55,620 bases of DNA from a virus, in the IMG/VR virus record IMGVR_UViG_3300009512_002372, positions 1 through 55,620 of that record; one strand, 5' to 3'. The first letter of the stretch is position 1. Each line of letters begins with the position of its first letter. The notes under the pieces are model-generated. The model saw only the letters and a program-made list of their open reading frames with translations, did not search any database and was not told the DNA's origin. Below are positions 1 through 55,620 of the stretch, one piece after another. Made by a program: the position numbers and the translations under genes.

Positions 1-217
1 CCGGAGCTATACTAGATGACACTACTGCTGGTCACATCCACATAGCGAGCAGCACTGGCTCAATTGATTTCACTACGTTAGGTGGCTGGACTGCGACTGA
101 TAGTGTCGGCACGTTTTCTCTTAAACTTGCAGCAAATTTACCCCTCGTATCTTATACCGGACCCGGAGTTCCAACTACTATTGGCATACAAATTGGATCG
201 ACAGCGGGGACTGTCGC
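1..217. repeat. left copy of imperfect 217-bp terminal direct repeat
   Basis: Bases 1-217 match 55404-55620 with no gaps and about 16 substitutions by eye. The substitutions cluster in two patches (68-82 and 88-108) and near the end. Both copies lie in the same codon phase of the tail-fibre reading frame. Joining base 55620 directly to base 1 would break the frame, whereas overlapping the copies keeps it. Confidence 0.9.
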
Positions 218-1169
218 GGCAGGTGATGACGGTCGGTTTGATACGGTAGACATTTCGGATTTGCCTGCGGCGACAGCTTTAACGGGTCTTGAGCTGCTCT
301 CAGGACTACAAGACCTTGATACAGTAAGCATGACAACTGACCAGATTAGTGGAACTCCAGTGACGACAGCTATGGGATTAGGGTTAAGTCACATGCAAGG
401 GTTTAGTGATTTTAGCAACACTGTTCATCCCCTTGATTTAACAACTAACAACAGCTTGTGGGGCAATGACCCCTACTTTATTAGGTTAGGTGGCGCGGCG
501 GCGTTGGTAAGACAAGGCACTACTGATGTATTCTCAAAATTCTTTCAACCTTCTGCTATAATAACCTCGGGTCCATCTAACCCCTCTGGTTACTCAGCAA
601 TTTGTAGCACACAACGTGGAATAGTATTGGGTGGTCCTACAAGCACATTACCACTACACTCTTTTGACACGCAGTTCTCAATGGATGGCCCAGGAATAGG
701 GACATCCACGCTCATTAAATCTCACAAAATACGCGCAGGTTTTTTTGACGTAGCTTTTAACGCGGTAGCTCCAGCGAACGGCATGTACTTTGAACTCAAC
801 GCTGACGGCAATAATCTAAAGTGGCAAGCGTGTGTTGCCTTAACGCCTTATGGTGGCGGTACGAATACAGTAGACACTGTGGATACTGGTATCACGGCAG
901 CAGACAATACACTATATGTTTTGCGTGTTTTCTACAATGCGGCTCAACTCAAGACAGAGTTTTTTATAAATAACGTTCTAGTAGCAACGTTCTTGGATTT
1001 CGGTGCGAGTCCGGCGGCCGGGAGCACGGTGTTATCTCAAGCTCGCCCTTACTTTTCAATCCTCTCAATGGAGGCTCAGATTTTAAAAGGAAGCGATAAT
1101 AACGACTGTCAAGTACGGGTCTATCACCATAAATTCTCGCTTGAAAAATTGAAATTGGAGCATTATTAA
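1..1169 (+). CDS. tail fibre, C-terminal part (5' end outside window)
   Basis: The frame is open from base 3 to the stop at 1167-1169, about 388 residues. The first 72 residues repeat, with changes, the last 72 residues of the reading frame that runs off the right end of the window, so both are parts of one fibre gene. The C-terminal third has alternating beta-strand character and a stretch typical of LamG/concanavalin-like lectin folds (LYVLRVFYNAA, then FFINNVLVATF), which suggests sugar binding at the fibre tip. The GH5-like gene starts directly after the stop. No homologue is named here. A ConA-like receptor-binding tip is an inference. Confidence 0.8.
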   Translation, partial: GAILDDTTAGHIHIASSTGSIDFTTLGGWTATDSVGTFSLKLAANLPLVSYTGPGVPTTIGIQIGSTAGTVAAGDDGRFDTVDISDLPAATALTGLELLSGLQDLDTVSMTTDQISGTPVTTAMGLGLSHMQGFSDFSNTVHPLDLTTNNSLWGNDPYFIRLGGAAALVRQGTTDVFSKFFQPSAIITSGPSNPSGYSAICSTQRGIVLGGPTSTLPLHSFDTQFSMDGPGIGTSTLIKSHKIRAGFFDVAFNAVAPANGMYFELNADGNNLKWQACVALTPYGGGTNTVDTVDTGITAADNTLYVLRVFYNAAQLKTEFFINNVLVATFLDFGASPAAGSTVLSQARPYFSILSMEAQILKGSDNNDCQVRVYHHKFSLEKLKLEHY

Positions 1170-2339
1170 ATGACAAGCATATCATTACCTCTACCCCGAA
1201 TTGAAATAGTCGGAAAGGAGTTTAGAAGGCTTGGTACTCGATGGAAAGGTTGGGGCGCTCAACAGATATCCCACAGTTTCATTGAAGACTTCTTTGCCTC
1301 TACCGATATGAATGACGCTATTCACACCGCTATGAAAAATACTTTTAGTGGCGATCATGCGTGGGGCAATAATGTTATTCGTCTTAGACTTCAGCTATGG
1401 ACTATGCTAGACGTAAATAGCCCAAACGAAAACACTTTAAGTATAAACACCACGGCAATGTCCAATTTAGTTTTCTTCTTAGATTTGGCTAGAAAGAACA
1501 ATATGTATGTTCTCCTTTGCGGTTGTGAGAACAGGCGGATTTCCACAGGATACATTCCAGCTTGGTACTTGGCTGACAGTTTTGGAAACGCTGACCCCAA
1601 AGATAGGTGGGATGTACAAGCGTTCTTTTTCACGGAAGTTGCCAAAACGGTTGTCGCTTCTAATAATTCATCAACAATAATAGGTTACGACCTAATAAAC
1701 GAGCCTATAATTTCAGCAAGTGCTACTGCGGGGTGGTTTGGAAACAATTGGCTTGGCGGTATTGATTATCTTACAACCGTAATCGCTAGAGGGCAGACAG
1801 GTGCTACAGCACAAGCCACAGCAGTAACTTGGATGACTCAACTTAGGGACGCGATTAAAACTCAAGACCCTAAAGCACTGGTCACTGTAGGCGCTCTTCC
1901 ATACGGGGGTGCAGCGCAACCTTTTGGAGTTCCGAATAGCGAGCTTGTTTTAGATTTCTTATCCCCGCACCTGTACCCCTTTGGACCGGGTTTTTCTGAC
2001 CCATCAAGTTCTGAACAACAGGCTCTAGATCGTTTAAACGAATGGGGGACTCCCGCCACTACCCCTGTTCTAATTGGAGAAGTCATTCCTTGGTCGTCTG
2101 AGACAATTAACGACACTTTCTTTGCTCGCATAAATCAAATAATAACGGGTGGGGTTATAAGTTTTTCAATGGGATATGGGCCAGATGCTTTTCCGCCAGA
2201 CAATTATTTTCCTAAAAAATTCCCCGCTTCTAACGTGGATTCAAATGTAGGAGGTACGGCATGGTTCTATTCGTTGTACACTAAAGGTCAGTACATAGCT
2301 ATGGCTGGGTATCGGCCTAGCTATTTAAGCGCCCCATGA
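1170..2339 (+). CDS. GH5-type glycoside hydrolase, probable virion polysaccharide depolymerase
   Basis: This 389-residue protein has the signature of (beta/alpha)8 family-5 glycosidases. YDLINEP carries a candidate acid/base Glu178 after a beta-4 strand, SPHLYP carries the conserved His267 and Tyr269, and LIGEVIPW carries a candidate nucleophile Glu304. Several tryptophans lie where a substrate cleft would be. There is no signal peptide. It begins one base after the tail-fibre stop, so it is probably a tail-associated or co-translated enzyme that cleaves a capsule or other beta-glucan/mannan during adsorption. The substrate cannot be read from the sequence. A free lysis-time enzyme is the alternative. 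Confidence 0.8.
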   Translation: MTSISLPLPRIEIVGKEFRRLGTRWKGWGAQQISHSFIEDFFASTDMNDAIHTAMKNTFSGDHAWGNNVIRLRLQLWTMLDVNSPNENTLSINTTAMSNLVFFLDLARKNNMYVLLCGCENRRISTGYIPAWYLADSFGNADPKDRWDVQAFFFTEVAKTVVASNNSSTIIGYDLINEPIISASATAGWFGNNWLGGIDYLTTVIARGQTGATAQATAVTWMTQLRDAIKTQDPKALVTVGALPYGGAAQPFGVPNSELVLDFLSPHLYPFGPGFSDPSSSEQQALDRLNEWGTPATTPVLIGEVIPWSSETINDTFFARINQIITGGVISFSMGYGPDAFPPDNYFPKKFPASNVDSNVGGTAWFYSLYTKGQYIAMAGYRPSYLSAP

Positions 2340-2366
2340 ACATTACAACAAAGCTAGGAGAAATCA

Positions 2367-2612
2367 ATGGAAGTGTTTGCAATCAAAGCGTGGGAGATTA
2401 CGGTTGCGTGGTTGAAGAAACTCCTCGCCGTTGCCAGTCAGGCCGTCAATGCGTTGCTGCTAAACGGTAGAACAAATCAAACAGTTAGCTCCCGCGCGCA
2501 CAGCCAGAGTGATGGCAGCAAAGCGTGGCGCATCGCAGAGCGAGTGCTGAATTTAGTGTTTTGGTTTGACAAAGACCACTGCGCTAATAGCTTTCGGAAA
2601 GAGAGCGATTAG
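2367..2612 (+). CDS. small conserved-type phage protein, unknown function
   Basis: This 81-residue protein starts at an ATG preceded by a good Shine-Dalgarno (TAGGAGAAATCA). It has a hydrophobic N-terminal helix (about residues 5-32) and a C-terminal block with FWFDKDHC that resembles small proteins found near lysis genes in other podoviruses. It lies 27 bp after the glycosidase and 2 bp before a membrane protein, inside the late operon. The position next to the holin hints at a lysis or membrane role, but I do not recognise a named family. Confidence 0.6.
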   Translation: MEVFAIKAWEITVAWLKKLLAVASQAVNALLLNGRTNQTVSSRAHSQSDGSKAWRIAERVLNLVFWFDKDHCANSFRKESD

Positions 2613-2614
2613 TT

Positions 2615-2869
2615 ATGCAAGAGCGCAGAACGAATGACGACATCGAAGCGATCATTAAACGCGCCGCGAAAGCCGCAGCGAAAGAGGCGCTTAGAGACGT
2701 CGGACTTAGTGATGATAACGCTATCCATGACATGAAAGAGCTAAGGGATTTGCTAGATACATGGAGAGAAGTCCGCAAATCTGTTGTTCATACAGTTGTT
2801 AAGATCATAACTGTGGCAGTCCTTGGCGCGCTTGTAGCAGGCGTCTGGGTTAAGAACTGGGGTCAGTAA
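2615..2869 (+). CDS. small membrane protein (DUF6127-like)
   Basis: This 84-residue protein has a charged amphipathic N-terminal half and one hydrophobic segment near the C-terminus (about residues 58-79, rich in V, A, L and G). It is followed by a short positively charged tail. Its stop overlaps the start of the holin (TAATG), which indicates translational coupling. The layout resembles DUF6127-type phage proteins and holin accessory proteins. A role in lysis control is inferred from the context. Confidence 0.6.
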   Translation: MQERRTNDDIEAIIKRAAKAAAKEALRDVGLSDDNAIHDMKELRDLLDTWREVRKSVVHTVVKIITVAVLGALVAGVWVKNWGQ

Positions 2870-3261
2870 TGATAGGCGTTGTAGATTTAATCGCGGGGAT
2901 TTTTAAGCCAGCGGCAGAGCTAATAGATGAGCTGCACACATCCGAGGATGAAAGGCTAGCAGCTAAAGGCCACTTGCTCGATGTGCAAGCTGCGGCGATG
3001 CAAAGAGTTTTTGACTACGAAAAGTCTACTCTTGAGTCGCAGGCCCAGATCGTAAATAGCGAAGCCAGTAGTGTTCACTGGTTAACAGCAACATGGCGGC
3101 CAATAACAATGTTGGTCATGCTAACACTGGTCGTTGGCGATGCCATGATGTGGCTTCCAAATCCACTCTCTGAAGATGCCTTTATGCTTTTACAAATTGG
3201 CTTGGGCGGGTATGTAGTTGGCAGAAGTGCAGAGAAAATCGTAGGCGTTATTAAGAAATGA
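2869..3261 (+). CDS. holin, 3TM gene-transfer-agent type
   Basis: This 130-residue protein has an amphipathic charged N-terminal region (residues 1-65) and then hydrophobic helices starting at WRPITMLVMLTLVVGDAMMW and again at MLLQIGLGGYVVG, with a basic C-terminus. The W-R-P-I-T-M motif after a Glu/Ser-rich helix is characteristic of the 3TM GTA-holin family, whose members permeabilise the inner membrane so that endolysin can reach the wall. It is coupled to the upstream membrane gene by an overlapping stop and start. The endolysin candidate is about 8 kb downstream in the same transcription direction. Confidence 0.75.
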   Translation: MIGVVDLIAGIFKPAAELIDELHTSEDERLAAKGHLLDVQAAAMQRVFDYEKSTLESQAQIVNSEASSVHWLTATWRPITMLVMLTLVVGDAMMWLPNPLSEDAFMLLQIGLGGYVVGRSAEKIVGVIKK

Positions 3262-3286
3262 TATTTAAAGGTAGAGGTTAACAGCA

Positions 3287-4714
3287 ATGGTCTACAACCC
3301 AAATCAAGCGACGCAAGCGACTCAAAGGCAGCGTCAAGCGATGCAAGCGATGCAACCGATGCAACCGACGCAAGCGACTCAAGGGCAGCGCCAATCGCGG
3401 CCGATGAGCAATACCACGGCCACAAAGCCTACGGGCGTTCAGGGTCAAGTGTATAGGCCCAACGCCGCGCCAACCCAATTACCCCTGCGACAAAATATGG
3501 GAGGCGGCCCTAACAGCGGTCTTATGGCTCAAGCTACAAACTCTGCGGCCCCCGGCTTAATAAGCCGCAGCCAACCTACGATGGCGGGTCAACCGGGCCA
3601 AGCCCAGCAAGGCCAAGCTCCTGCCCAACCCGCCGCAAACCGCTCGGTCGTGATAGCGCCGCCTGCGCCGCCTGCGGCTACTCCTACTATGGGTTTTGAT
3701 GCAGGCACTATGACAGTAGAAGGTCGTCTCCAAGGCTTGATGGCATCCGATAACCCGCTGATGCAGCAGGCGCGACTACAGGCGCAACGAGAGTCTGCGG
3801 CTAGGGGATTGCAGAACAGCTCTCTGGCCGTGCAGTCAGGACAGCAAGCCGCTTACGCGAGCATGATGCCCATAGCGTCGCAGGACGCCACTACTGTTTA
3901 CGACAGCGAGAAGACAGAATATGGCACTCGCGCTGACAGCGCCTTGATGAATCAAGACTACCTAAACAGTCGCGGCCTCGCGCAGCAAGGCTTCGGTTAC
4001 GACTCAAGACTGATGGATAAGGACATCGAAGGGAAGAGATCAATACAGCTTGACCGTTTTGGGCAGGAGACTAGCCTTCAAGAAGGGGACTTCGCTGGTA
4101 GGACGAACTTGCAAGACGATCAGCAAGCGGCAAACGTAGCCAGAGACGCTACGAAGTTCACGTCTGACACCAGCCTACAGGCGCAGGGCATTACAGGGCA
4201 GAAAGAGTTACAAAGCACCCAGATAATCTCTAATGAGCAGATAGCCTCCGACCGCAATGCAACGGCAATCAAAACTACGCAGATCGGCGCAAGCGCCCAG
4301 ATTGCTTCCGCGAATATCAGCGCAAGTGCGGCAGTAAGAGTCGCTTCATCGAACAACGCAGCAGCAGCCGCGAGGCAGAAAACACAGATTCAAGGTCAGG
4401 TGATGATTAACGCTCAAAATCAGTCATACGCCCAGAGCAATATGGCTAAAGAATTTACGAACAATCAGACGCTTCAGACTGAACGCATAAACGCTGACAC
4501 AGACAAATACCAGATGAGTCTTGACAGCCAACATCAGCTCTCCTACGCAGGCGGTATTACCAACCTCCAACTCGGAGTGCAGCAAGAACACTCGGCAATA
4601 GCGCAGAACCCTGAGATGAATACGACGCAGAAAGAGGCAGCACATAAAGCCATCACCGAGCGCTTCGGGACGGACTCAGCGTTACAAGCCTCTATATACG
4701 GGTTTGGGAGTTAG
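3287..4714 (+). CDS. Gln/Ala-rich probable virion protein
   Basis: This 475-residue protein is very rich in Gln, Ala, Ser and Asn. Its first 40 residues are short repeats built on QATQ, QAMQ and QPTQ, encoded by near-identical 9-12 bp DNA units at 3305-3390. The rest looks mostly helical (DTSLQAQG, ASAQIASANISAS). Similar low-complexity helical proteins occupy the internal-virion region of podoviruses and are candidates for ejected core proteins. It has a purine-rich ribosome site before ATG 3287 and its stop overlaps the GTG of the GNAT gene. The function is inferred from position only. Confidence 0.7.
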   Translation: MVYNPNQATQATQRQRQAMQAMQPMQPTQATQGQRQSRPMSNTTATKPTGVQGQVYRPNAAPTQLPLRQNMGGGPNSGLMAQATNSAAPGLISRSQPTMAGQPGQAQQGQAPAQPAANRSVVIAPPAPPAATPTMGFDAGTMTVEGRLQGLMASDNPLMQQARLQAQRESAARGLQNSSLAVQSGQQAAYASMMPIASQDATTVYDSEKTEYGTRADSALMNQDYLNSRGLAQQGFGYDSRLMDKDIEGKRSIQLDRFGQETSLQEGDFAGRTNLQDDQQAANVARDATKFTSDTSLQAQGITGQKELQSTQIISNEQIASDRNATAIKTTQIGASAQIASANISASAAVRVASSNNAAAAARQKTQIQGQVMINAQNQSYAQSNMAKEFTNNQTLQTERINADTDKYQMSLDSQHQLSYAGGITNLQLGVQQEHSAIAQNPEMNTTQKEAAHKAITERFGTDSALQASIYGFGS

Positions 4715-5157
4715 TGATTAGACAAGGCCGTCTGGAAGACATACAGCCCATCTTCGAGATAGGGCAGTGGTATCTCGATCAAATCCACGACGGCTACAAA
4801 ATCGACTGGAAGCAAGGCCCGAAAGACTTACGCTTTCTGATTAACTCTAAACAGGCCCGAGTGCTAGTGGCCGAGGTTGACGGAAAGGTTGTAGGTGCTT
4901 TGATAGGACAGGTGGTCAAGCAGGCATTTGTCGATATTCGATACGCCACTGATCTGGCTTTTATTGTTAAGCCGGGACACCCCATACAAGCGGTGATGCT
5001 GGCGCGGCACTTTATTCACTGGGCGCGTAAGCAGCCTAACGTCAAAGAAGTCACCCTGCAAATTTCAAGCGGGCTTAGAAACAACGAGCGCGTAGCGCGC
5101 ATGTACGAAAAACTGGGCATGAAAAACATGGGTGCTTGTTTCACCCTCAATTTTTAG
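4714..5157 (+). CDS. GNAT-family acetyltransferase-like protein in the virion gene cluster
   Basis: This 147-residue protein starts at GTG overlapping the previous stop. The fold pattern fits GNAT: N-terminal RQGRLEDI, strand ARVLVAEVDGKVVGALIG, strand ATDLAFIVKPGHP, then RNNERVARMYEKLGMKNMG, which is the usual helix-4/strand-5 signature. The classic acetyl-CoA loop (Q/RxxGxG/A) is not clear, since P-GHPIQ occupies its place, so catalysis is uncertain. GNAT-like genes commonly sit among internal virion genes of podoviruses. It could modify a virion protein or a host target, or be a structural derivative. Confidence 0.7.
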   Translation: MIRQGRLEDIQPIFEIGQWYLDQIHDGYKIDWKQGPKDLRFLINSKQARVLVAEVDGKVVGALIGQVVKQAFVDIRYATDLAFIVKPGHPIQAVMLARHFIHWARKQPNVKEVTLQISSGLRNNERVARMYEKLGMKNMGACFTLNF

Positions 5158-5173
5158 AAGAAGGGACATAGCC

Positions 5174-6067
5174 ATGTCAAAGATGTTAAAAAAGGTTTTT
5201 AAAAAGGTCAAGAAAGTCGTCAAGAAAGTCACTAAATTTGTGAAGAAATACTGGAAAGAAATCATCCTTGTCGCGGCTATCGTATTCACTGCGGGGGCGG
5301 CTCTCGGATATATCGGCGTAGGCGCTGGGGGAGGCTTAACGTTCGGGGCTGGGATGGGCGTGGGAGGTATGACGGGTGTCACCAGCGCGTATGGCGCACT
5401 AGGCTCTACAGTAGCAGGCGCGATGGGTTTTGAAACTACGGCGACAGGTGCGATGACGGCTAAGAGTGCGGCTGTGCAGGGGCTTGGAACAGGCGGTATG
5501 GCAACTTCAAGCGCGGGCGTGGCCGCCAACGTGGGAGGGTCTACTCTAGCCGCCCAGACTGCAAACGTGGCAGCATTGACAAAAGCAGGAGCCATCCCCG
5601 TAGCGGGGGCGCAGACCTTGCCCGCAGTTGCGGCAGCAGGAATACCGTCAGCCGCTGCCCCCGCCGTAAGCGGCTTAGGAATGAGTACCGCTGGGGTAGC
5701 CGCTGGTGCGGCTCAAGTGCCTGCCGCCGCAGTGCCACTGGCAACATCGGTAGCACCGGGGTCGGCCGCGTTGACTGCGGGCAATGCCATGCAACTGGGC
5801 AGCGTAGGACTGACGGGTTACAGCCAGTATGCGCAAGGCGCAGCCGCCGATGCGGCCGAGCAAGAAGCCGATGATCGGCAAGCCGCGAGGTGGGACTGGA
5901 ACTACGGAGACACTGACTACACTGCTGGCGATCCCGTTCCGATGTCTGAGATTGGATACCAACCTTCTCAGGGACTGCTACAGAGGCAGGAAGCGGGGCC
6001 ATACGACTACAACCCGGCTTCTCAACCATCCACGCTAGACGACGTCGCCGCCGCGCGATACGCATAG
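5174..6067 (+). CDS. Lys-rich amphipathic, Gly/Ala-rich membrane-active virion protein
   Basis: The chosen start at ATG 5174 follows AGAAGAAGGGACATAGCC, giving 297 residues; an in-frame start upstream at 5132 has no ribosome site and overlaps the GNAT gene. Residues 1-29 are a lysine-rich amphipathic helix (MLKKVFKKVKKVVKKV). A transmembrane segment (about 31-52) follows, then a long Gly/Ala/Thr-rich region and an acidic, aromatic C-terminus. This design fits a membrane-inserting ejection protein that helps DNA pass the inner membrane. It lies between probable virion genes, which supports that reading, but no family is recognised. Confidence 0.65.
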   Translation: MSKMLKKVFKKVKKVVKKVTKFVKKYWKEIILVAAIVFTAGAALGYIGVGAGGGLTFGAGMGVGGMTGVTSAYGALGSTVAGAMGFETTATGAMTAKSAAVQGLGTGGMATSSAGVAANVGGSTLAAQTANVAALTKAGAIPVAGAQTLPAVAAAGIPSAAAPAVSGLGMSTAGVAAGAAQVPAAAVPLATSVAPGSAALTAGNAMQLGSVGLTGYSQYAQGAAADAAEQEADDRQAARWDWNYGDTDYTAGDPVPMSEIGYQPSQGLLQRQEAGPYDYNPASQPSTLDDVAAARYA

Positions 6068-6077
6068 GAGTAAGACG

Positions 6078-6761
6078 ATGAAAGAAGGTCTATTACAGCC
6101 GCCGCAAGGGCAGTCTGCTGGCCCTGCACCTCAAGCCGAGGGCGCTGCTCCCGCGGGTGGCGACGTCGAAATGCCAGAGGAAGAGACGCTAAACTTGGAA
6201 AACCCCGACCAAGCATCGGAAGAGGAGCAAGACGCCTACGATGCGATGATGGGAGAGTTTTTCGGTTTGATTCATTCCAAGAAGATGAAAAAGAAAATCG
6301 GGGATAAACTCAAAGAAGGCAAGGACAACCCCGGTAAGACTATAGGCCAGCTTGCCACGACGATGTTCATCGTGACAGAGGAAAAGCTGGAACACAAAGG
6401 GGTTGGAATTTCTGACGCGACTCGCTTTGAAGCGGGGGAAGACTTGGTCACCGAGTTGGTACAAGTCGCAGTGCTGATGGGTGTTATCCCCGATGAAGAC
6501 GAGCCGATTGGTCTAGCGATTACAGCGGCGATTGACGTCTTCGCTTCGGCTTATGGCAAGCGAATGAAGGACGAAGGCAAGATGTCTGCCAATCAACTCG
6601 AACAGGTCAAAGGCGATATGCCTATGTTGGCAGACCAAGCGAACTCGATGTTCAACAACCCAGAGAACATGCCGTCGCAGCAGAGCGCGATGTCGCAAGG
6701 TGTTCAGCAGGCTGGACAGCAGATGGCCCCGCAAGGCGGACTTCTTGGAGGTAGCCAGTAA
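6078..6761 (+). CDS. probable virion protein, unknown
   Basis: This 227-residue protein has a disordered acidic Pro/Gln/Glu N-terminus (1-60), a predicted helical core (about 65-165, with ATTMFIVTEEKLEH and LVTELVQVAVLMGVIP) and a Gln/Met/Gly-rich C-terminal tail. A ribosome site (TAGGAGTAAGACG) precedes the ATG 10 bp after the previous stop. Its stop overlaps the ATG of the next gene (TAATG). The tail composition matches that of other genes in this cluster. Not recognised by family. Confidence 0.65.
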   Translation: MKEGLLQPPQGQSAGPAPQAEGAAPAGGDVEMPEEETLNLENPDQASEEEQDAYDAMMGEFFGLIHSKKMKKKIGDKLKEGKDNPGKTIGQLATTMFIVTEEKLEHKGVGISDATRFEAGEDLVTELVQVAVLMGVIPDEDEPIGLAITAAIDVFASAYGKRMKDEGKMSANQLEQVKGDMPMLADQANSMFNNPENMPSQQSAMSQGVQQAGQQMAPQGGLLGGSQ

Positions 6762-7630
6762 TGAGTAAGACAGGATGGGCAAACGCCGTAGGATCAATCG
6801 GCCAAGGGCTGCTGATATTCGGAGCTAACCGCGAGAAGCTCAACTATGAGAGAGACCGCGACGAACACATGCGGGAGCTTGAGCGGCAGCAAATGAAGGA
6901 TACCGCACAATTCCGCAAAGATACGTTAGGTAATCAAGCGGCAGGGTTAGTTATCGAACAAACGAAAGCAAACACCGCAGGCGACGTTGCGAGGGCCAGT
7001 ATAGCTGAAGCTCAAGCAAACCGTGCAAATGCAGTGGCAGAGGGCAAAATGGATGAGCAAACCTATTTAATGACCTCACGGGAAAACGGATTTGTACCTG
7101 ATGCAGACGGGGTGATGCAGTTTGACAAAGAGGCGTGGGACGCGGGGTTAGCACGGAGAACGGAAGACTATAAAGCTGAGGCCAATAGATTCACTCCGAG
7201 GCAACAGAACACGGTAGGCGCGCTTCAAGAGATAACAGCCGCACGATGGGATGAAGCCGAGGGTAAATCACCTGAGTTTTTACTTCCCGGCACGGGTGAG
7301 GGGACAGATAAACCCGCTGAATACATGACTAGAACCCAAGCCCAATATGTGACAATGACTCAGTATGCAACGATGTCAAAAAGCCCCGGCGGCGAAAAGA
7401 TGGCGCTTGATGTACTAAATAGAGAGTTAACTTCGGCGATTTCTTTGTATAAAACAATGATGGGCGGCCCAGAGAAAAAAGATTTGTATAATCAAATCCT
7501 GTCGCTACGGGACGTGCTGTCAGGCTTGCGAGGGGGAACCCCACAGTATAATAGTGGAGACACCAGTATTGACCCCGCAGCGGCTTTCTCTGGTGGCAGT
7601 AATAGCATGAACGGGCAGATGGGGCGGTGA
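6761..7630 (+). CDS. probable virion/internal core protein, unknown
   Basis: This 289-residue protein overlaps its neighbour at both ends (TAATG upstream; GTGA with the next gene). The N-terminus (SKTGWANAVGSIGQGLLIFG) is hydrophobic. Residues 25-110 are strongly helical and charged, likely coiled coil, and the C-terminus is Gly/Ser-rich. The tight coupling to the 1146-residue protein suggests joint assembly in the virion. No enzyme motifs are visible. Confidence 0.65.
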   Translation: MSKTGWANAVGSIGQGLLIFGANREKLNYERDRDEHMRELERQQMKDTAQFRKDTLGNQAAGLVIEQTKANTAGDVARASIAEAQANRANAVAEGKMDEQTYLMTSRENGFVPDADGVMQFDKEAWDAGLARRTEDYKAEANRFTPRQQNTVGALQEITAARWDEAEGKSPEFLLPGTGEGTDKPAEYMTRTQAQYVTMTQYATMSKSPGGEKMALDVLNRELTSAISLYKTMMGGPEKKDLYNQILSLRDVLSGLRGGTPQYNSGDTSIDPAAAFSGGSNSMNGQMGR

Positions 7631-10600
7631 TAACCCCACGCGCAATGATCGCGCTTGATGCGCGCTACGGCAGTCGCCCGGTTGAGGAACTTGCTGAGTT
7701 CACCTACAACACGTTCTACCCTGACTACGATAAGGAGACGTTCACCAACGATTTCCTATCGTCACAAGGGCCGGGCCTGACAGCCGAGGATTTTTATAGA
7801 CTCGATGAACGGTATAAATCTCGTCCCAGTACAGAGCTGTTTGACTTTGTTAAAGACTCTGTATTTGACAAGATGGACGCCGAGCAAGAGGCTACTGCGC
7901 GCGCTATTTTTACAGGCGAGGCGCAGGAACGCACTTGGGCTGAAGCTGGAAGCGATACCGTAAGAGGTTTAGCAGGCGGCTCGAACAGGATGGTTGCAGG
8001 CGTAACGGGCTTAGGCGCATTGGCGGGTGTTCCCGGCGCGATGGGCGTTACTGAGACGCTTGAAGGGTACGCAGATCGTTATGACGAGGGCAAGTCTCAA
8101 GGTCTTTTGCAGAAACAAGCCATTGCTGCTGACAACCGCGAGCGCAGAGAAGCAGAAGGCATGGGGGCGGTTGCGCGTTTAGGTGCTGCCGCTGGCGATT
8201 ATCTTTCAGACCCTGCACTGCTAATGGATCAAAGTGCTACTAGCGCGGCTTACTTAGTCCCCGGCGTAGGCTATGCCAAAGCAGGCCAGATGCTCGGTCG
8301 AGGCGCTCAGGCAGCAGGACTGACTTCTAAGACACGGGCGGTGGCGGAAGGCACAGGTGCGGCGCTTGCAACCCAGATCGGCGGCGGCGTCATGGAAGGC
8401 GCTGACGCGGCATCCTCAGCGCGTCAGGAAGTCAAAGGCATGGAACACGAGCAGTTGCTTGAGACGTCTGAAATGTACCGCAATCTTGTAAGCGATAACG
8501 TCAGTCCGACTATTGCGCGTGAGATGGTTGCGTTGAGCGCGTCCCGAAAAGCCTTCGGCGTTACTGCTGCCGTCTCAACAGCAGCAGGAAAACTTACTTC
8601 TAAATTTGAAGCTGACATTTTGCTGGGCAGGGGAAACACGTTCGGCCTTGGGTCAGTCGCAGCCGTGGGTAAGGAAGGGCTTGAAGAGATATTTGATGAA
8701 GGCGGTAACGCTTTAGGTGTCAACGTCGGTATAAAAACAAGCGCGGACGACACACGCGCACTAGGGCAGGGTGTCCCCGAAGCCGCGGGCATGGGTCTGA
8801 CAGGCGGCTTGACACAAGGCGCAGCGTTTAAAGCTGTTGACCTTGTTGGTGCAAACTTGTCAGGGGAGTTACCTGAAAGAAGACAAGCCAACGACATACT
8901 TAAACGCGCTAGATCGGGTAACTCCGTAAGCCCGGCAGAGGTAGAGTTAGCTCTGCTTAGGTTCCCCGGATTAGAACGCGAGCAGTTCGAGGCGTCGCAG
9001 CAAGAGTGGGAACGCAACGCCCTGTTAGAAGGCATGAGTCCCGAAGAGGTTGCTGCCGAGATTGCCGGGCTAGACATCGACACTACTTACGGCATAGAAG
9101 ACGAAGGGTCTCCCCTGCCTTTCGATCCCGGAGTAGTTGACCTCGATGGCGCGATCGACTCCCTTGATACGGGTAGGTTCATTACCAATGTTGAAGTTTA
9201 CGACGCGATGATAGCGGCGGCTGAGGCGCAAGGGCGGGAGCTGCGGCTCGAAGAACAGTTGTTTGCCGATCAAGTGATGTCAAGTGCGCTTTACGAGAAT
9301 CTAGTAAAAGAATCTCAGAGTCGAACGCTTGCGCCGGACGAAGTCCTGTTTGTCGAGGCGTTTAGGGAGCAGACTGCGCAACTCACCAGCCCCTCGTCTC
9401 CGTATGCGTTTCAGGGTGCGGGCCAGCAAGTTGAAGGGGGAGTAAACTACCCCGCCCCCGTTGGCTTAGAGCGAGAGGGTACAGGTTCAAATCTGTCTGC
9501 TGCGCTGGACGGCCTAGCTGCAAGGAATGAAATTCAGGCTCCTCCCGGTTCAATCCCACTGGACGACGCCCAAACAGGGCTGTTTGGAGGTGAAGACCAA
9601 GACCAAGGTCAGGGACAGGAGCCTACTCCCGAAGGCGCGCCAAACTTGCAACCGCGTGACCGGGGGCGTGAGGCTAGCGTTGCTCAGATGGCTGAGATAG
9701 TCAAAGACCTGAACTACGGACGCCTTGGCACGGGCGCAGGGGCTGACGAAGCGGCCCCAATGGTCAGTGTGAAAGGCGACTTGCCTACAATCGCAGAAGA
9801 GAATCAAGGTTCATCGGATACGGTATACCTGAACGGTAAGGCTGTTGAAGTGGTTTACGCTGTTGTTGAGGCTGATGAGATTGTAGCCTCTAATGATGCG
9901 TCTGGTAAGGCTAACCCTGCGTATGATGCCCCGGCCGAGGGCCAAGTAGTGGCGCTGCAAAATGGCCGCACTGCTGCTCTGCAAAGCTCCTATGAAAATC
10001 AAACCGAGAAAGTAGCGCAGTACCGCACCGACCTAGAAGGCGACACGCGGCACGGCGTCAACCCTGACGTTATTAAAGGGATGAAGAACCCGGTATTGGT
10101 TCGTGTCTACAAGGACACCGACAACTACAGCGGCATTGGTTCAGATTCAAACGCGCGGGGCAGCTTAGGTCAGTCTGCGTCAGAGACAGCTACCAATGAT
10201 GCCGCGTCAGTCAACCTTGGGAAACTTGTCGTCAACGAAGACGGCAGCACGTCCCTTACTTCTTCAAGCAACCAAGGCTTTGCTGCCGAGTTTTTCGCTG
10301 GGATACCCGCTAACGAGCGGGCGCAGTATCAAACTGCGGATGGCAGTTATGCGCCTGCTTTTTGGGAGAGGCTTCAGTCTGCGGTGTTTGCGGCAGCCTA
10401 CGGCGATTCTAATCTAGTTACACTGACAACAGAAGCCACTGACCAAGAGGGCATGGGAGCAATAGTCTCAGCCCTGAATAAAGCGGCGGCCGATATGGCT
10501 GCCCTTAACGGCGCGGAGGGTGGGTACGACATCCGGCCTGCGGTCGTCGAGGCGGCACTGATCGTAAAGCAGGCCAAATCAAAAGGGATGACTGTTGAGC

Positions 10601-11067
10601 AGTATGTCGCTCAGGCCGACGCTTTCTCGCAGCCTACGCCACTGGCGGCAGAGCTGGCGAGCGGCATAGAATCATTCGGCAGGAAAAGCGGTCAACTCGG
10701 TGCTGCCCTCTCAAATGCAGCAAAGCAAGCGTTATCGTCAGAGACCTCTCTTAGAACTGACGATATGTTTGGTGGCGTCCCCGCTACCAGCGAGGAGATT
10801 ATCAGAGGGATCAGATCGTCCCCTTCCTCTGAACCAGTCAGCAGCAGCGAGCCTGCCGGGGTAACCCCTTCCTCTGAACCAGTCTTTGATAGTGATAACA
10901 AATCGCTGACGCAGGAACAATTAGGTAAAATACTTGTATCAGAGTCGCGGGTAAACGAGTCCACAGGTGAGTCGGAAACTGTGCAGAGAAGCGCTAAAGA
11001 AGTCATTGACGAAATAGACTCTAAAATTGAAAGCCGTCGTAAATTACTGGCGTGTGTAGGAGGCTAG
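7627..11067 (+). CDS. large internal virion / ejection protein
   Basis: This 1146-residue protein starts at GTG 7627, overlapping the previous TGA. Residues about 100-420 are Ala/Gly-rich with hydrophobic helices (TVRGLAGGSNRMVAGVTGL, AAYLVPGVGYAKAGQML), the pattern of the N-terminal part of giant PLxRFG/polyvalent phage proteins. The remainder is acidic and mostly featureless. Near the C-terminus a PSSEPVSSSEP/PSSEPVFDS repeat is encoded by a duplicated DNA segment (near 10830 and 10868). In some relatives these regions and the downstream polyvalent region may be one polypeptide; here an endolysin gene separates them. Probably ejected with the DNA. No catalytic motif seen. Confidence 0.7.
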   Translation: MITPRAMIALDARYGSRPVEELAEFTYNTFYPDYDKETFTNDFLSSQGPGLTAEDFYRLDERYKSRPSTELFDFVKDSVFDKMDAEQEATARAIFTGEAQERTWAEAGSDTVRGLAGGSNRMVAGVTGLGALAGVPGAMGVTETLEGYADRYDEGKSQGLLQKQAIAADNRERREAEGMGAVARLGAAAGDYLSDPALLMDQSATSAAYLVPGVGYAKAGQMLGRGAQAAGLTSKTRAVAEGTGAALATQIGGGVMEGADAASSARQEVKGMEHEQLLETSEMYRNLVSDNVSPTIAREMVALSASRKAFGVTAAVSTAAGKLTSKFEADILLGRGNTFGLGSVAAVGKEGLEEIFDEGGNALGVNVGIKTSADDTRALGQGVPEAAGMGLTGGLTQGAAFKAVDLVGANLSGELPERRQANDILKRARSGNSVSPAEVELALLRFPGLEREQFEASQQEWERNALLEGMSPEEVAAEIAGLDIDTTYGIEDEGSPLPFDPGVVDLDGAIDSLDTGRFITNVEVYDAMIAAAEAQGRELRLEEQLFADQVMSSALYENLVKESQSRTLAPDEVLFVEAFREQTAQLTSPSSPYAFQGAGQQVEGGVNYPAPVGLEREGTGSNLSAALDGLAARNEIQAPPGSIPLDDAQTGLFGGEDQDQGQGQEPTPEGAPNLQPRDRGREASVAQMAEIVKDLNYGRLGTGAGADEAAPMVSVKGDLPTIAEENQGSSDTVYLNGKAVEVVYAVVEADEIVASNDASGKANPAYDAPAEGQVVALQNGRTAALQSSYENQTEKVAQYRTDLEGDTRHGVNPDVIKGMKNPVLVRVYKDTDNYSGIGSDSNARGSLGQSASETATNDAASVNLGKLVVNEDGSTSLTSSSNQGFAAEFFAGIPANERAQYQTADGSYAPAFWERLQSAVFAAAYGDSNLVTLTTEATDQEGMGAIVSALNKAAADMAALNGAEGGYDIRPAVVEAALIVKQAKSKGMTVEQYVAQADAFSQPTPLAAELASGIESFGRKSGQLGAALSNAAKQALSSETSLRTDDMFGGVPATSEEIIRGIRSSPSSEPVSSSEPAGVTPSSEPVFDSDNKSLTQEQLGKILVSESRVNESTGESETVQRSAKEVIDEIDSKIESRRKLLACVGG

Positions 11068-11071
11068 CGTA

Positions 11072-11440
11072 GTGACTGACACGCTATCTAAACACTTCCG
11101 TCGCAGCGAGTTTGCCTGTCAGTGCAAGTGCGGGTTTGACACTGCTGACGCTATGCTGGTCGAGGCTCTTGAAGCAATCAGAGAACACTTTAAAGAGGCA
11201 GTCGTCATTACCTCAGCTTGCCGATGCCCGGAGCATAACGCCAAGGTCGGAGGCGCTCAGAAAAGCTCTAAGTCGGCAGGCAGTCAACATTTATACGGAC
11301 GAGCCGCAGACATTGTAGTACATCTTACAAGCCCGGCCACCGTTGCTGACTACGCAGAGAAGTTAGGGTTAAGTACGGGTCGGTACTCAACATTCACGCA
11401 CATAGATACTCGGTCTAACGGGCCGAAGCGGTGGGGATAA
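11072..11440 (+). CDS. endolysin, zinc peptidase M15 family
   Basis: This 122-residue protein matches the compact Peptidase_M15_3 layout: KHFRRSEFACQC at the N-terminus, ITSACRCPEHNAKVGG in the middle, SQHLYGRAADI giving zinc ligands His73 and Asp80, and FTHIDTR giving His110. Such enzymes cleave D-Ala-D-Ala or L-Ala-D-Glu bonds of peptidoglycan. There is no signal peptide, so export would depend on the holin at 2869-3261. It starts at GTG four bases after the previous stop, with AGGAGGCTAGC as ribosome site, and sits between two giant virion genes. It may instead act as a virion-associated lysin during entry. Confidence 0.85.
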   Translation: MTDTLSKHFRRSEFACQCKCGFDTADAMLVEALEAIREHFKEAVVITSACRCPEHNAKVGGAQKSSKSAGSQHLYGRAADIVVHLTSPATVADYAEKLGLSTGRYSTFTHIDTRSNGPKRWG

Positions 11441-11443
11441 GTA

Positions 11444-14400
11444 ATGGCACTAGGCGATTGCCTGACAAAATTAAAATTCACTGTTACAGAGCGCGAGGCT
11501 ATCACTGCTGCGGTTAAGGCAGAACAAGAGCGCGGTGGTAAGACAGGGAAAGGCTATAAGGTCAACCGGAATGATGCCTCTAAAACTACAGTAGCAAGGC
11601 TGATAAGCAGTCTCGAAACCGAGAGAAGGCAAACGATGGATTATGCCATCGCGCGGTATGAAGCAAGAATCGGCCCCGCCTCGGACGCCGCTCCCGCCGA
11701 GATAACTTCAGATGACGTCACGGTAAAAAGAGCGTCGGACTTTAAAACATCCAAAAACTACGACGTAATACTTCCTGACGGCACGGTCACTCAGATATTT
11801 AAAGACACTGACGACGAAGGGCGCTGGCATGTGCGGGGAGAGCCTGATGGCATGCTCGGCTCTACAGACCGCGAGAGTGCGGTAGACGATCTAATTCGCT
11901 CTTACAACTCTTCAGGTGTTAGCAGTAATACACCCCTAACGCCGAAGGACTTGAAATCCAAGCGAGCGGAAGACTTCCGCGAAACTGGGACTTACATCAT
12001 TACATTCCCCGACGGCACAACGGAGCAGATTTTCCGCGACACCGAGCAATTCTCTTACCCGGTCTGGTATCGGACTGACGAACCACAAGGAGTAAATTAC
12101 GACCCCGGCATCGGCTTTACTAAGGAAGAAGCCCTACAAAGGTTAATAGACGATAGGGCAACAGCAGCCGAAAGTTCTTCAATTTTAGGCAGCAAATCAG
12201 AGCCAACTTCTCCTGCGCCTGATATGTTCGACTCTACTCCTGACTCCACACCCACAAGCACACCTAGCTCCGCAGGCGCTACTCCTGACTCCATACCCAC
12301 AGGCTCCACTCCCGAAGCAGTTAACGCAGAGACAGAAAGGGTCTTACGTCTCAACACTCTCATGGCCGCTGCGTTAGATGCCGGGAAGCTCAAAGTTGTA
12401 AATTCATCGCAGCGAGATTCTCTGGGGGCAGGCTGGGAAAGCGCGTTTGCAGATGGCGCAATGGTAGGTGCATATAATACTCGAACAAAAGAGGCGGTGA
12501 TTTTTGCTGATAGAGTCGATAACGACAGCGCGGTCTCCGTGGCTTACCACGAAATGCTGCACTTTTCTGAGGGTTATGCCAACAGTACAGGCAGCACTCG
12601 TTTTGATTTCTTGGTAGGTGAGGGGCGTACCGCGTTATACCGGCGGCTTGATCTACTGCGCCGCTTCGGAAGCGCAAGAGAGCGCAAAGTCTTAGGGGAC
12701 GCCTACGAGTTGTTTCTTGACTCAGGCGACAGCACCGCAGACCAATCGACCCGCGAGAGCGAGTGGATGGCGTATGCAATCCAAGCTATCGTCCAATCTA
12801 AATCCGACTCAAGCTGGCTCGGCGAGGCTAGGCTGGCGGTTCAAAGCGTATTGCGTAAAGTTTTAGGGATAAAGGTTACTGCTGACAACTTAAATATGAG
12901 GGAGTTTGGCAAACTTGCAGAGCTTTCTATCGCTGAGGCAATAGCACCTGAGACCACTGCCGCACCCGCGCAAGAAACTACGGGCGCGACAGATACAGAG
13001 ACAGAGACAGAGACAGAGACAGATACAGAGGCCAAGGCTGCTAAAGAGGCCGAGCTGAGAGAAGCTGAAGCTAAAAAGAAAGCCGAGAAAGCGGCTGCTA
13101 AGAAAGAAGCTGCGGAGAAGAAAGCCGCTGAGAAAGCCGAGAAAGCCGAGAAGGCGGCTGCTAAGAAAGCCGAGAAAGCTGCCAAAGAGGCGGCGCTGAA
13201 AGAAGCGCAGGCGGCGAAGAAGATCGCTGAAGAACAGCAATCCGAGCTAGAGCGACTAGCCAACATAGCCTTAATAGACGGTAAAAAAGCTGAAGCAGAA
13301 GAACTGCGTGTGCGGATTCTAGCACTTGATAAAGAGATAACAGCAGCCTCTGTAGCCTACCAAGCTCTGCTCGCGCCGAAGCCAAGCAATCCCTCTGTGT
13401 CCCCTACGTCAGACAAGGAACTGTCTGAGACGGTCACAAGCCTCGCGCAGATGGGTAAGATTCTCGAAGCGAGAATGCCCGACAGCGTACTCTCCATTCT
13501 GAGAAATCAGAAAAAGGGAGACGTCACAACAATCAGAAAGATGTTGGACGCGGTAGTCCTTGAAGAACCCTCGCTAGCCCCTCTGGCAAACCAGCTCATT
13601 GAACTCTTGGGCGACCCAGATAATTATGTCACCGTAATAAAAAAGGTGAGGCAGACAAAGGCGAATTTCCACGGGAAGTACACATTCAGCAAAAGCCAAT
13701 CGAAAATAGACTTAAATGACGCGCCGGGGTACAAGGGGTTTACTTACGAGACGTTTTTACACGAGGTCGCCCACTCGGTTATTGGTTCGCGGTATGGCGA
13801 CCTTGAGTCCTATTCAAGAGCAGCAGTTGCCCAATTTAGTAAGATCGAGTCCCTCGAATCTGCGGATGCTATAGAGCAGTTTCAAAACCTGTGGGTGGAA
13901 TTTAAAGAGGCTTTCCCCCAAGTCGCGGGTGAGCCTACTGGCGTGAGGCAAGCTCGCGGCGATATAGATGAGTTTTTTACTTGGACACTGACCGACCCGA
14001 CCTTCAGAAAATACCTAGAGGAAAGCAACTACCGAGGGATTACGCTACTACAGCGTTTTAAAGATTGGGTTAAGAATTACTTGTTTAAGGGGGCAGATAC
14101 CAATACCGCGACGTGGCTTGACGCGGCGCTGATGGGCGCAAACGATCTGATAGATGCTATGAAGCAAGACGCGCCTGATTTTAAGTTTGCAAAAAACGCA
14201 ATGTACAACACGGCAAACTTTAACGAGATGCAGAGTTTGGCACGGGCAGAGCAATTAAAGATAGATAACGAAGCTGCCGCCCGTCAGGTTAGGCTAGGTA
14301 ATATCATTTACGAGCAGACGGCTAGAAGTAAAAAGCTAGCAGACCTGACTGAGCGTGAAGATGCTCTGTACGATTTCATAGCAGAGTTAGAAAAGAGCAG

Positions 14401-17400
14401 TGCTATTCTCGGCTCGCGTCGGAAAGCTGGCGTGACGGCGTGGCACGGGTCGCCGCGTAAATACTCTGCCGAGCGTCAGGTAAAGCTCTCTAACGGTAAG
14501 ACAGAGTTTATTGTTGGCGGGATAGACCAACTGCCACCCATCCCCGCGGGCGCAACTTTGATAAAGGATTATAAGTTAGGCCGTATGCGCGTCGATAAGA
14601 TCGGCACGGGTGAGGGCAAGCAAGCGTTCGGTTACGGCCTGTACTTTGCGGAACTTAGAGGGGTATCACAGGGTTACTCGAAGGCCACTGCTTACAAAGA
14701 GGCAAGAGATACTTTTTTAGAGGCGCTGCCAGATGAAGCCGCCTTCGATGAAGTTATGGGCGAGATTGGTCAGGGTGTTTTCTCAGCAGAGCAAGAGGCT
14801 GTTTTAAAGGCTTTGGATGCGGACGATTGGCTTGGGTTTGACTACGCAGCGCAGGCTATATCTGCTGCGTATAGCTCTGACTTAGCGAACTACGACGCCT
14901 CTACAGAATTACGTCAGGCAATAGAGGACTCAGGCACGGTTTATAAAGTTGAGGTGGACGTAGACCCGGACGCTCTGCTGGACTGGGATCGACCGCTAAG
15001 TGAGCAGCCTAAAGTTGTTGACGCTTTGAGAGCCTCCGGTGTTCTCCCTGAAGGCTTTGACAGTAAAGTCCCGCACTTCGTTATGCCTGACGGGACAGTG
15101 CAGCACTACTCTAAGTTTTTAGACGCGGACGATTTGCAAGACCCTAAGACACTTGCCAAGCTCATACCCGTCCTGAAAAGGAAGTATGGCGAGGCGATGG
15201 AGCTTCGCCCCTATGGGGAGACACTCCTAGAGCGAACTACGGGGGAGCAGCTTTATACGGCTCTATCAAACCCGAAGGACTTAGATGTTACCTCTGACCG
15301 TGGCGAAATACTGACCGCTGAACAACTGCAAGGGATCACAGGGCCGAACGATATAACCGCAAGCAAGACCCTCGAAGGGAAAGGCATCCCCGGAGTGCGC
15401 TATTTAGACAGACAAAGTAGGGACGTAGGGGAAGGATCATTTAACTACGTTATTTTCGATGACGTTAACATTGAAATTACACAGCGGGACGACATACTCG
15501 CGTCGCGTACAGCGTTAGGCCAAGAAAGCCGTGGCACTGAGAAGTGGACTGCGGCCACCGCGAAGTTTGGCAAAGAGGGCATGACAAAAGAAGCGAGAGA
15601 CGCCCGAGCCGAGGAGCAAGGCTTCGACATGGAGGTCTACTCAGGTAGCACGTTTGACATCGAGGCGTTCGACGGTGATCTCGCCCGTCCTGACGGAGAC
15701 TGGGGCAAGGCGTCCTACGCTAGCACTAGCATCGAAGATGTTAACAGTAACTACGCAGGCATTGGCCCTGACCTGACGGCTCGACTAGAGCAGGAAGCCG
15801 AGAGCGTAGCAAGCATAATGGAGTTTGATGACTCTGAAAGGGATGAAATGCTGGAGCAGGCGAACATCCCACTGGAGGAATACTCACAGGACTCCGACGC
15901 GGCCCATTGGAAGATTGCCTCAGATCGAGTCGTAGGGCCAGCGGGGCAGGGCGTCGTGTACCCGCTCCGAATAAAGACTGGGAACTATGCTGTGATCCGC
16001 AGCCGCGCGTTTCCCGGCGAGAGTATTATTGAAGGAAAGGATTTCTACCAAGACGCGGAAGAAGAATTAAATCGGGAAGACTACGAAGACGATGACGCCT
16101 TTGATGACGCCATACGCGAGTACGCCGACGAGCTGTCTTATGGCTCCGACGAGTCGCTGTACACAAAGCTAACAGACGCCTTTTACAACACAACTCTGGA
16201 TATAGACGAAGAACAGTCGCAAGAGGTAGTACAGCGCGTCTTAGAAGATTACCCTGAAGGAGTTAGTGCGACAGACCTTGATCTTTTAATACGAAACACG
16301 ATCAAATATGTCTACACTAATGACGGCGAAATGGCTGGCTCAGGTGCGGTATCCTCAGAGGTGTTGAAGAACCTTGGCTTTGATGGTGTTATTGACTACA
16401 CGGTTAATACTAAATTCGGTTTTTGGGTGGGCGTTGGCATGGACGGCGTAGACGCGGACACTGTCCACGTTATGACGTTCCCCGGCAGAGAGTCCAACAT
16501 CCGATCTGCCTATGCAGCCTTTGACCCTGACAACTCAGGCAGTAGCGACCTACTAGCGTCGCGCAAAGCAACCCCTATGGGGCTGGCGTCAGCGCGCAAA
16601 ACGGCGAAGGCCACATCCTACCCGAGCCAACGGCCTTTTAAAGTTGACCTACAGGCTAAGGCGCTGGAAGAACAACAGCGCATGGGCCTAGACCTTACGA
16701 AGAACACACCCGAAGCCAACGCTTACTTAAAAGAATTAGTATTGAGCGATGCGGCTGTGGCGCTGGTCAATAACGCCAACGCGATTGGCTGGTACGACCG
16801 CACCATAACTGAAGCCATCGAGACACTGTCTCGTATCCACCCAGAGATTAAGACTGATAAAAACGCTAAGTTTGCATTTACGTTTGCACTGGCTAATACC
16901 TCCAACGGACTGAAGGTTGATAAAAACTTTGAGTTGGCTGAGAGAGCTTACTCTGAATTTAAAGAGACCGGGAAATTCCCTGTTAAGATTGGGATCGGTA
17001 CTGCTGCAAGTCAAATCAATAAGACTTTCAAAACGTATAATGAGATGGTTGCCGCCTACGGCACTGACAAAGTCAGGACTTTGTTTGACACTAAGACGAC
17101 TGTCGGCGCATTAACAAAGGCAGGCTATGAAATAACGGGCGAGTGGGTAGAGACAGAAGTTTACGGCTCTGCGATTATAGGCCCGAAGATCGGCAATGGC
17201 TTTTACTCTAACCTAAACGGAAGGTTCGACCAGCTAACAATGGATCGCTGGTTGCGCCGGACATGGGGTAGGTGGACAGGAACCTTAATCAGTAATCGCC
17301 CAGACCTTGTTGCTAAAAAGACTAAGGCGATTCAGACGCTTTTCCTTGGGATGACTGCTCAAGAAAAGAAAGCCCTGAAAGCGACGTTTAAAAGCGTCGG

Positions 17401-20400
17401 CGCTGTCCTGAAAATCGGCACGAAGAAAGACATTATCGCTACGGCCGTTGCGATACAGCAATCTTCAACGTCTAAAAAGAACCGAGATGTAATGAACGAG
17501 ACAGGCGCAGGCGATCTGTTGCGTAGGTTAGGTAACGGCCTAGCTAAAGATGTTGACGGCCAGATAGAGGCTCCCACCCCGGCTGAAAGAAACCGCATTC
17601 GCGGCATTTTCAAAGAGGCGCTCACGGAGCTGAACGAGAGCAACCCCGACCTTACTATGGCTGACCTTCAGGCACTGCTGTGGTATCCCGAGAAATTGCT
17701 GTATGATGGGGCCAGAAGTAAAGAGGAGTTTAATGATGGATACGAAGATTCGGAAGCCCCAGACTACGCAAACGCGGCCCGAAACCTCGCTGGAAAGCTC
17801 GGGGTGGGAGACAGCAATCGACGAGGTTCAGGAAGAACACGAAGTCGAGCTGGAGCTGAACAAGAAGCCGTGGACAGAAAACCTGCCAAGTCTGGAAAAG
17901 CTAAACGAGCTGCTGGGCGAAAAGTAGCCCGCGAAAAGGCAGACAGTAACGACATACTTGGCTCTCGCCGTCGCAGCGAGAATCAAAATCAAAGTAGCTT
18001 AAACGAGCTGAACGATATAATACTTGCGTCTACCCCCGGCCGTAAAAACCCCACCATAGATAACAATCCTGAGTTCTTTAAGCGGCTTATAACTGCCCGA
18101 CCTGCCCTTCTAAAACTCCTACCGCGCCGGGCGCTTCCCGAAATAGCGCCTAAAGACATGCCTGCTGCTACTGACTACCTCAGAGCAGCAGAACAGATGG
18201 ACGCAGACCGCAACCAGATTCTGGCTGACGCGGGGGAGATTCTTAACCAATGGCACAGGTGGGCGCGTAAAAACAGAAAGATGGCGACGGCGCTACACAA
18301 GCTCATGCACCATACAACGGTAGTAGGCTACGACCCGTCACGCCCCTATGTGCCTCTGATTACCGGAGATAAGTATCTCAAAGAGCGCACCAAACTCCAA
18401 AGGCGAATGGCTCTATCCGTAACCCCGGAGGATAGACTGCGCGTAGCGGGGCTGTTGAAAGCCCTCGATCAAACGTATGCCGATGAGAAGGTTCGCAAAG
18501 CTGCTAAACCCGATATTGATGTGAGGTACGCGGCGCTTAGTCAGGAAGCGAAAGGCTTATACGAAAACGTCAGAAACACATACGCTGTACAGCGCAATGA
18601 TATGTACAAGGAATTGTCAGAGCGCATAGCGCGCGCTGAAATGTCAGACTCGGTAAGAGCTTCTCTGACTGACAAGTTAAGGCTATCTTTTGAAAGCAAC
18701 GCTGTGAGAGGGCCGTACTTCCCATTAAGTCGATTCGGAGAACACTGGGTTGTAGCTAAGGACAAGACCACGGGTGAGACAATCGACTTTGCAATGTTTG
18801 AGAACCCCCGTGATGCGGCTAGGCATCGGAAGAAAATGAAGGCTTTAGGATACGACGTATTCAGAGGAGTCAAGGACAAAGACGAACACGAGTGGATGCA
18901 GGTTGATTCGACCTATGCCGCTACTGTTACCGATCTTATCAATGAAAGCTCAGACATAGACCGAAAAGCTCGGTATGAACTGGCCGATCAGGTTTGGCAG
19001 TTGTATCTTCAGACCCTCCCCGAGATGAATGTCCGTAAGCAGCACCTCCACAGAAATAAAACAAAGGGCTGGGACGAAGATGCCATGAGGGGCTATGCGT
19101 CCCTAAGCCTGCACCACGCTCACCACATTACTAAGCTGCGTTACGCCGATAGGCTAGAAGCGATACTGAAAACTGCGAAGGCTGAGGCAGCAGAGTTTGG
19201 AGATGCGAGTTACGCGCAGCGGATATATGCGCAGCTTGAGGAATCCAACGAGTGGGCAATGAGTCCGACTAATAATGCTTATGCCTCATGGCTTACGTCC
19301 TTTGGGTTTATGTATCAACTCGCGGTGTCTACTGCGGCAGCCAGTATAAACGGGCTGCAAACCCCCGCTGTCGCACTGCCTATTCTGGGAGGTAAGTTTG
19401 GTTACGGAAAGGCGTCAGCCGCTTTGCTTCGTGCCTCTACTGAGTTCGTGGGCGTAGTAGCTACCAACACAGCAATTCGAGCTAAGAAAGGGAAGGTATT
19501 TCTCGACAACGATGAGAAGTCCCACTGGTCGGTAAACCTCCAAGGAGATGAACTAGCGTTCTACGAAGAGATGGTCAGGCGTCAGCTTTTTGAAAAGACC
19601 CGTGTCCATGACCTCGCAGGGATAAGCGATGAAGGGATGGAGAGAGGGCTGGTAGGCCGCCGCTGGATGGATATGATGTCAGCGGCCTTCCACAATGCGG
19701 AAGTGTTTAACCGAGAAGTTACGGCGATGGCTAGCTATCGACTGGCACGAGCCGCCGGGAGGAGTCACGAATCCGCGCTGAACTTGGGATACAACGTAAC
19801 TCTCGACGCTCACTTCGACTACAGCAACGCGGGCCGACCTTCGGCGCTCACTTCCCCGGTGATGAAGGTTGTGGGGCAGTACAAGCAGTACGCTATAAAT
19901 ATGTCTTGGAGAATCCTGCGGGATGCCTACGTCGCAACTGCGGCTCCTGATGTATCTCCTGAAGTACGAAGGGAGATGCGCAGCCGAAGCCTCGGGATGG
20001 TGGGCATGAGCTTTTTAATGGGCGGGTTTACCGGGTTTGCAGCTTATTCTGCAATTAAAACTATCTGGAAATCTTTAGAAGGTCTGCTTGGCGATGACGA
20101 TGACCCGAGGGAGTTTGAGTCTGAGATGCGCGCTGGCTTAAAGTCTTCAATTAACAGCTTCCTCGAAGACGAAGAGTTGAGTGAGACTATAGCCGACTAC
20201 ATTTGGGTCGGCCCTCTCGACATGGCGACCGGGGCAAGTATTGGTCTTAGAGTTAGTCCTGATATATGGAGGCTGTTCATACAAGAGCAAAACCCTGCGC
20301 TAGAAGGTAGGACTAAATACGCGCACATTCTCCTTCAGGCGGCAGGCCCAGTGGTAGGCGGTACGTTTGGTATGGCGTTTGATGCTATGGAGCGTATAGG

Positions 20401-20887
20401 TGAGGAGGAGTATTGGGAGGGGTTTGAGAAGGTAGTTCCGAAGTTTGTTCGTGACGTTAGCAAGGCGTTCAGGTATAGCGATAAGGGTCTCACTAATGCG
20501 GCTGGCGACACGATGTTTGAAGCTGATGAAATTAGCGGGTGGCAAATTGCGCTCCAGTCTCAGGGCTTCACACCTACCATGATGACCAAGCAATACGGTA
20601 TAAACAGGCTTAAAAATAGACGCGAAACTCGAATAGAAGACCGGCGAGCATTCCTTCTGAGGAAAGCTGCGCTGGAGGTAATAGACTCAGATTTCACTGA
20701 AAACGTATCGTCTGATACTTCGTCGCAGATAGACAAGTTCAATGAGGCAAACCCTGACTTCGGGATCAACGGGGAGACTATTAACAATTCCATACGGACA
20801 CGGGTAGCCGCATCTGACAAATCCGAAAGGGGCAGGCGTGTTAATCCGAAACTGAAAGCGAGAACTGACGAACTGGTTGATTTTTAA
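11444..20887 (+). CDS. giant polyvalent protein: two zinc peptidases, two ADP-ribosyltransferase-like domains, PLxRFG domain
   Basis: This single frame of 3147 residues has an ordered set of modules. A roughly 70-residue domain is duplicated at about 94-165 and 170-237 (both with PDGTxxQIFxDT). A metallopeptidase motif HEMLH lies at 369-373. A Lys/Ala/Glu coiled-coil repeat at about 520-600 is preceded by TE repeats. A second motif HEVAH lies at 773-777. An ADP-ribosyltransferase-like domain opens with WHGS at 1000-1003 and has FGYGLYFAE at 1062-1070; a second related domain runs from about 1396 (VYSG) to SSDLLASR near 1704. A polyvalent-associated region follows (IGPKIGNGFYSNLNG), then PLSRFG at 2427-2432 and an LPD38-like helical C-terminus with hydrophobic stretches. 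Such proteins are packaged and ejected, and act on host targets early in infection. Targets are not readable here. Confidence 0.9.
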   Translation: MALGDCLTKLKFTVTEREAITAAVKAEQERGGKTGKGYKVNRNDASKTTVARLISSLETERRQTMDYAIARYEARIGPASDAAPAEITSDDVTVKRASDFKTSKNYDVILPDGTVTQIFKDTDDEGRWHVRGEPDGMLGSTDRESAVDDLIRSYNSSGVSSNTPLTPKDLKSKRAEDFRETGTYIITFPDGTTEQIFRDTEQFSYPVWYRTDEPQGVNYDPGIGFTKEEALQRLIDDRATAAESSSILGSKSEPTSPAPDMFDSTPDSTPTSTPSSAGATPDSIPTGSTPEAVNAETERVLRLNTLMAAALDAGKLKVVNSSQRDSLGAGWESAFADGAMVGAYNTRTKEAVIFADRVDNDSAVSVAYHEMLHFSEGYANSTGSTRFDFLVGEGRTALYRRLDLLRRFGSARERKVLGDAYELFLDSGDSTADQSTRESEWMAYAIQAIVQSKSDSSWLGEARLAVQSVLRKVLGIKVTADNLNMREFGKLAELSIAEAIAPETTAAPAQETTGATDTETETETETDTEAKAAKEAELREAEAKKKAEKAAAKKEAAEKKAAEKAEKAEKAAAKKAEKAAKEAALKEAQAAKKIAEEQQSELERLANIALIDGKKAEAEELRVRILALDKEITAASVAYQALLAPKPSNPSVSPTSDKELSETVTSLAQMGKILEARMPDSVLSILRNQKKGDVTTIRKMLDAVVLEEPSLAPLANQLIELLGDPDNYVTVIKKVRQTKANFHGKYTFSKSQSKIDLNDAPGYKGFTYETFLHEVAHSVIGSRYGDLESYSRAAVAQFSKIESLESADAIEQFQNLWVEFKEAFPQVAGEPTGVRQARGDIDEFFTWTLTDPTFRKYLEESNYRGITLLQRFKDWVKNYLFKGADTNTATWLDAALMGANDLIDAMKQDAPDFKFAKNAMYNTANFNEMQSLARAEQLKIDNEAAARQVRLGNIIYEQTARSKKLADLTEREDALYDFIAELEKSSAILGSRRKAGVTAWHGSPRKYSAERQVKLSNGKTEFIVGGIDQLPPIPAGATLIKDYKLGRMRVDKIGTGEGKQAFGYGLYFAELRGVSQGYSKATAYKEARDTFLEALPDEAAFDEVMGEIGQGVFSAEQEAVLKALDADDWLGFDYAAQAISAAYSSDLANYDASTELRQAIEDSGTVYKVEVDVDPDALLDWDRPLSEQPKVVDALRASGVLPEGFDSKVPHFVMPDGTVQHYSKFLDADDLQDPKTLAKLIPVLKRKYGEAMELRPYGETLLERTTGEQLYTALSNPKDLDVTSDRGEILTAEQLQGITGPNDITASKTLEGKGIPGVRYLDRQSRDVGEGSFNYVIFDDVNIEITQRDDILASRTALGQESRGTEKWTAATAKFGKEGMTKEARDARAEEQGFDMEVYSGSTFDIEAFDGDLARPDGDWGKASYASTSIEDVNSNYAGIGPDLTARLEQEAESVASIMEFDDSERDEMLEQANIPLEEYSQDSDAAHWKIASDRVVGPAGQGVVYPLRIKTGNYAVIRSRAFPGESIIEGKDFYQDAEEELNREDYEDDDAFDDAIREYADELSYGSDESLYTKLTDAFYNTTLDIDEEQSQEVVQRVLEDYPEGVSATDLDLLIRNTIKYVYTNDGEMAGSGAVSSEVLKNLGFDGVIDYTVNTKFGFWVGVGMDGVDADTVHVMTFPGRESNIRSAYAAFDPDNSGSSDLLASRKATPMGLASARKTAKATSYPSQRPFKVDLQAKALEEQQRMGLDLTKNTPEANAYLKELVLSDAAVALVNNANAIGWYDRTITEAIETLSRIHPEIKTDKNAKFAFTFALANTSNGLKVDKNFELAERAYSEFKETGKFPVKIGIGTAASQINKTFKTYNEMVAAYGTDKVRTLFDTKTTVGALTKAGYEITGEWVETEVYGSAIIGPKIGNGFYSNLNGRFDQLTMDRWLRRTWGRWTGTLISNRPDLVAKKTKAIQTLFLGMTAQEKKALKATFKSVGAVLKIGTKKDIIATAVAIQQSSTSKKNRDVMNETGAGDLLRRLGNGLAKDVDGQIEAPTPAERNRIRGIFKEALTELNESNPDLTMADLQALLWYPEKLLYDGARSKEEFNDGYEDSEAPDYANAARNLAGKLGVGDSNRRGSGRTRSRAGAEQEAVDRKPAKSGKAKRAAGRKVAREKADSNDILGSRRRSENQNQSSLNELNDIILASTPGRKNPTIDNNPEFFKRLITARPALLKLLPRRALPEIAPKDMPAATDYLRAAEQMDADRNQILADAGEILNQWHRWARKNRKMATALHKLMHHTTVVGYDPSRPYVPLITGDKYLKERTKLQRRMALSVTPEDRLRVAGLLKALDQTYADEKVRKAAKPDIDVRYAALSQEAKGLYENVRNTYAVQRNDMYKELSERIARAEMSDSVRASLTDKLRLSFESNAVRGPYFPLSRFGEHWVVAKDKTTGETIDFAMFENPRDAARHRKKMKALGYDVFRGVKDKDEHEWMQVDSTYAATVTDLINESSDIDRKARYELADQVWQLYLQTLPEMNVRKQHLHRNKTKGWDEDAMRGYASLSLHHAHHITKLRYADRLEAILKTAKAEAAEFGDASYAQRIYAQLEESNEWAMSPTNNAYASWLTSFGFMYQLAVSTAAASINGLQTPAVALPILGGKFGYGKASAALLRASTEFVGVVATNTAIRAKKGKVFLDNDEKSHWSVNLQGDELAFYEEMVRRQLFEKTRVHDLAGISDEGMERGLVGRRWMDMMSAAFHNAEVFNREVTAMASYRLARAAGRSHESALNLGYNVTLDAHFDYSNAGRPSALTSPVMKVVGQYKQYAINMSWRILRDAYVATAAPDVSPEVRREMRSRSLGMVGMSFLMGGFTGFAAYSAIKTIWKSLEGLLGDDDDPREFESEMRAGLKSSINSFLEDEELSETIADYIWVGPLDMATGASIGLRVSPDIWRLFIQEQNPALEGRTKYAHILLQAAGPVVGGTFGMAFDAMERIGEEEYWEGFEKVVPKFVRDVSKAFRYSDKGLTNAAGDTMFEADEISGWQIALQSQGFTPTMMTKQYGINRLKNRRETRIEDRRAFLLRKAALEVIDSDFTENVSSDTSSQIDKFNEANPDFGINGETINNSIRTRVAASDKSERGRRVNPKLKARTDELVDF
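17733..17927 (+). CDS. possible nested gene in another frame of the giant polyvalent gene
   Basis: A 64-residue frame lies inside the giant gene, shifted relative to it. It begins with tandem ATGs at 17733 and 17736 behind a strong Shine-Dalgarno (AAGAGGAGTTTA). The product is acidic and looks like ordinary protein (WETAIDEVQEEHEVELEL, then NKKPWTENLPSLEKLNELL). The giant protein here is a basic Arg/Gly/Ala/Lys linker between domains, where overprinting would be tolerated. No homologue is known to me. It may be chance. Confidence 0.35.
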   Translation: MMDTKIRKPQTTQTRPETSLESSGWETAIDEVQEEHEVELELNKKPWTENLPSLEKLNELLGEK

Positions 20888-20909
20888 TTACTACTGAGCG
20901 GTTAAGAGC

Positions 20910-21035
20910 ATGAAGAGCAAAACACCCAAGAAAAAAGCGACTCACACTATGCCAGATGGCAAGGTGATGGCGGGCGCATCTCACAAATCCGCAACTAAAA
21001 AGAAGCCTGCCAAGAAGGGCAAGTACGGCTATTAA
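20910..21035 (+). CDS. small basic protein, 41 residues
   Basis: This short frame follows the giant gene by 22 bp. The upstream sequence is purine-rich (GAGCGGTTAAGAGC) and the product is very basic: two Lys clusters flank MPDGKVMAGASH, and the C-terminus is KKGKYGY. Small lysine-rich proteins with an MPDG-x-VM-x-GA-x-H core occur before integrase or at the end of the structural block in some marine podoviruses; this is recall and is not verified. It could bind DNA or be a minor virion protein. Strand and spacing fit the last gene of the late operon. Confidence 0.6.
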   Translation: MKSKTPKKKATHTMPDGKVMAGASHKSATKKKPAKKGKYGY

Positions 21036-21039
21036 GAAA

Positions 21040-21055
21040 CGCAAATAAAAGCACT
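21040..21055 (+). repeat. left copy of 16-bp direct repeat, candidate integrase arm site
   Basis: The 16-mer CGCAAATAAAAGCACT is repeated exactly at 21255-21270, 215 bp away. The two copies bracket the tRNA-like attachment core, as arm-type integrase-binding sites do. Confidence 0.65.
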
Positions 21056-21159
21056 GAGTTCGTAACTCCGGGTATTAAGGGGTACGCAAGGGTAGCCAGA
21101 ATGCCTGCTATTACTGGGATGTGGCCCGTAGCGCGACTCTCAAAACTGCCAATATCCAA

Positions 21160-21199
21160 TTAGGAGGGGGACGCTCTATCCAGCTGAGCTAAGGGCGGC
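21160..21199 (-). other. attP-like site: 5' half of a tRNA-Arg(CCU) gene
   Basis: On the minus strand this reads as a bacterial tRNA from the acceptor stem (CGCCCT), through TAGCTC and the D-loop AGCTGGATA, GAGC, an anticodon 5' stem and the anticodon loop CTCCTAA (anticodon CCT). It then stops resembling a tRNA, because the expected 3' stem is absent. It lies 104 bp upstream of the integrase start between two 16-bp direct repeats. This is the layout of a phage attachment site whose crossover lies in the anticodon loop of a host tRNA-Arg(CCU) gene. It is not a functional tRNA by itself. Confidence 0.75.
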
Positions 21200-21230
21200 G
21201 GTAGTAATGGCAAGGGTTTCAGGCTTTTCA

Positions 21231-21250
21231 TTGTAATCTAACCTTGTAAT
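21231..21250 (+). promoter_or_regulatory. two TTGTAAT operator-like sites upstream of integrase
   Basis: TTGTAAT occurs at 21231-21237 and 21244-21250, in phase 13 bp apart. The same heptamer forms the elements around the repressor/Cro promoters at 32984-33054, so the phage repressor may also act on the integrase region. No clear promoter was identified here. Confidence 0.4.
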
Positions 21251-21254
21251 TAGT

Positions 21255-21270
21255 CGCAAATAAAAGCACT
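21255..21270 (+). repeat. right copy of 16-bp direct repeat, candidate integrase arm site
   Basis: Exact copy of the 16-mer at 21040-21055, located 32 bp before the integrase start codon. Confidence 0.65.
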
Positions 21271-21302
21271 ATCCTTCCTGACGTGTTAGGGAGAGTACCT
21301 CA

Positions 21303-22283
21303 GTGGCGACGATTACTAAAGTCGGAAAGAAGTTCAGAGCCGAGATACGACGTAAGGACATGAAGTCCGTGTCTCGAACCTTTGCTACTCGACGTCAAGC
21401 CGAGATGTTTGCCAGTGGGCTGGAGCATGATGTTCTCACGGGTAAATACTTGAGTGTCGGTCAGAGCAGTATGCCCCGACTAAGGGAGGCTTTGCAACGG
21501 TATGACGTCGAGGTCTCATCGAAAAAGACCAGTCGAACCGAGAGCTGTGACATCCGAGCGTGGAACCAAAGCACGTTTGCGGACTTGAGGTTAAACCACA
21601 TCTCTACAAAGATGCTCCAGACGTGGGTTGACAGCGCGTCGGAGGTCTACGCAGCAGACACCGTCAGGAAGAAAGCGTTTACTCTCAGTGGCATGTACTC
21701 ACGAGCAGCGAAGCGATGGGGCTATCAAGACCTAGTCAACCCCATTAAAAACCTTGAGCTTCCCTCTCCGGGCAAGGGCCGTACCAGACGCCTGCAATAC
21801 GGAGAGTATCGAAGGTTGATGAGGGCTATCGTCGAAGTGCGACCCGCTCTTGGCCCCCTCGTCAGGCTGTCGATTTATACAGCGATGCGAAGGGGAGAGC
21901 TTTGCGGCCTAAAGTTTTCCCAGATAAATTATCGAGCGCGTTTTGCGCACCTGTCCAAGACTAAAAACGGAGATGCTAGAGACGTGCCTCTGTCTCGTCG
22001 GGCGATACGGATGTTTAGACTGATAGAAAGTCAAAGCACCACAGGGAAAGTGTGGGATGGAACGCCTGACAGATACACTAAGGACTTTGCAGCAGCATGT
22101 AAGAAGGCCGAGATTGAAGACTTGGTGCTGCACGACCTGCGCCACGAAGCGACCAGTCGTTTCTTTGAAGTACATAACTTGTCAATAGTAGAAGTGCAGC
22201 GGATCACCGGCCACCGAAGCCTGAAGATGTTGCTGCGGTACACGCACCTAAGCCCCACGAACGTAGCCTTAAAGCTGGGCTAG
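21303..22283 (+). CDS. int: tyrosine-recombinase integrase
   Basis: This 326-residue protein starts at GTG with AGGGAGAG upstream. An N-terminal arm-binding region (about 1-60) and a SAM-like core-binding domain (about 60-150) precede the catalytic domain. The catalytic domain shows Arg196 (TAMRRGEL), Lys in SKTKNG (219-221), HDLRHE with His277 and Arg280, His304 in GHRS, and nucleophile Tyr313 (LRYTHL). All the active-site residues are present, so it should integrate and excise the phage genome through the adjacent attP-like site. Its stop overlaps by four bases the stop of the convergent leftward operon. The AlpA-like gene at 22538-22771 is the likely directionality partner. Confidence 0.95.
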   Translation: MATITKVGKKFRAEIRRKDMKSVSRTFATRRQAEMFASGLEHDVLTGKYLSVGQSSMPRLREALQRYDVEVSSKKTSRTESCDIRAWNQSTFADLRLNHISTKMLQTWVDSASEVYAADTVRKKAFTLSGMYSRAAKRWGYQDLVNPIKNLELPSPGKGRTRRLQYGEYRRLMRAIVEVRPALGPLVRLSIYTAMRRGELCGLKFSQINYRARFAHLSKTKNGDARDVPLSRRAIRMFRLIESQSTTGKVWDGTPDRYTKDFAAACKKAEIEDLVLHDLRHEATSRFFEVHNLSIVEVQRITGHRSLKMLLRYTHLSPTNVALKLG

Positions 22284-22513
22284 ACTAATACTATCTCGAC
22301 CTCGCTCTCAGTCTCAATCCATATCTTCGCGCCGCATGGCAAGGGCGTGACGCCATCAGCGGCTGCGTCTACCACTCTCGATGGGCCGTGTATCTTGACC
22401 ACGCGACCCTTTCTATTATCCTTATAAGTCTTGCAAGTAAGAGTAGGTCGGCTGCCACCATCTTTCGAGTTGGCTTTTAAATGGTGTTGGTTTACATGGA
22501 TTCTTGTTATCAC
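22280..22513 (-). CDS. small protein, last gene of the leftward early operon
   Basis: This 77-residue protein starts at GTG behind a strong ribosome site (AAAGGAGGAGACCTA). It is rich in beta-branched and charged residues (GRVVKIHGPSRVV, GAKIWIETESEVEIVLV) and looks like a compact beta-fold, possibly nucleic-acid binding, but I do not recognise it. It lies 24 bp after the AlpA-like gene and converges on the integrase. Confidence 0.65.
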   Translation of the reverse strand: MITRIHVNQHHLKANSKDGGSRPTLTCKTYKDNRKGRVVKIHGPSRVVDAAADGVTPLPCGAKIWIETESEVEIVLV

Positions 22514-22537
22514 TAGGTCTCCTCCTTTGCCTCATTT

Positions 22538-22771
22538 TCAGAGGGTTCCACTGGGCCTTCCTACGCGATCCGGCCTCGCTTCTCGATCAGCAAGTTTGTC
22601 AAGGTGGGACTCGACATCTCTCCGCAGCCAGCACCACCGTTTGCCCATCTTGAACGGCGGCGGCAGCCAGTTGGAACCGCGCGCTATCGCGTGTTCGATT
22701 GACCGAGGCGACTTGTCTATTAGTGTTGACAGGTCAGCGATAGTGACTATCAACTTTTCTTTAACCTCCAT
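22538..22771 (-). CDS. AlpA/MerR-like winged-helix protein, candidate excisionase
   Basis: The 77-residue form from ATG 22771 has AGGAGAGTTGG upstream, so it is preferred over a longer frame. Residues 8-60 fit the short winged HTH of AlpA/Xis type: VTIADLSTLIDKSPRSIEHAIARG, then PPPFKMGKRWCWLRRDVESHLD, where the Trp-containing wing and the R-x-DV-x-x-HL end are typical. Such proteins bend attachment-site DNA to drive excision. It lies near the integrase but at the far end of the early operon, so excision would be induced with replication. A transcription-factor role is the alternative. Confidence 0.75.
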   Translation of the reverse strand: MEVKEKLIVTIADLSTLIDKSPRSIEHAIARGSNWLPPPFKMGKRWCWLRRDVESHLDKLADREARPDRVGRPSGTL

Positions 22772-23060
22772 TCCAACTCTCCTGTCGGTGCTTGAAGACG
22801 ACGACAAACTGGCAAACAAGGGTAGGCACTAGAAAAAACTGGGTGACGTGGCCTATGACGTAGGCCCAGTCTTTCCCCGCTGTAGCCTGCTTCTTTAATT
22901 TAGGGAACAGCACCCGCAAGTTTTCAACACTCATGTTAGTATAGCTATGTCCCACTTGGCTGACGCACCACCAGAAGCGCACCCCGCATTCACCAACCCC
23001 TTCGGTTGCGATGTACGCTTTTTTAGCGACTTCCAACCTCATCCGATATGGACTGCTCAT
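22761..23060 (-). CDS. small protein, unknown function
   Basis: This 99-residue protein has an excellent ribosome site (GGAGGGGGAACTAT) before ATG 23060 and overlaps the next gene's start by 11 bases. It has an aromatic and Cys-containing middle (CGVRFWWCVSQVGH) and a hydrophobic C-terminal stretch (VIGHVTQFFLVPTLVCQFVVVF) that could be a membrane segment. No family is recognised. Operon membership implies early expression. Confidence 0.6.
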   Translation of the reverse strand: MSSPYRMRLEVAKKAYIATEGVGECGVRFWWCVSQVGHSYTNMSVENLRVLFPKLKKQATAGKDWAYVIGHVTQFFLVPTLVCQFVVVFKHRQESWNGG

Positions 23061-23224
23061 ATAGTTCCCCCTCCAAAATGTGATGACGGCGCAGGCTCGT
23101 CTTCATCTTCGTCTTGCACCCCGCGTAACTCCGTCTCGACTGCATCCGATATGACTTCTGCCGCAACCGCGATCCGCTCAATTAACTTTAATAGCTCTGC
23201 GTTTTCTTTGGCTGTAAATGCCAT
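23057..23224 (-). CDS. small acidic protein, unknown
   Basis: This 55-residue protein is taken from ATG 23224, which follows AAAGGAGGAAGCAGG; a longer frame upstream runs into the metallophosphoesterase gene. Residues 5-38 form one helix (ENAELLKLIERIAVAAEVISD), followed by an acidic DEDEDE tail ending in Gly/Thr/Ile. Its stop overlaps the next gene's start. Such short helical acidic proteins may be partners of a neighbouring enzyme, but nothing specific is visible. Confidence 0.6.
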   Translation of the reverse strand: MAFTAKENAELLKLIERIAVAAEVISDAVETELRGVQDEDEDEPAPSSHFGGGTI

Positions 23225-23237
23225 CCTGCTTCCTCCT

Positions 23238-24410
23238 TTATATTGTCCGCGGTCGTACTGTGATACGGTGAACCTCACCATCTGTCTTGTCATAAGTAAT
23301 CATCTTGGCCCCGCGCATAGAGACCCAGCCTCCGCGAGCGGCATACGCATCCCTGCTCGAAAGGGTTGGGTGCTGCTCTGCAATCGCGCCACCATTTTCT
23401 ACAACGCGCTCGTGATGCAGGTGTCCTGAATGGATGTAGGTGTGGTCACTTAAACCCCACATGCCTCGGAAGCGAGGCTCGCTGCTAAACAGCTTGAACA
23501 TCTGCGCAAGTTTGACTTTGTGGCCGTGGTGAAAGCCGAGCATTGTCCTCCCATGCAAGAACGCATAATACGGAAACTCAGAGTCGTCTACCGTTACTCG
23601 TGGCTCGTCAGCAAATAGGTACTTGAGGTGCTTCCGCATCCATACAGAACTAGCCATGTCGTGATTACCCTCCGCTTGAATGACGCGAACCTCACCGAAC
23701 TTTTTAAGCATCATCCGCACGGCTTCAGCCATTACCGACATGCTCATGTCCACCAGCTTTCCGTATCGAGTATCTACATCTAGTATGTTATTCCCTGTTG
23801 GCGTGACAGCTAACAACCCATCGAAGTGTAGGAAATCTCCCAACTGGTTTAAGACGGCTGTCCCCGCAGGGGGTGCGGCCGCGATCATGGCGGCGACTGA
23901 GTCTAAGAAAACCGAACGTGCTATCTCTGAGTCCCAGTCCTCGCCCGCTTCGGCGGCCCATGCGTACATGCCCAGATGGAAGTCAGTTATGGTTAACAGG
24001 CAGAGAAGGTCTGCGTCTAATTTCTTCGGTTGGGCGGTGGGCTTATACTTCTTATACCCACTCCCGCCACTTTGAATAGTATCCAGCAGCATCTGCAACT
24101 GCCTCTCCCTGTCGCCCTGAGACTTCACCCACTGCGATTTTACATTGCCCTCGGAGTCATAGAGAGTTGACACTTTGTTGACGACAAATCCCTCTGGCAC
24201 AGGATGGTTCATGTCGTACTCAGGCGCGTAGCCTTGCTTCGCGGCTCGCTCTTTCAAGATGCGAATAGTTTGCCGACCGTTGCCCCCGTCGATTTTGAGC
24301 TTAGTGGCAACCTCGGGCCATGTCGCCCCGTCCCGGCGCATCTTAATCAACTCTCGCTGCGCCTCCGTGTTGGTGTATTTTAGTAGTACATTCGCTAGTT
24401 CAGGCGTCAT
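23238..24410 (-). CDS. calcineurin-like metallophosphoesterase with N-terminal HTH
   Basis: This protein is about 390 residues from ATG 24410 (a TTG two codons upstream is possible). Residues 15-60 look like a helix-turn-helix (ELIKMRRDGATWPEVATKLK). The catalytic domain shows the full set of metal ligands: TDFHLG near 145, LGDFLHFDG near 193, EGNHDMAS near 250, HHGHK near 297 and SGHLHHE near 331. Related phage proteins are annotated as DNA repair exonuclease or phosphoesterase. Location among polymerase, helicase and VRR-NUC genes supports a nuclease or phosphatase role in phage DNA metabolism. It overlaps the upstream small gene. Confidence 0.85.
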   Translation of the reverse strand: MTPELANVLLKYTNTEAQRELIKMRRDGATWPEVATKLKIDGGNGRQTIRILKERAAKQGYAPEYDMNHPVPEGFVVNKVSTLYDSEGNVKSQWVKSQGDRERQLQMLLDTIQSGGSGYKKYKPTAQPKKLDADLLCLLTITDFHLGMYAWAAEAGEDWDSEIARSVFLDSVAAMIAAAPPAGTAVLNQLGDFLHFDGLLAVTPTGNNILDVDTRYGKLVDMSMSVMAEAVRMMLKKFGEVRVIQAEGNHDMASSVWMRKHLKYLFADEPRVTVDDSEFPYYAFLHGRTMLGFHHGHKVKLAQMFKLFSSEPRFRGMWGLSDHTYIHSGHLHHERVVENGGAIAEQHPTLSSRDAYAARGGWVSMRGAKMITYDKTDGEVHRITVRPRTI

Positions 24411-24675
24411 CGTCAAAGTCCAGTTCGTCCGATAATAATAAAGGGCATAGCGCGTGAGTGACGACAGTAGCGAGGGTTATTGCCGTCGCCTCGTCTACGC
24501 TTTTGCTAGTCGTAAATGAGATCAAACTATCCTCGGTTATTACAATCGCCAACATGCCCACTGCGTTTTTCCACTCTCCGTCAGTCACTCGCTTCGCTAC
24601 GTCTTGAGCTGCTTCGAGAGTCTCTCTTCTCTGGAGGGCGTCCCCGACGTCCCCGATACCTATAATCTCGCCCAT
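24400..24675 (-). CDS. small protein of the replication operon, unknown
   Basis: This 91-residue protein lies between the helicase (3-bp gap) and the phosphoesterase (overlap). It has an amphipathic N-terminal helix (ALQRRETLEAAQDVAKRV), a central hydrophobic beta-like stretch (AVGMLAIVITEDSLISF) and an acidic C-terminus (DELDFDDDA). No motif is recognised. The overlap pattern supports it as a real gene. Confidence 0.65.
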   Translation of the reverse strand: MGEIIGIGDVGDALQRRETLEAAQDVAKRVTDGEWKNAVGMLAIVITEDSLISFTTSKSVDEATAITLATVVTHALCPLLLSDELDFDDDA

Positions 24676-24678
24676 ATT

Positions 24679-26082
24679 CTACTGCCCCATGCGCTTTTTC
24701 AGCGCGTTTAGAAAATCGTTTTGAGTGGCTCCGCGCTCTTTAAGCACGGCCATAGCCGTCTCATCAATAGTGCCGCTAGCTATAATGTGGTGGATAACTG
24801 CGTTTGTGCCGCTGAACTTAGTGCCTACCTGCCGCGCGCCAGTGACGCGGCCGTTGAACTGGTCGTATAACTCTCGTGACCAAGGAGGGCCGAGCCATAC
24901 CACCGTGCATGTCGCATGCTGCAAGTTGTCTACCCCATGCCCCGCACTCTGGGGCTGCGCAGCGAGAACAGGAATCTCTCCAGCTATCCACCTTCTGAGC
25001 TGCTGCTGCGAACCGTTGAAGAACTCCATCGTAGTCTCAGGAAACCGAGCCTCTAATCTCGCGCGGTCTGAGATGAAATGGTATGCAAGTAGAAATGGAC
25101 TGCCTTGTTTCTCGCCGATAAACTCTGCAAGTGCGTCCAGTTTAAAAGTGTGAAGCTCGTTCCAAGTCTTTGTTTTGTTTTCATCTTCGGCGGAGTACAC
25201 AGCACCGTTTGCTACTTGTGACAGCTTGCCAGTAAGAACCCCGGCGTTGACCGCAGTTATTATTTCATCGCCCAACTCCAAGACAGAGTGCCTTTCCATC
25301 TCCAGATATTGGGCGGCGGCCTTCTCTCCAAGGGGGACTTCTATTACGTTGTATAGGGTGTCGGGGAAATCCAAGTGATCGACCGCGCGCATCGTCAGGC
25401 ATTGATGTCTGATGGCGTCCTCAATCGCTTCACTCGCGCCCGGCAGGGGTTCAAATTTGTAACCCATGTAATCGCTTTTGAAGAAGGTGAATTTGTAAGC
25501 ACTGTTTGTTCGCCCCAGCGCCTCGCCAAAATCCAGCAAGAACATTTGTGACCACAGTCCCAGCAAGCCTTGGGCCGCGGGAGAGCCTGTCAACTCTATA
25601 AGCCTGTCAATTTTAGGTAGGACTTTGCGTAGTTTTTTAAAGCGGGCTGTGGATGCCGACTTGTACTTGCTCGACTCATCGAGTATCACGCCGTCCCACG
25701 GCCACTCCGATATTCCGACTTCATTGATAAGCCAAACCAACAGGTCGATGTTTATTATCGTCACATCCGCGCGGCCCTGCGCCAGTGCCTTTAACCTTTG
25801 ACCCGCAGGGAGGCCATCCAAAAACTGAACACTTAAATCTTTTAACTCATCCCACTTTTGAAACTCACTGCGCCAAGTCGTCTGGCATACCCGAAGCGGA
25901 GCTACGATCAACCAGTGGTTAATTTCCTGCGAGAGCAGCGTAGTTCTTATTACTGACGTCGCACAGACAGACTTGCCCATGCCGACGTCCAGAAATAATC
26001 CTGCGCGCGGGACGTCCAGCAGAAACTGGATTGCGGGTATCTGATAGCTGCGAGGTTCAAACTTCACGGGCGTCATCTTCAT
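24679..26082 (-). CDS. SNF2/SWI2-type DNA helicase (DEAD-box-like ATPase)
   Basis: This protein is about 467 residues. Motif I is FLDVGMGKS (GMGKS at about 34-38), Ia is IVAPLRVCQ, II is VILDESS (DES-S in place of DEAH/DEGH), III is ELTGSPAAQGL, and motifs V/VI are AAQPQSAGHGVDN and YDQFNGRVTGARQVG. These identify a superfamily-2 SNF2-like translocase, widespread in phage replication modules with VRR-NUC. The start is uncertain: ATG 26082, ATG 26076 and TTG 26115 are all possible, and none has a strong ribosome site, as expected for coupled translation with the overlapping HTH gene. Likely job: remodelling or unwinding forks and recombination intermediates. Confidence 0.9.
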   Translation of the reverse strand: MKMTPVKFEPRSYQIPAIQFLLDVPRAGLFLDVGMGKSVCATSVIRTTLLSQEINHWLIVAPLRVCQTTWRSEFQKWDELKDLSVQFLDGLPAGQRLKALAQGRADVTIINIDLLVWLINEVGISEWPWDGVILDESSKYKSASTARFKKLRKVLPKIDRLIELTGSPAAQGLLGLWSQMFLLDFGEALGRTNSAYKFTFFKSDYMGYKFEPLPGASEAIEDAIRHQCLTMRAVDHLDFPDTLYNVIEVPLGEKAAAQYLEMERHSVLELGDEIITAVNAGVLTGKLSQVANGAVYSAEDENKTKTWNELHTFKLDALAEFIGEKQGSPFLLAYHFISDRARLEARFPETTMEFFNGSQQQLRRWIAGEIPVLAAQPQSAGHGVDNLQHATCTVVWLGPPWSRELYDQFNGRVTGARQVGTKFSGTNAVIHHIIASGTIDETAMAVLKERGATQNDFLNALKKRMGQ

Positions 26083-26332
26083 CCGGGGTTTTGGTTGGGG
26101 GCCACAGCGAGTCAAGTCTCTTCATAAGCTCCGGCCCCAGTGTCTGTACTTCATGCAGCCACATGCGGCCGTTGCCTGCTCGGGGTGGCCTTTCCCTCGC
26201 TAATTCACGCGGGCGTATAATTCGATTCACGGTAGTGGGGGATATTCCTAGTCGGGCCGCTATCTGACGATGGGAAATCCCGGTCTCCTTCAGTCGCATC
26301 GCCGCATCGTGCATCTCATCTGCTAAAGACAT
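26057..26332 (-). CDS. small helix-turn-helix protein
   Basis: This 91-residue protein carries a clear homeodomain-like HTH at about 10-42 (MRLKETGISHRQIAARLGIS, then TTVNRIIRP), followed by a basic Arg/Pro linker and an acidic tail. The start at ATG 26332 has GGAG upstream. It overlaps VRR-NUC upstream and the helicase downstream. It could be a DNA-binding accessory of the replication module or an operon regulator. Confidence 0.7.
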   Translation of the reverse strand: MSLADEMHDAAMRLKETGISHRQIAARLGISPTTVNRIIRPRELARERPPRAGNGRMWLHEVQTLGPELMKRLDSLWPPTKTPDEDDAREV

Positions 26333-26616
26333 ATACTCAGCTCCTGCATCAAACTATCCACGCCCCGCTTGCTGTCTACGATTCTCACTTGTTGCCCGTA
26401 GTTGCGGAGCTGTTGGTGTACCGCCAACTGAAGTTTTGTCGGCAGGCAACCCGGCGCTTTCAACTCAACGAACACAAGTGATGAGAAAAACGTATCGGGT
26501 AAGAAAACAATCCTATCGGGGACGCCGCGATTACCGGGGGCTGACCACTTAACAGCAAGGCCGCCAGCCGCCTTCACCGTGGTGACTAGGTACTTCTCAA
26601 TCGCACTCTCCCTCAT
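26323..26616 (-). CDS. VRR-NUC domain nuclease
   Basis: This 97-residue protein is nearly all VRR-NUC domain: an N-terminal helix with Glu (RESAIEKYLVTTVKAAGG), GVPDR with Asp34, VFVELKAPG with Glu51 and Lys53 (the PD-(D/E)xK core), then Q-x-x-x-x-x-L and QVRIV. Stand-alone VRR-NUC proteins are structure-specific nucleases, often Holliday-junction resolvases, of phages. It overlaps its neighbours by a few bases on both sides and pairs with the SNF2 helicase, a recurrent phage combination. Confidence 0.9.
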   Translation of the reverse strand: MRESAIEKYLVTTVKAAGGLAVKWSAPGNRGVPDRIVFLPDTFFSSLVFVELKAPGCLPTKLQLAVHQQLRNYGQQVRIVDSKRGVDSLMQELSICL

Positions 26617-26840
26617 AGCCGCGTAATGATCCTACTTTCTTCGAGGTGCAATGCGTCAAGCTCCTGACGGATGACTTCGGTGTTGCTGCTTATAACTTCT
26701 TCCATGACTTTTCGGTTTTCATCCCGGTCAGGGACGTACTGCCCTAAACCTTGGAGAAGCTCATTAGACTGATGGAGCAGAGCAATCAGCCGCTCAAATC
26801 TCATTGTCTTCTCTTCCCGTTCGCTCACCCTAAACCCCAT
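26613..26840 (-). CDS. small coiled-coil-like protein, unknown
   Basis: This 75-residue protein starts at ATG 26840 behind TTAGGAGGGAGAT and sits between polymerase and VRR-NUC. It is helical and charged (FERLIALLHQSNELLQGLGQ; VMEEVISSNTEVIRQELDAL) and likely forms a coiled coil. Its stop overlaps the nuclease start. No family is recognised. A structural cofactor of the replication proteins is plausible. Confidence 0.6.
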   Translation of the reverse strand: MGFRVSEREEKTMRFERLIALLHQSNELLQGLGQYVPDRDENRKVMEEVISSNTEVIRQELDALHLEESRIITRL

Positions 26841-26849
26841 ATCTCCCTC

Positions 26850-28940
26850 CTAATCCTTTAAATAAAATGCGCCTTCCCAGCCTGTTGCTCCGAGTGGCAT
26901 GCCCTTGGCCCACGGCGGCAGCTCAGTCATGCAGTCGATAAGTTCGGCTATTTCGGAGCCGCCATCCGTATCCGTCATGGCAATAATTTCATCATGCACA
27001 TGGCCGACAATCTCAAATCCAGCAGCGCGTGAGTTCTGCATGCCTGCTGCTAACAAGTCACGGGCAACTGCCTGAACGATATTCTCCGCCATCTTTCCGG
27101 GGTGGGTGGCAAGCCTAGTCCACTTCCGAGTGAACTGGTCTACCCCTTCGTATGTCAGGTTCCGTACACTGCCAAACTTGGGGTGTACTACTGTTTCAAT
27201 CTTAGGGCTGAAATAACTCAAAGACCGACCGCTCGGCAGGCGACAAAAAAGAAACGGCTTACAATATTCGTAGCTCACAAGCCCGGCCTCCCACGCTCCT
27301 TCACCGCCCATCGCAGAGAAAGCTGCAATGCGCAATTCGTTCCACCATTTGGGAACTTCCGGGTACGCGCTACGATAGACATCCACCAGCCGCTTCCCGA
27401 CCGCCATAGCTTTTTCGTCGCGCGTGTACTCCCTGTCCCGTGTGTCTGACTTGGGGTCGATAGGCACACGCCACTCGTCTCTCTCCCCCTCGTAAAGCTC
27501 GGCTAGGTCTACGCCAAACCCGTGTGCGTAATTCATCAGCCCCTCGCCGCCAAGCCCGAAGCCGCAACCCAGAACAGGCGGCTTACAGAATTTACGTTGG
27601 TCTTTAGTGACCTCTGAGTATTCCACCGAGAACACTTCCGTCGCGTAATCTTTGTAGGCATCGCGGCCTGTCCTGAACAGGTCAGTAATACGCTTACTCC
27701 CGGACAGCCAGCCAATCACGACAGTCTCAACTGAGCTTAGGTCGGCGACTCGCAACGACTTGCCTACCGGGGCCGCGATTACGCACCGGATAGTTGAGAT
27801 CAAAGCGTCAGTAACAGATGGGTACATGAGATCAAGAATCTCAAGGTCTCTGTGCTTGACTGCTTTAATCGCAGCAGAGAGGCGTATCTGTATCTCCTCT
27901 ACCGTTCGACCGCCGAGGGTCGGGGACACGAGGTTGTGAGGTTGCACCCCCCCTCCTGTCCACCGTCCCGTTCGAGCGGCTCCGTAGAATTGAAAACTGC
28001 CCCTCAGCCGCGCGTCCCCCGATGACCGTTGCTTGAAGGCTTGGAACTTTTTGGGTGACACCTTGCTGGCTTCCTGCCTTAACAGGAGAACATTTCTCAC
28101 TGCACTCGGAAGGTCAGGGCGCAGAAGGCAGTCACGCATCACAGCCTTCGTCAGTGACTTTAAGGTGACCCCCTTCGATTGCAGCCAGCTCTGTAGCTGT
28201 ACTACGCTGTTGGGATTGTCCAGCCCGGTTATTGATTTTATTCCGGCGAGAAGACTCTTGGTGTGGTTCTTATAGACTTCAATCCCCGCGTCAATTAGAT
28301 CAACATCGACTGGCATCCCAGTCTCATTGATGTGCTGGTCAAGTAGCCAAAGAGACCTCTCACTGGCGGGGTGCGTCTCAGGGCTAAAAGGCAGCAGCTT
28401 CTTGTAAATCTCACGCTCGGCATTCACATCCTGAATGCAGTAAGTGCAAAACTCGGCCCAAGCCTCGGGGTCAGTCGCCCGAGTGCTGCGGACGTGAGGT
28501 TTAGATTGAGTCCCTACCTTCGGCCCGCAGAACTTTTTAATTAAGGCTTTACCCGAAGTCAATTTCTGAGTGTCTAGCGGTATGCCAACGCAGGCTCCAA
28601 CTTGTCCTAGACCACCGGGAAAGCTCAGGCTTTTAGCTAGAACCATAACGTCAGTCCACTGGCTGTCTTGGATGTCTAATCCCCAGCAGTTGGCTAATAG
28701 TTGCATCTCGAAGGTGGCGTTAAATGCTAGCTTCTCAATATCAGGGTCTACAAGATCGTTGCACAGCCAAAGGGGAGGCGGCTCACGGGTGCAATCGAAA
28801 AGGACAGTTTCTTTATCGTTGTAGGCTACTGCGGCCATCATAATTTCAGTGGATGGGTCAGCGGCGTAGACGTACACGCCTCGCGTTCGTAGATTCACCT
28901 TTGAGAAAGTCTCAAGGTCGATATGTAACTTCACGGCCAT
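26850..28940 (-). CDS. DNA polymerase, family A, with 3'-5' exonuclease domain
   Basis: This 696-residue protein is the phage replicative polymerase. The exonuclease domain shows HIDLET (Asp8, Glu10), FNATFEMQLL (Glu where Asp is usual in motif II) and YCIQDVNAE (Asp171). The polymerase domain shows motif A ADLSSVET (Asp400, Glu405), motif B with RKFCKPPVLGCGFGLG near 449-464, and motif C VGHVHDEII with His649, Asp650 and Glu651. The start at ATG 28940 follows GGAGAGCGCA. The Glu in exo motif II could weaken proofreading, or may be a family feature. It lies in the leftward early operon with SSB-like and exonuclease genes. Confidence 0.95.
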   Translation of the reverse strand: MAVKLHIDLETFSKVNLRTRGVYVYAADPSTEIMMAAVAYNDKETVLFDCTREPPPLWLCNDLVDPDIEKLAFNATFEMQLLANCWGLDIQDSQWTDVMVLAKSLSFPGGLGQVGACVGIPLDTQKLTSGKALIKKFCGPKVGTQSKPHVRSTRATDPEAWAEFCTYCIQDVNAEREIYKKLLPFSPETHPASERSLWLLDQHINETGMPVDVDLIDAGIEVYKNHTKSLLAGIKSITGLDNPNSVVQLQSWLQSKGVTLKSLTKAVMRDCLLRPDLPSAVRNVLLLRQEASKVSPKKFQAFKQRSSGDARLRGSFQFYGAARTGRWTGGGVQPHNLVSPTLGGRTVEEIQIRLSAAIKAVKHRDLEILDLMYPSVTDALISTIRCVIAAPVGKSLRVADLSSVETVVIGWLSGSKRITDLFRTGRDAYKDYATEVFSVEYSEVTKDQRKFCKPPVLGCGFGLGGEGLMNYAHGFGVDLAELYEGERDEWRVPIDPKSDTRDREYTRDEKAMAVGKRLVDVYRSAYPEVPKWWNELRIAAFSAMGGEGAWEAGLVSYEYCKPFLFCRLPSGRSLSYFSPKIETVVHPKFGSVRNLTYEGVDQFTRKWTRLATHPGKMAENIVQAVARDLLAAGMQNSRAAGFEIVGHVHDEIIAMTDTDGGSEIAELIDCMTELPPWAKGMPLGATGWEGAFYLKD

Positions 28941-29026
28941 TGCGCTCTCCGGTTAATAAGTAGGAGACCCGTAACGTGGGTCAGGCGGCCAGCCTATTAT
29001 TGTTATGGGGCTGGCAGGTTGACGTC
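28941..29026. other. short spacer upstream of polymerase
   Basis: This 86-bp gap has an imperfect stem (GCCAGCC at about 28989 with GGCTGGC near 29011) and no T-run, so it is not a convincing terminator. Nothing else was seen. Confidence 0.3.
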
Positions 29027-29605
29027 TTAGCTCCAAGGGTCTTCCGATGCACCCGCAGCCGGGCCGAAAGCAGAGAAGTCATCCTCGGCTCGGCGGCCCG
29101 CGCCGCTTAGGGGTTCGCCCTTGCTGGTGACTTGGACATTGCTCAGTCCAAGCGCGACTCCGCGGTTACCCTTCTGGTCATACGCATAGGCGTTCGCGCT
29201 GATTCGGCAGTAGTCGCCGCTGACAAAATCGCGGACGTCTAGGACGGGCCGCATCTGAGCGTCGATTATGCCGGGCTGGTTCTTGGTCTTGAGGTTAACC
29301 CAGTAATGGCCCGCATAAGCCTCGTCGTGGGCCTTCTCCGTGTCGCCATCTCGGAGAGGATTTTTCAGATTAGGCGGGCGCTTACTGGCGTCAGGCCACT
29401 TAGCAGTTGTTGCTGCTTCGACCGCCTTGTTAATCGCATTGACGGTATCCACGTCGTCTTTGCTAATTAAGAAAGCCATCGAGTATTCTTCTTTGCCGCT
29501 CATCGTATTAAGAGCTGGCTGGAATACGGAGACATAACTCCCGCGACCCTCGCCAGTGATGACTGTAGTATCTAGTGTCTTGTTTTGCTGTCTTTCTGCG
29601 TTCAT
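29027..29605 (-). CDS. DUF2815-family ssDNA-binding protein
   Basis: This 192-residue protein starts at ATG 29605, which has AAGGAAAACGCT upstream and is better placed than a start overlapping the next gene. It has the DUF2815 pattern: an early strand with YVSVFQPALN, EEYSMAFLISKDD, then PLRDGD, AYAGHYWVNLKTKNQPG, SGDYCRISANAYAYDQKGNRGVALGLSNV, and an acidic C-terminal tail ending in Trp-Ser like SSB tails (DDFSAFGPAAGASEDPWS). DUF2815 proteins are OB-fold ssDNA-binding proteins found beside DUF2800 exonuclease-like proteins, as here. Confidence 0.85.
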   Translation of the reverse strand: MNAERQQNKTLDTTVITGEGRGSYVSVFQPALNTMSGKEEYSMAFLISKDDVDTVNAINKAVEAATTAKWPDASKRPPNLKNPLRDGDTEKAHDEAYAGHYWVNLKTKNQPGIIDAQMRPVLDVRDFVSGDYCRISANAYAYDQKGNRGVALGLSNVQVTSKGEPLSGAGRRAEDDFSAFGPAAGASEDPWS

Positions 29606-29627
29606 AGCGTTTTCCTTTTTGCTAGAC

Positions 29628-30851
29628 TTAGTTAAATTCACGTCCGTCAGTAAATGAATAATCAGGGCGTGGGTCATCAGTTGCCACGACCGAAGGCTTA
29701 CCCTTCGGTTTCGTGATTACGGATTTCAAAGCGTCAGCCCCTCCTTTACCCAGCAGCTTAGTGGCCTGCGCGGGTGAGATAAGGGATGACGTGTAAATTT
29801 CTTGCTGAGTTTTTCCTAGCGCGAGCAGGGCGGCCGCGGCTTCACTTGCCCCCGTCCACTTGCGGTTAGCGCGCCCCTCGACGATTCGGAACCCCGGCAC
29901 GTCTAATCCTTGGACAAGACCGCCGAATGCTTCCTCTCGCACCGCCGCGCACCAATCTTCTATGGCGGGGATTTGCTCAAGTAATAGTCCTATTTCGGAG
30001 TAGGAGAGCAGCGCGGGGGTTCTGGTCGGCAATGGTTTGCCTGCGGCTAACGTCTCAACAGCAGTGTCGTACACACCAAATTCTTCGCAGGCTACCCGCA
30101 TAGACTCCTCTGCTCTTGCCGGGCATACGCCCTTGGCTGGGCAAAATCTGCACTGCTTAACGCCGGGTGACAGAGGCGGGTTATCGCTCATTGAAAGTTC
30201 TGCCGCGATCTTTGCGACCTCGGCAAAAGCAAACAACTCTTCTATTGAATACTCCGCAACACTGATATGGTCTCGCCTTGGCTGATATATGTGTAGCCGC
30301 ACCTTTTCAACAGGCTGTGTAAAAGAGAACTCAAATTCAAGGTACGCACCTAAAGCATACAACAGTGCTTGTTCGTTTTTCTGGGCGTGAACCATCACAC
30401 CCTTCCCATACTTATAATCAATCACGTCTAGAACGCCGTCGCCTATCACAATGTGGTCGGCTGTTCCGAAGCCTTCAGCGACATACTTTTCGTAGCTGAC
30501 TCTGACTTCAGTAAAATGCGTACCGGGATACTGATTACAGTAATCAACATAGCCGTGGCCGTGTTCAAACATCTGCTCATCGAGTTTAAAAGTAGGCCGC
30601 TCCCCGATAGTTCCATCCTTAATAACTACTGGAGAATCTATAGGTAAAAGCTCGTCGGTATTAACATCGTAGTACATGCCAATGTCCGCGGCCTCGCCTG
30701 TTAAGAGGTTAGCAGCAACGCAATGCGCAGCCGATCCTTCTTGGGAAGCAAACGAACTGGTATTGGGAATGTCTTTGCACATCTCGATGGAGCCGGGACA
30801 TGCGACCCAACGGTGAGCGGAGCTTGCACTTCTTTTCGCGTGGATACCCAT
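29628..30851 (-). CDS. DUF2800 / RecB-Cas4-like PD-(D/E)xK exonuclease
   Basis: This 407-residue protein has an N-terminal SSAHRWVACPGS motif, EGSAAHC, then GTADHI (Asp132) and DVIDYKYGKG (Asp145, Lys147), the PD-(D/E)xK core. A Cys cluster CRFCPAKGVCPA follows, which in Cas4/AddB-like nucleases binds an iron-sulfur cluster. This matches DUF2800, which accompanies DUF2815 in many phages and probably acts in recombination-dependent replication. It lies 22 bp upstream of the DUF2815 gene in the same operon. Confidence 0.85.
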   Translation of the reverse strand: MGIHAKRSASSAHRWVACPGSIEMCKDIPNTSSFASQEGSAAHCVAANLLTGEAADIGMYYDVNTDELLPIDSPVVIKDGTIGERPTFKLDEQMFEHGHGYVDYCNQYPGTHFTEVRVSYEKYVAEGFGTADHIVIGDGVLDVIDYKYGKGVMVHAQKNEQALLYALGAYLEFEFSFTQPVEKVRLHIYQPRRDHISVAEYSIEELFAFAEVAKIAAELSMSDNPPLSPGVKQCRFCPAKGVCPARAEESMRVACEEFGVYDTAVETLAAGKPLPTRTPALLSYSEIGLLLEQIPAIEDWCAAVREEAFGGLVQGLDVPGFRIVEGRANRKWTGASEAAAALLALGKTQQEIYTSSLISPAQATKLLGKGGADALKSVITKPKGKPSVVATDDPRPDYSFTDGREFN

Positions 30852-30852
30852 G

Positions 30853-31068
30853 CTACATATCCCTCGGTGTTACAATACTACTGAGGTAGGAGTACCAACG
30901 CCCCTTCGCAAGCGCGGGGGTACGGCCGAAGAATGCCAGCCGCTTTCCAAACCAGTTCACCTCAAGAATTGTCCAGTTGGACTTGAGGATCGTAGTCTCG
31001 AACTCAGTGTCTCCGAAATCGTATTTCAGTCTCAGATGTCTTTTAGTTGGCTTTGGTTGCATATCCAT
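30853..31068 (-). CDS. small protein, unknown, early operon
   Basis: This 71-residue basic and aromatic protein (RHLRLKYDFGDTEFETTIL, NWFGKRLAFFG) is probably a small beta-fold. It starts at ATG 31068. The leader (GATAACTGAGAGACCGAC) resembles the one before the AAA ATPase gene at 43636. Its stop lies one base before the DUF2800 start codon. No function assigned. Confidence 0.6.
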   Translation of the reverse strand: MDMQPKPTKRHLRLKYDFGDTEFETTILKSNWTILEVNWFGKRLAFFGRTPALAKGRWYSYLSSIVTPRDM

Positions 31069-31084
31069 GTCGGTCTCTCAGTTA

Positions 31085-31462
31085 TCAGTTTTGGTTTGCG
31101 TTATCCATCATCTGCTTCGCTTCGGCTATCAGTTCGCTGTAGCAGGCCGCGTTCAGGTCTCCTAACTTTGCGGCTCCAAACTTATCAACCAGCGCGGCCG
31201 CTGCTTCGCGGTTAATTGACTGGGCTACTCCCAACACCGCCTCGCGCGCGTCGTCGATTGTTGCTACCGAACGATCAACGGCATCAGACTTCGCTTCGGT
31301 CTTGGCTTTCGTCTTGGCTTTCGTCTTGGTTTTAGGTGTTGCGGCGTCAGGTGCTGTGGCCGTCGTCTTAGGGGGCGGCGGCAAGTAGGCTCGAAGGTCA
31401 TCCATCTGGCTGACAAGGGTCAAAACCGCTTGGGTTAAATCTGTTAGCGTTTTCTCGATCAT
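31085..31462 (-). CDS. first gene of leftward early operon; linker-containing protein
   Basis: This 125-residue protein has an N-terminal helix (TLTDLTQAVLTLVSQMDDL), a flexible Pro/Thr/Ala then KTKTKAKTKAKTEAK linker (about 30-60), and a conserved-looking C-terminal helical domain (AVLGVAQSINREAAAALVDK, then AACYSELIAEAKQMM). It is the promoter-proximal gene of the leftward operon, with GAGAAAACGCT before its ATG. The position suggests an early regulator or a cofactor of the ssDNA-binding/recombination proteins. Not recognised by family. Confidence 0.6.
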   Translation of the reverse strand: MIEKTLTDLTQAVLTLVSQMDDLRAYLPPPPKTTATAPDAATPKTKTKAKTKAKTEAKSDAVDRSVATIDDAREAVLGVAQSINREAAAALVDKFGAAKLGDLNAACYSELIAEAKQMMDNANQN

Positions 31463-31503
31463 AGCGTTTTCTCTGTAGTGGGTTTATCTTTACAACGGTA
31501 GCC

Positions 31504-31546
31504 ATCATATTGGTTGTAAGTGTAACTTGTCAAGGTGTAAGTGTAA
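31504..31546 (-). promoter_or_regulatory. leftward early promoter with two 11-bp operators
   Basis: On the minus strand there is a perfect -35 TTGACA (31528-31533), an 18-bp spacer and TATGAT (31504-31509). Two exact copies of TTACACTTACA lie at 31536-31546 (just upstream of -35) and 31515-31525 (inside the spacer), 21 bp apart, i.e. two helical turns. The same 11-mer lies downstream of the rightward promoter at 33072-33082. This is very likely the PL-like promoter of the replication operon, repressed by the phage repressor. Confidence 0.8.
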
Positions 31547-31552
31547 TTGAGA

Positions 31553-31587
31553 TTAAAAAAAAGCCCAAGCCTTACGGGGCGGGGGCT
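31553..31587 (-). terminator. Rho-independent terminator for leftward transcripts
   Basis: On the minus strand a GC-rich stem (AGCCC pairs with GGGCT, plus an inner GCC/GGC) is followed by eight T's (the A-run at 31555-31562). It ends transcripts of the small gene at 31638-31988 and/or the repressor before they enter the early operon. Confidence 0.7.
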
Positions 31588-31611
31588 GGGGAGGTGTGCG
31601 GCAGTTGTTTT
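31588..31611 (+). repeat. left copy of 24-bp direct repeat flanking a small gene
   Basis: This is a 24-bp exact match to 32024-32047 (starts GGGGAGGTGTGC, ends AGTTGTTTT). The copies are 436 bp apart and bracket the gene at 31638-31988. The right copy includes the last bases of the repressor gene. Confidence 0.85.
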
Positions 31612-31637
31612 CGGGTTATGGTTGAATACTGGTAAAA

Positions 31638-31988
31638 TTAACAGCCAGCGATTGGGTGTGTAAGTCCTTTTTCTATATAAGCGATAATAGCATCTGGATA
31701 ATCACCACAGTAATAATCAGCGAATAATTCCAGCGGGTCGCTTTTGTTGGCCTCCCCATATAAACAGTAAAAAGCTGTTATTACTTCCCGACTATCGGAA
31801 TCAATAATGTTAATCCAATCCTCACCCGTACCATTTAATGCGCTGGTAATTTCCTCAAAATCTCCACAGTTATCCAATACAGTTTCCTCGCCATCGGAAA
31901 CGGATATTAAATGCCCATCAAGTAATACGCGGTTGATTAGCAGGGTTAATACCTTGCGATCTTGCATGTCGATATAAGTGCTATACAT
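31638..31988 (-). CDS. small AT-rich accessory gene (moron-like), unknown
   Basis: This 116-residue, strongly acidic protein (SDGEETVLDNCGDFEEITSA; FADYYCGDYPDAIIAYIEKG) has aromatic and Cys residues and no recognised motif. Its DNA is visibly more AT-rich than its neighbours. It has its own downstream terminator and lies between two exact 24-bp repeats next to the repressor gene, a classic site for lysogeny-expressed accessory genes. The start codon sits under a hairpin with the ribosome site in its loop. Possible roles are superinfection exclusion, defence or anti-defence; none can be read from sequence. Confidence 0.65.
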   Translation of the reverse strand: MYSTYIDMQDRKVLTLLINRVLLDGHLISVSDGEETVLDNCGDFEEITSALNGTGEDWINIIDSDSREVITAFYCLYGEANKSDPLELFADYYCGDYPDAIIAYIEKGLTHPIAGC

Positions 31989-32024
31989 AATTAGATTCCT
32001 ATCTAATTCACGGCAGGAATGCCG
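31989..32024 (-). promoter_or_regulatory. two hairpins at the start of the small accessory gene
   Basis: On the minus strand AATTAGAT-AGGA-ATCTAATT (31989-32008) is a perfect 8-bp stem whose 4-nt loop AGGA is the Shine-Dalgarno, 8 nt from the ATG. Just upstream lies a second perfect stem, CGGCA-TTCC-TGCCG (32011-32024), right after the repressor stop. They could control translation of the accessory gene in transcripts from the repressor promoter. Confidence 0.6.
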
Positions 32025-32047
32025 GGGAGGTGTGCGGCAGTTGTTTT
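32024..32047 (+). repeat. right copy of 24-bp direct repeat flanking a small gene
   Basis: Exact copy of 31588-31611. It overlaps the stop codon of the repressor (complement of 32046-32048). Confidence 0.85.
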
Positions 32048-32876
32048 AGTGGGTATCCCGGACGAGTTCCCAGCCCGCGACACGTTTAGCAATATCAGCA
32101 ATATCGAACCGGTCTACAAAGTCCCACAGGGGGTGTGCGTAGGCCATAGCCTCGGCCGTAGCCTTGGCGACCGTGTCGCTATGTCCGTTCCTTTGCAGTT
32201 CTATAAGCTCAGGTGCGGCTGCCGCTTTTAAAAGTGCGATCCCCTCCCGAGTCAAAAACATCCGCGCTGGGACTATAAAAAAACGCGGCTCGTTGCTGAA
32301 CGACGACCAGAAGGCATAGACTGATACCTGAGTTACTGAACTATTCACCTGATGACGCCTTCCGACTCGGATGGTGTCGCCCACACTTGGCGACCGGACA
32401 TGAAGCTCAATGTCGTACCGAACGTCGTCGCGTTCAACCGAGAAAGAGTTGTGTCGGTCTTCATCCTGCACGTTGGGATAATAGCCTTCGTAAGACAGCT
32501 CCAGTATCAGCGCGTCGTAGGCAGTTTTTGTGGCTAAGGTAACCGCTTGCTGGTGGCGGGTAATCGCAGCGTTCAGCGCCTCTTGCGACTCGTAGAGATT
32601 TTTAATCATCGAGGGCGGGGAGGCTTGCCGGTCGAGTTGGGTTGCGTAATGAAGTTCCTCAACCCCTGATATTAACTCCTCGACTGAGATGCCCAGCGCC
32701 TTCGATAACGACGGCATGTGCGACGGGCGGGGAAGAGAGCTTCCCGTGAACCAGCGTTGAACAGACTGCGGGGTCACCCCGACTATTTTTGCAACCTTCG
32801 TTTGGGACAAGTCCTGAGACTTTGCCGCTGCGGCTACCCTGACCGCGAAAGTTTGGTACTTCTTTTCTGTTGCCAT
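32046..32876 (-). CDS. CI-like lysogeny repressor with XRE HTH, no visible S24 protease
   Basis: This 276-residue protein has an N-terminal XRE/lambda-type HTH at about 18-70 (QDLSQTKVAKIVGVTPQSVQ, then RWFTGSSLPRPSHMPSLSKA). The ATG has TAAGGAG upstream. The C-terminal domain lacks the Ser/Lys pattern and cleavage site of LexA/CI S24 proteases. Instead there is a mixed alpha/beta region (ALILELSYEGYYPNVQ; DDVRYDIELHVRSP; EPRFFIVPARMFL). It is divergent from the Cro-like gene across a region with matched promoters and operators, so it is the best repressor candidate. Induction probably differs from RecA-stimulated self-cleavage. Confidence 0.8.
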   Translation of the reverse strand: MATEKKYQTFAVRVAAAAKSQDLSQTKVAKIVGVTPQSVQRWFTGSSLPRPSHMPSLSKALGISVEELISGVEELHYATQLDRQASPPSMIKNLYESQEALNAAITRHQQAVTLATKTAYDALILELSYEGYYPNVQDEDRHNSFSVERDDVRYDIELHVRSPSVGDTIRVGRRHQVNSSVTQVSVYAFWSSFSNEPRFFIVPARMFLTREGIALLKAAAAPELIELQRNGHSDTVAKATAEAMAYAHPLWDFVDRFDIADIAKRVAGWELVRDTH

Positions 32877-32983
32877 TACTTTATATGCTCCTTAATCGCA
32901 CTTCAGTGTGGTGTCTCCGTACCAGCGTCAAGAGAGTGCGTGAAAGGCCGGGCGTCGTGCCTCGGAGTGTCATTCGACGTCAC

Positions 32984-33012
32984 ATTGTAATCTTACGCTT
33001 AGACTATTACAA
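32984..33012 (-). promoter_or_regulatory. repressor promoter (PRM-like) overlapping TTGTAAT operators
   Basis: On the minus strand -35 TTGTAA (33007-33012) and -10 TACAAT (32984-32989) are separated by 17 bp and point at the repressor. Both boxes are part of an inverted TTGTAAT/ATTACAA pair (32985-32991 and 33006-33012), which suggests autoregulation. The leader to the start codon is about 100 nt. Confidence 0.65.
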
Positions 33013-33019
33013 CCGAAGA

Positions 33020-33082
33020 TTGTAATGCTCAGTAAAAAGTTGTACACATTACAAGTTTGGTTTACTATTCGTTACACTTACA
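33020..33082 (+). promoter_or_regulatory. rightward early promoter (PR-like) with operators
   Basis: -35 TTGTAC (33040-33045), a 17-bp spacer and -10 TACTAT (33063-33068) point at the Cro-like gene. TTGTAAT lies at 33020-33026, ATTACAA within the spacer at 33048-33054, and TTACACTTACA at 33072-33082 near the start point. The last is identical to the two operators at the leftward promoter. Confidence 0.75.
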
Positions 33083-33119
33083 CGAGTAAGCTACACTTTA
33101 CCTACGGAACACGTCTACT

Positions 33120-33392
33120 ATGCCTGATACCAAATCCTTTCGATCCCATGCTATGACACCTAAGCAGCTCCGAGAATCGGCCGCAGCGTTCAGAACCGCA
33201 ATGCAAAATGTACTTGACGGTAACCTGTCTGAGTTAGCCAGACGCTGCCGGGTCACACCGCAGGCGGTTCAGAGCTGGACAGCAAGCGGCGCAATACCCG
33301 CTCGTAGAGTTGTACAGGTGTGCAACGCGCTCAACAATCACGTTTCTGATTACCAACTGAGGCCCGACATCTTCCGCGATCCCGCCAAGTAG
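33120..33392 (+). CDS. Cro-like / YdaS-type regulator
   Basis: This 90-residue protein has an HTH with NLSELARRCRVTPQAVQSWT, typical of Cro/YdaS-type antirepressors, followed by IPARRVVQVCNALNNHVSDYQL, a frequent ending in that family. It is divergent from the repressor and is the first gene of the rightward operon, so it should favour the lytic state. ATG 33120 is used; ATG 33153 is possible but has no ribosome site either. Confidence 0.8.
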   Translation: MPDTKSFRSHAMTPKQLRESAAAFRTAMQNVLDGNLSELARRCRVTPQAVQSWTASGAIPARRVVQVCNALNNHVSDYQLRPDIFRDPAK

Positions 33393-33402
33393 GTAATAAA
33401 AA

Positions 33403-33454
33403 GCCCCGGTCGCGTAAACGACTCGGGGCCAACCCTGCAACCTGAGCGGGTTGC
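33403..33454. terminator. tandem hairpins after the Cro-like gene
   Basis: The first stem (33403-33429, GCCCCGGTCG with CGACTCGGGGC, one bulge) is flanked on the left by AAAAA, so it has a terminator-like T-run only on the minus strand. The second is a perfect GCAACC/GGTTGC stem (33437-33454). On the plus strand they could attenuate transcription between the Cro-like and primase genes. On the minus strand they could stop antisense transcripts. Confidence 0.5.
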
Positions 33455-33488
33455 GGATTCGATATTACACTACTGGGGAAGAAGATCA

Positions 33489-36041
33489 ATGATTGAAGTG
33501 ACCTACGGTCTGAGCGCAGCCCGCAGCAAAAACCTATCACATAAAATTCTTAGCGACATAAATCAGTTTGCAGATTTTATACGCGACGGCTCTACCCACG
33601 TCTCGAAGCTGGACGCCGAGGTCGATACCTTCGCAGCATGGCATTCGCTCACGAAAAAACAGCGGGACAAGCTCAAAGTAAAAGGCGGCTATATAATAGC
33701 TGGTCAGACGGCCGAGGGCGCTAAGAGAAACACGGAGTCTGTCACTGCTGTTAAGCTCTTAATACTAGACCTTGACAGCGGCGACCTGTCACAGCACGAA
33801 GTCACCCTGAAGGTTAGGGACTGGACGTGTGCATACTTTGAGACTGCAAATAGTGTGGGTGGCGCGCGCCGATGGCGGGTAGCACTCCCGCTCAACATAG
33901 CTCTGAGCGTTGGCGATTTTAAACAGGCGTCGGCCAACTTTTTAAAACTGAACGGTATAAGTGCCGACAGTTGTTCTAGCAGCCCGGCTCAAGCTCAGAT
34001 GTTACCCATTATATTTGATGACTACTGTCCCACTGTGCATGTCAACGAGGGGAGCTACTTAGACCTTACTGCGTACTTGACAGTAGCTCCGGGCCAGATC
34101 AACGCCGCGCCTATCGAGGGTGACGAGGGCTTAAAAAACTATCGGAGGCCACTTGAAAGCGTAACGACTGCCGACATAGTAAAAGGGCTTGAGAGCGTAG
34201 ACGCCCACGAGCGGGATGTGTGGATTCAAACCGGGATGGGGCTACATCACCAGTTCGGAGGCTCGGACGAGGGTCTACAGGTGTGGGACGCTTGGAGTTC
34301 AAAGGCCACCGCAAAGTGGGATGACGCCTGTTGTGCGGCCGCATGGGAAGGCTTTAACACGCAGCTCTCAGACCGCGCGCCTGTGACCATCCGCACCGTC
34401 TTGAAAGACCTCGGCCGTCAGGAAGCAGCGGAGTCGCGCGAGAGTTTGCGAGGTGCTTGGGCGCGCAAGATTTCGATGTGCGCTGACGAGGGTGAGATTC
34501 GTGAGGTGTTTACAGTTGAGATTTGTCACGAGTGGACATTCGGAGAATACGACCGCAACCTTCTGGCGCAGTCTATTCAGGTGCGTCTTGCAGAGCTGGC
34601 GGTAACCAGTACCGGCAGGACTGTGAAGCCCCATCCGATTTCTGAAGTGCGCGAGTGGCTTAACCCTAAGAGGCTGTCAGCTAATACTCCTCCCAACAAG
34701 GGTGAGAGACTGGACGAGTTAGATCGCTGGCCCGAGGGCTGGGTCTACTTGCAAAACGGCGATGAGTTTTTAGAACTCGCAACAAAGAGACGTTGCAGCA
34801 GCCGAGGTTTCCAAGCGGAATTTAACCGCCGCATGACTGGGGCTGATGGTGTCTTGATGGCCCCTGCTGACATCTACGCGCTGTCCCTCTGTGAAACTCC
34901 AATTCCAATTTGCGCCCAGCGTATCTATGCGCCGGGTAAGCCTGTGGTTTTTACGGACGAAGACACGGGTGTGAAGTATGCCAACGAGTGGAACGAGCAT
35001 ACAGTCCCGGTCGCGTGGCCGCGCGAGGTTTGGGGAGCAGGGGACAACTCAGCGGTGGTGAATTTTCTTAAACTTCTCACGCTGATAATTCCAAAAACTG
35101 AGAGAAAAACTTTCTTTTATTATATGTGCTGGATCGTGCAGAACGAAGGTTCGCACATGAACTGGGCACCCGTCATTCAGGGGCCACAAGGCGCAGGCAA
35201 GACTATGTTATCGGAAATCTTGAGGGCTGCGCTCGGCGCTGAAAATGCACGGTCGATTGACGCACACGTTCTGGGGTCGGGCTTCACATCGTGGGCGCAA
35301 GGTTCAGTGTTAAATACAATCGAAGAAATAAGATTGCCGGGTGAAAAAGGCAGCGCGCATGCAATCATTAACAGCCTGAAACCCTACATCACCAACGCCC
35401 GCATCAGCATTCACCGCAAAGGCCGTGACCCGTATGAAGTTCCCAACTCAGCCAACTACTTATTCCTGACTAATCACGAGGACGCTATCCCTTTGGAAGC
35501 TGGAGACCGCAGATACTTCGTGGTGTTTACGACGCCGAGGACGGGTATGGACGTGGCGATAATAGTGAAGCAAAGACCTCAGTTTTTCGAGAGGGTCTAC
35601 GACGCCTACACGAATCACCCAGAGGCGCTTAGGGGATACATGCTCGGCGTTAAAATTCCAGATAGCTTTCAACCGTTCGGACACGCACCTCACACCCAAG
35701 CCAAAGACATAATGGGCGGGAACACCAAGCCCGGAGACGAGCAGGCACTGACGGAGGTGCTGTCTGAGGTATATGACGGCGTGAACGGGCCGAGTGGGGT
35801 TCTACACACCGCTGCTGTCACTCAGAGGATGCGTTCAGAATTTTCTGTGACGGTGCGCCCGGCAAGACTTGGGATGCTACTGCGAGCCGCTGGCTGGGAA
35901 AAGTTCGGGAAGCTCAGGTGGCGTGGTACTCCACGGACTATCTACATCAAGCCTCGGCTGTCCGGGCTACAAAATTTACCGGGAGAAGCGGAGCAGATAC
36001 TAGCACTACTTGATGCCAGTGTTGGGGGTGAGTTCTTATGA
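33489..36041 (+). CDS. primase-helicase (AEP-like primase fused to D5/VapE-type SF3 helicase)
   Basis: This 850-residue protein has three parts. The N-terminal archaeo-eukaryotic-primase-like domain shows LLILDLDSGD (Asp94, Asp96) and SSPAQAQMLPI. A PriCT-like linker follows near 215-300 (VTTADIVKGLESVDAHERD, then VWIQTGMGLHH). The C-terminal helicase has Walker A GPQGAGKT (565-572), and later NYLFLTNHEDAIPLEAGDRRYF, typical of DUF5906/VapE ATPases. The start has GGGGAAGAAGATCA upstream. It would prime and unwind at the phage origin and supply what the leftward replication operon lacks. It is coupled to the downstream kinase by an ATGAG overlap. Confidence 0.9.
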   Translation: MIEVTYGLSAARSKNLSHKILSDINQFADFIRDGSTHVSKLDAEVDTFAAWHSLTKKQRDKLKVKGGYIIAGQTAEGAKRNTESVTAVKLLILDLDSGDLSQHEVTLKVRDWTCAYFETANSVGGARRWRVALPLNIALSVGDFKQASANFLKLNGISADSCSSSPAQAQMLPIIFDDYCPTVHVNEGSYLDLTAYLTVAPGQINAAPIEGDEGLKNYRRPLESVTTADIVKGLESVDAHERDVWIQTGMGLHHQFGGSDEGLQVWDAWSSKATAKWDDACCAAAWEGFNTQLSDRAPVTIRTVLKDLGRQEAAESRESLRGAWARKISMCADEGEIREVFTVEICHEWTFGEYDRNLLAQSIQVRLAELAVTSTGRTVKPHPISEVREWLNPKRLSANTPPNKGERLDELDRWPEGWVYLQNGDEFLELATKRRCSSRGFQAEFNRRMTGADGVLMAPADIYALSLCETPIPICAQRIYAPGKPVVFTDEDTGVKYANEWNEHTVPVAWPREVWGAGDNSAVVNFLKLLTLIIPKTERKTFFYYMCWIVQNEGSHMNWAPVIQGPQGAGKTMLSEILRAALGAENARSIDAHVLGSGFTSWAQGSVLNTIEEIRLPGEKGSAHAIINSLKPYITNARISIHRKGRDPYEVPNSANYLFLTNHEDAIPLEAGDRRYFVVFTTPRTGMDVAIIVKQRPQFFERVYDAYTNHPEALRGYMLGVKIPDSFQPFGHAPHTQAKDIMGGNTKPGDEQALTEVLSEVYDGVNGPSGVLHTAAVTQRMRSEFSVTVRPARLGMLLRAAGWEKFGKLRWRGTPRTIYIKPRLSGLQNLPGEAEQILALLDASVGGEFL

Positions 36042-36559
36042 GTTACAAAGTCATCGGGCTAGCAGGCCCAGCGCGCGTCGGAAAAGACACCGTAGCAAAT
36101 CACTTGGAGCGCAGCGAAAACTACAAGCGTTACGCTTTTGCAGGGCCGCTCAAAGCCATGTTAGCAGCAGGCTTCTGCTTGACCGAGGCTCACTTAGAGG
36201 GCGACCTCAAGGAGAAAGTGCTGGAGCCTTTGGGCAAGTCGCCGCGGGAGCTGATGCAAACCTTGGGAACTGAGTGGGCGCGCGACACCGTCCATCAGGA
36301 CTGCTGGCTCATCATTGCAGAGAAATACTGTGAGAGCCACGGCAAGACTATCATTACGGACGTGCGGTTTCCCAACGAGGCGGCGTGGGTGCGGGCGAGA
36401 GGCGAGCTGTGGCATGTTCGACGGCGGGGTGCGCCGAGTGTGTCCGCGCACACGAGTGAAATTGGAATTGTTCCGTTAGAAGGAGAGCCTGTTATTCATA
36501 ACGACTCATCAGTAGAGATGTTGGAGTTCACCATAGACAAATTGCTGGGAGTCAGATGA
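36038..36559 (+). CDS. deoxynucleoside monophosphate kinase
   Basis: This 173-residue protein has a P-loop (LAGPARVGKDTVANHL, about 8-23), YKRYAFAGPLKAML, ELMQTLGTEWAR, and IITDVRFPNEA, all hallmarks of T4 gp1-like dNMP kinases. It phosphorylates dNMPs for DNA synthesis. It overlaps the primase-helicase stop and the next start by four bases each, so it is translated in step with them. Confidence 0.9.
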   Translation: MSYKVIGLAGPARVGKDTVANHLERSENYKRYAFAGPLKAMLAAGFCLTEAHLEGDLKEKVLEPLGKSPRELMQTLGTEWARDTVHQDCWLIIAEKYCESHGKTIITDVRFPNEAAWVRARGELWHVRRRGAPSVSAHTSEIGIVPLEGEPVIHNDSSVEMLEFTIDKLLGVR

Positions 36560-36957
36560 AAAAGTTTCTCAAGAAAATAGTTATCAGGGACGATTACATG
36601 ACTCGGTGGCATCTGATCCCTAGAAACAAACACTGCAACATCTACCTGCATAAATTCCACGGCTCCGACGACGCGATCCTACACGATCATCCGTGGTGGA
36701 GTGTCAGTTTCCTTTTGCGCGGGACGCTGTGGGAGGAGCTGCGGTCGATCAGCGGTCGGTGTGTTGATCGCCGAATCCCTTGGCTTTGGCCTGTGTTCAG
36801 AAAAGCAAAGCTACTGCACCGGCTTGACGTTTATAACAGCCCAGTCTGGACTCTGTTTATTACTGGCCCCGTCGTTAGGCGATGGGGTTTCTCGACGCCA
36901 GCGGGTTGGGTTGATGCCGGGTGTTACCGCGGCCGCGGCAGGACTATAGACCAATGA
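36556..36957 (+). CDS. cupin-like metal-binding protein
   Basis: This 133-residue protein has NIYLHKFHGSDDAILHDHPW and then WSVSFLLRGTLWEEL, the His-rich first cupin motif and glycine turn, and later VWTLFITGPVVRRWGF as the second strand pair. Related small proteins occur in many phages next to nucleotide or primase genes, with unknown substrate. It overlaps both neighbours. Confidence 0.75.
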   Translation: MKKFLKKIVIRDDYMTRWHLIPRNKHCNIYLHKFHGSDDAILHDHPWWSVSFLLRGTLWEELRSISGRCVDRRIPWLWPVFRKAKLLHRLDVYNSPVWTLFITGPVVRRWGFSTPAGWVDAGCYRGRGRTIDQ

Positions 36958-37460
36958 GGGCTATCGAACGTATCGCACTGTTGGCCGTGAGAGGCAGCTC
37001 GGCGTTTTCAGACGGCGGCGGGGCAACGACTGGGCGAAAGCGCGGGTGGCAGGACGTGGCCGCGGCGTTGGCTGCTCCCCGGTCTAAGTCTCCGACAGAC
37101 CAGCGGCCGCCAGCGTCTGAGCTGGGCAGGCTCATCGTGTTGCAGGACATCAGCTCGGTTGAGTTACGGCGGCTGCTGCAATGGGTGGGCGGGACTGAGC
37201 GAGAAGCAGCCGCGGCCGTTAGCGCCGTGATTGGCGCAACGCCATGCACTGGGTGCGGTGGATCGGGGGAGGGTGCAGCAGGGACTTACTGCCCGCGGTG
37301 CGACGGGGCCGGGGTCAAGAACTTGGGTGAGCGTCCTATCGCTGAGTTGTTAGGGGTAAGCAGACACCGCTTCAGAAAAGACCGGGCGGCGCATGACGCG
37401 AGGGTTGCAAGGGTACATGACCTGATTGAAATTTTAGAGAGGAGGCTGCGCGGAAGTTAA
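36954..37460 (+). CDS. Q-like antitermination protein
   Basis: ATG 36954 overlaps the previous stop and gives 168 residues. A zinc-finger-like segment Cys98-x2-Cys101-x11-Cys113-x2-Cys116, with CTGCGGSG and CPRCDGAG, is followed by PIAELLGVSRHRFRKDR and a helical end. This matches the phage antitermination Q family (DnaJ-like Cys knuckles plus HTH-like region). It is the last gene of the rightward early operon, as Q usually is, and a hairpin terminator follows at once. It should let RNA polymerase read late genes. Confidence 0.8.
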   Translation: MRAIERIALLAVRGSSAFSDGGGATTGRKRGWQDVAAALAAPRSKSPTDQRPPASELGRLIVLQDISSVELRRLLQWVGGTEREAAAAVSAVIGATPCTGCGGSGEGAAGTYCPRCDGAGVKNLGERPIAELLGVSRHRFRKDRAAHDARVARVHDLIEILERRLRGS

Positions 37461-37462
37461 GC

Positions 37463-37488
37463 GGGCAAAAACGAATCGGTTTTTGCCC
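37463..37488 (+). terminator. hairpin after the Q-like gene
   Basis: A perfect 10-bp stem, GGGCAAAAAC with GTTTTTGCCC, has a 6-nt loop and lies 2 bases after the Q-like stop. The T-run is inside the 3' arm rather than after it, and it is symmetrical, so it can act on both strands: rightward from Q and leftward from the small genes beyond. Confidence 0.6.
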
Positions 37489-37502
37489 ACTTAGGGGGTT
37501 GA

Positions 37503-37748
37503 CTATAAATTCATAAACTCCTGCACATAGAAGTCAGGACTTAAACACGCTTTCTCAAACGCTGCTTCCGCGTCTTCTCGTTGGAGGTACGTCATCCGTA
37601 TCAAGTTTCCTAGTTCCGTTTCTTTTTCTTTTCGTGCGGCGCGTCTAGCCGCCCTTTCTTCCCGCGACCCGCGCGCGTTACCCCCGTAGCTGCGGTCGAG
37701 TTCGATGCGAAACTGAATGGGATGCCTTGTGCTGCTGAATAAGCTCAT
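37503..37748 (-). CDS. small basic/charged protein, unknown
   Basis: This 81-residue protein starts at ATG 37748 within AAATACAAATG, overlapping the upstream gene's stop. It has an Arg/Ala/Glu-rich central helix (RGSREERAARRAARKEKETE) and an aromatic C-terminus. It is the last gene of a short leftward transcript that meets the terminator at 37463-37488. No family is recognised. Confidence 0.6.
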   Translation of the reverse strand: MSLFSSTRHPIQFRIELDRSYGGNARGSREERAARRAARKEKETELGNLIRMTYLQREDAEAAFEKACLSPDFYVQEFMNL

Positions 37749-37951
37749 TTGTATTTCCTCCCTAAAAATTCATCTAGCGTAATGTCCATTGTTGAGACGG
37801 CTCGGTCGAACGCGGCCGCGTCGCAGGACTTGTTGGCTGCCGCAGTCTTGGCGAAGTAGTGGTCGGCCATGAAGCCAGCCCAGTGCGTATCGTTTAATAG
37901 ATACTTAACTTTGCGGTGCAGTGGAGTTTTGCGTATCTTGTTAGTAGCCAT
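37745..37951 (-). CDS. small protein, unknown
   Basis: This 68-residue basic protein (TNKIRKTPLHRKVKYLLNDT) has a helical C-terminal half. It starts at ATG 37951 with AGAGGTTATCTAT upstream and sits behind an extended -10 promoter at 38012-38020. Its stop overlaps the next gene's start. Function unknown. Confidence 0.6.
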   Translation of the reverse strand: MATNKIRKTPLHRKVKYLLNDTHWAGFMADHYFAKTAAANKSCDAAAFDRAVSTMDITLDEFLGRKYK

Positions 37952-38011
37952 ATAGATAACCTCTAGTTGTTGGTTAGTGGCGGCTGGGTCTCATCCCCTG
38001 CCGTCACGTCT

Positions 38012-38020
38012 ATTATACCA
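38012..38020 (-). promoter_or_regulatory. extended -10 promoter (TGGTATAAT) for leftward small genes
   Basis: On the minus strand TG-G-TATAAT is a perfect extended -10 box about 60 bp upstream of the ATG at 37951. There is no good -35 at 17 bp, as is common for extended -10 promoters. A TTGACA lies about 32 bp upstream, too far to serve as its -35. Confidence 0.6.
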
Positions 38021-38052
38021 AGTGACTTTTTACGAAATGAGAAATACGCTGC

Positions 38053-38113
38053 TGTCAAAGGGTTTTTAGCCTATCAGCCCTACTACCTATCACACTGAAA
38101 AAAACCCTTGACA
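38053..38113. repeat. inverted repeat carrying divergent TTGACA boxes in a 375-bp gene-free stretch
   Basis: TGTCAAAGGGTTTTT (38053-38067) and AAAAAACCCTTGACA (38098-38113) are inverted copies with one indel-type difference and a 30-bp spacer. Each arm ends in a consensus -35 hexamer facing away from the centre. The rest of 37952-38326 holds the extended -10 promoter, a possible stem GCCCC/GGGGC near 38178-38201 and a terminator at 38285-38311. No coding frame is convincing. Confidence 0.55.
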
Positions 38114-38284
38114 CTTATTCCGTAGTGTATTTCTTCGCCCACGGCAGGACTTGTAGGGGTCTGAGCCTTGCCCGCTAGCCCCGAATTTATTTTCAGGGGC
38201 GGATTGGCTCGCGTCCGGGTCTTGCTCTGAACGGGTCAGTAATAGGGGAGGCCGTCTGAAAGACATACTGAATTTGGTATGCCC

Positions 38285-38311
38285 ACAAAAAAGCCCGCAC
38301 GATGGCGGGCT
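38285..38311 (-). terminator. Rho-independent terminator, leftward
   Basis: On the minus strand GCCCGC-CATCGT-GCGGGC is followed by six T's. It lies 15 bp after the stop of the gene ending at 38327 and closes the accessory small-gene operon. Confidence 0.85.
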
Positions 38312-38326
38312 GAGTGGGGCGGGCGG

Positions 38327-38548
38327 TTAGTAGCTGTCAAGCTCTTCTATGGCAGCGTCTATAAGTTCTGGCGTTAGGGTTGCCCCTGCTGCTAGCTGAG
38401 ATTTTAATTCAGCCGAGAACTCTTTAAGAATACGCACCGTTTCCTTGCGGGAAGTTTCGCGGATTCGCTCTCGCAAATTCTCTCGCTGATCTCTGATAGA
38501 GCTTTCTACTCTACTCAACCGCGCGCCTATTTCGTTTGGGTTACTCAT
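38327..38548 (-). CDS. small helical protein, unknown
   Basis: This 73-residue protein is taken from ATG 38548, which overlaps the end of the zinc-ribbon gene and has GAGGGGAAGATAACG before it. It is charged and helical (RVESSIRDQRENLRERIRET; RILKEFSAELKSQLAAG), likely a coiled coil. It is the last gene before the terminator at 38285-38311. Confidence 0.6.
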   Translation of the reverse strand: MSNPNEIGARLSRVESSIRDQRENLRERIRETSRKETVRILKEFSAELKSQLAAGATLTPELIDAAIEELDSY

Positions 38549-38885
38549 CGTTATCTTCCCCTCGCTGGCTAGTGTGCAGGACTTCTTCGCTTCCGCAATC
38601 GCCGCAGTGCGGGGTGAGCTGCTCCTCGTTGTACTTCGCGCCACAATCCTCGCACTGGTACACCATGTCCTCTTCCCGGTACTCAGTCCACGCGACTGTT
38701 TGCAAGGAGTGCGCAGACCACATAATGGTAGCGGTAGTGCGTCCAGTGCCCCGGTCTACCAGCCTCACCAAGATACCGTCCTCGCTGTCCGCGGTGTGAA
38801 CCTCGTGCGTCGCCTCCGATTTCGGATCGTCGTACCAAGACCTGCGGCCCAGCTCGTGTGTTTTAGTTCGCGTTTCGTTTATCAT
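38541..38885 (-). CDS. zinc-ribbon protein
   Basis: This 114-residue protein has CEDCGAKYNEEQL, then PHCGDCGSEEV, i.e. two CxxC knuckles 11 residues apart, in the C-terminal part. The N-terminal part looks like a small beta-domain (DGILVRLVDRGTGRTTATIM). ATG 38885 follows AAAGGGAGCAGCAA and overlaps the upstream stop. It may bind nucleic acid or protein. The exact family is unknown to me. Confidence 0.7.
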   Translation of the reverse strand: MINETRTKTHELGRRSWYDDPKSEATHEVHTADSEDGILVRLVDRGTGRTTATIMWSAHSLQTVAWTEYREEDMVYQCEDCGAKYNEEQLTPHCGDCGSEEVLHTSQRGEDNDE

Positions 38886-39049
38886 TTGCTGCTCCCTTTA
38901 CGCATTGGCTTAATATGTCGATACTGGTCGCGCCCCGTCATTGCATCGCGCGACCACATACGGTTGGTTTGCTTATCTCGCTTGTTGGCGCTGTTGCAGA
39001 TGCACAGATACGCCAGCTCGCCATAGCGGTATGTTCTATAGCTTTTCAT
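38882..39049 (-). CDS. small basic protein, 55 residues
   Basis: This frame runs from ATG 39049 (leader GGAGAACAACG) to TGA overlapping the next start. The product (SYRTYRYGELAYLCICNSAN; RDKQTNRMWSRDAM) is basic and aromatic, with one CxC. Overlaps at both ends, shared leader and strand match the operon. Function unknown. Confidence 0.6.
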   Translation of the reverse strand: MKSYRTYRYGELAYLCICNSANKRDKQTNRMWSRDAMTGRDQYRHIKPMRKGSSK

Positions 39050-39242
39050 CGTTGTTCTCCATGTGTAACAGCATTAATGAGACAAATGCAGGTACGTTTT
39101 CTGTAAGGTGTTTCAAGTAAGCGTCCATCTCCCATACTGTGCCATCACCCGCCCATTCAAAATATTCTACAGGCCAAGCATTGAAATGTATTACATGGTC
39201 AGAGCAGTAATCAATTAGCCCTATTAGGTCTTTAGGTAACAT
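39036..39242 (-). CDS. small acidic protein, unknown
   Basis: This 68-residue protein (DLIGLIDYCSDHVIHFNAWP; VEYFEWAGDGTVWEMDAYLK) is acidic and aromatic, with more AT-rich DNA than its neighbours. It uses the same leader, GGAGAACAACG, as the next gene. Not recognised. Confidence 0.6.
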   Translation of the reverse strand: MLPKDLIGLIDYCSDHVIHFNAWPVEYFEWAGDGTVWEMDAYLKHLTENVPAFVSLMLLHMENNDEKL

Positions 39243-39297
39243 CGTTGTTCTCCTGAGTTGTTAGGTTAAGAGTGAGTGTGTCCATCGGACTCGGTTG

Positions 39298-39462
39298 TTA
39301 AAGCGTTGCTTGTAGTTTGGCGGTTTGCTTTGTCCGGGACTCTGTGTCAGTGTCCCAGCGGGCTTCGACCCAGAGGCGCTCCTCGCGTCGCTTCTGGGTT
39401 TTCTTACTGGCTTTGAGATGCCGCAATCGCCGCGCGTCGTTTTTGGTGTAGTTCATTGTCAT
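39298..39462 (-). CDS. small basic protein, 54 residues
   Basis: ATG 39462 overlaps the stop of the upstream 168-residue gene (ATGA) and has CAGGAGCCACACGACT before it. The product is a basic helix (YTKNDARRLRHLKASKKTQK, then RREERLWVEARWD). Its overlap and strand support a real gene of the accessory operon. Unknown function. Confidence 0.6.
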   Translation of the reverse strand: MTMNYTKNDARRLRHLKASKKTQKRREERLWVEARWDTDTESRTKQTAKLQATL

Positions 39463-39965
39463 AGTCGTGTGGCTCCTGTCTGCTGCTGAGTGGTTGTGAG
39501 TAAGAGGCGAAGTGATCGCCCCAGCTTCGCAGTCCGGCTCGGCGCGAGTCTTTCAAACTCCTGCTCTACCAGTTTGCGAAACTGCGTGGCATACGATGCG
39601 CGTAGCGCAACGCGCGCTAGCCCGGCGACCTTGTCCGTTTGCTCGGGCGGTACATAGCGGCAGTCGCGCGCCGCTGCCACTCGGGTGCAGTTGCGCAAGG
39701 TCTGGGCCGCGTCGATGCCTCGGCAAGACTCTGCCGGGGCGCGCGCCAGCGCCCACGCCGCAAGCTCTGCGAGTAACTGCTCGGCGCGATATGCCGACAG
39801 CTTGCGCGCCGTCTTAGGCGCTCCAGCGCGCGCCGTCCAGAGCGAGTCGCCGGGCTGTGAGTAGGCGTGGGCAGCTAAGGGGCTGTCCCAGCCTGTGGCC
39901 TGAACCCTCGCCACTGGGGCGGGGGTAGCAGGCGCGTACCAGTACACTGTCTTTGCGGCGATCAT
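39459..39965 (-). CDS. 168-residue protein coupled to the VWA gene
   Basis: ATG 39965 overlaps the stop of the VWA gene (ATGA); the frame extends further upstream but would be an overlap artefact. The protein begins AAKTVYWYAPATP, has a basic Ala/Arg-rich helical C-terminal half (LARVALRASYATQFRKLVEQ, then EFERLAP) and one CxxxxxxC-like pair. DNA is very GC-rich. Translational coupling suggests that it works with the metallopeptidase-VWA protein, possibly as a substrate or effector of the AAA/VWA machine. No family recognised. Confidence 0.65.
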   Translation of the reverse strand: MIAAKTVYWYAPATPAPVARVQATGWDSPLAAHAYSQPGDSLWTARAGAPKTARKLSAYRAEQLLAELAAWALARAPAESCRGIDAAQTLRNCTRVAAARDCRYVPPEQTDKVAGLARVALRASYATQFRKLVEQEFERLAPSRTAKLGRSLRLLLTTTQQQTGATRL

Positions 39966-41398
39966 GCGGCGTCTGCCACGATGACCGCTGCGCCAGCGTT
40001 GGTGATCTGTCGCTGACGGTGGCTGCCGGGCTGTCGATCCATGACGATGACCGCGTCGGCCGCTGCCAGCTTGTGCCAGTCGCGCTGACCGAACTCGCCA
40101 TCGGTAAAGACTAGGTGCAGGTCGGGTTGGTAGCCGTTCTGCTCCAGCCACTTGACGGCCTCGGGCAGATCAGTACCGCCGCCCCGGCTGATCTCTAAGT
40201 CCAGCAGCTCGGCCCCGGAGTGAACCTCGGCAACAGCCCGCACGTTGTGGTTACACAAGATGATCTGCGCGCCGCTGGTCGGCTGTAGTACGTCCAGTGC
40301 CTGCGCGACCTCAGCTATAAAAGCATTGAGGCGCGCAGTGTTGACGCTGCCGGATATATCAACCGTTACTGCTAGCAGGTCAATAGCACCCTTCGCCGCC
40401 GGGGATATAACCCCCAGTGTGTTAAACCTGCGGCGGTGAATCCGGGCGGGGTTGTTCATGCCGCCCCGGCCCGCTTTGGTCAGGTACTCTGCCAGCTCTG
40501 CGCGCCAGTCTGCTTTGGCGTTGGCGCTGCCTTGCCGTCCGGCTGCTGCGAGAGCGGCGCTGGGGGCGTCCATGCGTTCCTCAGTCTCGCCGTAGGCTTC
40601 GGCCTGAGCCTCGATAGCGGTATCAACGGCGCGCTCTACTCGCTCGCCGTCATCCTGCTCTGCGCGCTCCTGCTCCTCGGCCGTGCCGCTGTACTGCGGC
40701 TCTAAGTGGTGATCGTGTCCAGCTCGGTCGCCTTGGCCTTGGCCGTCGTCGCCGTCTGGCTCTCCGTCTGGCTCTGCTTCACCGGGCTGCTCGCCTTTGC
40801 CTTGTCCGTCGTCTGGCTCTCCGTCTCCCGGCTCTCCCTCGCCTGCGTCGTCTGGCTCTCCCTCGCCCGGCTCTGGCTCTCCCGGCTCTGGCGGCTCTGG
40901 CTCCTGCTCGGCGCGTTCGTTTGCCAGCTCGATGTATACGCTGTCTACAAGGTCATCGCGGCTGAAGCGTGGATCACTGAGAGCGCCGTCCATGATCTCC
41001 AGCCCCGCGGCTATTAGATCGGCGTTGATGACAAAATCGGCTGCCACGTTGTACAGCGTGTGATCCCACGTCCGGCCGTCTGGCCCGGTGCCGCGCTGCT
41101 TGAATGCTTTGCCGCGCCGCATGTGCTGAAGCGCCGCATGGGCCGCCTCGTGGCCGAGGAGGAAGGCGCGCTGCTCGACGTTGGGCAGGCCGAGGAAATA
41201 GTCCACGTTGATGTACAGGTAATAGCCGTCTGTGCCAGCGGTGTCGATGACGCTGGTGGCTACCACTGTCAGGCTCGACGCGAGGATACTGTGGTATCCA
41301 ATGGCGCGGGCGCGCAGCAGTGTGGCCGCCTCCACATATCCTTTGCAGGTGTAGAGGTCGCACTCGTTTTCGTAAATCGGTTTAGCGTTAAATTTCAT
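39962..41398 (-). CDS. DUF2201-like metallopeptidase + VWA protein
   Basis: ATG 41398 follows AAGGAGCTACAACG and gives 478 residues. The N-terminal domain has HEAAHAALQH (His83, Glu84, His87) and a downstream NVAADFVINADL, the signature of the putative peptidase half of DUF2201. An acidic Pro/Gly/Glu/Asp linker (about 165-250), encoded by repetitive DNA, follows. The C-terminal VWA-like domain has the MIDAS set DISGS (Asp347, Ser349, Ser351), GGGTDLPE (Thr409) and FTDGEFG (Asp433). VWA proteins of this type partner MoxR AAA ATPases, present at 42521-43636. Confidence 0.9.
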   Translation of the reverse strand: MKFNAKPIYENECDLYTCKGYVEAATLLRARAIGYHSILASSLTVVATSVIDTAGTDGYYLYINVDYFLGLPNVEQRAFLLGHEAAHAALQHMRRGKAFKQRGTGPDGRTWDHTLYNVAADFVINADLIAAGLEIMDGALSDPRFSRDDLVDSVYIELANERAEQEPEPPEPGEPEPGEGEPDDAGEGEPGDGEPDDGQGKGEQPGEAEPDGEPDGDDGQGQGDRAGHDHHLEPQYSGTAEEQERAEQDDGERVERAVDTAIEAQAEAYGETEERMDAPSAALAAAGRQGSANAKADWRAELAEYLTKAGRGGMNNPARIHRRRFNTLGVISPAAKGAIDLLAVTVDISGSVNTARLNAFIAEVAQALDVLQPTSGAQIILCNHNVRAVAEVHSGAELLDLEISRGGGTDLPEAVKWLEQNGYQPDLHLVFTDGEFGQRDWHKLAAADAVIVMDRQPGSHRQRQITNAGAAVIVADAA

Positions 41399-41423
41399 CG
41401 TTGTAGCTCCTTGTGTGTGTGAT

Positions 41424-42425
41424 CTACCAGAGGTCTGCCATAGCGCCGCCCAGCTCCACCGCGCCGGCGGCCGGGGCAGGTACGGGAAACAGCTCGTCGA
41501 AACCTGACTGAAGGTCTTGTACGCCTTTGAGCGCAACCCGCGCGCCGGTCAGGCTAGAGTCTCGCGCCACTCCGCAGTCTTTCCACTCGTCTGTACTGCT
41601 GACGTTGGCGACGCGTGTGGTCATCATCTCGGCCAGCTCTAACAGCCGGGGGTCGTTGTTCGTGCCTGCGGCGATCTCTCGAAGCATCTGTGCTTGATCT
41701 ACCGTCCCGGTGATTAGAGTGGCTGCCAGTCGCTGACCGCTCTCTAGCTGGGTGACAACGCGCTGTAGCTGCGCTGCCGCATTCTTGAGGGCTGCCTGCT
41801 TGGCGAACTCTAACTGGCGGTAGGCTTCGGCGGCGTGTGTGGCTGCGTACTCGGCTGCCACGTCGGCGGGCAGATTAGGCATTGAAGCCGCGTCGGGGAT
41901 CGACAGCGGAATGGGGGTGTGCAGCTCGGCCGCAAACTTGCCCGCGACCTCCTCGCGCGACGGGTGCGAGGCGTCAGCATTCCAGTCGCCAAGGTCATCG
42001 GCCTGCGCCGCATGCACGAGCAGGTCATAGTCAACGAGAAACTCCTCCAGCAGCGATTCGGCCTCGCGCGTCAGTCGTGCGACCTCCGCGACCACGCCCG
42101 GCACTTTATTGGTATAGATCAGGCGCTTGCCCTCGGCGCTCTCACCGTCGGCGCGGCTGCCGTAAGGCAGTGTCTCGCTGGTCAGGTAGGTGCGCACGGC
42201 TGCGAACGCTGACGTAACCGCCTTCAGCCGTGGCTGACCGCTGCCTAGCAGGTCGATGTTCAATCGTCCGCAACCTTGTTTGGCTCCGGCATTCTCGGCC
42301 GCCTTGGCGCTGGCGGTCTTTGCCAGCTTGACGCCCTTCCACGATCTGACGGTGATCTGCGTCAGCATAAAGTTGTAGGCTGCCCGCTTGAGCATCTCCT
42401 GCTTGATAGTGTCTGTTGTTTCCAT
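41424..42425 (-). CDS. DUF3150-like protein of the MoxR/VWA cassette
   Basis: This 333-residue, mostly helical protein begins with AAYNFMLTQITVRSWKGVKL, has a central EEFLVDYDLLVHAAQ and then a proline-containing turn (FAAELHTPIPLSIPDAA), and ends in Pro/Gly/Ala. The opening and layout resemble DUF3150 proteins that sit between AAA ATPase and CobT/VWA genes in phages and integrative elements; this is a judgement from memory and moderate. It is flanked by the AAA gene upstream and VWA gene downstream, same strand. Confidence 0.7.
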   Translation of the reverse strand: METTDTIKQEMLKRAAYNFMLTQITVRSWKGVKLAKTASAKAAENAGAKQGCGRLNIDLLGSGQPRLKAVTSAFAAVRTYLTSETLPYGSRADGESAEGKRLIYTNKVPGVVAEVARLTREAESLLEEFLVDYDLLVHAAQADDLGDWNADASHPSREEVAGKFAAELHTPIPLSIPDAASMPNLPADVAAEYAATHAAEAYRQLEFAKQAALKNAAAQLQRVVTQLESGQRLAATLITGTVDQAQMLREIAAGTNNDPRLLELAEMMTTRVANVSSTDEWKDCGVARDSSLTGARVALKGVQDLQSGFDELFPVPAPAAGAVELGGAMADLW

Positions 42426-42472
42426 GTTCTGTACTCGCTCTGGTTAAGGGTTAAAGAAGCCGGGGCTTCTAC

Positions 42473-42496
42473 GCAGAAAGCCCGCAAAGGCGGGCT
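42473..42496 (-). terminator. terminator after the AAA ATPase gene
   Basis: On the minus strand AGCCCGC-CTTT-GCGGGCT is followed by TTCTG, 25 bp after the AAA stop. Its T-run is short. A small palindrome GAAGCC-GG-GGCTTC (42456-42469) follows. It may separate the AAA gene from the downstream genes or only reduce readthrough. Confidence 0.6.
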
Positions 42497-42520
42497 GAGA
42501 GGGTGGAGCTGTTGTTGCTG

Positions 42521-43636
42521 TTAGCCGGTCAGGGGCAGCAGGTCGGCATACTTTGAGATAAACTGCTGCGCGGTCGGCCCGGTCGCCATCCAGCCCTCAC
42601 GGGCTGACTTGCGCAGTAGGGCGCTGCCCACGCCGATCTGTAGATCAGTTCTGAACCGGCAGATGTACTGGAGCGCCCGGTCGGCGCTGCTGGCGTTCAC
42701 CGCGCTGGATAGCGCAATGTTGCTGGCTATGTACTGAAGGTCTGTCTCAGTAGGCAGCAGGCACTCAGTCGGGCGGTGCTGTATCTCCTCGCCTGACGGA
42801 ACCTTGTCGTGCATCTCCAGAAAGTCGAACAGTCGATCCGTTGCAGGCGCTCCGACGGTCGCCTCTACCAGCTTGCGGGCGATCAGGTCAGTACGCATGA
42901 TGCCGTCGTTGGCCGCGGCCATTGCGCCCATGTTGACCGCCGCTCGGGCGAGGCTGCGGGGGGTGCAATACTGGACGTCCTCGCTGGGTACGGCGTCCGC
43001 GAATAGCCCCTTGGTATGGCCCGCCTCGACGGCCGCAATCAACAGCGGGTGGATGTTGTTGCCCAGCGCCCAGTCTCGCCATGCTGCAAAGTCGAACTTC
43101 AGCTCAAAGCGCAGGCAGGCGTTGGCAAGGTGGGACAGTGTGCGGGTGCTGCCGCTCTTATCTGCGACGCGGTTCCCGGTGGCGATCACCACCCAGCCGC
43201 CCGGCAGCTTGTCGCCGCCGCTGGTGCGGGTGTCGCTGTCCATGACCGGGCGCAATACCTTTTGCATATCAGCGCCTGCCTGCGTCAGCTCATCGAGGTT
43301 AAGTACGCCGTACTGCTTGCCGGTGGCCTCAATCATGCAGATCAACGCGGACTTGCTAAACTCGGTCTCCCAGCGGCCGTCTGCGGTCTTGCGCGGCAGC
43401 CCCAGTCCTGAGACCTCCACGGCGTCGCGCTGGCCTGCGTTGAACTCGATGTATCCAACCTCGTCCACGCTGACGCCGCGGGCGCGGGCAAGGATGGCGG
43501 GGACTTCATCTCGGCAGAATTGGGTCTTAGCCAGTCCGGGGCTGCCCAGCAGCAAAATGGGCTGGCAGTCGGTCGAAAGGGTGCAGGCTAAAATGTCTTT
43601 TAGCTGCGGCAGGGTTACTGTGGTCAGTGCTGTCAT
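42521..43636 (-). CDS. MoxR-type AAA+ ATPase
   Basis: This 371-residue protein has Walker A GSPGLAKT (31-38), then YIEFNAGQRDAVEVSGLGLP, Walker B YGVLNLDELTQA, sensor I WVVIATGNRVAD and an arginine-containing segment after it, which are typical of the MoxR/CbbQ subgroup. Such ATPases act with VWA partners as chaperone-like remodelers that deliver force or activate metal centres or peptidases. The leader GATAACTGGAGAGACAAAC is close to that of the gene at 31068. A terminator lies on each side. Confidence 0.9.
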   Translation of the reverse strand: MTALTTVTLPQLKDILACTLSTDCQPILLLGSPGLAKTQFCRDEVPAILARARGVSVDEVGYIEFNAGQRDAVEVSGLGLPRKTADGRWETEFSKSALICMIEATGKQYGVLNLDELTQAGADMQKVLRPVMDSDTRTSGGDKLPGGWVVIATGNRVADKSGSTRTLSHLANACLRFELKFDFAAWRDWALGNNIHPLLIAAVEAGHTKGLFADAVPSEDVQYCTPRSLARAAVNMGAMAAANDGIMRTDLIARKLVEATVGAPATDRLFDFLEMHDKVPSGEEIQHRPTECLLPTETDLQYIASNIALSSAVNASSADRALQYICRFRTDLQIGVGSALLRKSAREGWMATGPTAQQFISKYADLLPLTG

Positions 43637-43682
43637 GTTTGTCTCTCCAGTTATCAGTTATCGAAGCCCGGTGGCCTCTACT

Positions 43683-43704
43683 GAAAAAGGCCGCATAGCG
43701 GCCT
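43683..43704 (-). terminator. terminator upstream of the AAA gene
   Basis: On the minus strand AGGCCGC-TAT-GCGGCCT is followed by TTTT, 27 bp after the stop of the membrane protein gene at 43731. It insulates the AAA gene from that transcript, so the AAA gene should have its own promoter in the about 45-bp leader or depend on readthrough. Confidence 0.8.
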
Positions 43705-43730
43705 GGGGGGTTTGGGGTGTGCCTGGGGGG

Positions 43731-44213
43731 CTAGGGGTTCTTTAGATTCTCCGACCATTCGCGCCACAACTTCGTTCGCAGCCCTTCCATGCCTTTCTCC
43801 AGCTCGATGACCTGCTCCTTGAGCGCCCATGCCGCCTCTTCGTATTCGGCGCGGCGCTCTCCGCTGCGGACAACTTGGCGCTCTAGCTGTGCGATGCGCG
43901 CGTCCTTCGTTCCGTATTCTCTTGCCTGCGCGGCTTTGATTTCCTCGACGCAGCGAGCGGGAAGCGGGGACAGCGGAGCAGCGAAGTCGCCGGGGAGGGT
44001 GAAGCTGTCAGGCTCGGGGAAACGCAGTGCGGCTGACTGGGCGTCGCGCACACGAACCCACTCGGCGGCGCGGGCTGCTAGTCTGCGATGTGATATGCGC
44101 TCGGTCAGGTTGATGACCAGCAGCAGCAGTAGGGTGACGATAGGTGCATAGAAGATGATCGCGGCAAAGGGGTTGATGTGCCGGTCAGATATGGCGAAGG
44201 CTAATAGGTCCAT
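43731..44213 (-). CDS. single-pass membrane protein with coiled coil (Rz-spanin-like or accessory)
   Basis: ATG 44213 gives 160 residues; the open frame further upstream crosses a regulatory region and is not used. After a short N-terminus there is one transmembrane helix (AAIIFYAPIVTLLLLLVINL, about 18-37), a basic stretch, and a long charged helix at the C-terminus (RIAQLERQVVRSGERRAEYE, then EAAWALKEQVIELEKGM), likely coiled coil. This topology fits an inner-membrane spanin, but no outer-membrane lipoprotein partner is seen and the gene is on the strand opposite to the lysis genes, so membrane anchoring of the neighbouring AAA/VWA system is an alternative. Confidence 0.6.
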   Translation of the reverse strand: MDLLAFAISDRHINPFAAIIFYAPIVTLLLLLVINLTERISHRRLAARAAEWVRVRDAQSAALRFPEPDSFTLPGDFAAPLSPLPARCVEEIKAAQAREYGTKDARIAQLERQVVRSGERRAEYEEAAWALKEQVIELEKGMEGLRTKLWREWSENLKNP

Positions 44214-44334
44214 GTGGTGTCTCTCTCTGGTTGTCGCCCGCGTGATTGCAGGTCGAAACAACACTCTACACCCGATGAGTGTAGGGTACAAGTGTTGCTT
44301 GTAATTAGAGTGTAAATAGATGGAGCAAGGGGGC

Positions 44335-44635
44335 GTTCTTGATTTTGAAATCGAGAACGGATCAGGAACAAATCAAGAACGGATGGCGGCAAAAGCGTTC
44401 TTGATAGCGTTCTTGATTTGAAAATCAAGAACGGTGCAGATGTCCCGGTATGACTGGGCTGGGAGGTGGTGTGTTCTTGATGTTCTTGATGTTCTTGATT
44501 TTCCTAGATAGTCAGTAAAGAGATAAAGTAATTAGGTTTATTCTCAAATCCCTATTTTTACAAGCTACGATTGTAGGTTTTGATATGTGTATATAGAACG
44601 AACTAACTTAGCGCCATATTGAGAACATCGAGAAC
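44335..44635. repeat. 9-bp iteron cluster (GTTCTTGAT / ATCAAGAAC)
   Basis: Exact GTTCTTGAT at 44335, 44397, 44409, and three head-to-tail copies at 44473, 44482 and 44491. Exact inverse ATCAAGAAC at 44372 and 44424. Near copies (1-2 changes) at 44350, 44361, 44618 and 44627. The pair at 44409-44417 and 44424-44432 forms a palindrome with 11-bp arms. Such clusters bind replication initiators, ParB-like proteins, repressors or terminase. The AT-rich block beside it favours an origin. Confidence 0.85.
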
Positions 44636-44959
44636 ATACAAGCTAACCTTGTACCCGTGACGCCTCACCACTAAGGCGTAATAATATTAGCCCCTCCCCC
44701 CATCGCGCATCGCAATTCAGCAGGCCACCCCGGTCGCCGGTCACCCAGTCGCCGCGGTGATCTACTGCTGGTGACCAGCTCGGGTGTATGCCTACCTCCC
44801 ATGCCACACAGGCAGACACATCCTCCCTCCCCGCTGCGCCGAATTGGAATCGAAGCCGTAAGGCAATGAGGCGCTGTGGTGAACCCCCCTTTTTGCCTCC
44901 GTGCCGGGGGAATACGGGCCAACAGGGGGGCCGGGTACGGGGCGACAGGGGCAATTCAG

Positions 44960-44976
44960 CGGCCCCGCAGGGGCCG
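44960..44976. terminator. GC hairpin near the late-gene leader
   Basis: CGGCCCC-GCA-GGGGCCG is a perfect 7-bp stem followed by TTGTTA, a weak T-run in the rightward direction. It could stop stray rightward transcripts before the terminase genes or be an antitermination target. Confidence 0.4.
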
Positions 44977-45152
44977 TTGTTAGCCCTATTATAGATTTCT
45001 GGTGAAACTGGATTATTGACTTACAAGTTTAGCTTTAACTTTTCCAAATAACGTGTAGATTCCGTGTAAATTCCACCGATAGGAATAAAAACAACTTTAC
45101 GCTTGTACGCCGCAACCAATAAGTGTAATCTCTTCGCTAGTCTGGAGCTTTA

Positions 45153-45800
45153 ATGGCGACCACAAACATGGCCCCCTCGATGACAGCACCCACAACAGCC
45201 TCTCAAACCAGCCGCGTACCCGTCACCCTCGACGATTTACGCAGTATGGAAGACGCAATGTTTCAAAACCCTACTGCTAGGTTCTCAACGACCCAGCGAG
45301 TGTTTTTTGAGGCGCTACTATCGCACCCAACCTTAGATGTCGCAGCCGCCGCCAAGATTTGCGACGTGCCGATTAAGAAAGCGATGTCGTGGATAGCACA
45401 ACCGACGGTTCAAGCCGCTCTGAATCACCTTATGACCACCCGCATGAAGCGGCTGGGACTAGATAAGGACTCATTGCTGGCTAAAATCGTAGACTTACTT
45501 GATATGTCCACTGGCGTAGTCCCTATTATCAAATCGGGGTACGACAAAGACACTAAAACATTCACGTCGCAGTCAGTAAAAGAGACTGACTTAGGCGCAG
45601 CGGCCCGATTTACTGACCAGCTATCTAAGCATTTCCAACTTTATGCTCCTGAAGGTGTGTCTGGACTTAGCGTTAACCTCAGTTTGGTTATGGGGGAAGA
45701 CCCACAGCTCATTCCGCAGTCTAGCGAAGACGAGGTAGTGTCACTTGACGCGCTGCCTACGATTGAACTTGACCCTGACACGGAAGAGGACGCCGATTGA
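45153..45800 (+). CDS. terminase small subunit
   Basis: This 215-residue protein precedes the large subunit. It has a disordered Thr/Pro-rich N-terminus, an HTH-like segment (LDVAAAAKICDVPIKKAMSW) and a helical core, and an acidic C-terminus (LDPDTEEDAD). Small terminases bind the packaging site and pass DNA to the motor. ATG 45153 has TCTGGAGCTTTA upstream. It overlaps the TTG start of the large subunit by three bases. Identification rests mostly on size, HTH and position. Confidence 0.8.
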   Translation: MATTNMAPSMTAPTTASQTSRVPVTLDDLRSMEDAMFQNPTARFSTTQRVFFEALLSHPTLDVAAAAKICDVPIKKAMSWIAQPTVQAALNHLMTTRMKRLGLDKDSLLAKIVDLLDMSTGVVPIIKSGYDKDTKTFTSQSVKETDLGAAARFTDQLSKHFQLYAPEGVSGLSVNLSLVMGEDPQLIPQSSEDEVVSLDALPTIELDPDTEEDAD

Positions 45801-47320
45801 GCGTTCAGCCGCCCGTCAACATTGATTACAAGGCATCACCGACCTTTAAGAGCTTCCATTCGGATCGCACTTCGTTCGTTCGCGGAATGCGCGGCCCTAT
45901 TGGTTCTGGGAAGTCCGTCGGTGCGATGATCGACGTGGCTTTGGAGAAAGCACTACAGCAAGCTCCGAACGCATCGGGTATTCGCAAGTCCCGATGGGGT
46001 TTAGTCCGAGCAACTTACCCCGAGTTAAAGAGTACAACGCTCAAGACGTTTCAAGATTGGCTGCCGGACTCGATATGCCCAGTCAAAATCAACGAATCTC
46101 CTATTACTGCGCGGTTAACGCTGCCACTGCCCGACAAAACCGTGGTCATGGCAGAGTTTGTGTTCATCGCGCTGGACAAACCGAAAGACTTAGGCAAGTT
46201 ATTGAGCTTAGAGTTGACCGGCGCGTTCTTAAACGAAGCAAAAGAGCTGGATAAGGCGGTTGCCGACACGATTACGTCTCGGGTAGGTCGGTATCCAGCG
46301 GTACGAGAAGGCGGCCCGAGCTGGTCTGGCGTCCTGATGGACACGAACAGCCCCGCGGAAGATCACTGGTACGCGGAGTTGGAGCAAAACCCGCCGGATG
46401 GCTGGACGTTTTACCAACAACCGCCCGCGCTACTGCGGTATAAGACGGGGTCACCCCTGCTGATGAACCCGGACACCACCGGGATTACTAAAGCAAGGTG
46501 CGAGAGTACCGGCTTCGAGCCAAACCCCGCCGCCGAGAACATACAGAACCTCCCCGGAGGGTATGAATACTACTATAACGCCATAGGCGGTAAAGACCCG
46601 AACTGGGTACGCGCCTATGTGCTGAACGAATACGCGACCGTGCGCGACGGCAGGCCGGTGTACGGCGAAACCTTCAATGAGAGGGTTCACGTCGCCAAGA
46701 CAAACCTTTGGCCGCTCAAAAAACACCCTATCTATATAGGATTGGACTTTGGACTGACTCCCAGCGCCATTTTTGGGCAGTATGTTGACGGCCAACTTCG
46801 TATTCTTGACGAGTTAGTGGCAACCCGCATGGGTCTGACTGACTTTATTACTACGGTGATGATGCCGCTGATTGCGCAGAAGTACGCGCAGCATGACCGC
46901 ATCTATGTCGGCGACCCTTCGGGCAACGCGGCGGGTGACACCGACGAAGTAAGCTGTTTTCAGGTAATGCGGGGCGCAGGCATGGCGGTTGTCCCGGCAT
47001 CTACTAACGCTATCGAGCCTCGTCTTGAGGCGGTACGTCACTTTCTCATGCGACTGGCCCCAAAGGGGGAACCGGCGTTCTTGCTGAGTGCGCACTGCAC
47101 CATTTTGAAATCCGGCTTCATTGCAGGCTATCAGTACGCCCGCGTTCAGGTTTCAGGCGAGGCTCGATACCGAGAGAAGCCAGACAAAAACAAATTTAGC
47201 CACCCCCATGACGCATTGCAGTATTTATGCTTGAGGGTTTTAACCGCGATAGCGCGGGAGAAAAACAGCGGGCATACGTTTGCCCCTTTGAAGGTTGCTG
47301 ACATGCGCACAGGTTACTAA
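45797..47320 (+). CDS. terminase large subunit
   Basis: This 507-residue protein starts at TTG overlapping the previous TGA. The ATPase has MRGPIGSGKSV (Walker A, Lys39) and LELTGAFLNEAKEL (Walker B with Glu147). The nuclease has IGLDFGLTPSAIFGQ near residue 316 (first Asp), YVGDPSGNAAGD near 373, and a final KFSHPHDALQYL. This is the order of phage packaging motors that translocate DNA into the prohead and cut it. It is coupled to the portal by an overlapping TAATGG. Confidence 0.95.
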   Translation: MSVQPPVNIDYKASPTFKSFHSDRTSFVRGMRGPIGSGKSVGAMIDVALEKALQQAPNASGIRKSRWGLVRATYPELKSTTLKTFQDWLPDSICPVKINESPITARLTLPLPDKTVVMAEFVFIALDKPKDLGKLLSLELTGAFLNEAKELDKAVADTITSRVGRYPAVREGGPSWSGVLMDTNSPAEDHWYAELEQNPPDGWTFYQQPPALLRYKTGSPLLMNPDTTGITKARCESTGFEPNPAAENIQNLPGGYEYYYNAIGGKDPNWVRAYVLNEYATVRDGRPVYGETFNERVHVAKTNLWPLKKHPIYIGLDFGLTPSAIFGQYVDGQLRILDELVATRMGLTDFITTVMMPLIAQKYAQHDRIYVGDPSGNAAGDTDEVSCFQVMRGAGMAVVPASTNAIEPRLEAVRHFLMRLAPKGEPAFLLSAHCTILKSGFIAGYQYARVQVSGEARYREKPDKNKFSHPHDALQYLCLRVLTAIAREKNSGHTFAPLKVADMRTGY

Positions 47321-49518
47321 TGGAATCACCGATAGACGAAAAGAAAGTGATAGACCTCGATCCGGTATCGCTGTTAGGTCACACCCTGTCTACGTCTTTA
47401 ACTTCTGTTATTGCTAACCGCGCCACTATTGAGCAGCGTTGGGTACAAGACTTACAGCAGTACATTGGCGACTATGACGACTCATCGCTCAAGGCCATGC
47501 AGGACAACAAACGATCCAGTGTGTTTTTAAATATCACGCGCATTATGGTGAACCAGTCAGTAGCACAGATAGCCGACTTGCTGTTTCCTACCGACGATAA
47601 GAACTACGGCATCTCTGCCACTCCAAACTCCCAGATAGAAGGCGACCTGAAAGACTCATCCACCGCCCAAGTGGAAGGTGGGGGTCAAGTGATGGACGCC
47701 GAGACCGGAGAACCCATCTCCACAGCAGAGGTTGCCGCTCGGGCGCAGACAATCGCCAAAGAAAAAGCGATTTCGATGGAGCGTGAGATAGATGACCAGC
47801 TTGTGCAGTGCGATCACGCAGGGGAGGCCCGTAAAGCACTGCACTGGGCAGGGATTTTTGGCACAGGCATCCTAGCAGGCCCAGAATCGTTCACTACGAC
47901 ACGTCACAAGATGTCCATGAAAGCGGACAGCGCAGGCGTTAAGAAACCTAAAGTGACGTATGAGCCTCTGACAAGCGACTCACCGCGCACCCGAGCCGTG
48001 GCTCCGTGGGATTTCTACCCGGATTTGAGCGGCTCTACGATTGACGAGGCTGAGTTCATTTTTGAACGCAGCTATATGACTCGCAAACAGATGCGCGGGC
48101 TGGTGAAGCGTAAGAACTATATAAAGGAGAACGTCAAGAAAGTTCTCCTTGAAGACGCCAAGGATATACAGTTTTCCAACAACGGCCACGTCAATTCCCT
48201 GCGCAGGTTAACGGGCGGGTCTGACCAAACCATTGATAACCGATACGAAGTGTGGACATACCACGGCCCTATCGACAAGGAAGCGTTGATCGCAGCGGGC
48301 GTTAAGCTATCGAAGAACGACCCGCTGGACGAATTTGACGGCGTCGTGGTGTTTTGTGGCGGCAAGGTTTTAAAGGCCGTCTTAAATCCTCTTGAATCTG
48401 AAGATTGGCCGTACTCGTTGTGGAACTGGGCGGTCGATGACTTTTGTCCGTTTGGGTTTGGCGTACCGTGGCTGTGCCGTAACGAGCAAGCTATTGTAAA
48501 TACCGCATGGCGAATGATGCTGGACAACAGCAGCAAATCCGCGGGGCCACAGATTGTTGCCAAGCGGCATGCAATCACGCCTGCTGACGGTGACGAGACT
48601 ATCAGCCCTTGGAAGTTGTGGTACGCCGATGAGAGCATTAACGACGTCCGGTCTGCGTTTAGTGTCATGTCATTCCCTTCTGTCCAGCAAGAAGTCGGCA
48701 ACATTCTCACGATGGCGCGTAACTTCCTGACGGAGACCGCCGGGCTACCACCGCAGGTAGGGCAGGGCGCAGGCCAAGCGCCTAGCACATTAGGCGGTAT
48801 GGCAATGATGATGAACGCCAGCAACACGGATCGCCGACGCCAAGTGCGCGACTGGGACGACCGCGTGACGAAACCGCTAATCACACGTTTCTATTACTGG
48901 AACATGCAGTACCACGAAGACGACGCGATTAAAGGCGACTACGAAGTTCACGCCAGAGGTACTAGCGCGTTACTCCTGAGAGAGCAGCAAGCCATCAATC
49001 TCATGGCGGTACTGGACAAATACGCTGCGCACCCGGCACTGGCCGATTCCATTAGGCCGCAAGCGACGCTACGCAAGGTCATTCAGGCGATGCACATCGC
49101 ACCTGACGACTTGATTAAGACTGACGCGGAGCTGGAGGCCGAGCAGGCTGCCATGCAGGAGCAGCCGCCACAGGAAGACCCAATGATCGTGCTAGAGCAG
49201 ATGCGCGCCGAGCAGATTGCGCAGCGCCATGAAAACGCGCAGCAGCTTGAGCAGCTCAAGGCTAGTCTGGAATCAACCAACAGCGAAGCAGACAGGCAGC
49301 TCCGCAGAGATTTGGCAAGTTTAGAAGTCGAGAAACAAGACCGTCTGTTACAGATGGAAGCCCTAAAACTTTCTCAGACCAAAGATATTGGATACCAGAA
49401 AATACTTGCAGACTTGAAGAAGTCTCGCTGGAAGCTCAACTTAGATGACACCAAGTTTAAGAAAGAGATGGCGATTAAAGAACAGTCCGGCAACACGGCG
49501 AACTACGGGTTGGAATAG
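47320..49518 (+). CDS. portal protein
   Basis: This 732-residue protein begins at ATG overlapping the terminase stop. It has the size and pattern of podovirus portals: an N-terminal helix-rich part with RWVQDLQQYIGDY and ITRIMVNQSVAQIADLLFPT, a central part with VAPWDFYPD, TYHGPIDKEAL and DFCPFGFGVPWL, GLPPQVGQGAGQAPSTLGGM and DRRRQVRDWDDRVTKPLITR, and a Gln/Glu-rich coiled-coil C-terminus (about 610-720) like the barrel helix of podophage portals. It forms the dodecameric vertex for packaging and ejection. Confidence 0.9.
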   Translation: MESPIDEKKVIDLDPVSLLGHTLSTSLTSVIANRATIEQRWVQDLQQYIGDYDDSSLKAMQDNKRSSVFLNITRIMVNQSVAQIADLLFPTDDKNYGISATPNSQIEGDLKDSSTAQVEGGGQVMDAETGEPISTAEVAARAQTIAKEKAISMEREIDDQLVQCDHAGEARKALHWAGIFGTGILAGPESFTTTRHKMSMKADSAGVKKPKVTYEPLTSDSPRTRAVAPWDFYPDLSGSTIDEAEFIFERSYMTRKQMRGLVKRKNYIKENVKKVLLEDAKDIQFSNNGHVNSLRRLTGGSDQTIDNRYEVWTYHGPIDKEALIAAGVKLSKNDPLDEFDGVVVFCGGKVLKAVLNPLESEDWPYSLWNWAVDDFCPFGFGVPWLCRNEQAIVNTAWRMMLDNSSKSAGPQIVAKRHAITPADGDETISPWKLWYADESINDVRSAFSVMSFPSVQQEVGNILTMARNFLTETAGLPPQVGQGAGQAPSTLGGMAMMMNASNTDRRRQVRDWDDRVTKPLITRFYYWNMQYHEDDAIKGDYEVHARGTSALLLREQQAINLMAVLDKYAAHPALADSIRPQATLRKVIQAMHIAPDDLIKTDAELEAEQAAMQEQPPQEDPMIVLEQMRAEQIAQRHENAQQLEQLKASLESTNSEADRQLRRDLASLEVEKQDRLLQMEALKLSQTKDIGYQKILADLKKSRWKLNLDDTKFKKEMAIKEQSGNTANYGLE

Positions 49519-49721
49519 TGAGAACGCCTAGTTGGACAGAGATTAAACGAGTGAGCCAAAACAAAATGGACTCATCTCACAAAGAACTCCTCAGTTGCTC
49601 CCTCGACAGCGTCGAGCGGGTACGAGGCCGCATAGAGGCTTATCAAAGCATCTTGCGATTAGAGCAGGGCGAGCCGGATAATACCCCGGACTCCTCCTTT
49701 TTCGACACCCCCCTCCAGTAA
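49518..49721 (+). CDS. small protein between portal and scaffold
   Basis: This 67-residue protein starts at GTG overlapping the portal stop (TAGTG). It is charged and helical (SLDSVERVRGRIEAYQSILR) with a short disordered tail. Its position suggests a head assembly factor. Not recognised. Confidence 0.65.
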   Translation: MRTPSWTEIKRVSQNKMDSSHKELLSCSLDSVERVRGRIEAYQSILRLEQGEPDNTPDSSFFDTPLQ

Positions 49722-49747
49722 AACGGACGCAATGAAAGGGTCGATGT

Positions 49748-50689
49748 ATGAGTGAAGATAACAATAACGAGTTAGATGTTAAGTCAGATATAGATGCCGA
49801 GACGTTTCAAGAGTTTGCCCAACTTCTTGATGACGACGGCAACTTAAAAACAGCTCCACCCGATACCGAAGAACCGGAGACCACAGCAGGCGACCCAGCG
49901 ACCTTGCAGCAAACCGAGGACGGCGATAAGCCCGAGGTAGCTGTAAGCGCGCCAGCGGAGCCTAATGTGTTCGACGGACTATCCCCTGCCCAGCAGCAGG
50001 CGGTAGCCGACCTTCAGGCGAACTATGCAAAAATCCAACACTCGGAAAATTCCAATCGCCACCGAGTATCGGCACTGACGAAGAAGTTGAACGCCCTTGA
50101 GAAAGACGCAAGTGAGAAGGTAACTTCTGCACCCGCGCCCTCTCCCGAGGGGGTTGAAGACGTTACGACTGAGCCAGAAGTAGACCTTGCTCAGTTCGAA
50201 GAGGATTTTCCCGAAGTGTTCGGCGCAATAAAAGCGATGAACAAACGGGAGGTTGACTCCGTGCGCCAACAGCTTGCCGACGTGCAGCCTACTATTGACA
50301 CCATTAACCAAGACCGGGAAACGGATTTCCTATCGTCGCAACTCGCGGCACTGGCAGGACGCCACCCGGACTTTCAACAGATACAAGAAAGCTCGGATTT
50401 TTGGGGTTGGATAGAACAGCAAAGTGATGGAGTAAAACAACTCGTTGGGTCTAAAGGAGCGGAAGATAACATCGTTCTTTTAGACCTTTATAAACGCGCG
50501 AACTCTCAGCAGTACGCTCAACCGCAAGCGGAGGTGGCCCCGGCCGCTGAAGCACCTAGCCGTCCACGAAGTGCTGACGCAGGCGACAGTCTGCCGCGCG
50601 CAGGAGTGGGGCGGTTAAACGGCGGAGCTGGCAGCGAGAGTTCTTCGTGGGAATATTGGGCAAATCAAGCAAACCAAGACCTTATATAA
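49748..50689 (+). CDS. scaffolding protein-like
   Basis: This 313-residue acidic protein (N-terminus DVKSDIDAETFQEFAQLLDD; many Glu, Gln and Pro) has a helical middle (DLQANYAKIQHSENSNRHRV) and lies directly before the major capsid gene, where the scaffold normally is. It ends with a Gly/Ser stretch and aromatic residues (SSWEYWANQANQDLI). Composition and position fit a capsid scaffold that leaves or is proteolysed on maturation. Family not proven. Confidence 0.75.
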   Translation: MSEDNNNELDVKSDIDAETFQEFAQLLDDDGNLKTAPPDTEEPETTAGDPATLQQTEDGDKPEVAVSAPAEPNVFDGLSPAQQQAVADLQANYAKIQHSENSNRHRVSALTKKLNALEKDASEKVTSAPAPSPEGVEDVTTEPEVDLAQFEEDFPEVFGAIKAMNKREVDSVRQQLADVQPTIDTINQDRETDFLSSQLAALAGRHPDFQQIQESSDFWGWIEQQSDGVKQLVGSKGAEDNIVLLDLYKRANSQQYAQPQAEVAPAAEAPSRPRSADAGDSLPRAGVGRLNGGAGSESSSWEYWANQANQDLI

Positions 50690-50714
50690 CCCGCCAACTA
50701 CGAGGTAACTACTC

Positions 50715-51722
50715 ATGGCTATTACTAACTACGGTGACGTAACGTCACGCATCGGCATGTATGCCGCTGTAAAAATGCTCAAACACGCTGAACCCATCCT
50801 TGTTCTGGAGAAGTTCGCACAACCACGGCCCATGCCGCAAAACAAAGGACTGGTGATTAAGTTCCGTAAGCCTACCCCTTTCGCTGTCTCTACGACTGCG
50901 CTGACCGAAGGTGTTAGACCTTCTAGTCAGCAAATGACGTATTCAGACAGAACGGCAACACTCTACCAGTACGGTGCTTGGGTTGAACTGACGGATGTCA
51001 TTGCTGACACCCACGAAGACCCCGTGTTGAATGACACGTCTATGCTTTGTGGCGAACAGGCTGCTGAGACCCGTGAAATACTCAACTGGAACATCATAAC
51101 AGGCGGCACAAACGCGACGATGGCTAGTGCTGTTGCGAACCGAGCTGCGGTTACTAGCCCTATCTCGCTAAACGACGTCAGGTCTGTTGTTCGTAAGTTA
51201 CGTCTGGCCCGAGCCAAGCCTGTCACTAAAATTCTTAGTGGTAGTGTCGATGTGGGTACTAAGCCCGTGGACGGAGGCTACATCGCTTTCGGACATACTG
51301 ACATTGAGGCTGATTTGCGCGCGCTGGCTTCGTTCACCCCGGTGGCCGAGTACGGCAGTCGCCAACCTCTGTGTGACCAAGAGTCAGGATCATTGGAGAA
51401 TATCCGCTTTGTCCTGTCACCTCTGTTCAGCTCTGTGATAAACGCAGGCGGCGCTAAAGGCTCTGGAGCTACCGAACGGGTATCTCAAGCTGGCACGAGT
51501 TGCGACGTGTATCGCACTATCGTAGTTGGCGCTGAGGCTTGGGGGACTGTTCCGCTTAAAGGCAAGGAGTCCATCGTACCTATGGTCTTGAATCCCGGCA
51601 CTCCCCGTGGCGGCGATGAGTTAGGCCAACGCGGCTCTGTTGCTTGGAAGACGTGGCACACAGGTCTCATTCTCAATGAGGCTTGGATGAACCGCATCGA
51701 GTCTGCCGTCACTAAACTTTAA
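50715..51722 (+). CDS. major capsid protein, N4-gp56 family
   Basis: This 335-residue protein has an HK97-like MCP layout of the N4-gp56 type: GLVIKFRKPTPF, TEGVRPSSQQMTYSDRTATL, YGAWVELTDV, then GYIAFGHTDIEADLRALASF, SGSLENIRFVLSPLF and a C-terminal AWKTWHTGLILNEAWMNRIE. The start follows GAGGTAACTACTC. A strong terminator lies after its stop, as expected for a highly expressed capsid gene. It forms the icosahedral shell. Confidence 0.95.
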   Translation: MAITNYGDVTSRIGMYAAVKMLKHAEPILVLEKFAQPRPMPQNKGLVIKFRKPTPFAVSTTALTEGVRPSSQQMTYSDRTATLYQYGAWVELTDVIADTHEDPVLNDTSMLCGEQAAETREILNWNIITGGTNATMASAVANRAAVTSPISLNDVRSVVRKLRLARAKPVTKILSGSVDVGTKPVDGGYIAFGHTDIEADLRALASFTPVAEYGSRQPLCDQESGSLENIRFVLSPLFSSVINAGGAKGSGATERVSQAGTSCDVYRTIVVGAEAWGTVPLKGKESIVPMVLNPGTPRGGDELGQRGSVAWKTWHTGLILNEAWMNRIESAVTKL

Positions 51723-51745
51723 GCTGACGTAAGGCTTCACCTTCG

Positions 51746-51783
51746 GGGTGGATGAGGCATGAGCTTCATCCACCCTTTTTTTT
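51746..51783 (+). terminator. strong Rho-independent terminator after the capsid gene
   Basis: A perfect 10-bp stem, GGGTGGATGA with TCATCCACCC, with a 10-nt loop is followed by eight T's, 23 bp after the capsid stop. Downstream tail genes then need partial readthrough, antitermination by the Q-like protein, or their own promoter. Confidence 0.95.
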
Positions 51784-51813
51784 AATCTAATTCTAATAAG
51801 AGACTTGAACTTT

Positions 51814-52233
51814 ATGGCTATAAACCGATCTACAACGAAAAAAGAGCTTGTCGAATACCTGCGTGATACCCACGGGGTTGACATGCCAAAGGCATCCAAA
51901 GACGAACTCCTCCTCGAATGTTCGACACTGGATGGCGTATCGTATGAAAATATGGAAGCACCCTCGAAACAAGATGACACCCCAGACGCAAGGGCTGCCG
52001 CAGCAGAACGCAAGATTAAAATTCGCATATCGTCATCGCATGACAACAATGACCCTGTGTTTGTAGGCGTTAACAGCAACACCTACCTGATCCAACGTGA
52101 CATGGACGTTGAGGTTCCAGCATCGGTCGTCGATGTCCTAAGAAACGCATCCACTGCCACTTTTAAAATGATTAACAACGAGATGATACCGATCACCACC
52201 CAGAACTACCCTTTTTCTATATTGTCTGAGTAG
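51814..52233 (+). CDS. small structural protein with HeH/Rho-N-like start
   Basis: ATG 51814 is used; a TTG at 51805 is also in frame but weaker. This 139-residue protein begins with TTKKELVEYLRDTHGVDMPK, then ASKDELLLE, a small helix-extended-helix pattern seen near capsid genes. A beta-like domain with NDPVFVGVNSNTYLIQRDM, then DVEVPASVVDVLRNA, follows, similar to small phage proteins that bind the capsid or connector. It is the first gene after the capsid terminator. Function inferred from position. Confidence 0.65.
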   Translation: MAINRSTTKKELVEYLRDTHGVDMPKASKDELLLECSTLDGVSYENMEAPSKQDDTPDARAAAAERKIKIRISSSHDNNDPVFVGVNSNTYLIQRDMDVEVPASVVDVLRNASTATFKMINNEMIPITTQNYPFSILSE

Positions 52234-52239
52234 CTTTAA

Positions 52240-52899
52240 ATGAACTATTTCACCCTTGTCAAAAAGACGTGGCAGAAGTGTGGCCTGACGGGCGCGGGGC
52301 CAACCTCGGTGGTGTCTCAAGTCAGCATGCCCGGAAGGATCGTCGCGTTTGTTGACGAGGCGTATGCTTTTATCCAAGGGCAACACACCAACTGGAAGTT
52401 TCTTTGGCGGAAAAAGACGGGCATTGCGCTAACGATAGGTGATTCGTATTACCTTCCCGGCGATCTGGGGGTGACAGACTTAGCCGCATTGAGCAAGGTG
52501 TTCATACAAGTCTCAGGTCAGTGGACGTCTATTGAGATCGTCAGAGAGGAGTCTAGGGCAGCCGAATTTGATAACGTGCCGACGGCTAATGCCTGCCCGG
52601 CGGGGCTGTATATACTGCCCAACGGCGCGTGGCAATTTAACGCCCCACCTGACTTGGCGTACCCGGTAATCATAGAGTATTACCGTACTGCTGACACGTT
52701 AACATTAAACTCAAGTGTTCCGTTATTCCCGGTAGACTATCACCGCGCTATCGTCGCGCGGGCTGTCATGGCCTACGCTCAGTACGATGAGGATCAAACG
52801 CTTGAGCGCGCGGCAACGGTTGACTTCTCTCAGATTTTGCATCGCCTAGAGTGCAACCAACTTCCGCTTTTGACGTTTGCACCAAGTGAGTTTTCCTAG
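52240..52899 (+). CDS. head-to-tail adaptor / tail tubular A-like protein
   Basis: This 219-residue protein has an N-terminal helical pair (VVSQVSMPGRIVAFVDEAYA, then FIQGQHTNWKFLWRK) and later beta-rich segments (DSYYLPGDLGVTDLAALSKV; LYILPNGAWQFNAPP; DYHRAIVARAVMAYAQYDED). This matches the adaptor of podoviruses that links portal and nozzle. Position between capsid and nozzle-like gene supports it. It is coupled to the next gene by an overlapping stop/GTG. Confidence 0.75.
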   Translation: MNYFTLVKKTWQKCGLTGAGPTSVVSQVSMPGRIVAFVDEAYAFIQGQHTNWKFLWRKKTGIALTIGDSYYLPGDLGVTDLAALSKVFIQVSGQWTSIEIVREESRAAEFDNVPTANACPAGLYILPNGAWQFNAPPDLAYPVIIEYYRTADTLTLNSSVPLFPVDYHRAIVARAVMAYAQYDEDQTLERAATVDFSQILHRLECNQLPLLTFAPSEFS

Positions 52900-54710
52900 T
52901 GACGACGCTGGTTGCGGAAACTGTTATGGCAGGCGGCCTCAACCTTTCGGCTCCACCTCTATCCCTCACGGCCGGGGAGGCGATCCAACTTTTTAATTAC
53001 GAAGTAACCGACCTCGGGCGATACAAACGCATAGCAGGCTACGAGCGTTTCGACGGGCGCAAACGCCCAAGCGAGCAGTCGTATGACTGCATCTTGTTGG
53101 CAGGGGCGACTACCGCCAGCGTCGGAGGCACCATAACAGGCGGCACTAGCGGCGCGACAGGTATTTTAGTAGCGATAGACGCGGCGACAAATACGCTGTG
53201 CCTCGTGAATAAATCTGGCACGTTCGTATCCAACGAGTCGGCAGGCGGGGCCGTCATCACTTCGGTATACCCTCCCGGAACCGGAGGTAGTGACGCGATA
53301 GATCAGTCCTTTAGCTTGGCGGTGTTAGCCTACTTTAGAGGTCTTATTACCGCAGTCCCCGGAAGTGGCCCTGTCCGTGGCGTCGTGACGTACAACGGCG
53401 ACGTGTACGCTTTCAGAGATAACGTAGGCGGCACTGCGGGTGTCATGCACAAGTCTACGACAGCAGGCTGGACGGTAGTCACAACGCCAACACCTTTAGT
53501 CCCCGGCGGGCGATACCAGTTTACCAAAGCGAAGTTTTCTTTGCCTGCCCTACCTGAGTCTACCACCCACGCCTTTAACGTAGCCGTTCCTTTGCTGGTT
53601 GGAACTGACGGCAAGAATAAAGCGTTTACGTTTAATGGGACAACTTACACAGAGTTATCCACAGGCATGTCAACGGATACTCCTAACTGCTTGGCAGTAA
53701 CAGGCACAGGTATTTTAGTTCTCGGCTACGAGTTCGGATCGTTGATGCTGTCTAAGATCGGCGACCCCACCGTGTTTACCGCTTCTCAAGGCGGCGCAGA
53801 AATCGCATTGGGTGACAGCCCCCACAGCTTAATCACCACACCGAACAACTCGATGGGCGTCTACTGCCGACGTTCGGTCAAAGTTTTGTACGGGACAACC
53901 CCGGCTGACATGCAGCTAACAGAATTCGATGGCGCGGCAGGGGTGTATCCACACACTGTTCAGCCTCTTGGCGATCCTGTCTTCCTGTCAGATCAAGGCG
54001 TGTGGAAACAAACAAGGGTCACCGACTTCGGGGATTTTTCGGGTACGCCGCTGTCTTATAAAGTAGACCCACTGCTAGAACGCTACCGAGGGAAAGCGGT
54101 CGCCAGTTTTATGGTACGCGAAAAGAATCAATACCGTCTGTGTATGGACGACGGCTCTGGCCTAATCTTTACCTTTGCGGGGGCCGAGGTCATTGGCGTT
54201 TCGACGTTTGATTTTGGTAAGCCCGTTGCCTGTGCGTACTCAGGAGATATCACAGGGCTAGAAGAGATTTTCTTCGGAACCAACGATGGGTTCGTCTACC
54301 AAGCCGAGAAAGGAAACTCTTTAGACGGTCTCCCGCTCAAGTCAGTGCTGCGCCCTGCGTTCACCTTTATCGAAGGGCCGGAATTTAGAAAGCGGTTTAA
54401 GAAAGTCGTGATGGAAGTCGAAAGTGTGCGTGCTACATCGCTCACCATCATCCCTGAGTTTGACTACGGGGGAAACAACTTTGCGCATACCGCCTATGAT
54501 GCAATCGCGGTAGGCGGCGGTGGATATTATGACTCCGCGCTTTGGGACGAAGTCTATTGGTCTACCACGCTTGCGTATCTGGTGGATATGTACCTCGACG
54601 GGGTAGGGCGAAACGTCTCGATGGTTCTTTTCACCGACGCAGTCAATGAAACTCCCCACACGGTTAACTCTATGTTAATCCACTGGTCCCCACGAGCAAG
54701 GCGAAAATAA
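52899..54710 (+). CDS. tail nozzle / tail tubular B-like protein
   Basis: This 603-residue beta-rich protein starts at GTG overlapping the adaptor stop. It opens with an Ala/Gly-rich stretch and LFNYEVTDLGRYKRIAGYER, typical of podovirus nozzle proteins; beta repeats follow (AGATTASVGGTITGGTSGAT; GSLMLSKIGDPTVFTASQ; RFKKVVMEVESVRATSLTI). It should form the hexameric distal tail. Its stop overlaps the tail-fibre start by one base. Confidence 0.75.
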   Translation: MTTLVAETVMAGGLNLSAPPLSLTAGEAIQLFNYEVTDLGRYKRIAGYERFDGRKRPSEQSYDCILLAGATTASVGGTITGGTSGATGILVAIDAATNTLCLVNKSGTFVSNESAGGAVITSVYPPGTGGSDAIDQSFSLAVLAYFRGLITAVPGSGPVRGVVTYNGDVYAFRDNVGGTAGVMHKSTTAGWTVVTTPTPLVPGGRYQFTKAKFSLPALPESTTHAFNVAVPLLVGTDGKNKAFTFNGTTYTELSTGMSTDTPNCLAVTGTGILVLGYEFGSLMLSKIGDPTVFTASQGGAEIALGDSPHSLITTPNNSMGVYCRRSVKVLYGTTPADMQLTEFDGAAGVYPHTVQPLGDPVFLSDQGVWKQTRVTDFGDFSGTPLSYKVDPLLERYRGKAVASFMVREKNQYRLCMDDGSGLIFTFAGAEVIGVSTFDFGKPVACAYSGDITGLEEIFFGTNDGFVYQAEKGNSLDGLPLKSVLRPAFTFIEGPEFRKRFKKVVMEVESVRATSLTIIPEFDYGGNNFAHTAYDAIAVGGGGYYDSALWDEVYWSTTLAYLVDMYLDGVGRNVSMVLFTDAVNETPHTVNSMLIHWSPRARRK

Positions 54711-55620
54711 TGGCGAATAACTATTACGAACACGACAATCCTTTTGTCGCAGGAACCCTAGTCGCCTCTGCGGCGGTTAACTCTCAGCTCGATCTTATCG
54801 AGACGGGTTTTGAGGCGGCGGAAGCAACGCTTGCCAAAACCGTGCAAGTGCCTAGCGACTTCACAGGAACTACCCAAATTTCTTCCCAAACATTTCCTAA
54901 CAAGCTGATATATATAAACACCGCAGGCAATGTTGATCTGTACAGCCTAGCCGCTTTTGATGCCTCAGTAACAGCGTCAGCCGACAGAGCGACTGCGTCA
55001 GCCGACAGCGCGACTGCGTCAGCCGACAGCGCCGCTGCGGCAGCCAACAGCGCGACTGCGGCAGCCACGCAAGTAGGACTGGCAACAGACCAAGTAGGAC
55101 TTGCCACCACGCAAGTAGGACTTGCCACCACGCAGGCAGGACTAGCGGCGGGCAGCGCATCGGACGCCGCAAACAGCGCCACGGCTGCGGCAGCCGCATT
55201 GCCGACTGGAACAACCACCAACTCAATGCTGCGTTACAACGGATCATCTTGGGTAGAGACAGATAAGCTCCAAGTAGATGCCGCTGGAGTCGTTACTGCG
55301 ACCGCTGGCCTACAAAGCACAGGCGCAGGCACTGACAGCTTTAGAGCTGGCAAACTAGCAGGCGACACCAATCAAGGCAATAACGGCATCATCATCAGCT
55401 CCACCGGAGCTATACTAGATGACACTACTGCTGGTCACATCCACATAGCGAGCAGCACTGGCTCAATTGACTACACTACCGCTGCTGGCTGGACTGCTAC
55501 TGATAGCTCTAGCACGTTTTCTCTTAAACTTGCAGCAAATTTACCCCTCGTATCTTATACCGGACCCGGAGTTCCAACTACTGTCGGCATACAAATTGGA
55601 TCGACAGCGGGTACTGTGGC
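54710..55620 (+). CDS. tail fibre, N-terminal part (3' end outside window)
   Basis: From ATG 54710 (TAATG overlap) the frame is open to the window end: 303 complete codons. The N-terminus (NNYYEHDNPFVAGTLVASAA, then VNSQLDLIETGFEAAE) is the kind that attaches fibres to podovirus tails. A hinge of short repeats follows at about residues 85-165: units such as TASADSA, then TQVGLAT, from near-identical DNA repeats (54966-55145). A beta-rich region (RAGKLAGDTNQGNNGIIISS) then leads into the 217-bp segment repeated at the left end of the window. The gene continues there, so the fibre would be about 620 residues if the copies are one segment. Confidence 0.85.
   Translation, partial: MANNYYEHDNPFVAGTLVASAAVNSQLDLIETGFEAAEATLAKTVQVPSDFTGTTQISSQTFPNKLIYINTAGNVDLYSLAAFDASVTASADRATASADSATASADSAAAAANSATAAATQVGLATDQVGLATTQVGLATTQAGLAAGSASDAANSATAAAAALPTGTTTNSMLRYNGSSWVETDKLQVDAAGVVTATAGLQSTGAGTDSFRAGKLAGDTNQGNNGIIISSTGAILDDTTAGHIHIASSTGSIDYTTAAGWTATDSSSTFSLKLAANLPLVSYTGPGVPTTVGIQIGSTAGTV
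54966..55145. repeat. short tandem repeats encoding the fibre hinge
   Basis: Repeated units such as GCGTCAGCCGACAG and CAAGTAGGACTTGCCACC encode Ala/Ser/Thr/Asp-rich heptad-like repeats. Recombination among them may vary the fibre length between isolates. Confidence 0.75.
55404..55620. repeat. right copy of imperfect 217-bp terminal direct repeat
   Basis: This matches 1-217 with about 16 substitutions and no gaps, same codon phase. The divergent positions are partly nonsynonymous (Phe to Tyr, Leu/Gly to Ala, Val/Gly to Ser), so they could be a population variant or a second module. Confidence 0.9.

What the first reader, a model, noticed from the sequence alone, without database searches (positions are those of the whole stretch)
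44335..44635. Cluster of about twelve 9-bp iterons next to AT-rich DNA
GTTCTTGAT and ATCAAGAAC repeats (eight exact, four near) include three exact tandem units (44473-44499) and a palindrome with 11-bp arms. AT-rich DNA follows. It is the strongest unexplained non-coding structure in the window. It could be the replication origin used by the D5-type primase-helicase, a partition-like site, an operator array or the terminase binding site.
Basis: partly seen in the sequence, partly recalled or inferred. Interest (0 to 1): 0.7.

Follow-up and report, generated by a model that had tools for sequence, protein, structure and literature searches.

The report
Likely phage replication origin iteron array
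A temperate virus of bacteria carries, in its longest non-coding stretch, twelve copies of a 9-letter DNA word beside its most easily opened DNA and framed by binding sites of its own dormancy switch, most likely the place where its DNA copying starts, although a packaging signal or promoter switch is not excluded.

Summary
Eight exact and three one-mismatch copies of GTTCTTGAT/ATCAAGAAC, plus one two-mismatch copy, lie at 44335-44635. No 9-mer reached more than 3 copies per 300 bp in shuffles. The array sits in the longest non-coding gap (44214-45152, 939 bp), between a leftward gene set and the rightward late operon (TerS, TerL, portal). Immediately beside it is the most AT-rich, least stable 80- and 120-bp DNA of the genome (44491-44610).

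Not reported before: three exact TACAA-N7-TTGTA palindromes (44287, 44559, 44637) frame the array. The only other exact copy in the window is in the repressor/Cro promoter (33008). So the lysogeny switch probably controls this region directly, and the array is not its operator.

Best reading (about 0.45): an iteron-type replication origin for the phage's own initiator, probably the P4/NrS-1-like primase-helicase. Rivals are a TerS-bound packaging signal and a divergent-promoter regulatory array. A 97% relative keeps the units it covers. A relative with 38% identical TerL has the same layout with another 9-mer (TGTAACCGR) upstream of TerS. That second word also precedes TerS genes in several unrelated phages, so the packaging rival stays open. 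The binder is not identified. Kind: new member of a known kind.

The parts
44335..44635 (.). array of twelve 9-bp units GTTCTTGAT/ATCAAGAAC, both orientations (8 exact, 3 with one mismatch, 1 with two)
44473..44499 (+). three exact tandem units
   Evidence: the part covered by relative L006 (from 44478) is identical there
44334..44359 (.). 26-bp inverted repeat, first copy (imperfect: ATCGAGAAC right arm)
   Evidence: pair I1
44408..44433 (.). 26-bp inverted repeat CGTTCTTGATTT-GA-AAATCAAGAACG, 12-bp perfect arms
   Evidence: pair I11
44618..44635 (-). distal tandem pair ATTGAGAAC-ATCGAGAAC; relative L006 has ATCGAGAAC twice
44516..44595 (.). most AT-rich (26% GC) and least stable 80 bp of the genome; candidate unwinding element
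44287..44303 (.). exact operator-like palindrome TACAAG-TGTTG-CTTGTA, left of the array
44559..44575 (.). operator-like palindrome TACAAGCTACGATTGTA inside the AT-rich stretch
   Evidence: both arms unchanged in L006, two substitutions in the spacer
44637..44653 (.). exact operator-like palindrome TACAAG-CTAAC-CTTGTA right of the array
   Evidence: unchanged in L006
33008..33024 (.). the only other exact TACAA-N7-TTGTA in the window, in the repressor/Cro gap
   Evidence: 59 of 60 shuffles of the window have none
32046..32876 (-). CI-like repressor (HTH_3)
33120..33392 (+). Cro/YdaS-like regulator
33489..36041 (+). primase-helicase (PriCT_2, DUF5906/VapE-like), candidate initiator; NrS-1 primase is the solved relative
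26057..26332 (-). small helix-turn-helix protein in the replication operon, alternative binder
   Evidence: BcepC6B has an HTH gene (gp27) at the same place next to its helicase
43731..44213 (-). first gene of the leftward set (160 aa, no family match); start ATG 44213 preferred
   Evidence: start choice is inference
45153..45800 (+). terminase small subunit by position and by homology to the gene before TerL in L007; no Pfam, PHROG or NCBIfam match
45797..47320 (+). terminase large subunit
44948..44987 (+). strong GC hairpin in the late leader, possible terminator or antitermination target
   Evidence: fold of 44941-45000, -29.3 kcal/mol

Best explanation
The array is most likely the phage's iteron-type replication origin. 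A phage initiator, probably the P4/NrS-1-like primase-helicase (33489-36041) through its C-terminal part, or else the small HTH protein of the replication operon (26057-26332), would bind the 9-bp units in both orientations and melt the adjacent AT-rich stretch (44491-44610). The lysogeny repressor (and/or Cro) would bind the three TACAA-N7-TTGTA operators that frame the array, shutting the divergent promoters and, as at the lambda origin, any transcription through it in a lysogen. Shown: the array, the weak duplex, the framing by operators shared with the repressor/Cro gap, the divergent position, and conservation of the covered part in one relative. Inferred: which protein binds, that replication starts here, and that the repressor silences it.
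For: Eight exact 9-mers against a shuffle maximum of 3. The adjoining 80 and 120 bp are the least stable DNA of the genome. [quoted passage not shown] In L006, over the shared stretch, array units changed at 1 of 40 positions (staying within GTTCTYGAT) and operator arms at 0 of 20, against 20 of 299 elsewhere. The motif is confined to this one place, as expected for an origin rather than a regulon. Literature precedents: SPP1 oriL/oriR are direct repeats plus an AT-rich unwinding element (PMC6316719); Ceduovirus origins lie between the divergent early and late modules and exist in unrelated sequence types (PMC7150918). L016 has the same layout, with 11 TGTAACCGR units around an (AT)n block in a divergent gap. 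Positive control for the cluster search: it found the repeats inside the O gene of the lambda-like phage vB_Pun_Y3.
Against: The array is 8 kb from the primase gene. BcepC6B, with a similar gene order and its own primase, has no comparable 9-mer cluster. No binder was identified, and the structure model of the primase C-terminus failed (pLDDT 44). GC skew gives no origin signal. No DnaA box lies near. The L006 conservation is based on few substitutions. G1, the 50-kb relative, lacks this region because its contig stops 202 bp before TerS. Position upstream of TerS fits a packaging signal too.
Confidence: 0.45

Rival explanations
1. Packaging initiation site: the terminase small subunit (45153-45800) binds the 9-bp units as in a cosB or pac region and recruits the large subunit to cut nearby.
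For: The array ends 517 bp upstream of the TerS start. In L016, whose TerL is 38% identical, a 9-mer array lies upstream of TerS. Arrays of the same word as in L016, GTGTAACC(G), lie just 5' of Terminase_2-type TerS genes in unrelated contigs L218, L245, L261, L277 and L279. In SPP1 the pac region overlaps the promoters and start of the TerS gene and holds direct repeats (PMC6316719, PMC4737164). The TerS stretch 61-80, which I read as a helix-turn-helix, is 12/20 identical to G1 while its neighbours are 17-18/20 and 15-16/20, and G1's 50 kb hold no GTTCTTGAT.
Against: Known pac signals lie in or touching terS, and pac-type TerS proteins bind DNA weakly with little sequence specificity (PMC9611059, PMC4737164). 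Twelve well-kept units over 300 bp, half a kilobase away, are unusual for that. Most other TerL relatives have no such array. The genome's weakest duplex next to the array is not required for packaging.
Confidence: 0.25
2. Regulatory array of the divergent promoters: a phage transcription factor binds the units to activate or repress the leftward gene set and the late operon.
For: The array lies between two operator-framed gene starts. Two 26-bp palindromes with 6-bp unit spacing look like dimer sites. The phage has several HTH proteins. A zinc-finger protein at 36921-37460, which I read as possibly Q-like, fits a late regulator.
Against: The motif occurs at no other promoter, and twelve sites are many for one regulator. 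No family search supports the Q-like reading. Promoter matches here are at the shuffle level.
Confidence: 0.22
3. Partition (centromere-like) site of a plasmid-like prophage.
For: Short repeats in both orientations near a promoter resemble some centromeres (own knowledge).
Against: No ParA/ParB match above cut-off in the ORFs scanned. A tyrosine integrase is present.
Confidence: 0.04

Closest known systems
Satellite phage P4 ori/crr with the alpha primase-helicase (own knowledge)
   Same: 9-bp units in both orientations, AT-rich DNA, own primase-helicase; TIGR01613 'P4 family' matches the primase weakly, below its cut-off
   Different: different unit sequence; no second cluster near the primase gene; binding unproven
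SPP1 oriL/oriR (PMC6316719)
   Same: direct repeats plus an AT-rich unwinding element
   Different: SPP1 uses gp38 with a DnaB-type helicase and has two origins; here one array and a primase-helicase
Ceduovirus c2-type origin (PMC7150918)
   Same: origin in the gap between divergent early and late modules; sequence varies between types
   Different: the c2 origin works by a promoter transcript and supports a plasmid without phage proteins; I saw no such 9-mer array described in the passages read
Lambda cosB / SPP1 pac
   Same: repeated TerS-linked elements near terS
   Different: known ones abut or overlap terS; here 517 bp upstream, 12 units, mixed orientation
Efquatrovirus (EfaCPT1) intergenic array
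   Same: GTTCTTCAT/GTTCTTGAT units in both orientations in the early/late divergent gap
   Different: no homologous replication or terminase gene seen in the comparison; TerS is five genes away; the shared 9-mer may be coincidence

Membership tests
iteron-type replication origin | cluster of short repeats beyond chance | tested here: met
   8 exact against a shuffle maximum of 3
iteron-type replication origin | adjacent easily melted AT-rich element | tested here: met
   least stable 80 and 120 bp of the genome
iteron-type replication origin | cognate initiator binds the repeats | not testable with these tools
   primase-helicase present; its C-terminal model was poor
iteron-type replication origin | drives autonomous replication or shows a replication peak | not testable with these tools
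   no reads available; GC skew uninformative
TerS-bound packaging site (pac/cosB) | in or abutting the terS gene | tested here: not met
   array ends 517 bp before the TerS start
TerS-bound packaging site (pac/cosB) | virion DNA ends map nearby | not testable with these tools
   the record is a circular map; L005 reads across the join
CI/Cro operator array | same element present in the repressor/Cro gap | tested here: not met
   no GTTCTTGAT match within one mismatch at 32877-33119; the flanking TACAA-N7-TTGTA does meet it
partition site (parS-like) | ParA/ParB genes in the same replicon | tested here: not met
   none above cut-off in the ORFs scanned; not every small ORF was scanned
divergent-promoter enhancer | activator binds and promoter activity depends on the array | not testable with these tools
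   consensus promoter scan at chance level

The most novel reading that the evidence does not exclude
Two-orientation 9-bp arrays at the head of the packaging operon are a recurring, sequence-divergent class in unrelated phages (here GTTCTTGAT; TGTAACCGR in L016 and other contigs), each read by its own terminase small subunit as a long-range packaging signal, and here placed under direct control of the lysogeny repressor.
Probability: 0.15. Interest if true: 0.65.

Novelty: new member of a known kind. Interest (0 to 1): 0.42.

Why it matters
If it is the origin, it gives a clear target for testing how P4/NrS-1-like primase-helicases recognise DNA in temperate podoviruses of the BcepC6B type, and an origin framed by lysogeny operators, which would tie replication directly to the lysis-lysogeny decision. 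If it is read by TerS, it would be an unusually clear sequence-specific packaging signal, which pac-type phages have been reluctant to show.

Tried and rejected
Viral-collection scans for the 24-bp palindrome gave only two chance matches inside genes. Tandem GTTCTYGAT hits were mostly isolated single matches, apart from Efquatrovirus arrays and L006; the Efquatrovirus similarity is treated as probable coincidence because no related replication or terminase gene was seen. TerS, primase, ATPase and leftward-gene scans added no contig that covers the whole array. GC skew, promoter/terminator scan, Rfam and DnaA boxes were uninformative. The AlphaFold model of the primase C-terminus was unusable. 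IHF sites: the units share the WATCAA half, but my reading by eye finds no spaced TTR half. A Q-like reading of 36921-37460 from its CxxCxGxG finger is mine alone; Pfam, PHROG, NCBIfam and PDB searches did not support it. Paper searches for the 9-mer gave primers and unrelated matches.

Full report
Setting. The window is one IMG/VR record of 55,620 bp. Positions 1-20 recur at 55404, and contig L005 (99.8% identical) runs through the join, so the map is circular with a unit of about 55.4 kb. Gene content shows a temperate, podovirus-like phage: TerS 45153 (by position and by homology to L007's gene), TerL 45797, portal 47320, tyrosine integrase 21303, CI-like repressor 32046-32876, Cro/YdaS-like 33120, primase-helicase 33489, PolA-type polymerase 26850, gp2.5-type SSB 29027, exonuclease 29628, helicase 24679. 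Gene order matches BcepC6B, except that a leftward block (37.5-44.2 kb, its 40-44 kb part 62-65% GC) with MoxR-type ATPase and VWA genes lies between the primase operon and TerS.

Observation. The array is real and at the stated place: eight exact units, three with one mismatch and one with two, in both orientations. No shuffle of the window gave more than three copies of any 9-mer in 300 bp. It lies in the longest non-coding gap, 44214-45152. The next 80-120 bp are the least stable duplex of the genome.

New element. TACAA-N7-TTGTA occurs exactly four times in the window: 33008, in the repressor/Cro gap, and 44287, 44559, 44637 around the array. In 60 shuffles the count was 0 in 59 and 1 in one. 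The simplest inference is that these are operators of the repressor and/or Cro, so this region is switched with lysogeny. GTTCTTGAT is absent from the repressor/Cro gap, so it is a different protein's site.

Relatives. L006 (97% identical over most of its length) begins inside the tandem units and keeps what it covers: one change in 40 unit positions, none in 20 operator-arm positions, 20 in 299 others. That is consistent with constraint but statistically weak. The 50-kb relative G1 (contig of L007; TerL 89%, primase 61%, TerS 66%) stops 202 bp before TerS on one side and inside the VWA gene on the other, so its array region is unknown; it has no GTTCTTGAT elsewhere. BcepC6B has no such cluster. 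L016 (TerL 38%) has eleven TGTAACCGR units and five ATGTTAACC units around an (AT)n block in a divergent gap before TerS. Its word also forms arrays just 5' of Terminase_2-type TerS genes in L218, L245, L261, L277 and L279, and between a gene I read as a primase and a packaging gene (GP3_package) in L268. Efquatrovirus phages have GTTCTTCAT/GTTCTTGAT arrays in their early/late gap.

Mechanism. Repeats plus weak duplex in a divergent early/late gap match known phage origins: SPP1 repeats plus unwinding element and Ceduovirus position. The phage brings its own primase-helicase, whose closest solved relative by sequence is the NrS-1 primase (that 6k9c/6k9e are NrS-1 entries is my own knowledge, the table says only 'Primase'). 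I therefore favour an origin at about 0.45. A TerS-read packaging site (0.25) is favoured by position and by the TerS-linked arrays elsewhere, and disfavoured by distance from terS, the weak specificity reported for pac-type TerS and the scarcity of such arrays among TerL relatives. A regulatory array (0.22) is possible; the lack of any second site in the genome argues against a regulon. The options are not exclusive.

Limits. No reads, no binding data, no second complete relative. The two-orientation arrays before TerS in unrelated phages deserve their own study.

Noticed in passing
L016:3063-3356; L245:6924-7012; L218:5447-5680; L277:1581-1737; L261:3963-4055; L279:2262-2351; L268:5005-5251: Arrays of GTGTAACC(G)/CGGTTACAC upstream of terminase small subunit genes (Terminase_2, or GP3_package in L268) in apparently unrelated phages.
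   Followed up: partly
L034:10855-11129, L124:11796-12083, L133, L096 (Efquatrovirus group; EfaCPT1 38322-38590): Two-orientation arrays of GTTCTTCAT/GTTCTCGAT/GTTCTCTGT/GTTCTTGAT in the early/late divergent gap; the unit sequence varies between phages.
   Followed up: partly
window:39962-43636: MoxR-type ATPase and VWA/DUF2201 metallopeptidase-like pair in a GC-rich (62-65%) leftward block; relatives of the ATPase occur in N4-like phages and in Rhizobium phage RHph_TM27A.
   Followed up: no
window:36921-37460: Protein with a CxxCxGxG zinc finger and a C-terminal LGVSRHRFRKD stretch that I read as possibly Q-like; family searches did not confirm it.
   Followed up: partly
window:44906-44987: G-quadruplex-like G runs followed by a strong GC hairpin in the late leader, just before TerS.
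   Followed up: no
window:1-217 and 55404-55620: The record's ends overlap by about 217 bp with differences; the first 20 bases are identical to 55404-55423, and L005 crosses the join.
   Followed up: yes
window:43676-45062: Several near-identical contigs break in or near this gap (L023/L163 end at 43675, L006 starts at 44478, L004 at 45063); L006 has an insertion of about 43 bp near 44850.
   Followed up: partly
L026:19389-19580 (Pasteurella phage Pmp11): Five to six copies of AAACTGCGAA inside the TerS gene of a phage whose TerL is 47% identical; pac-like.
   Followed up: no
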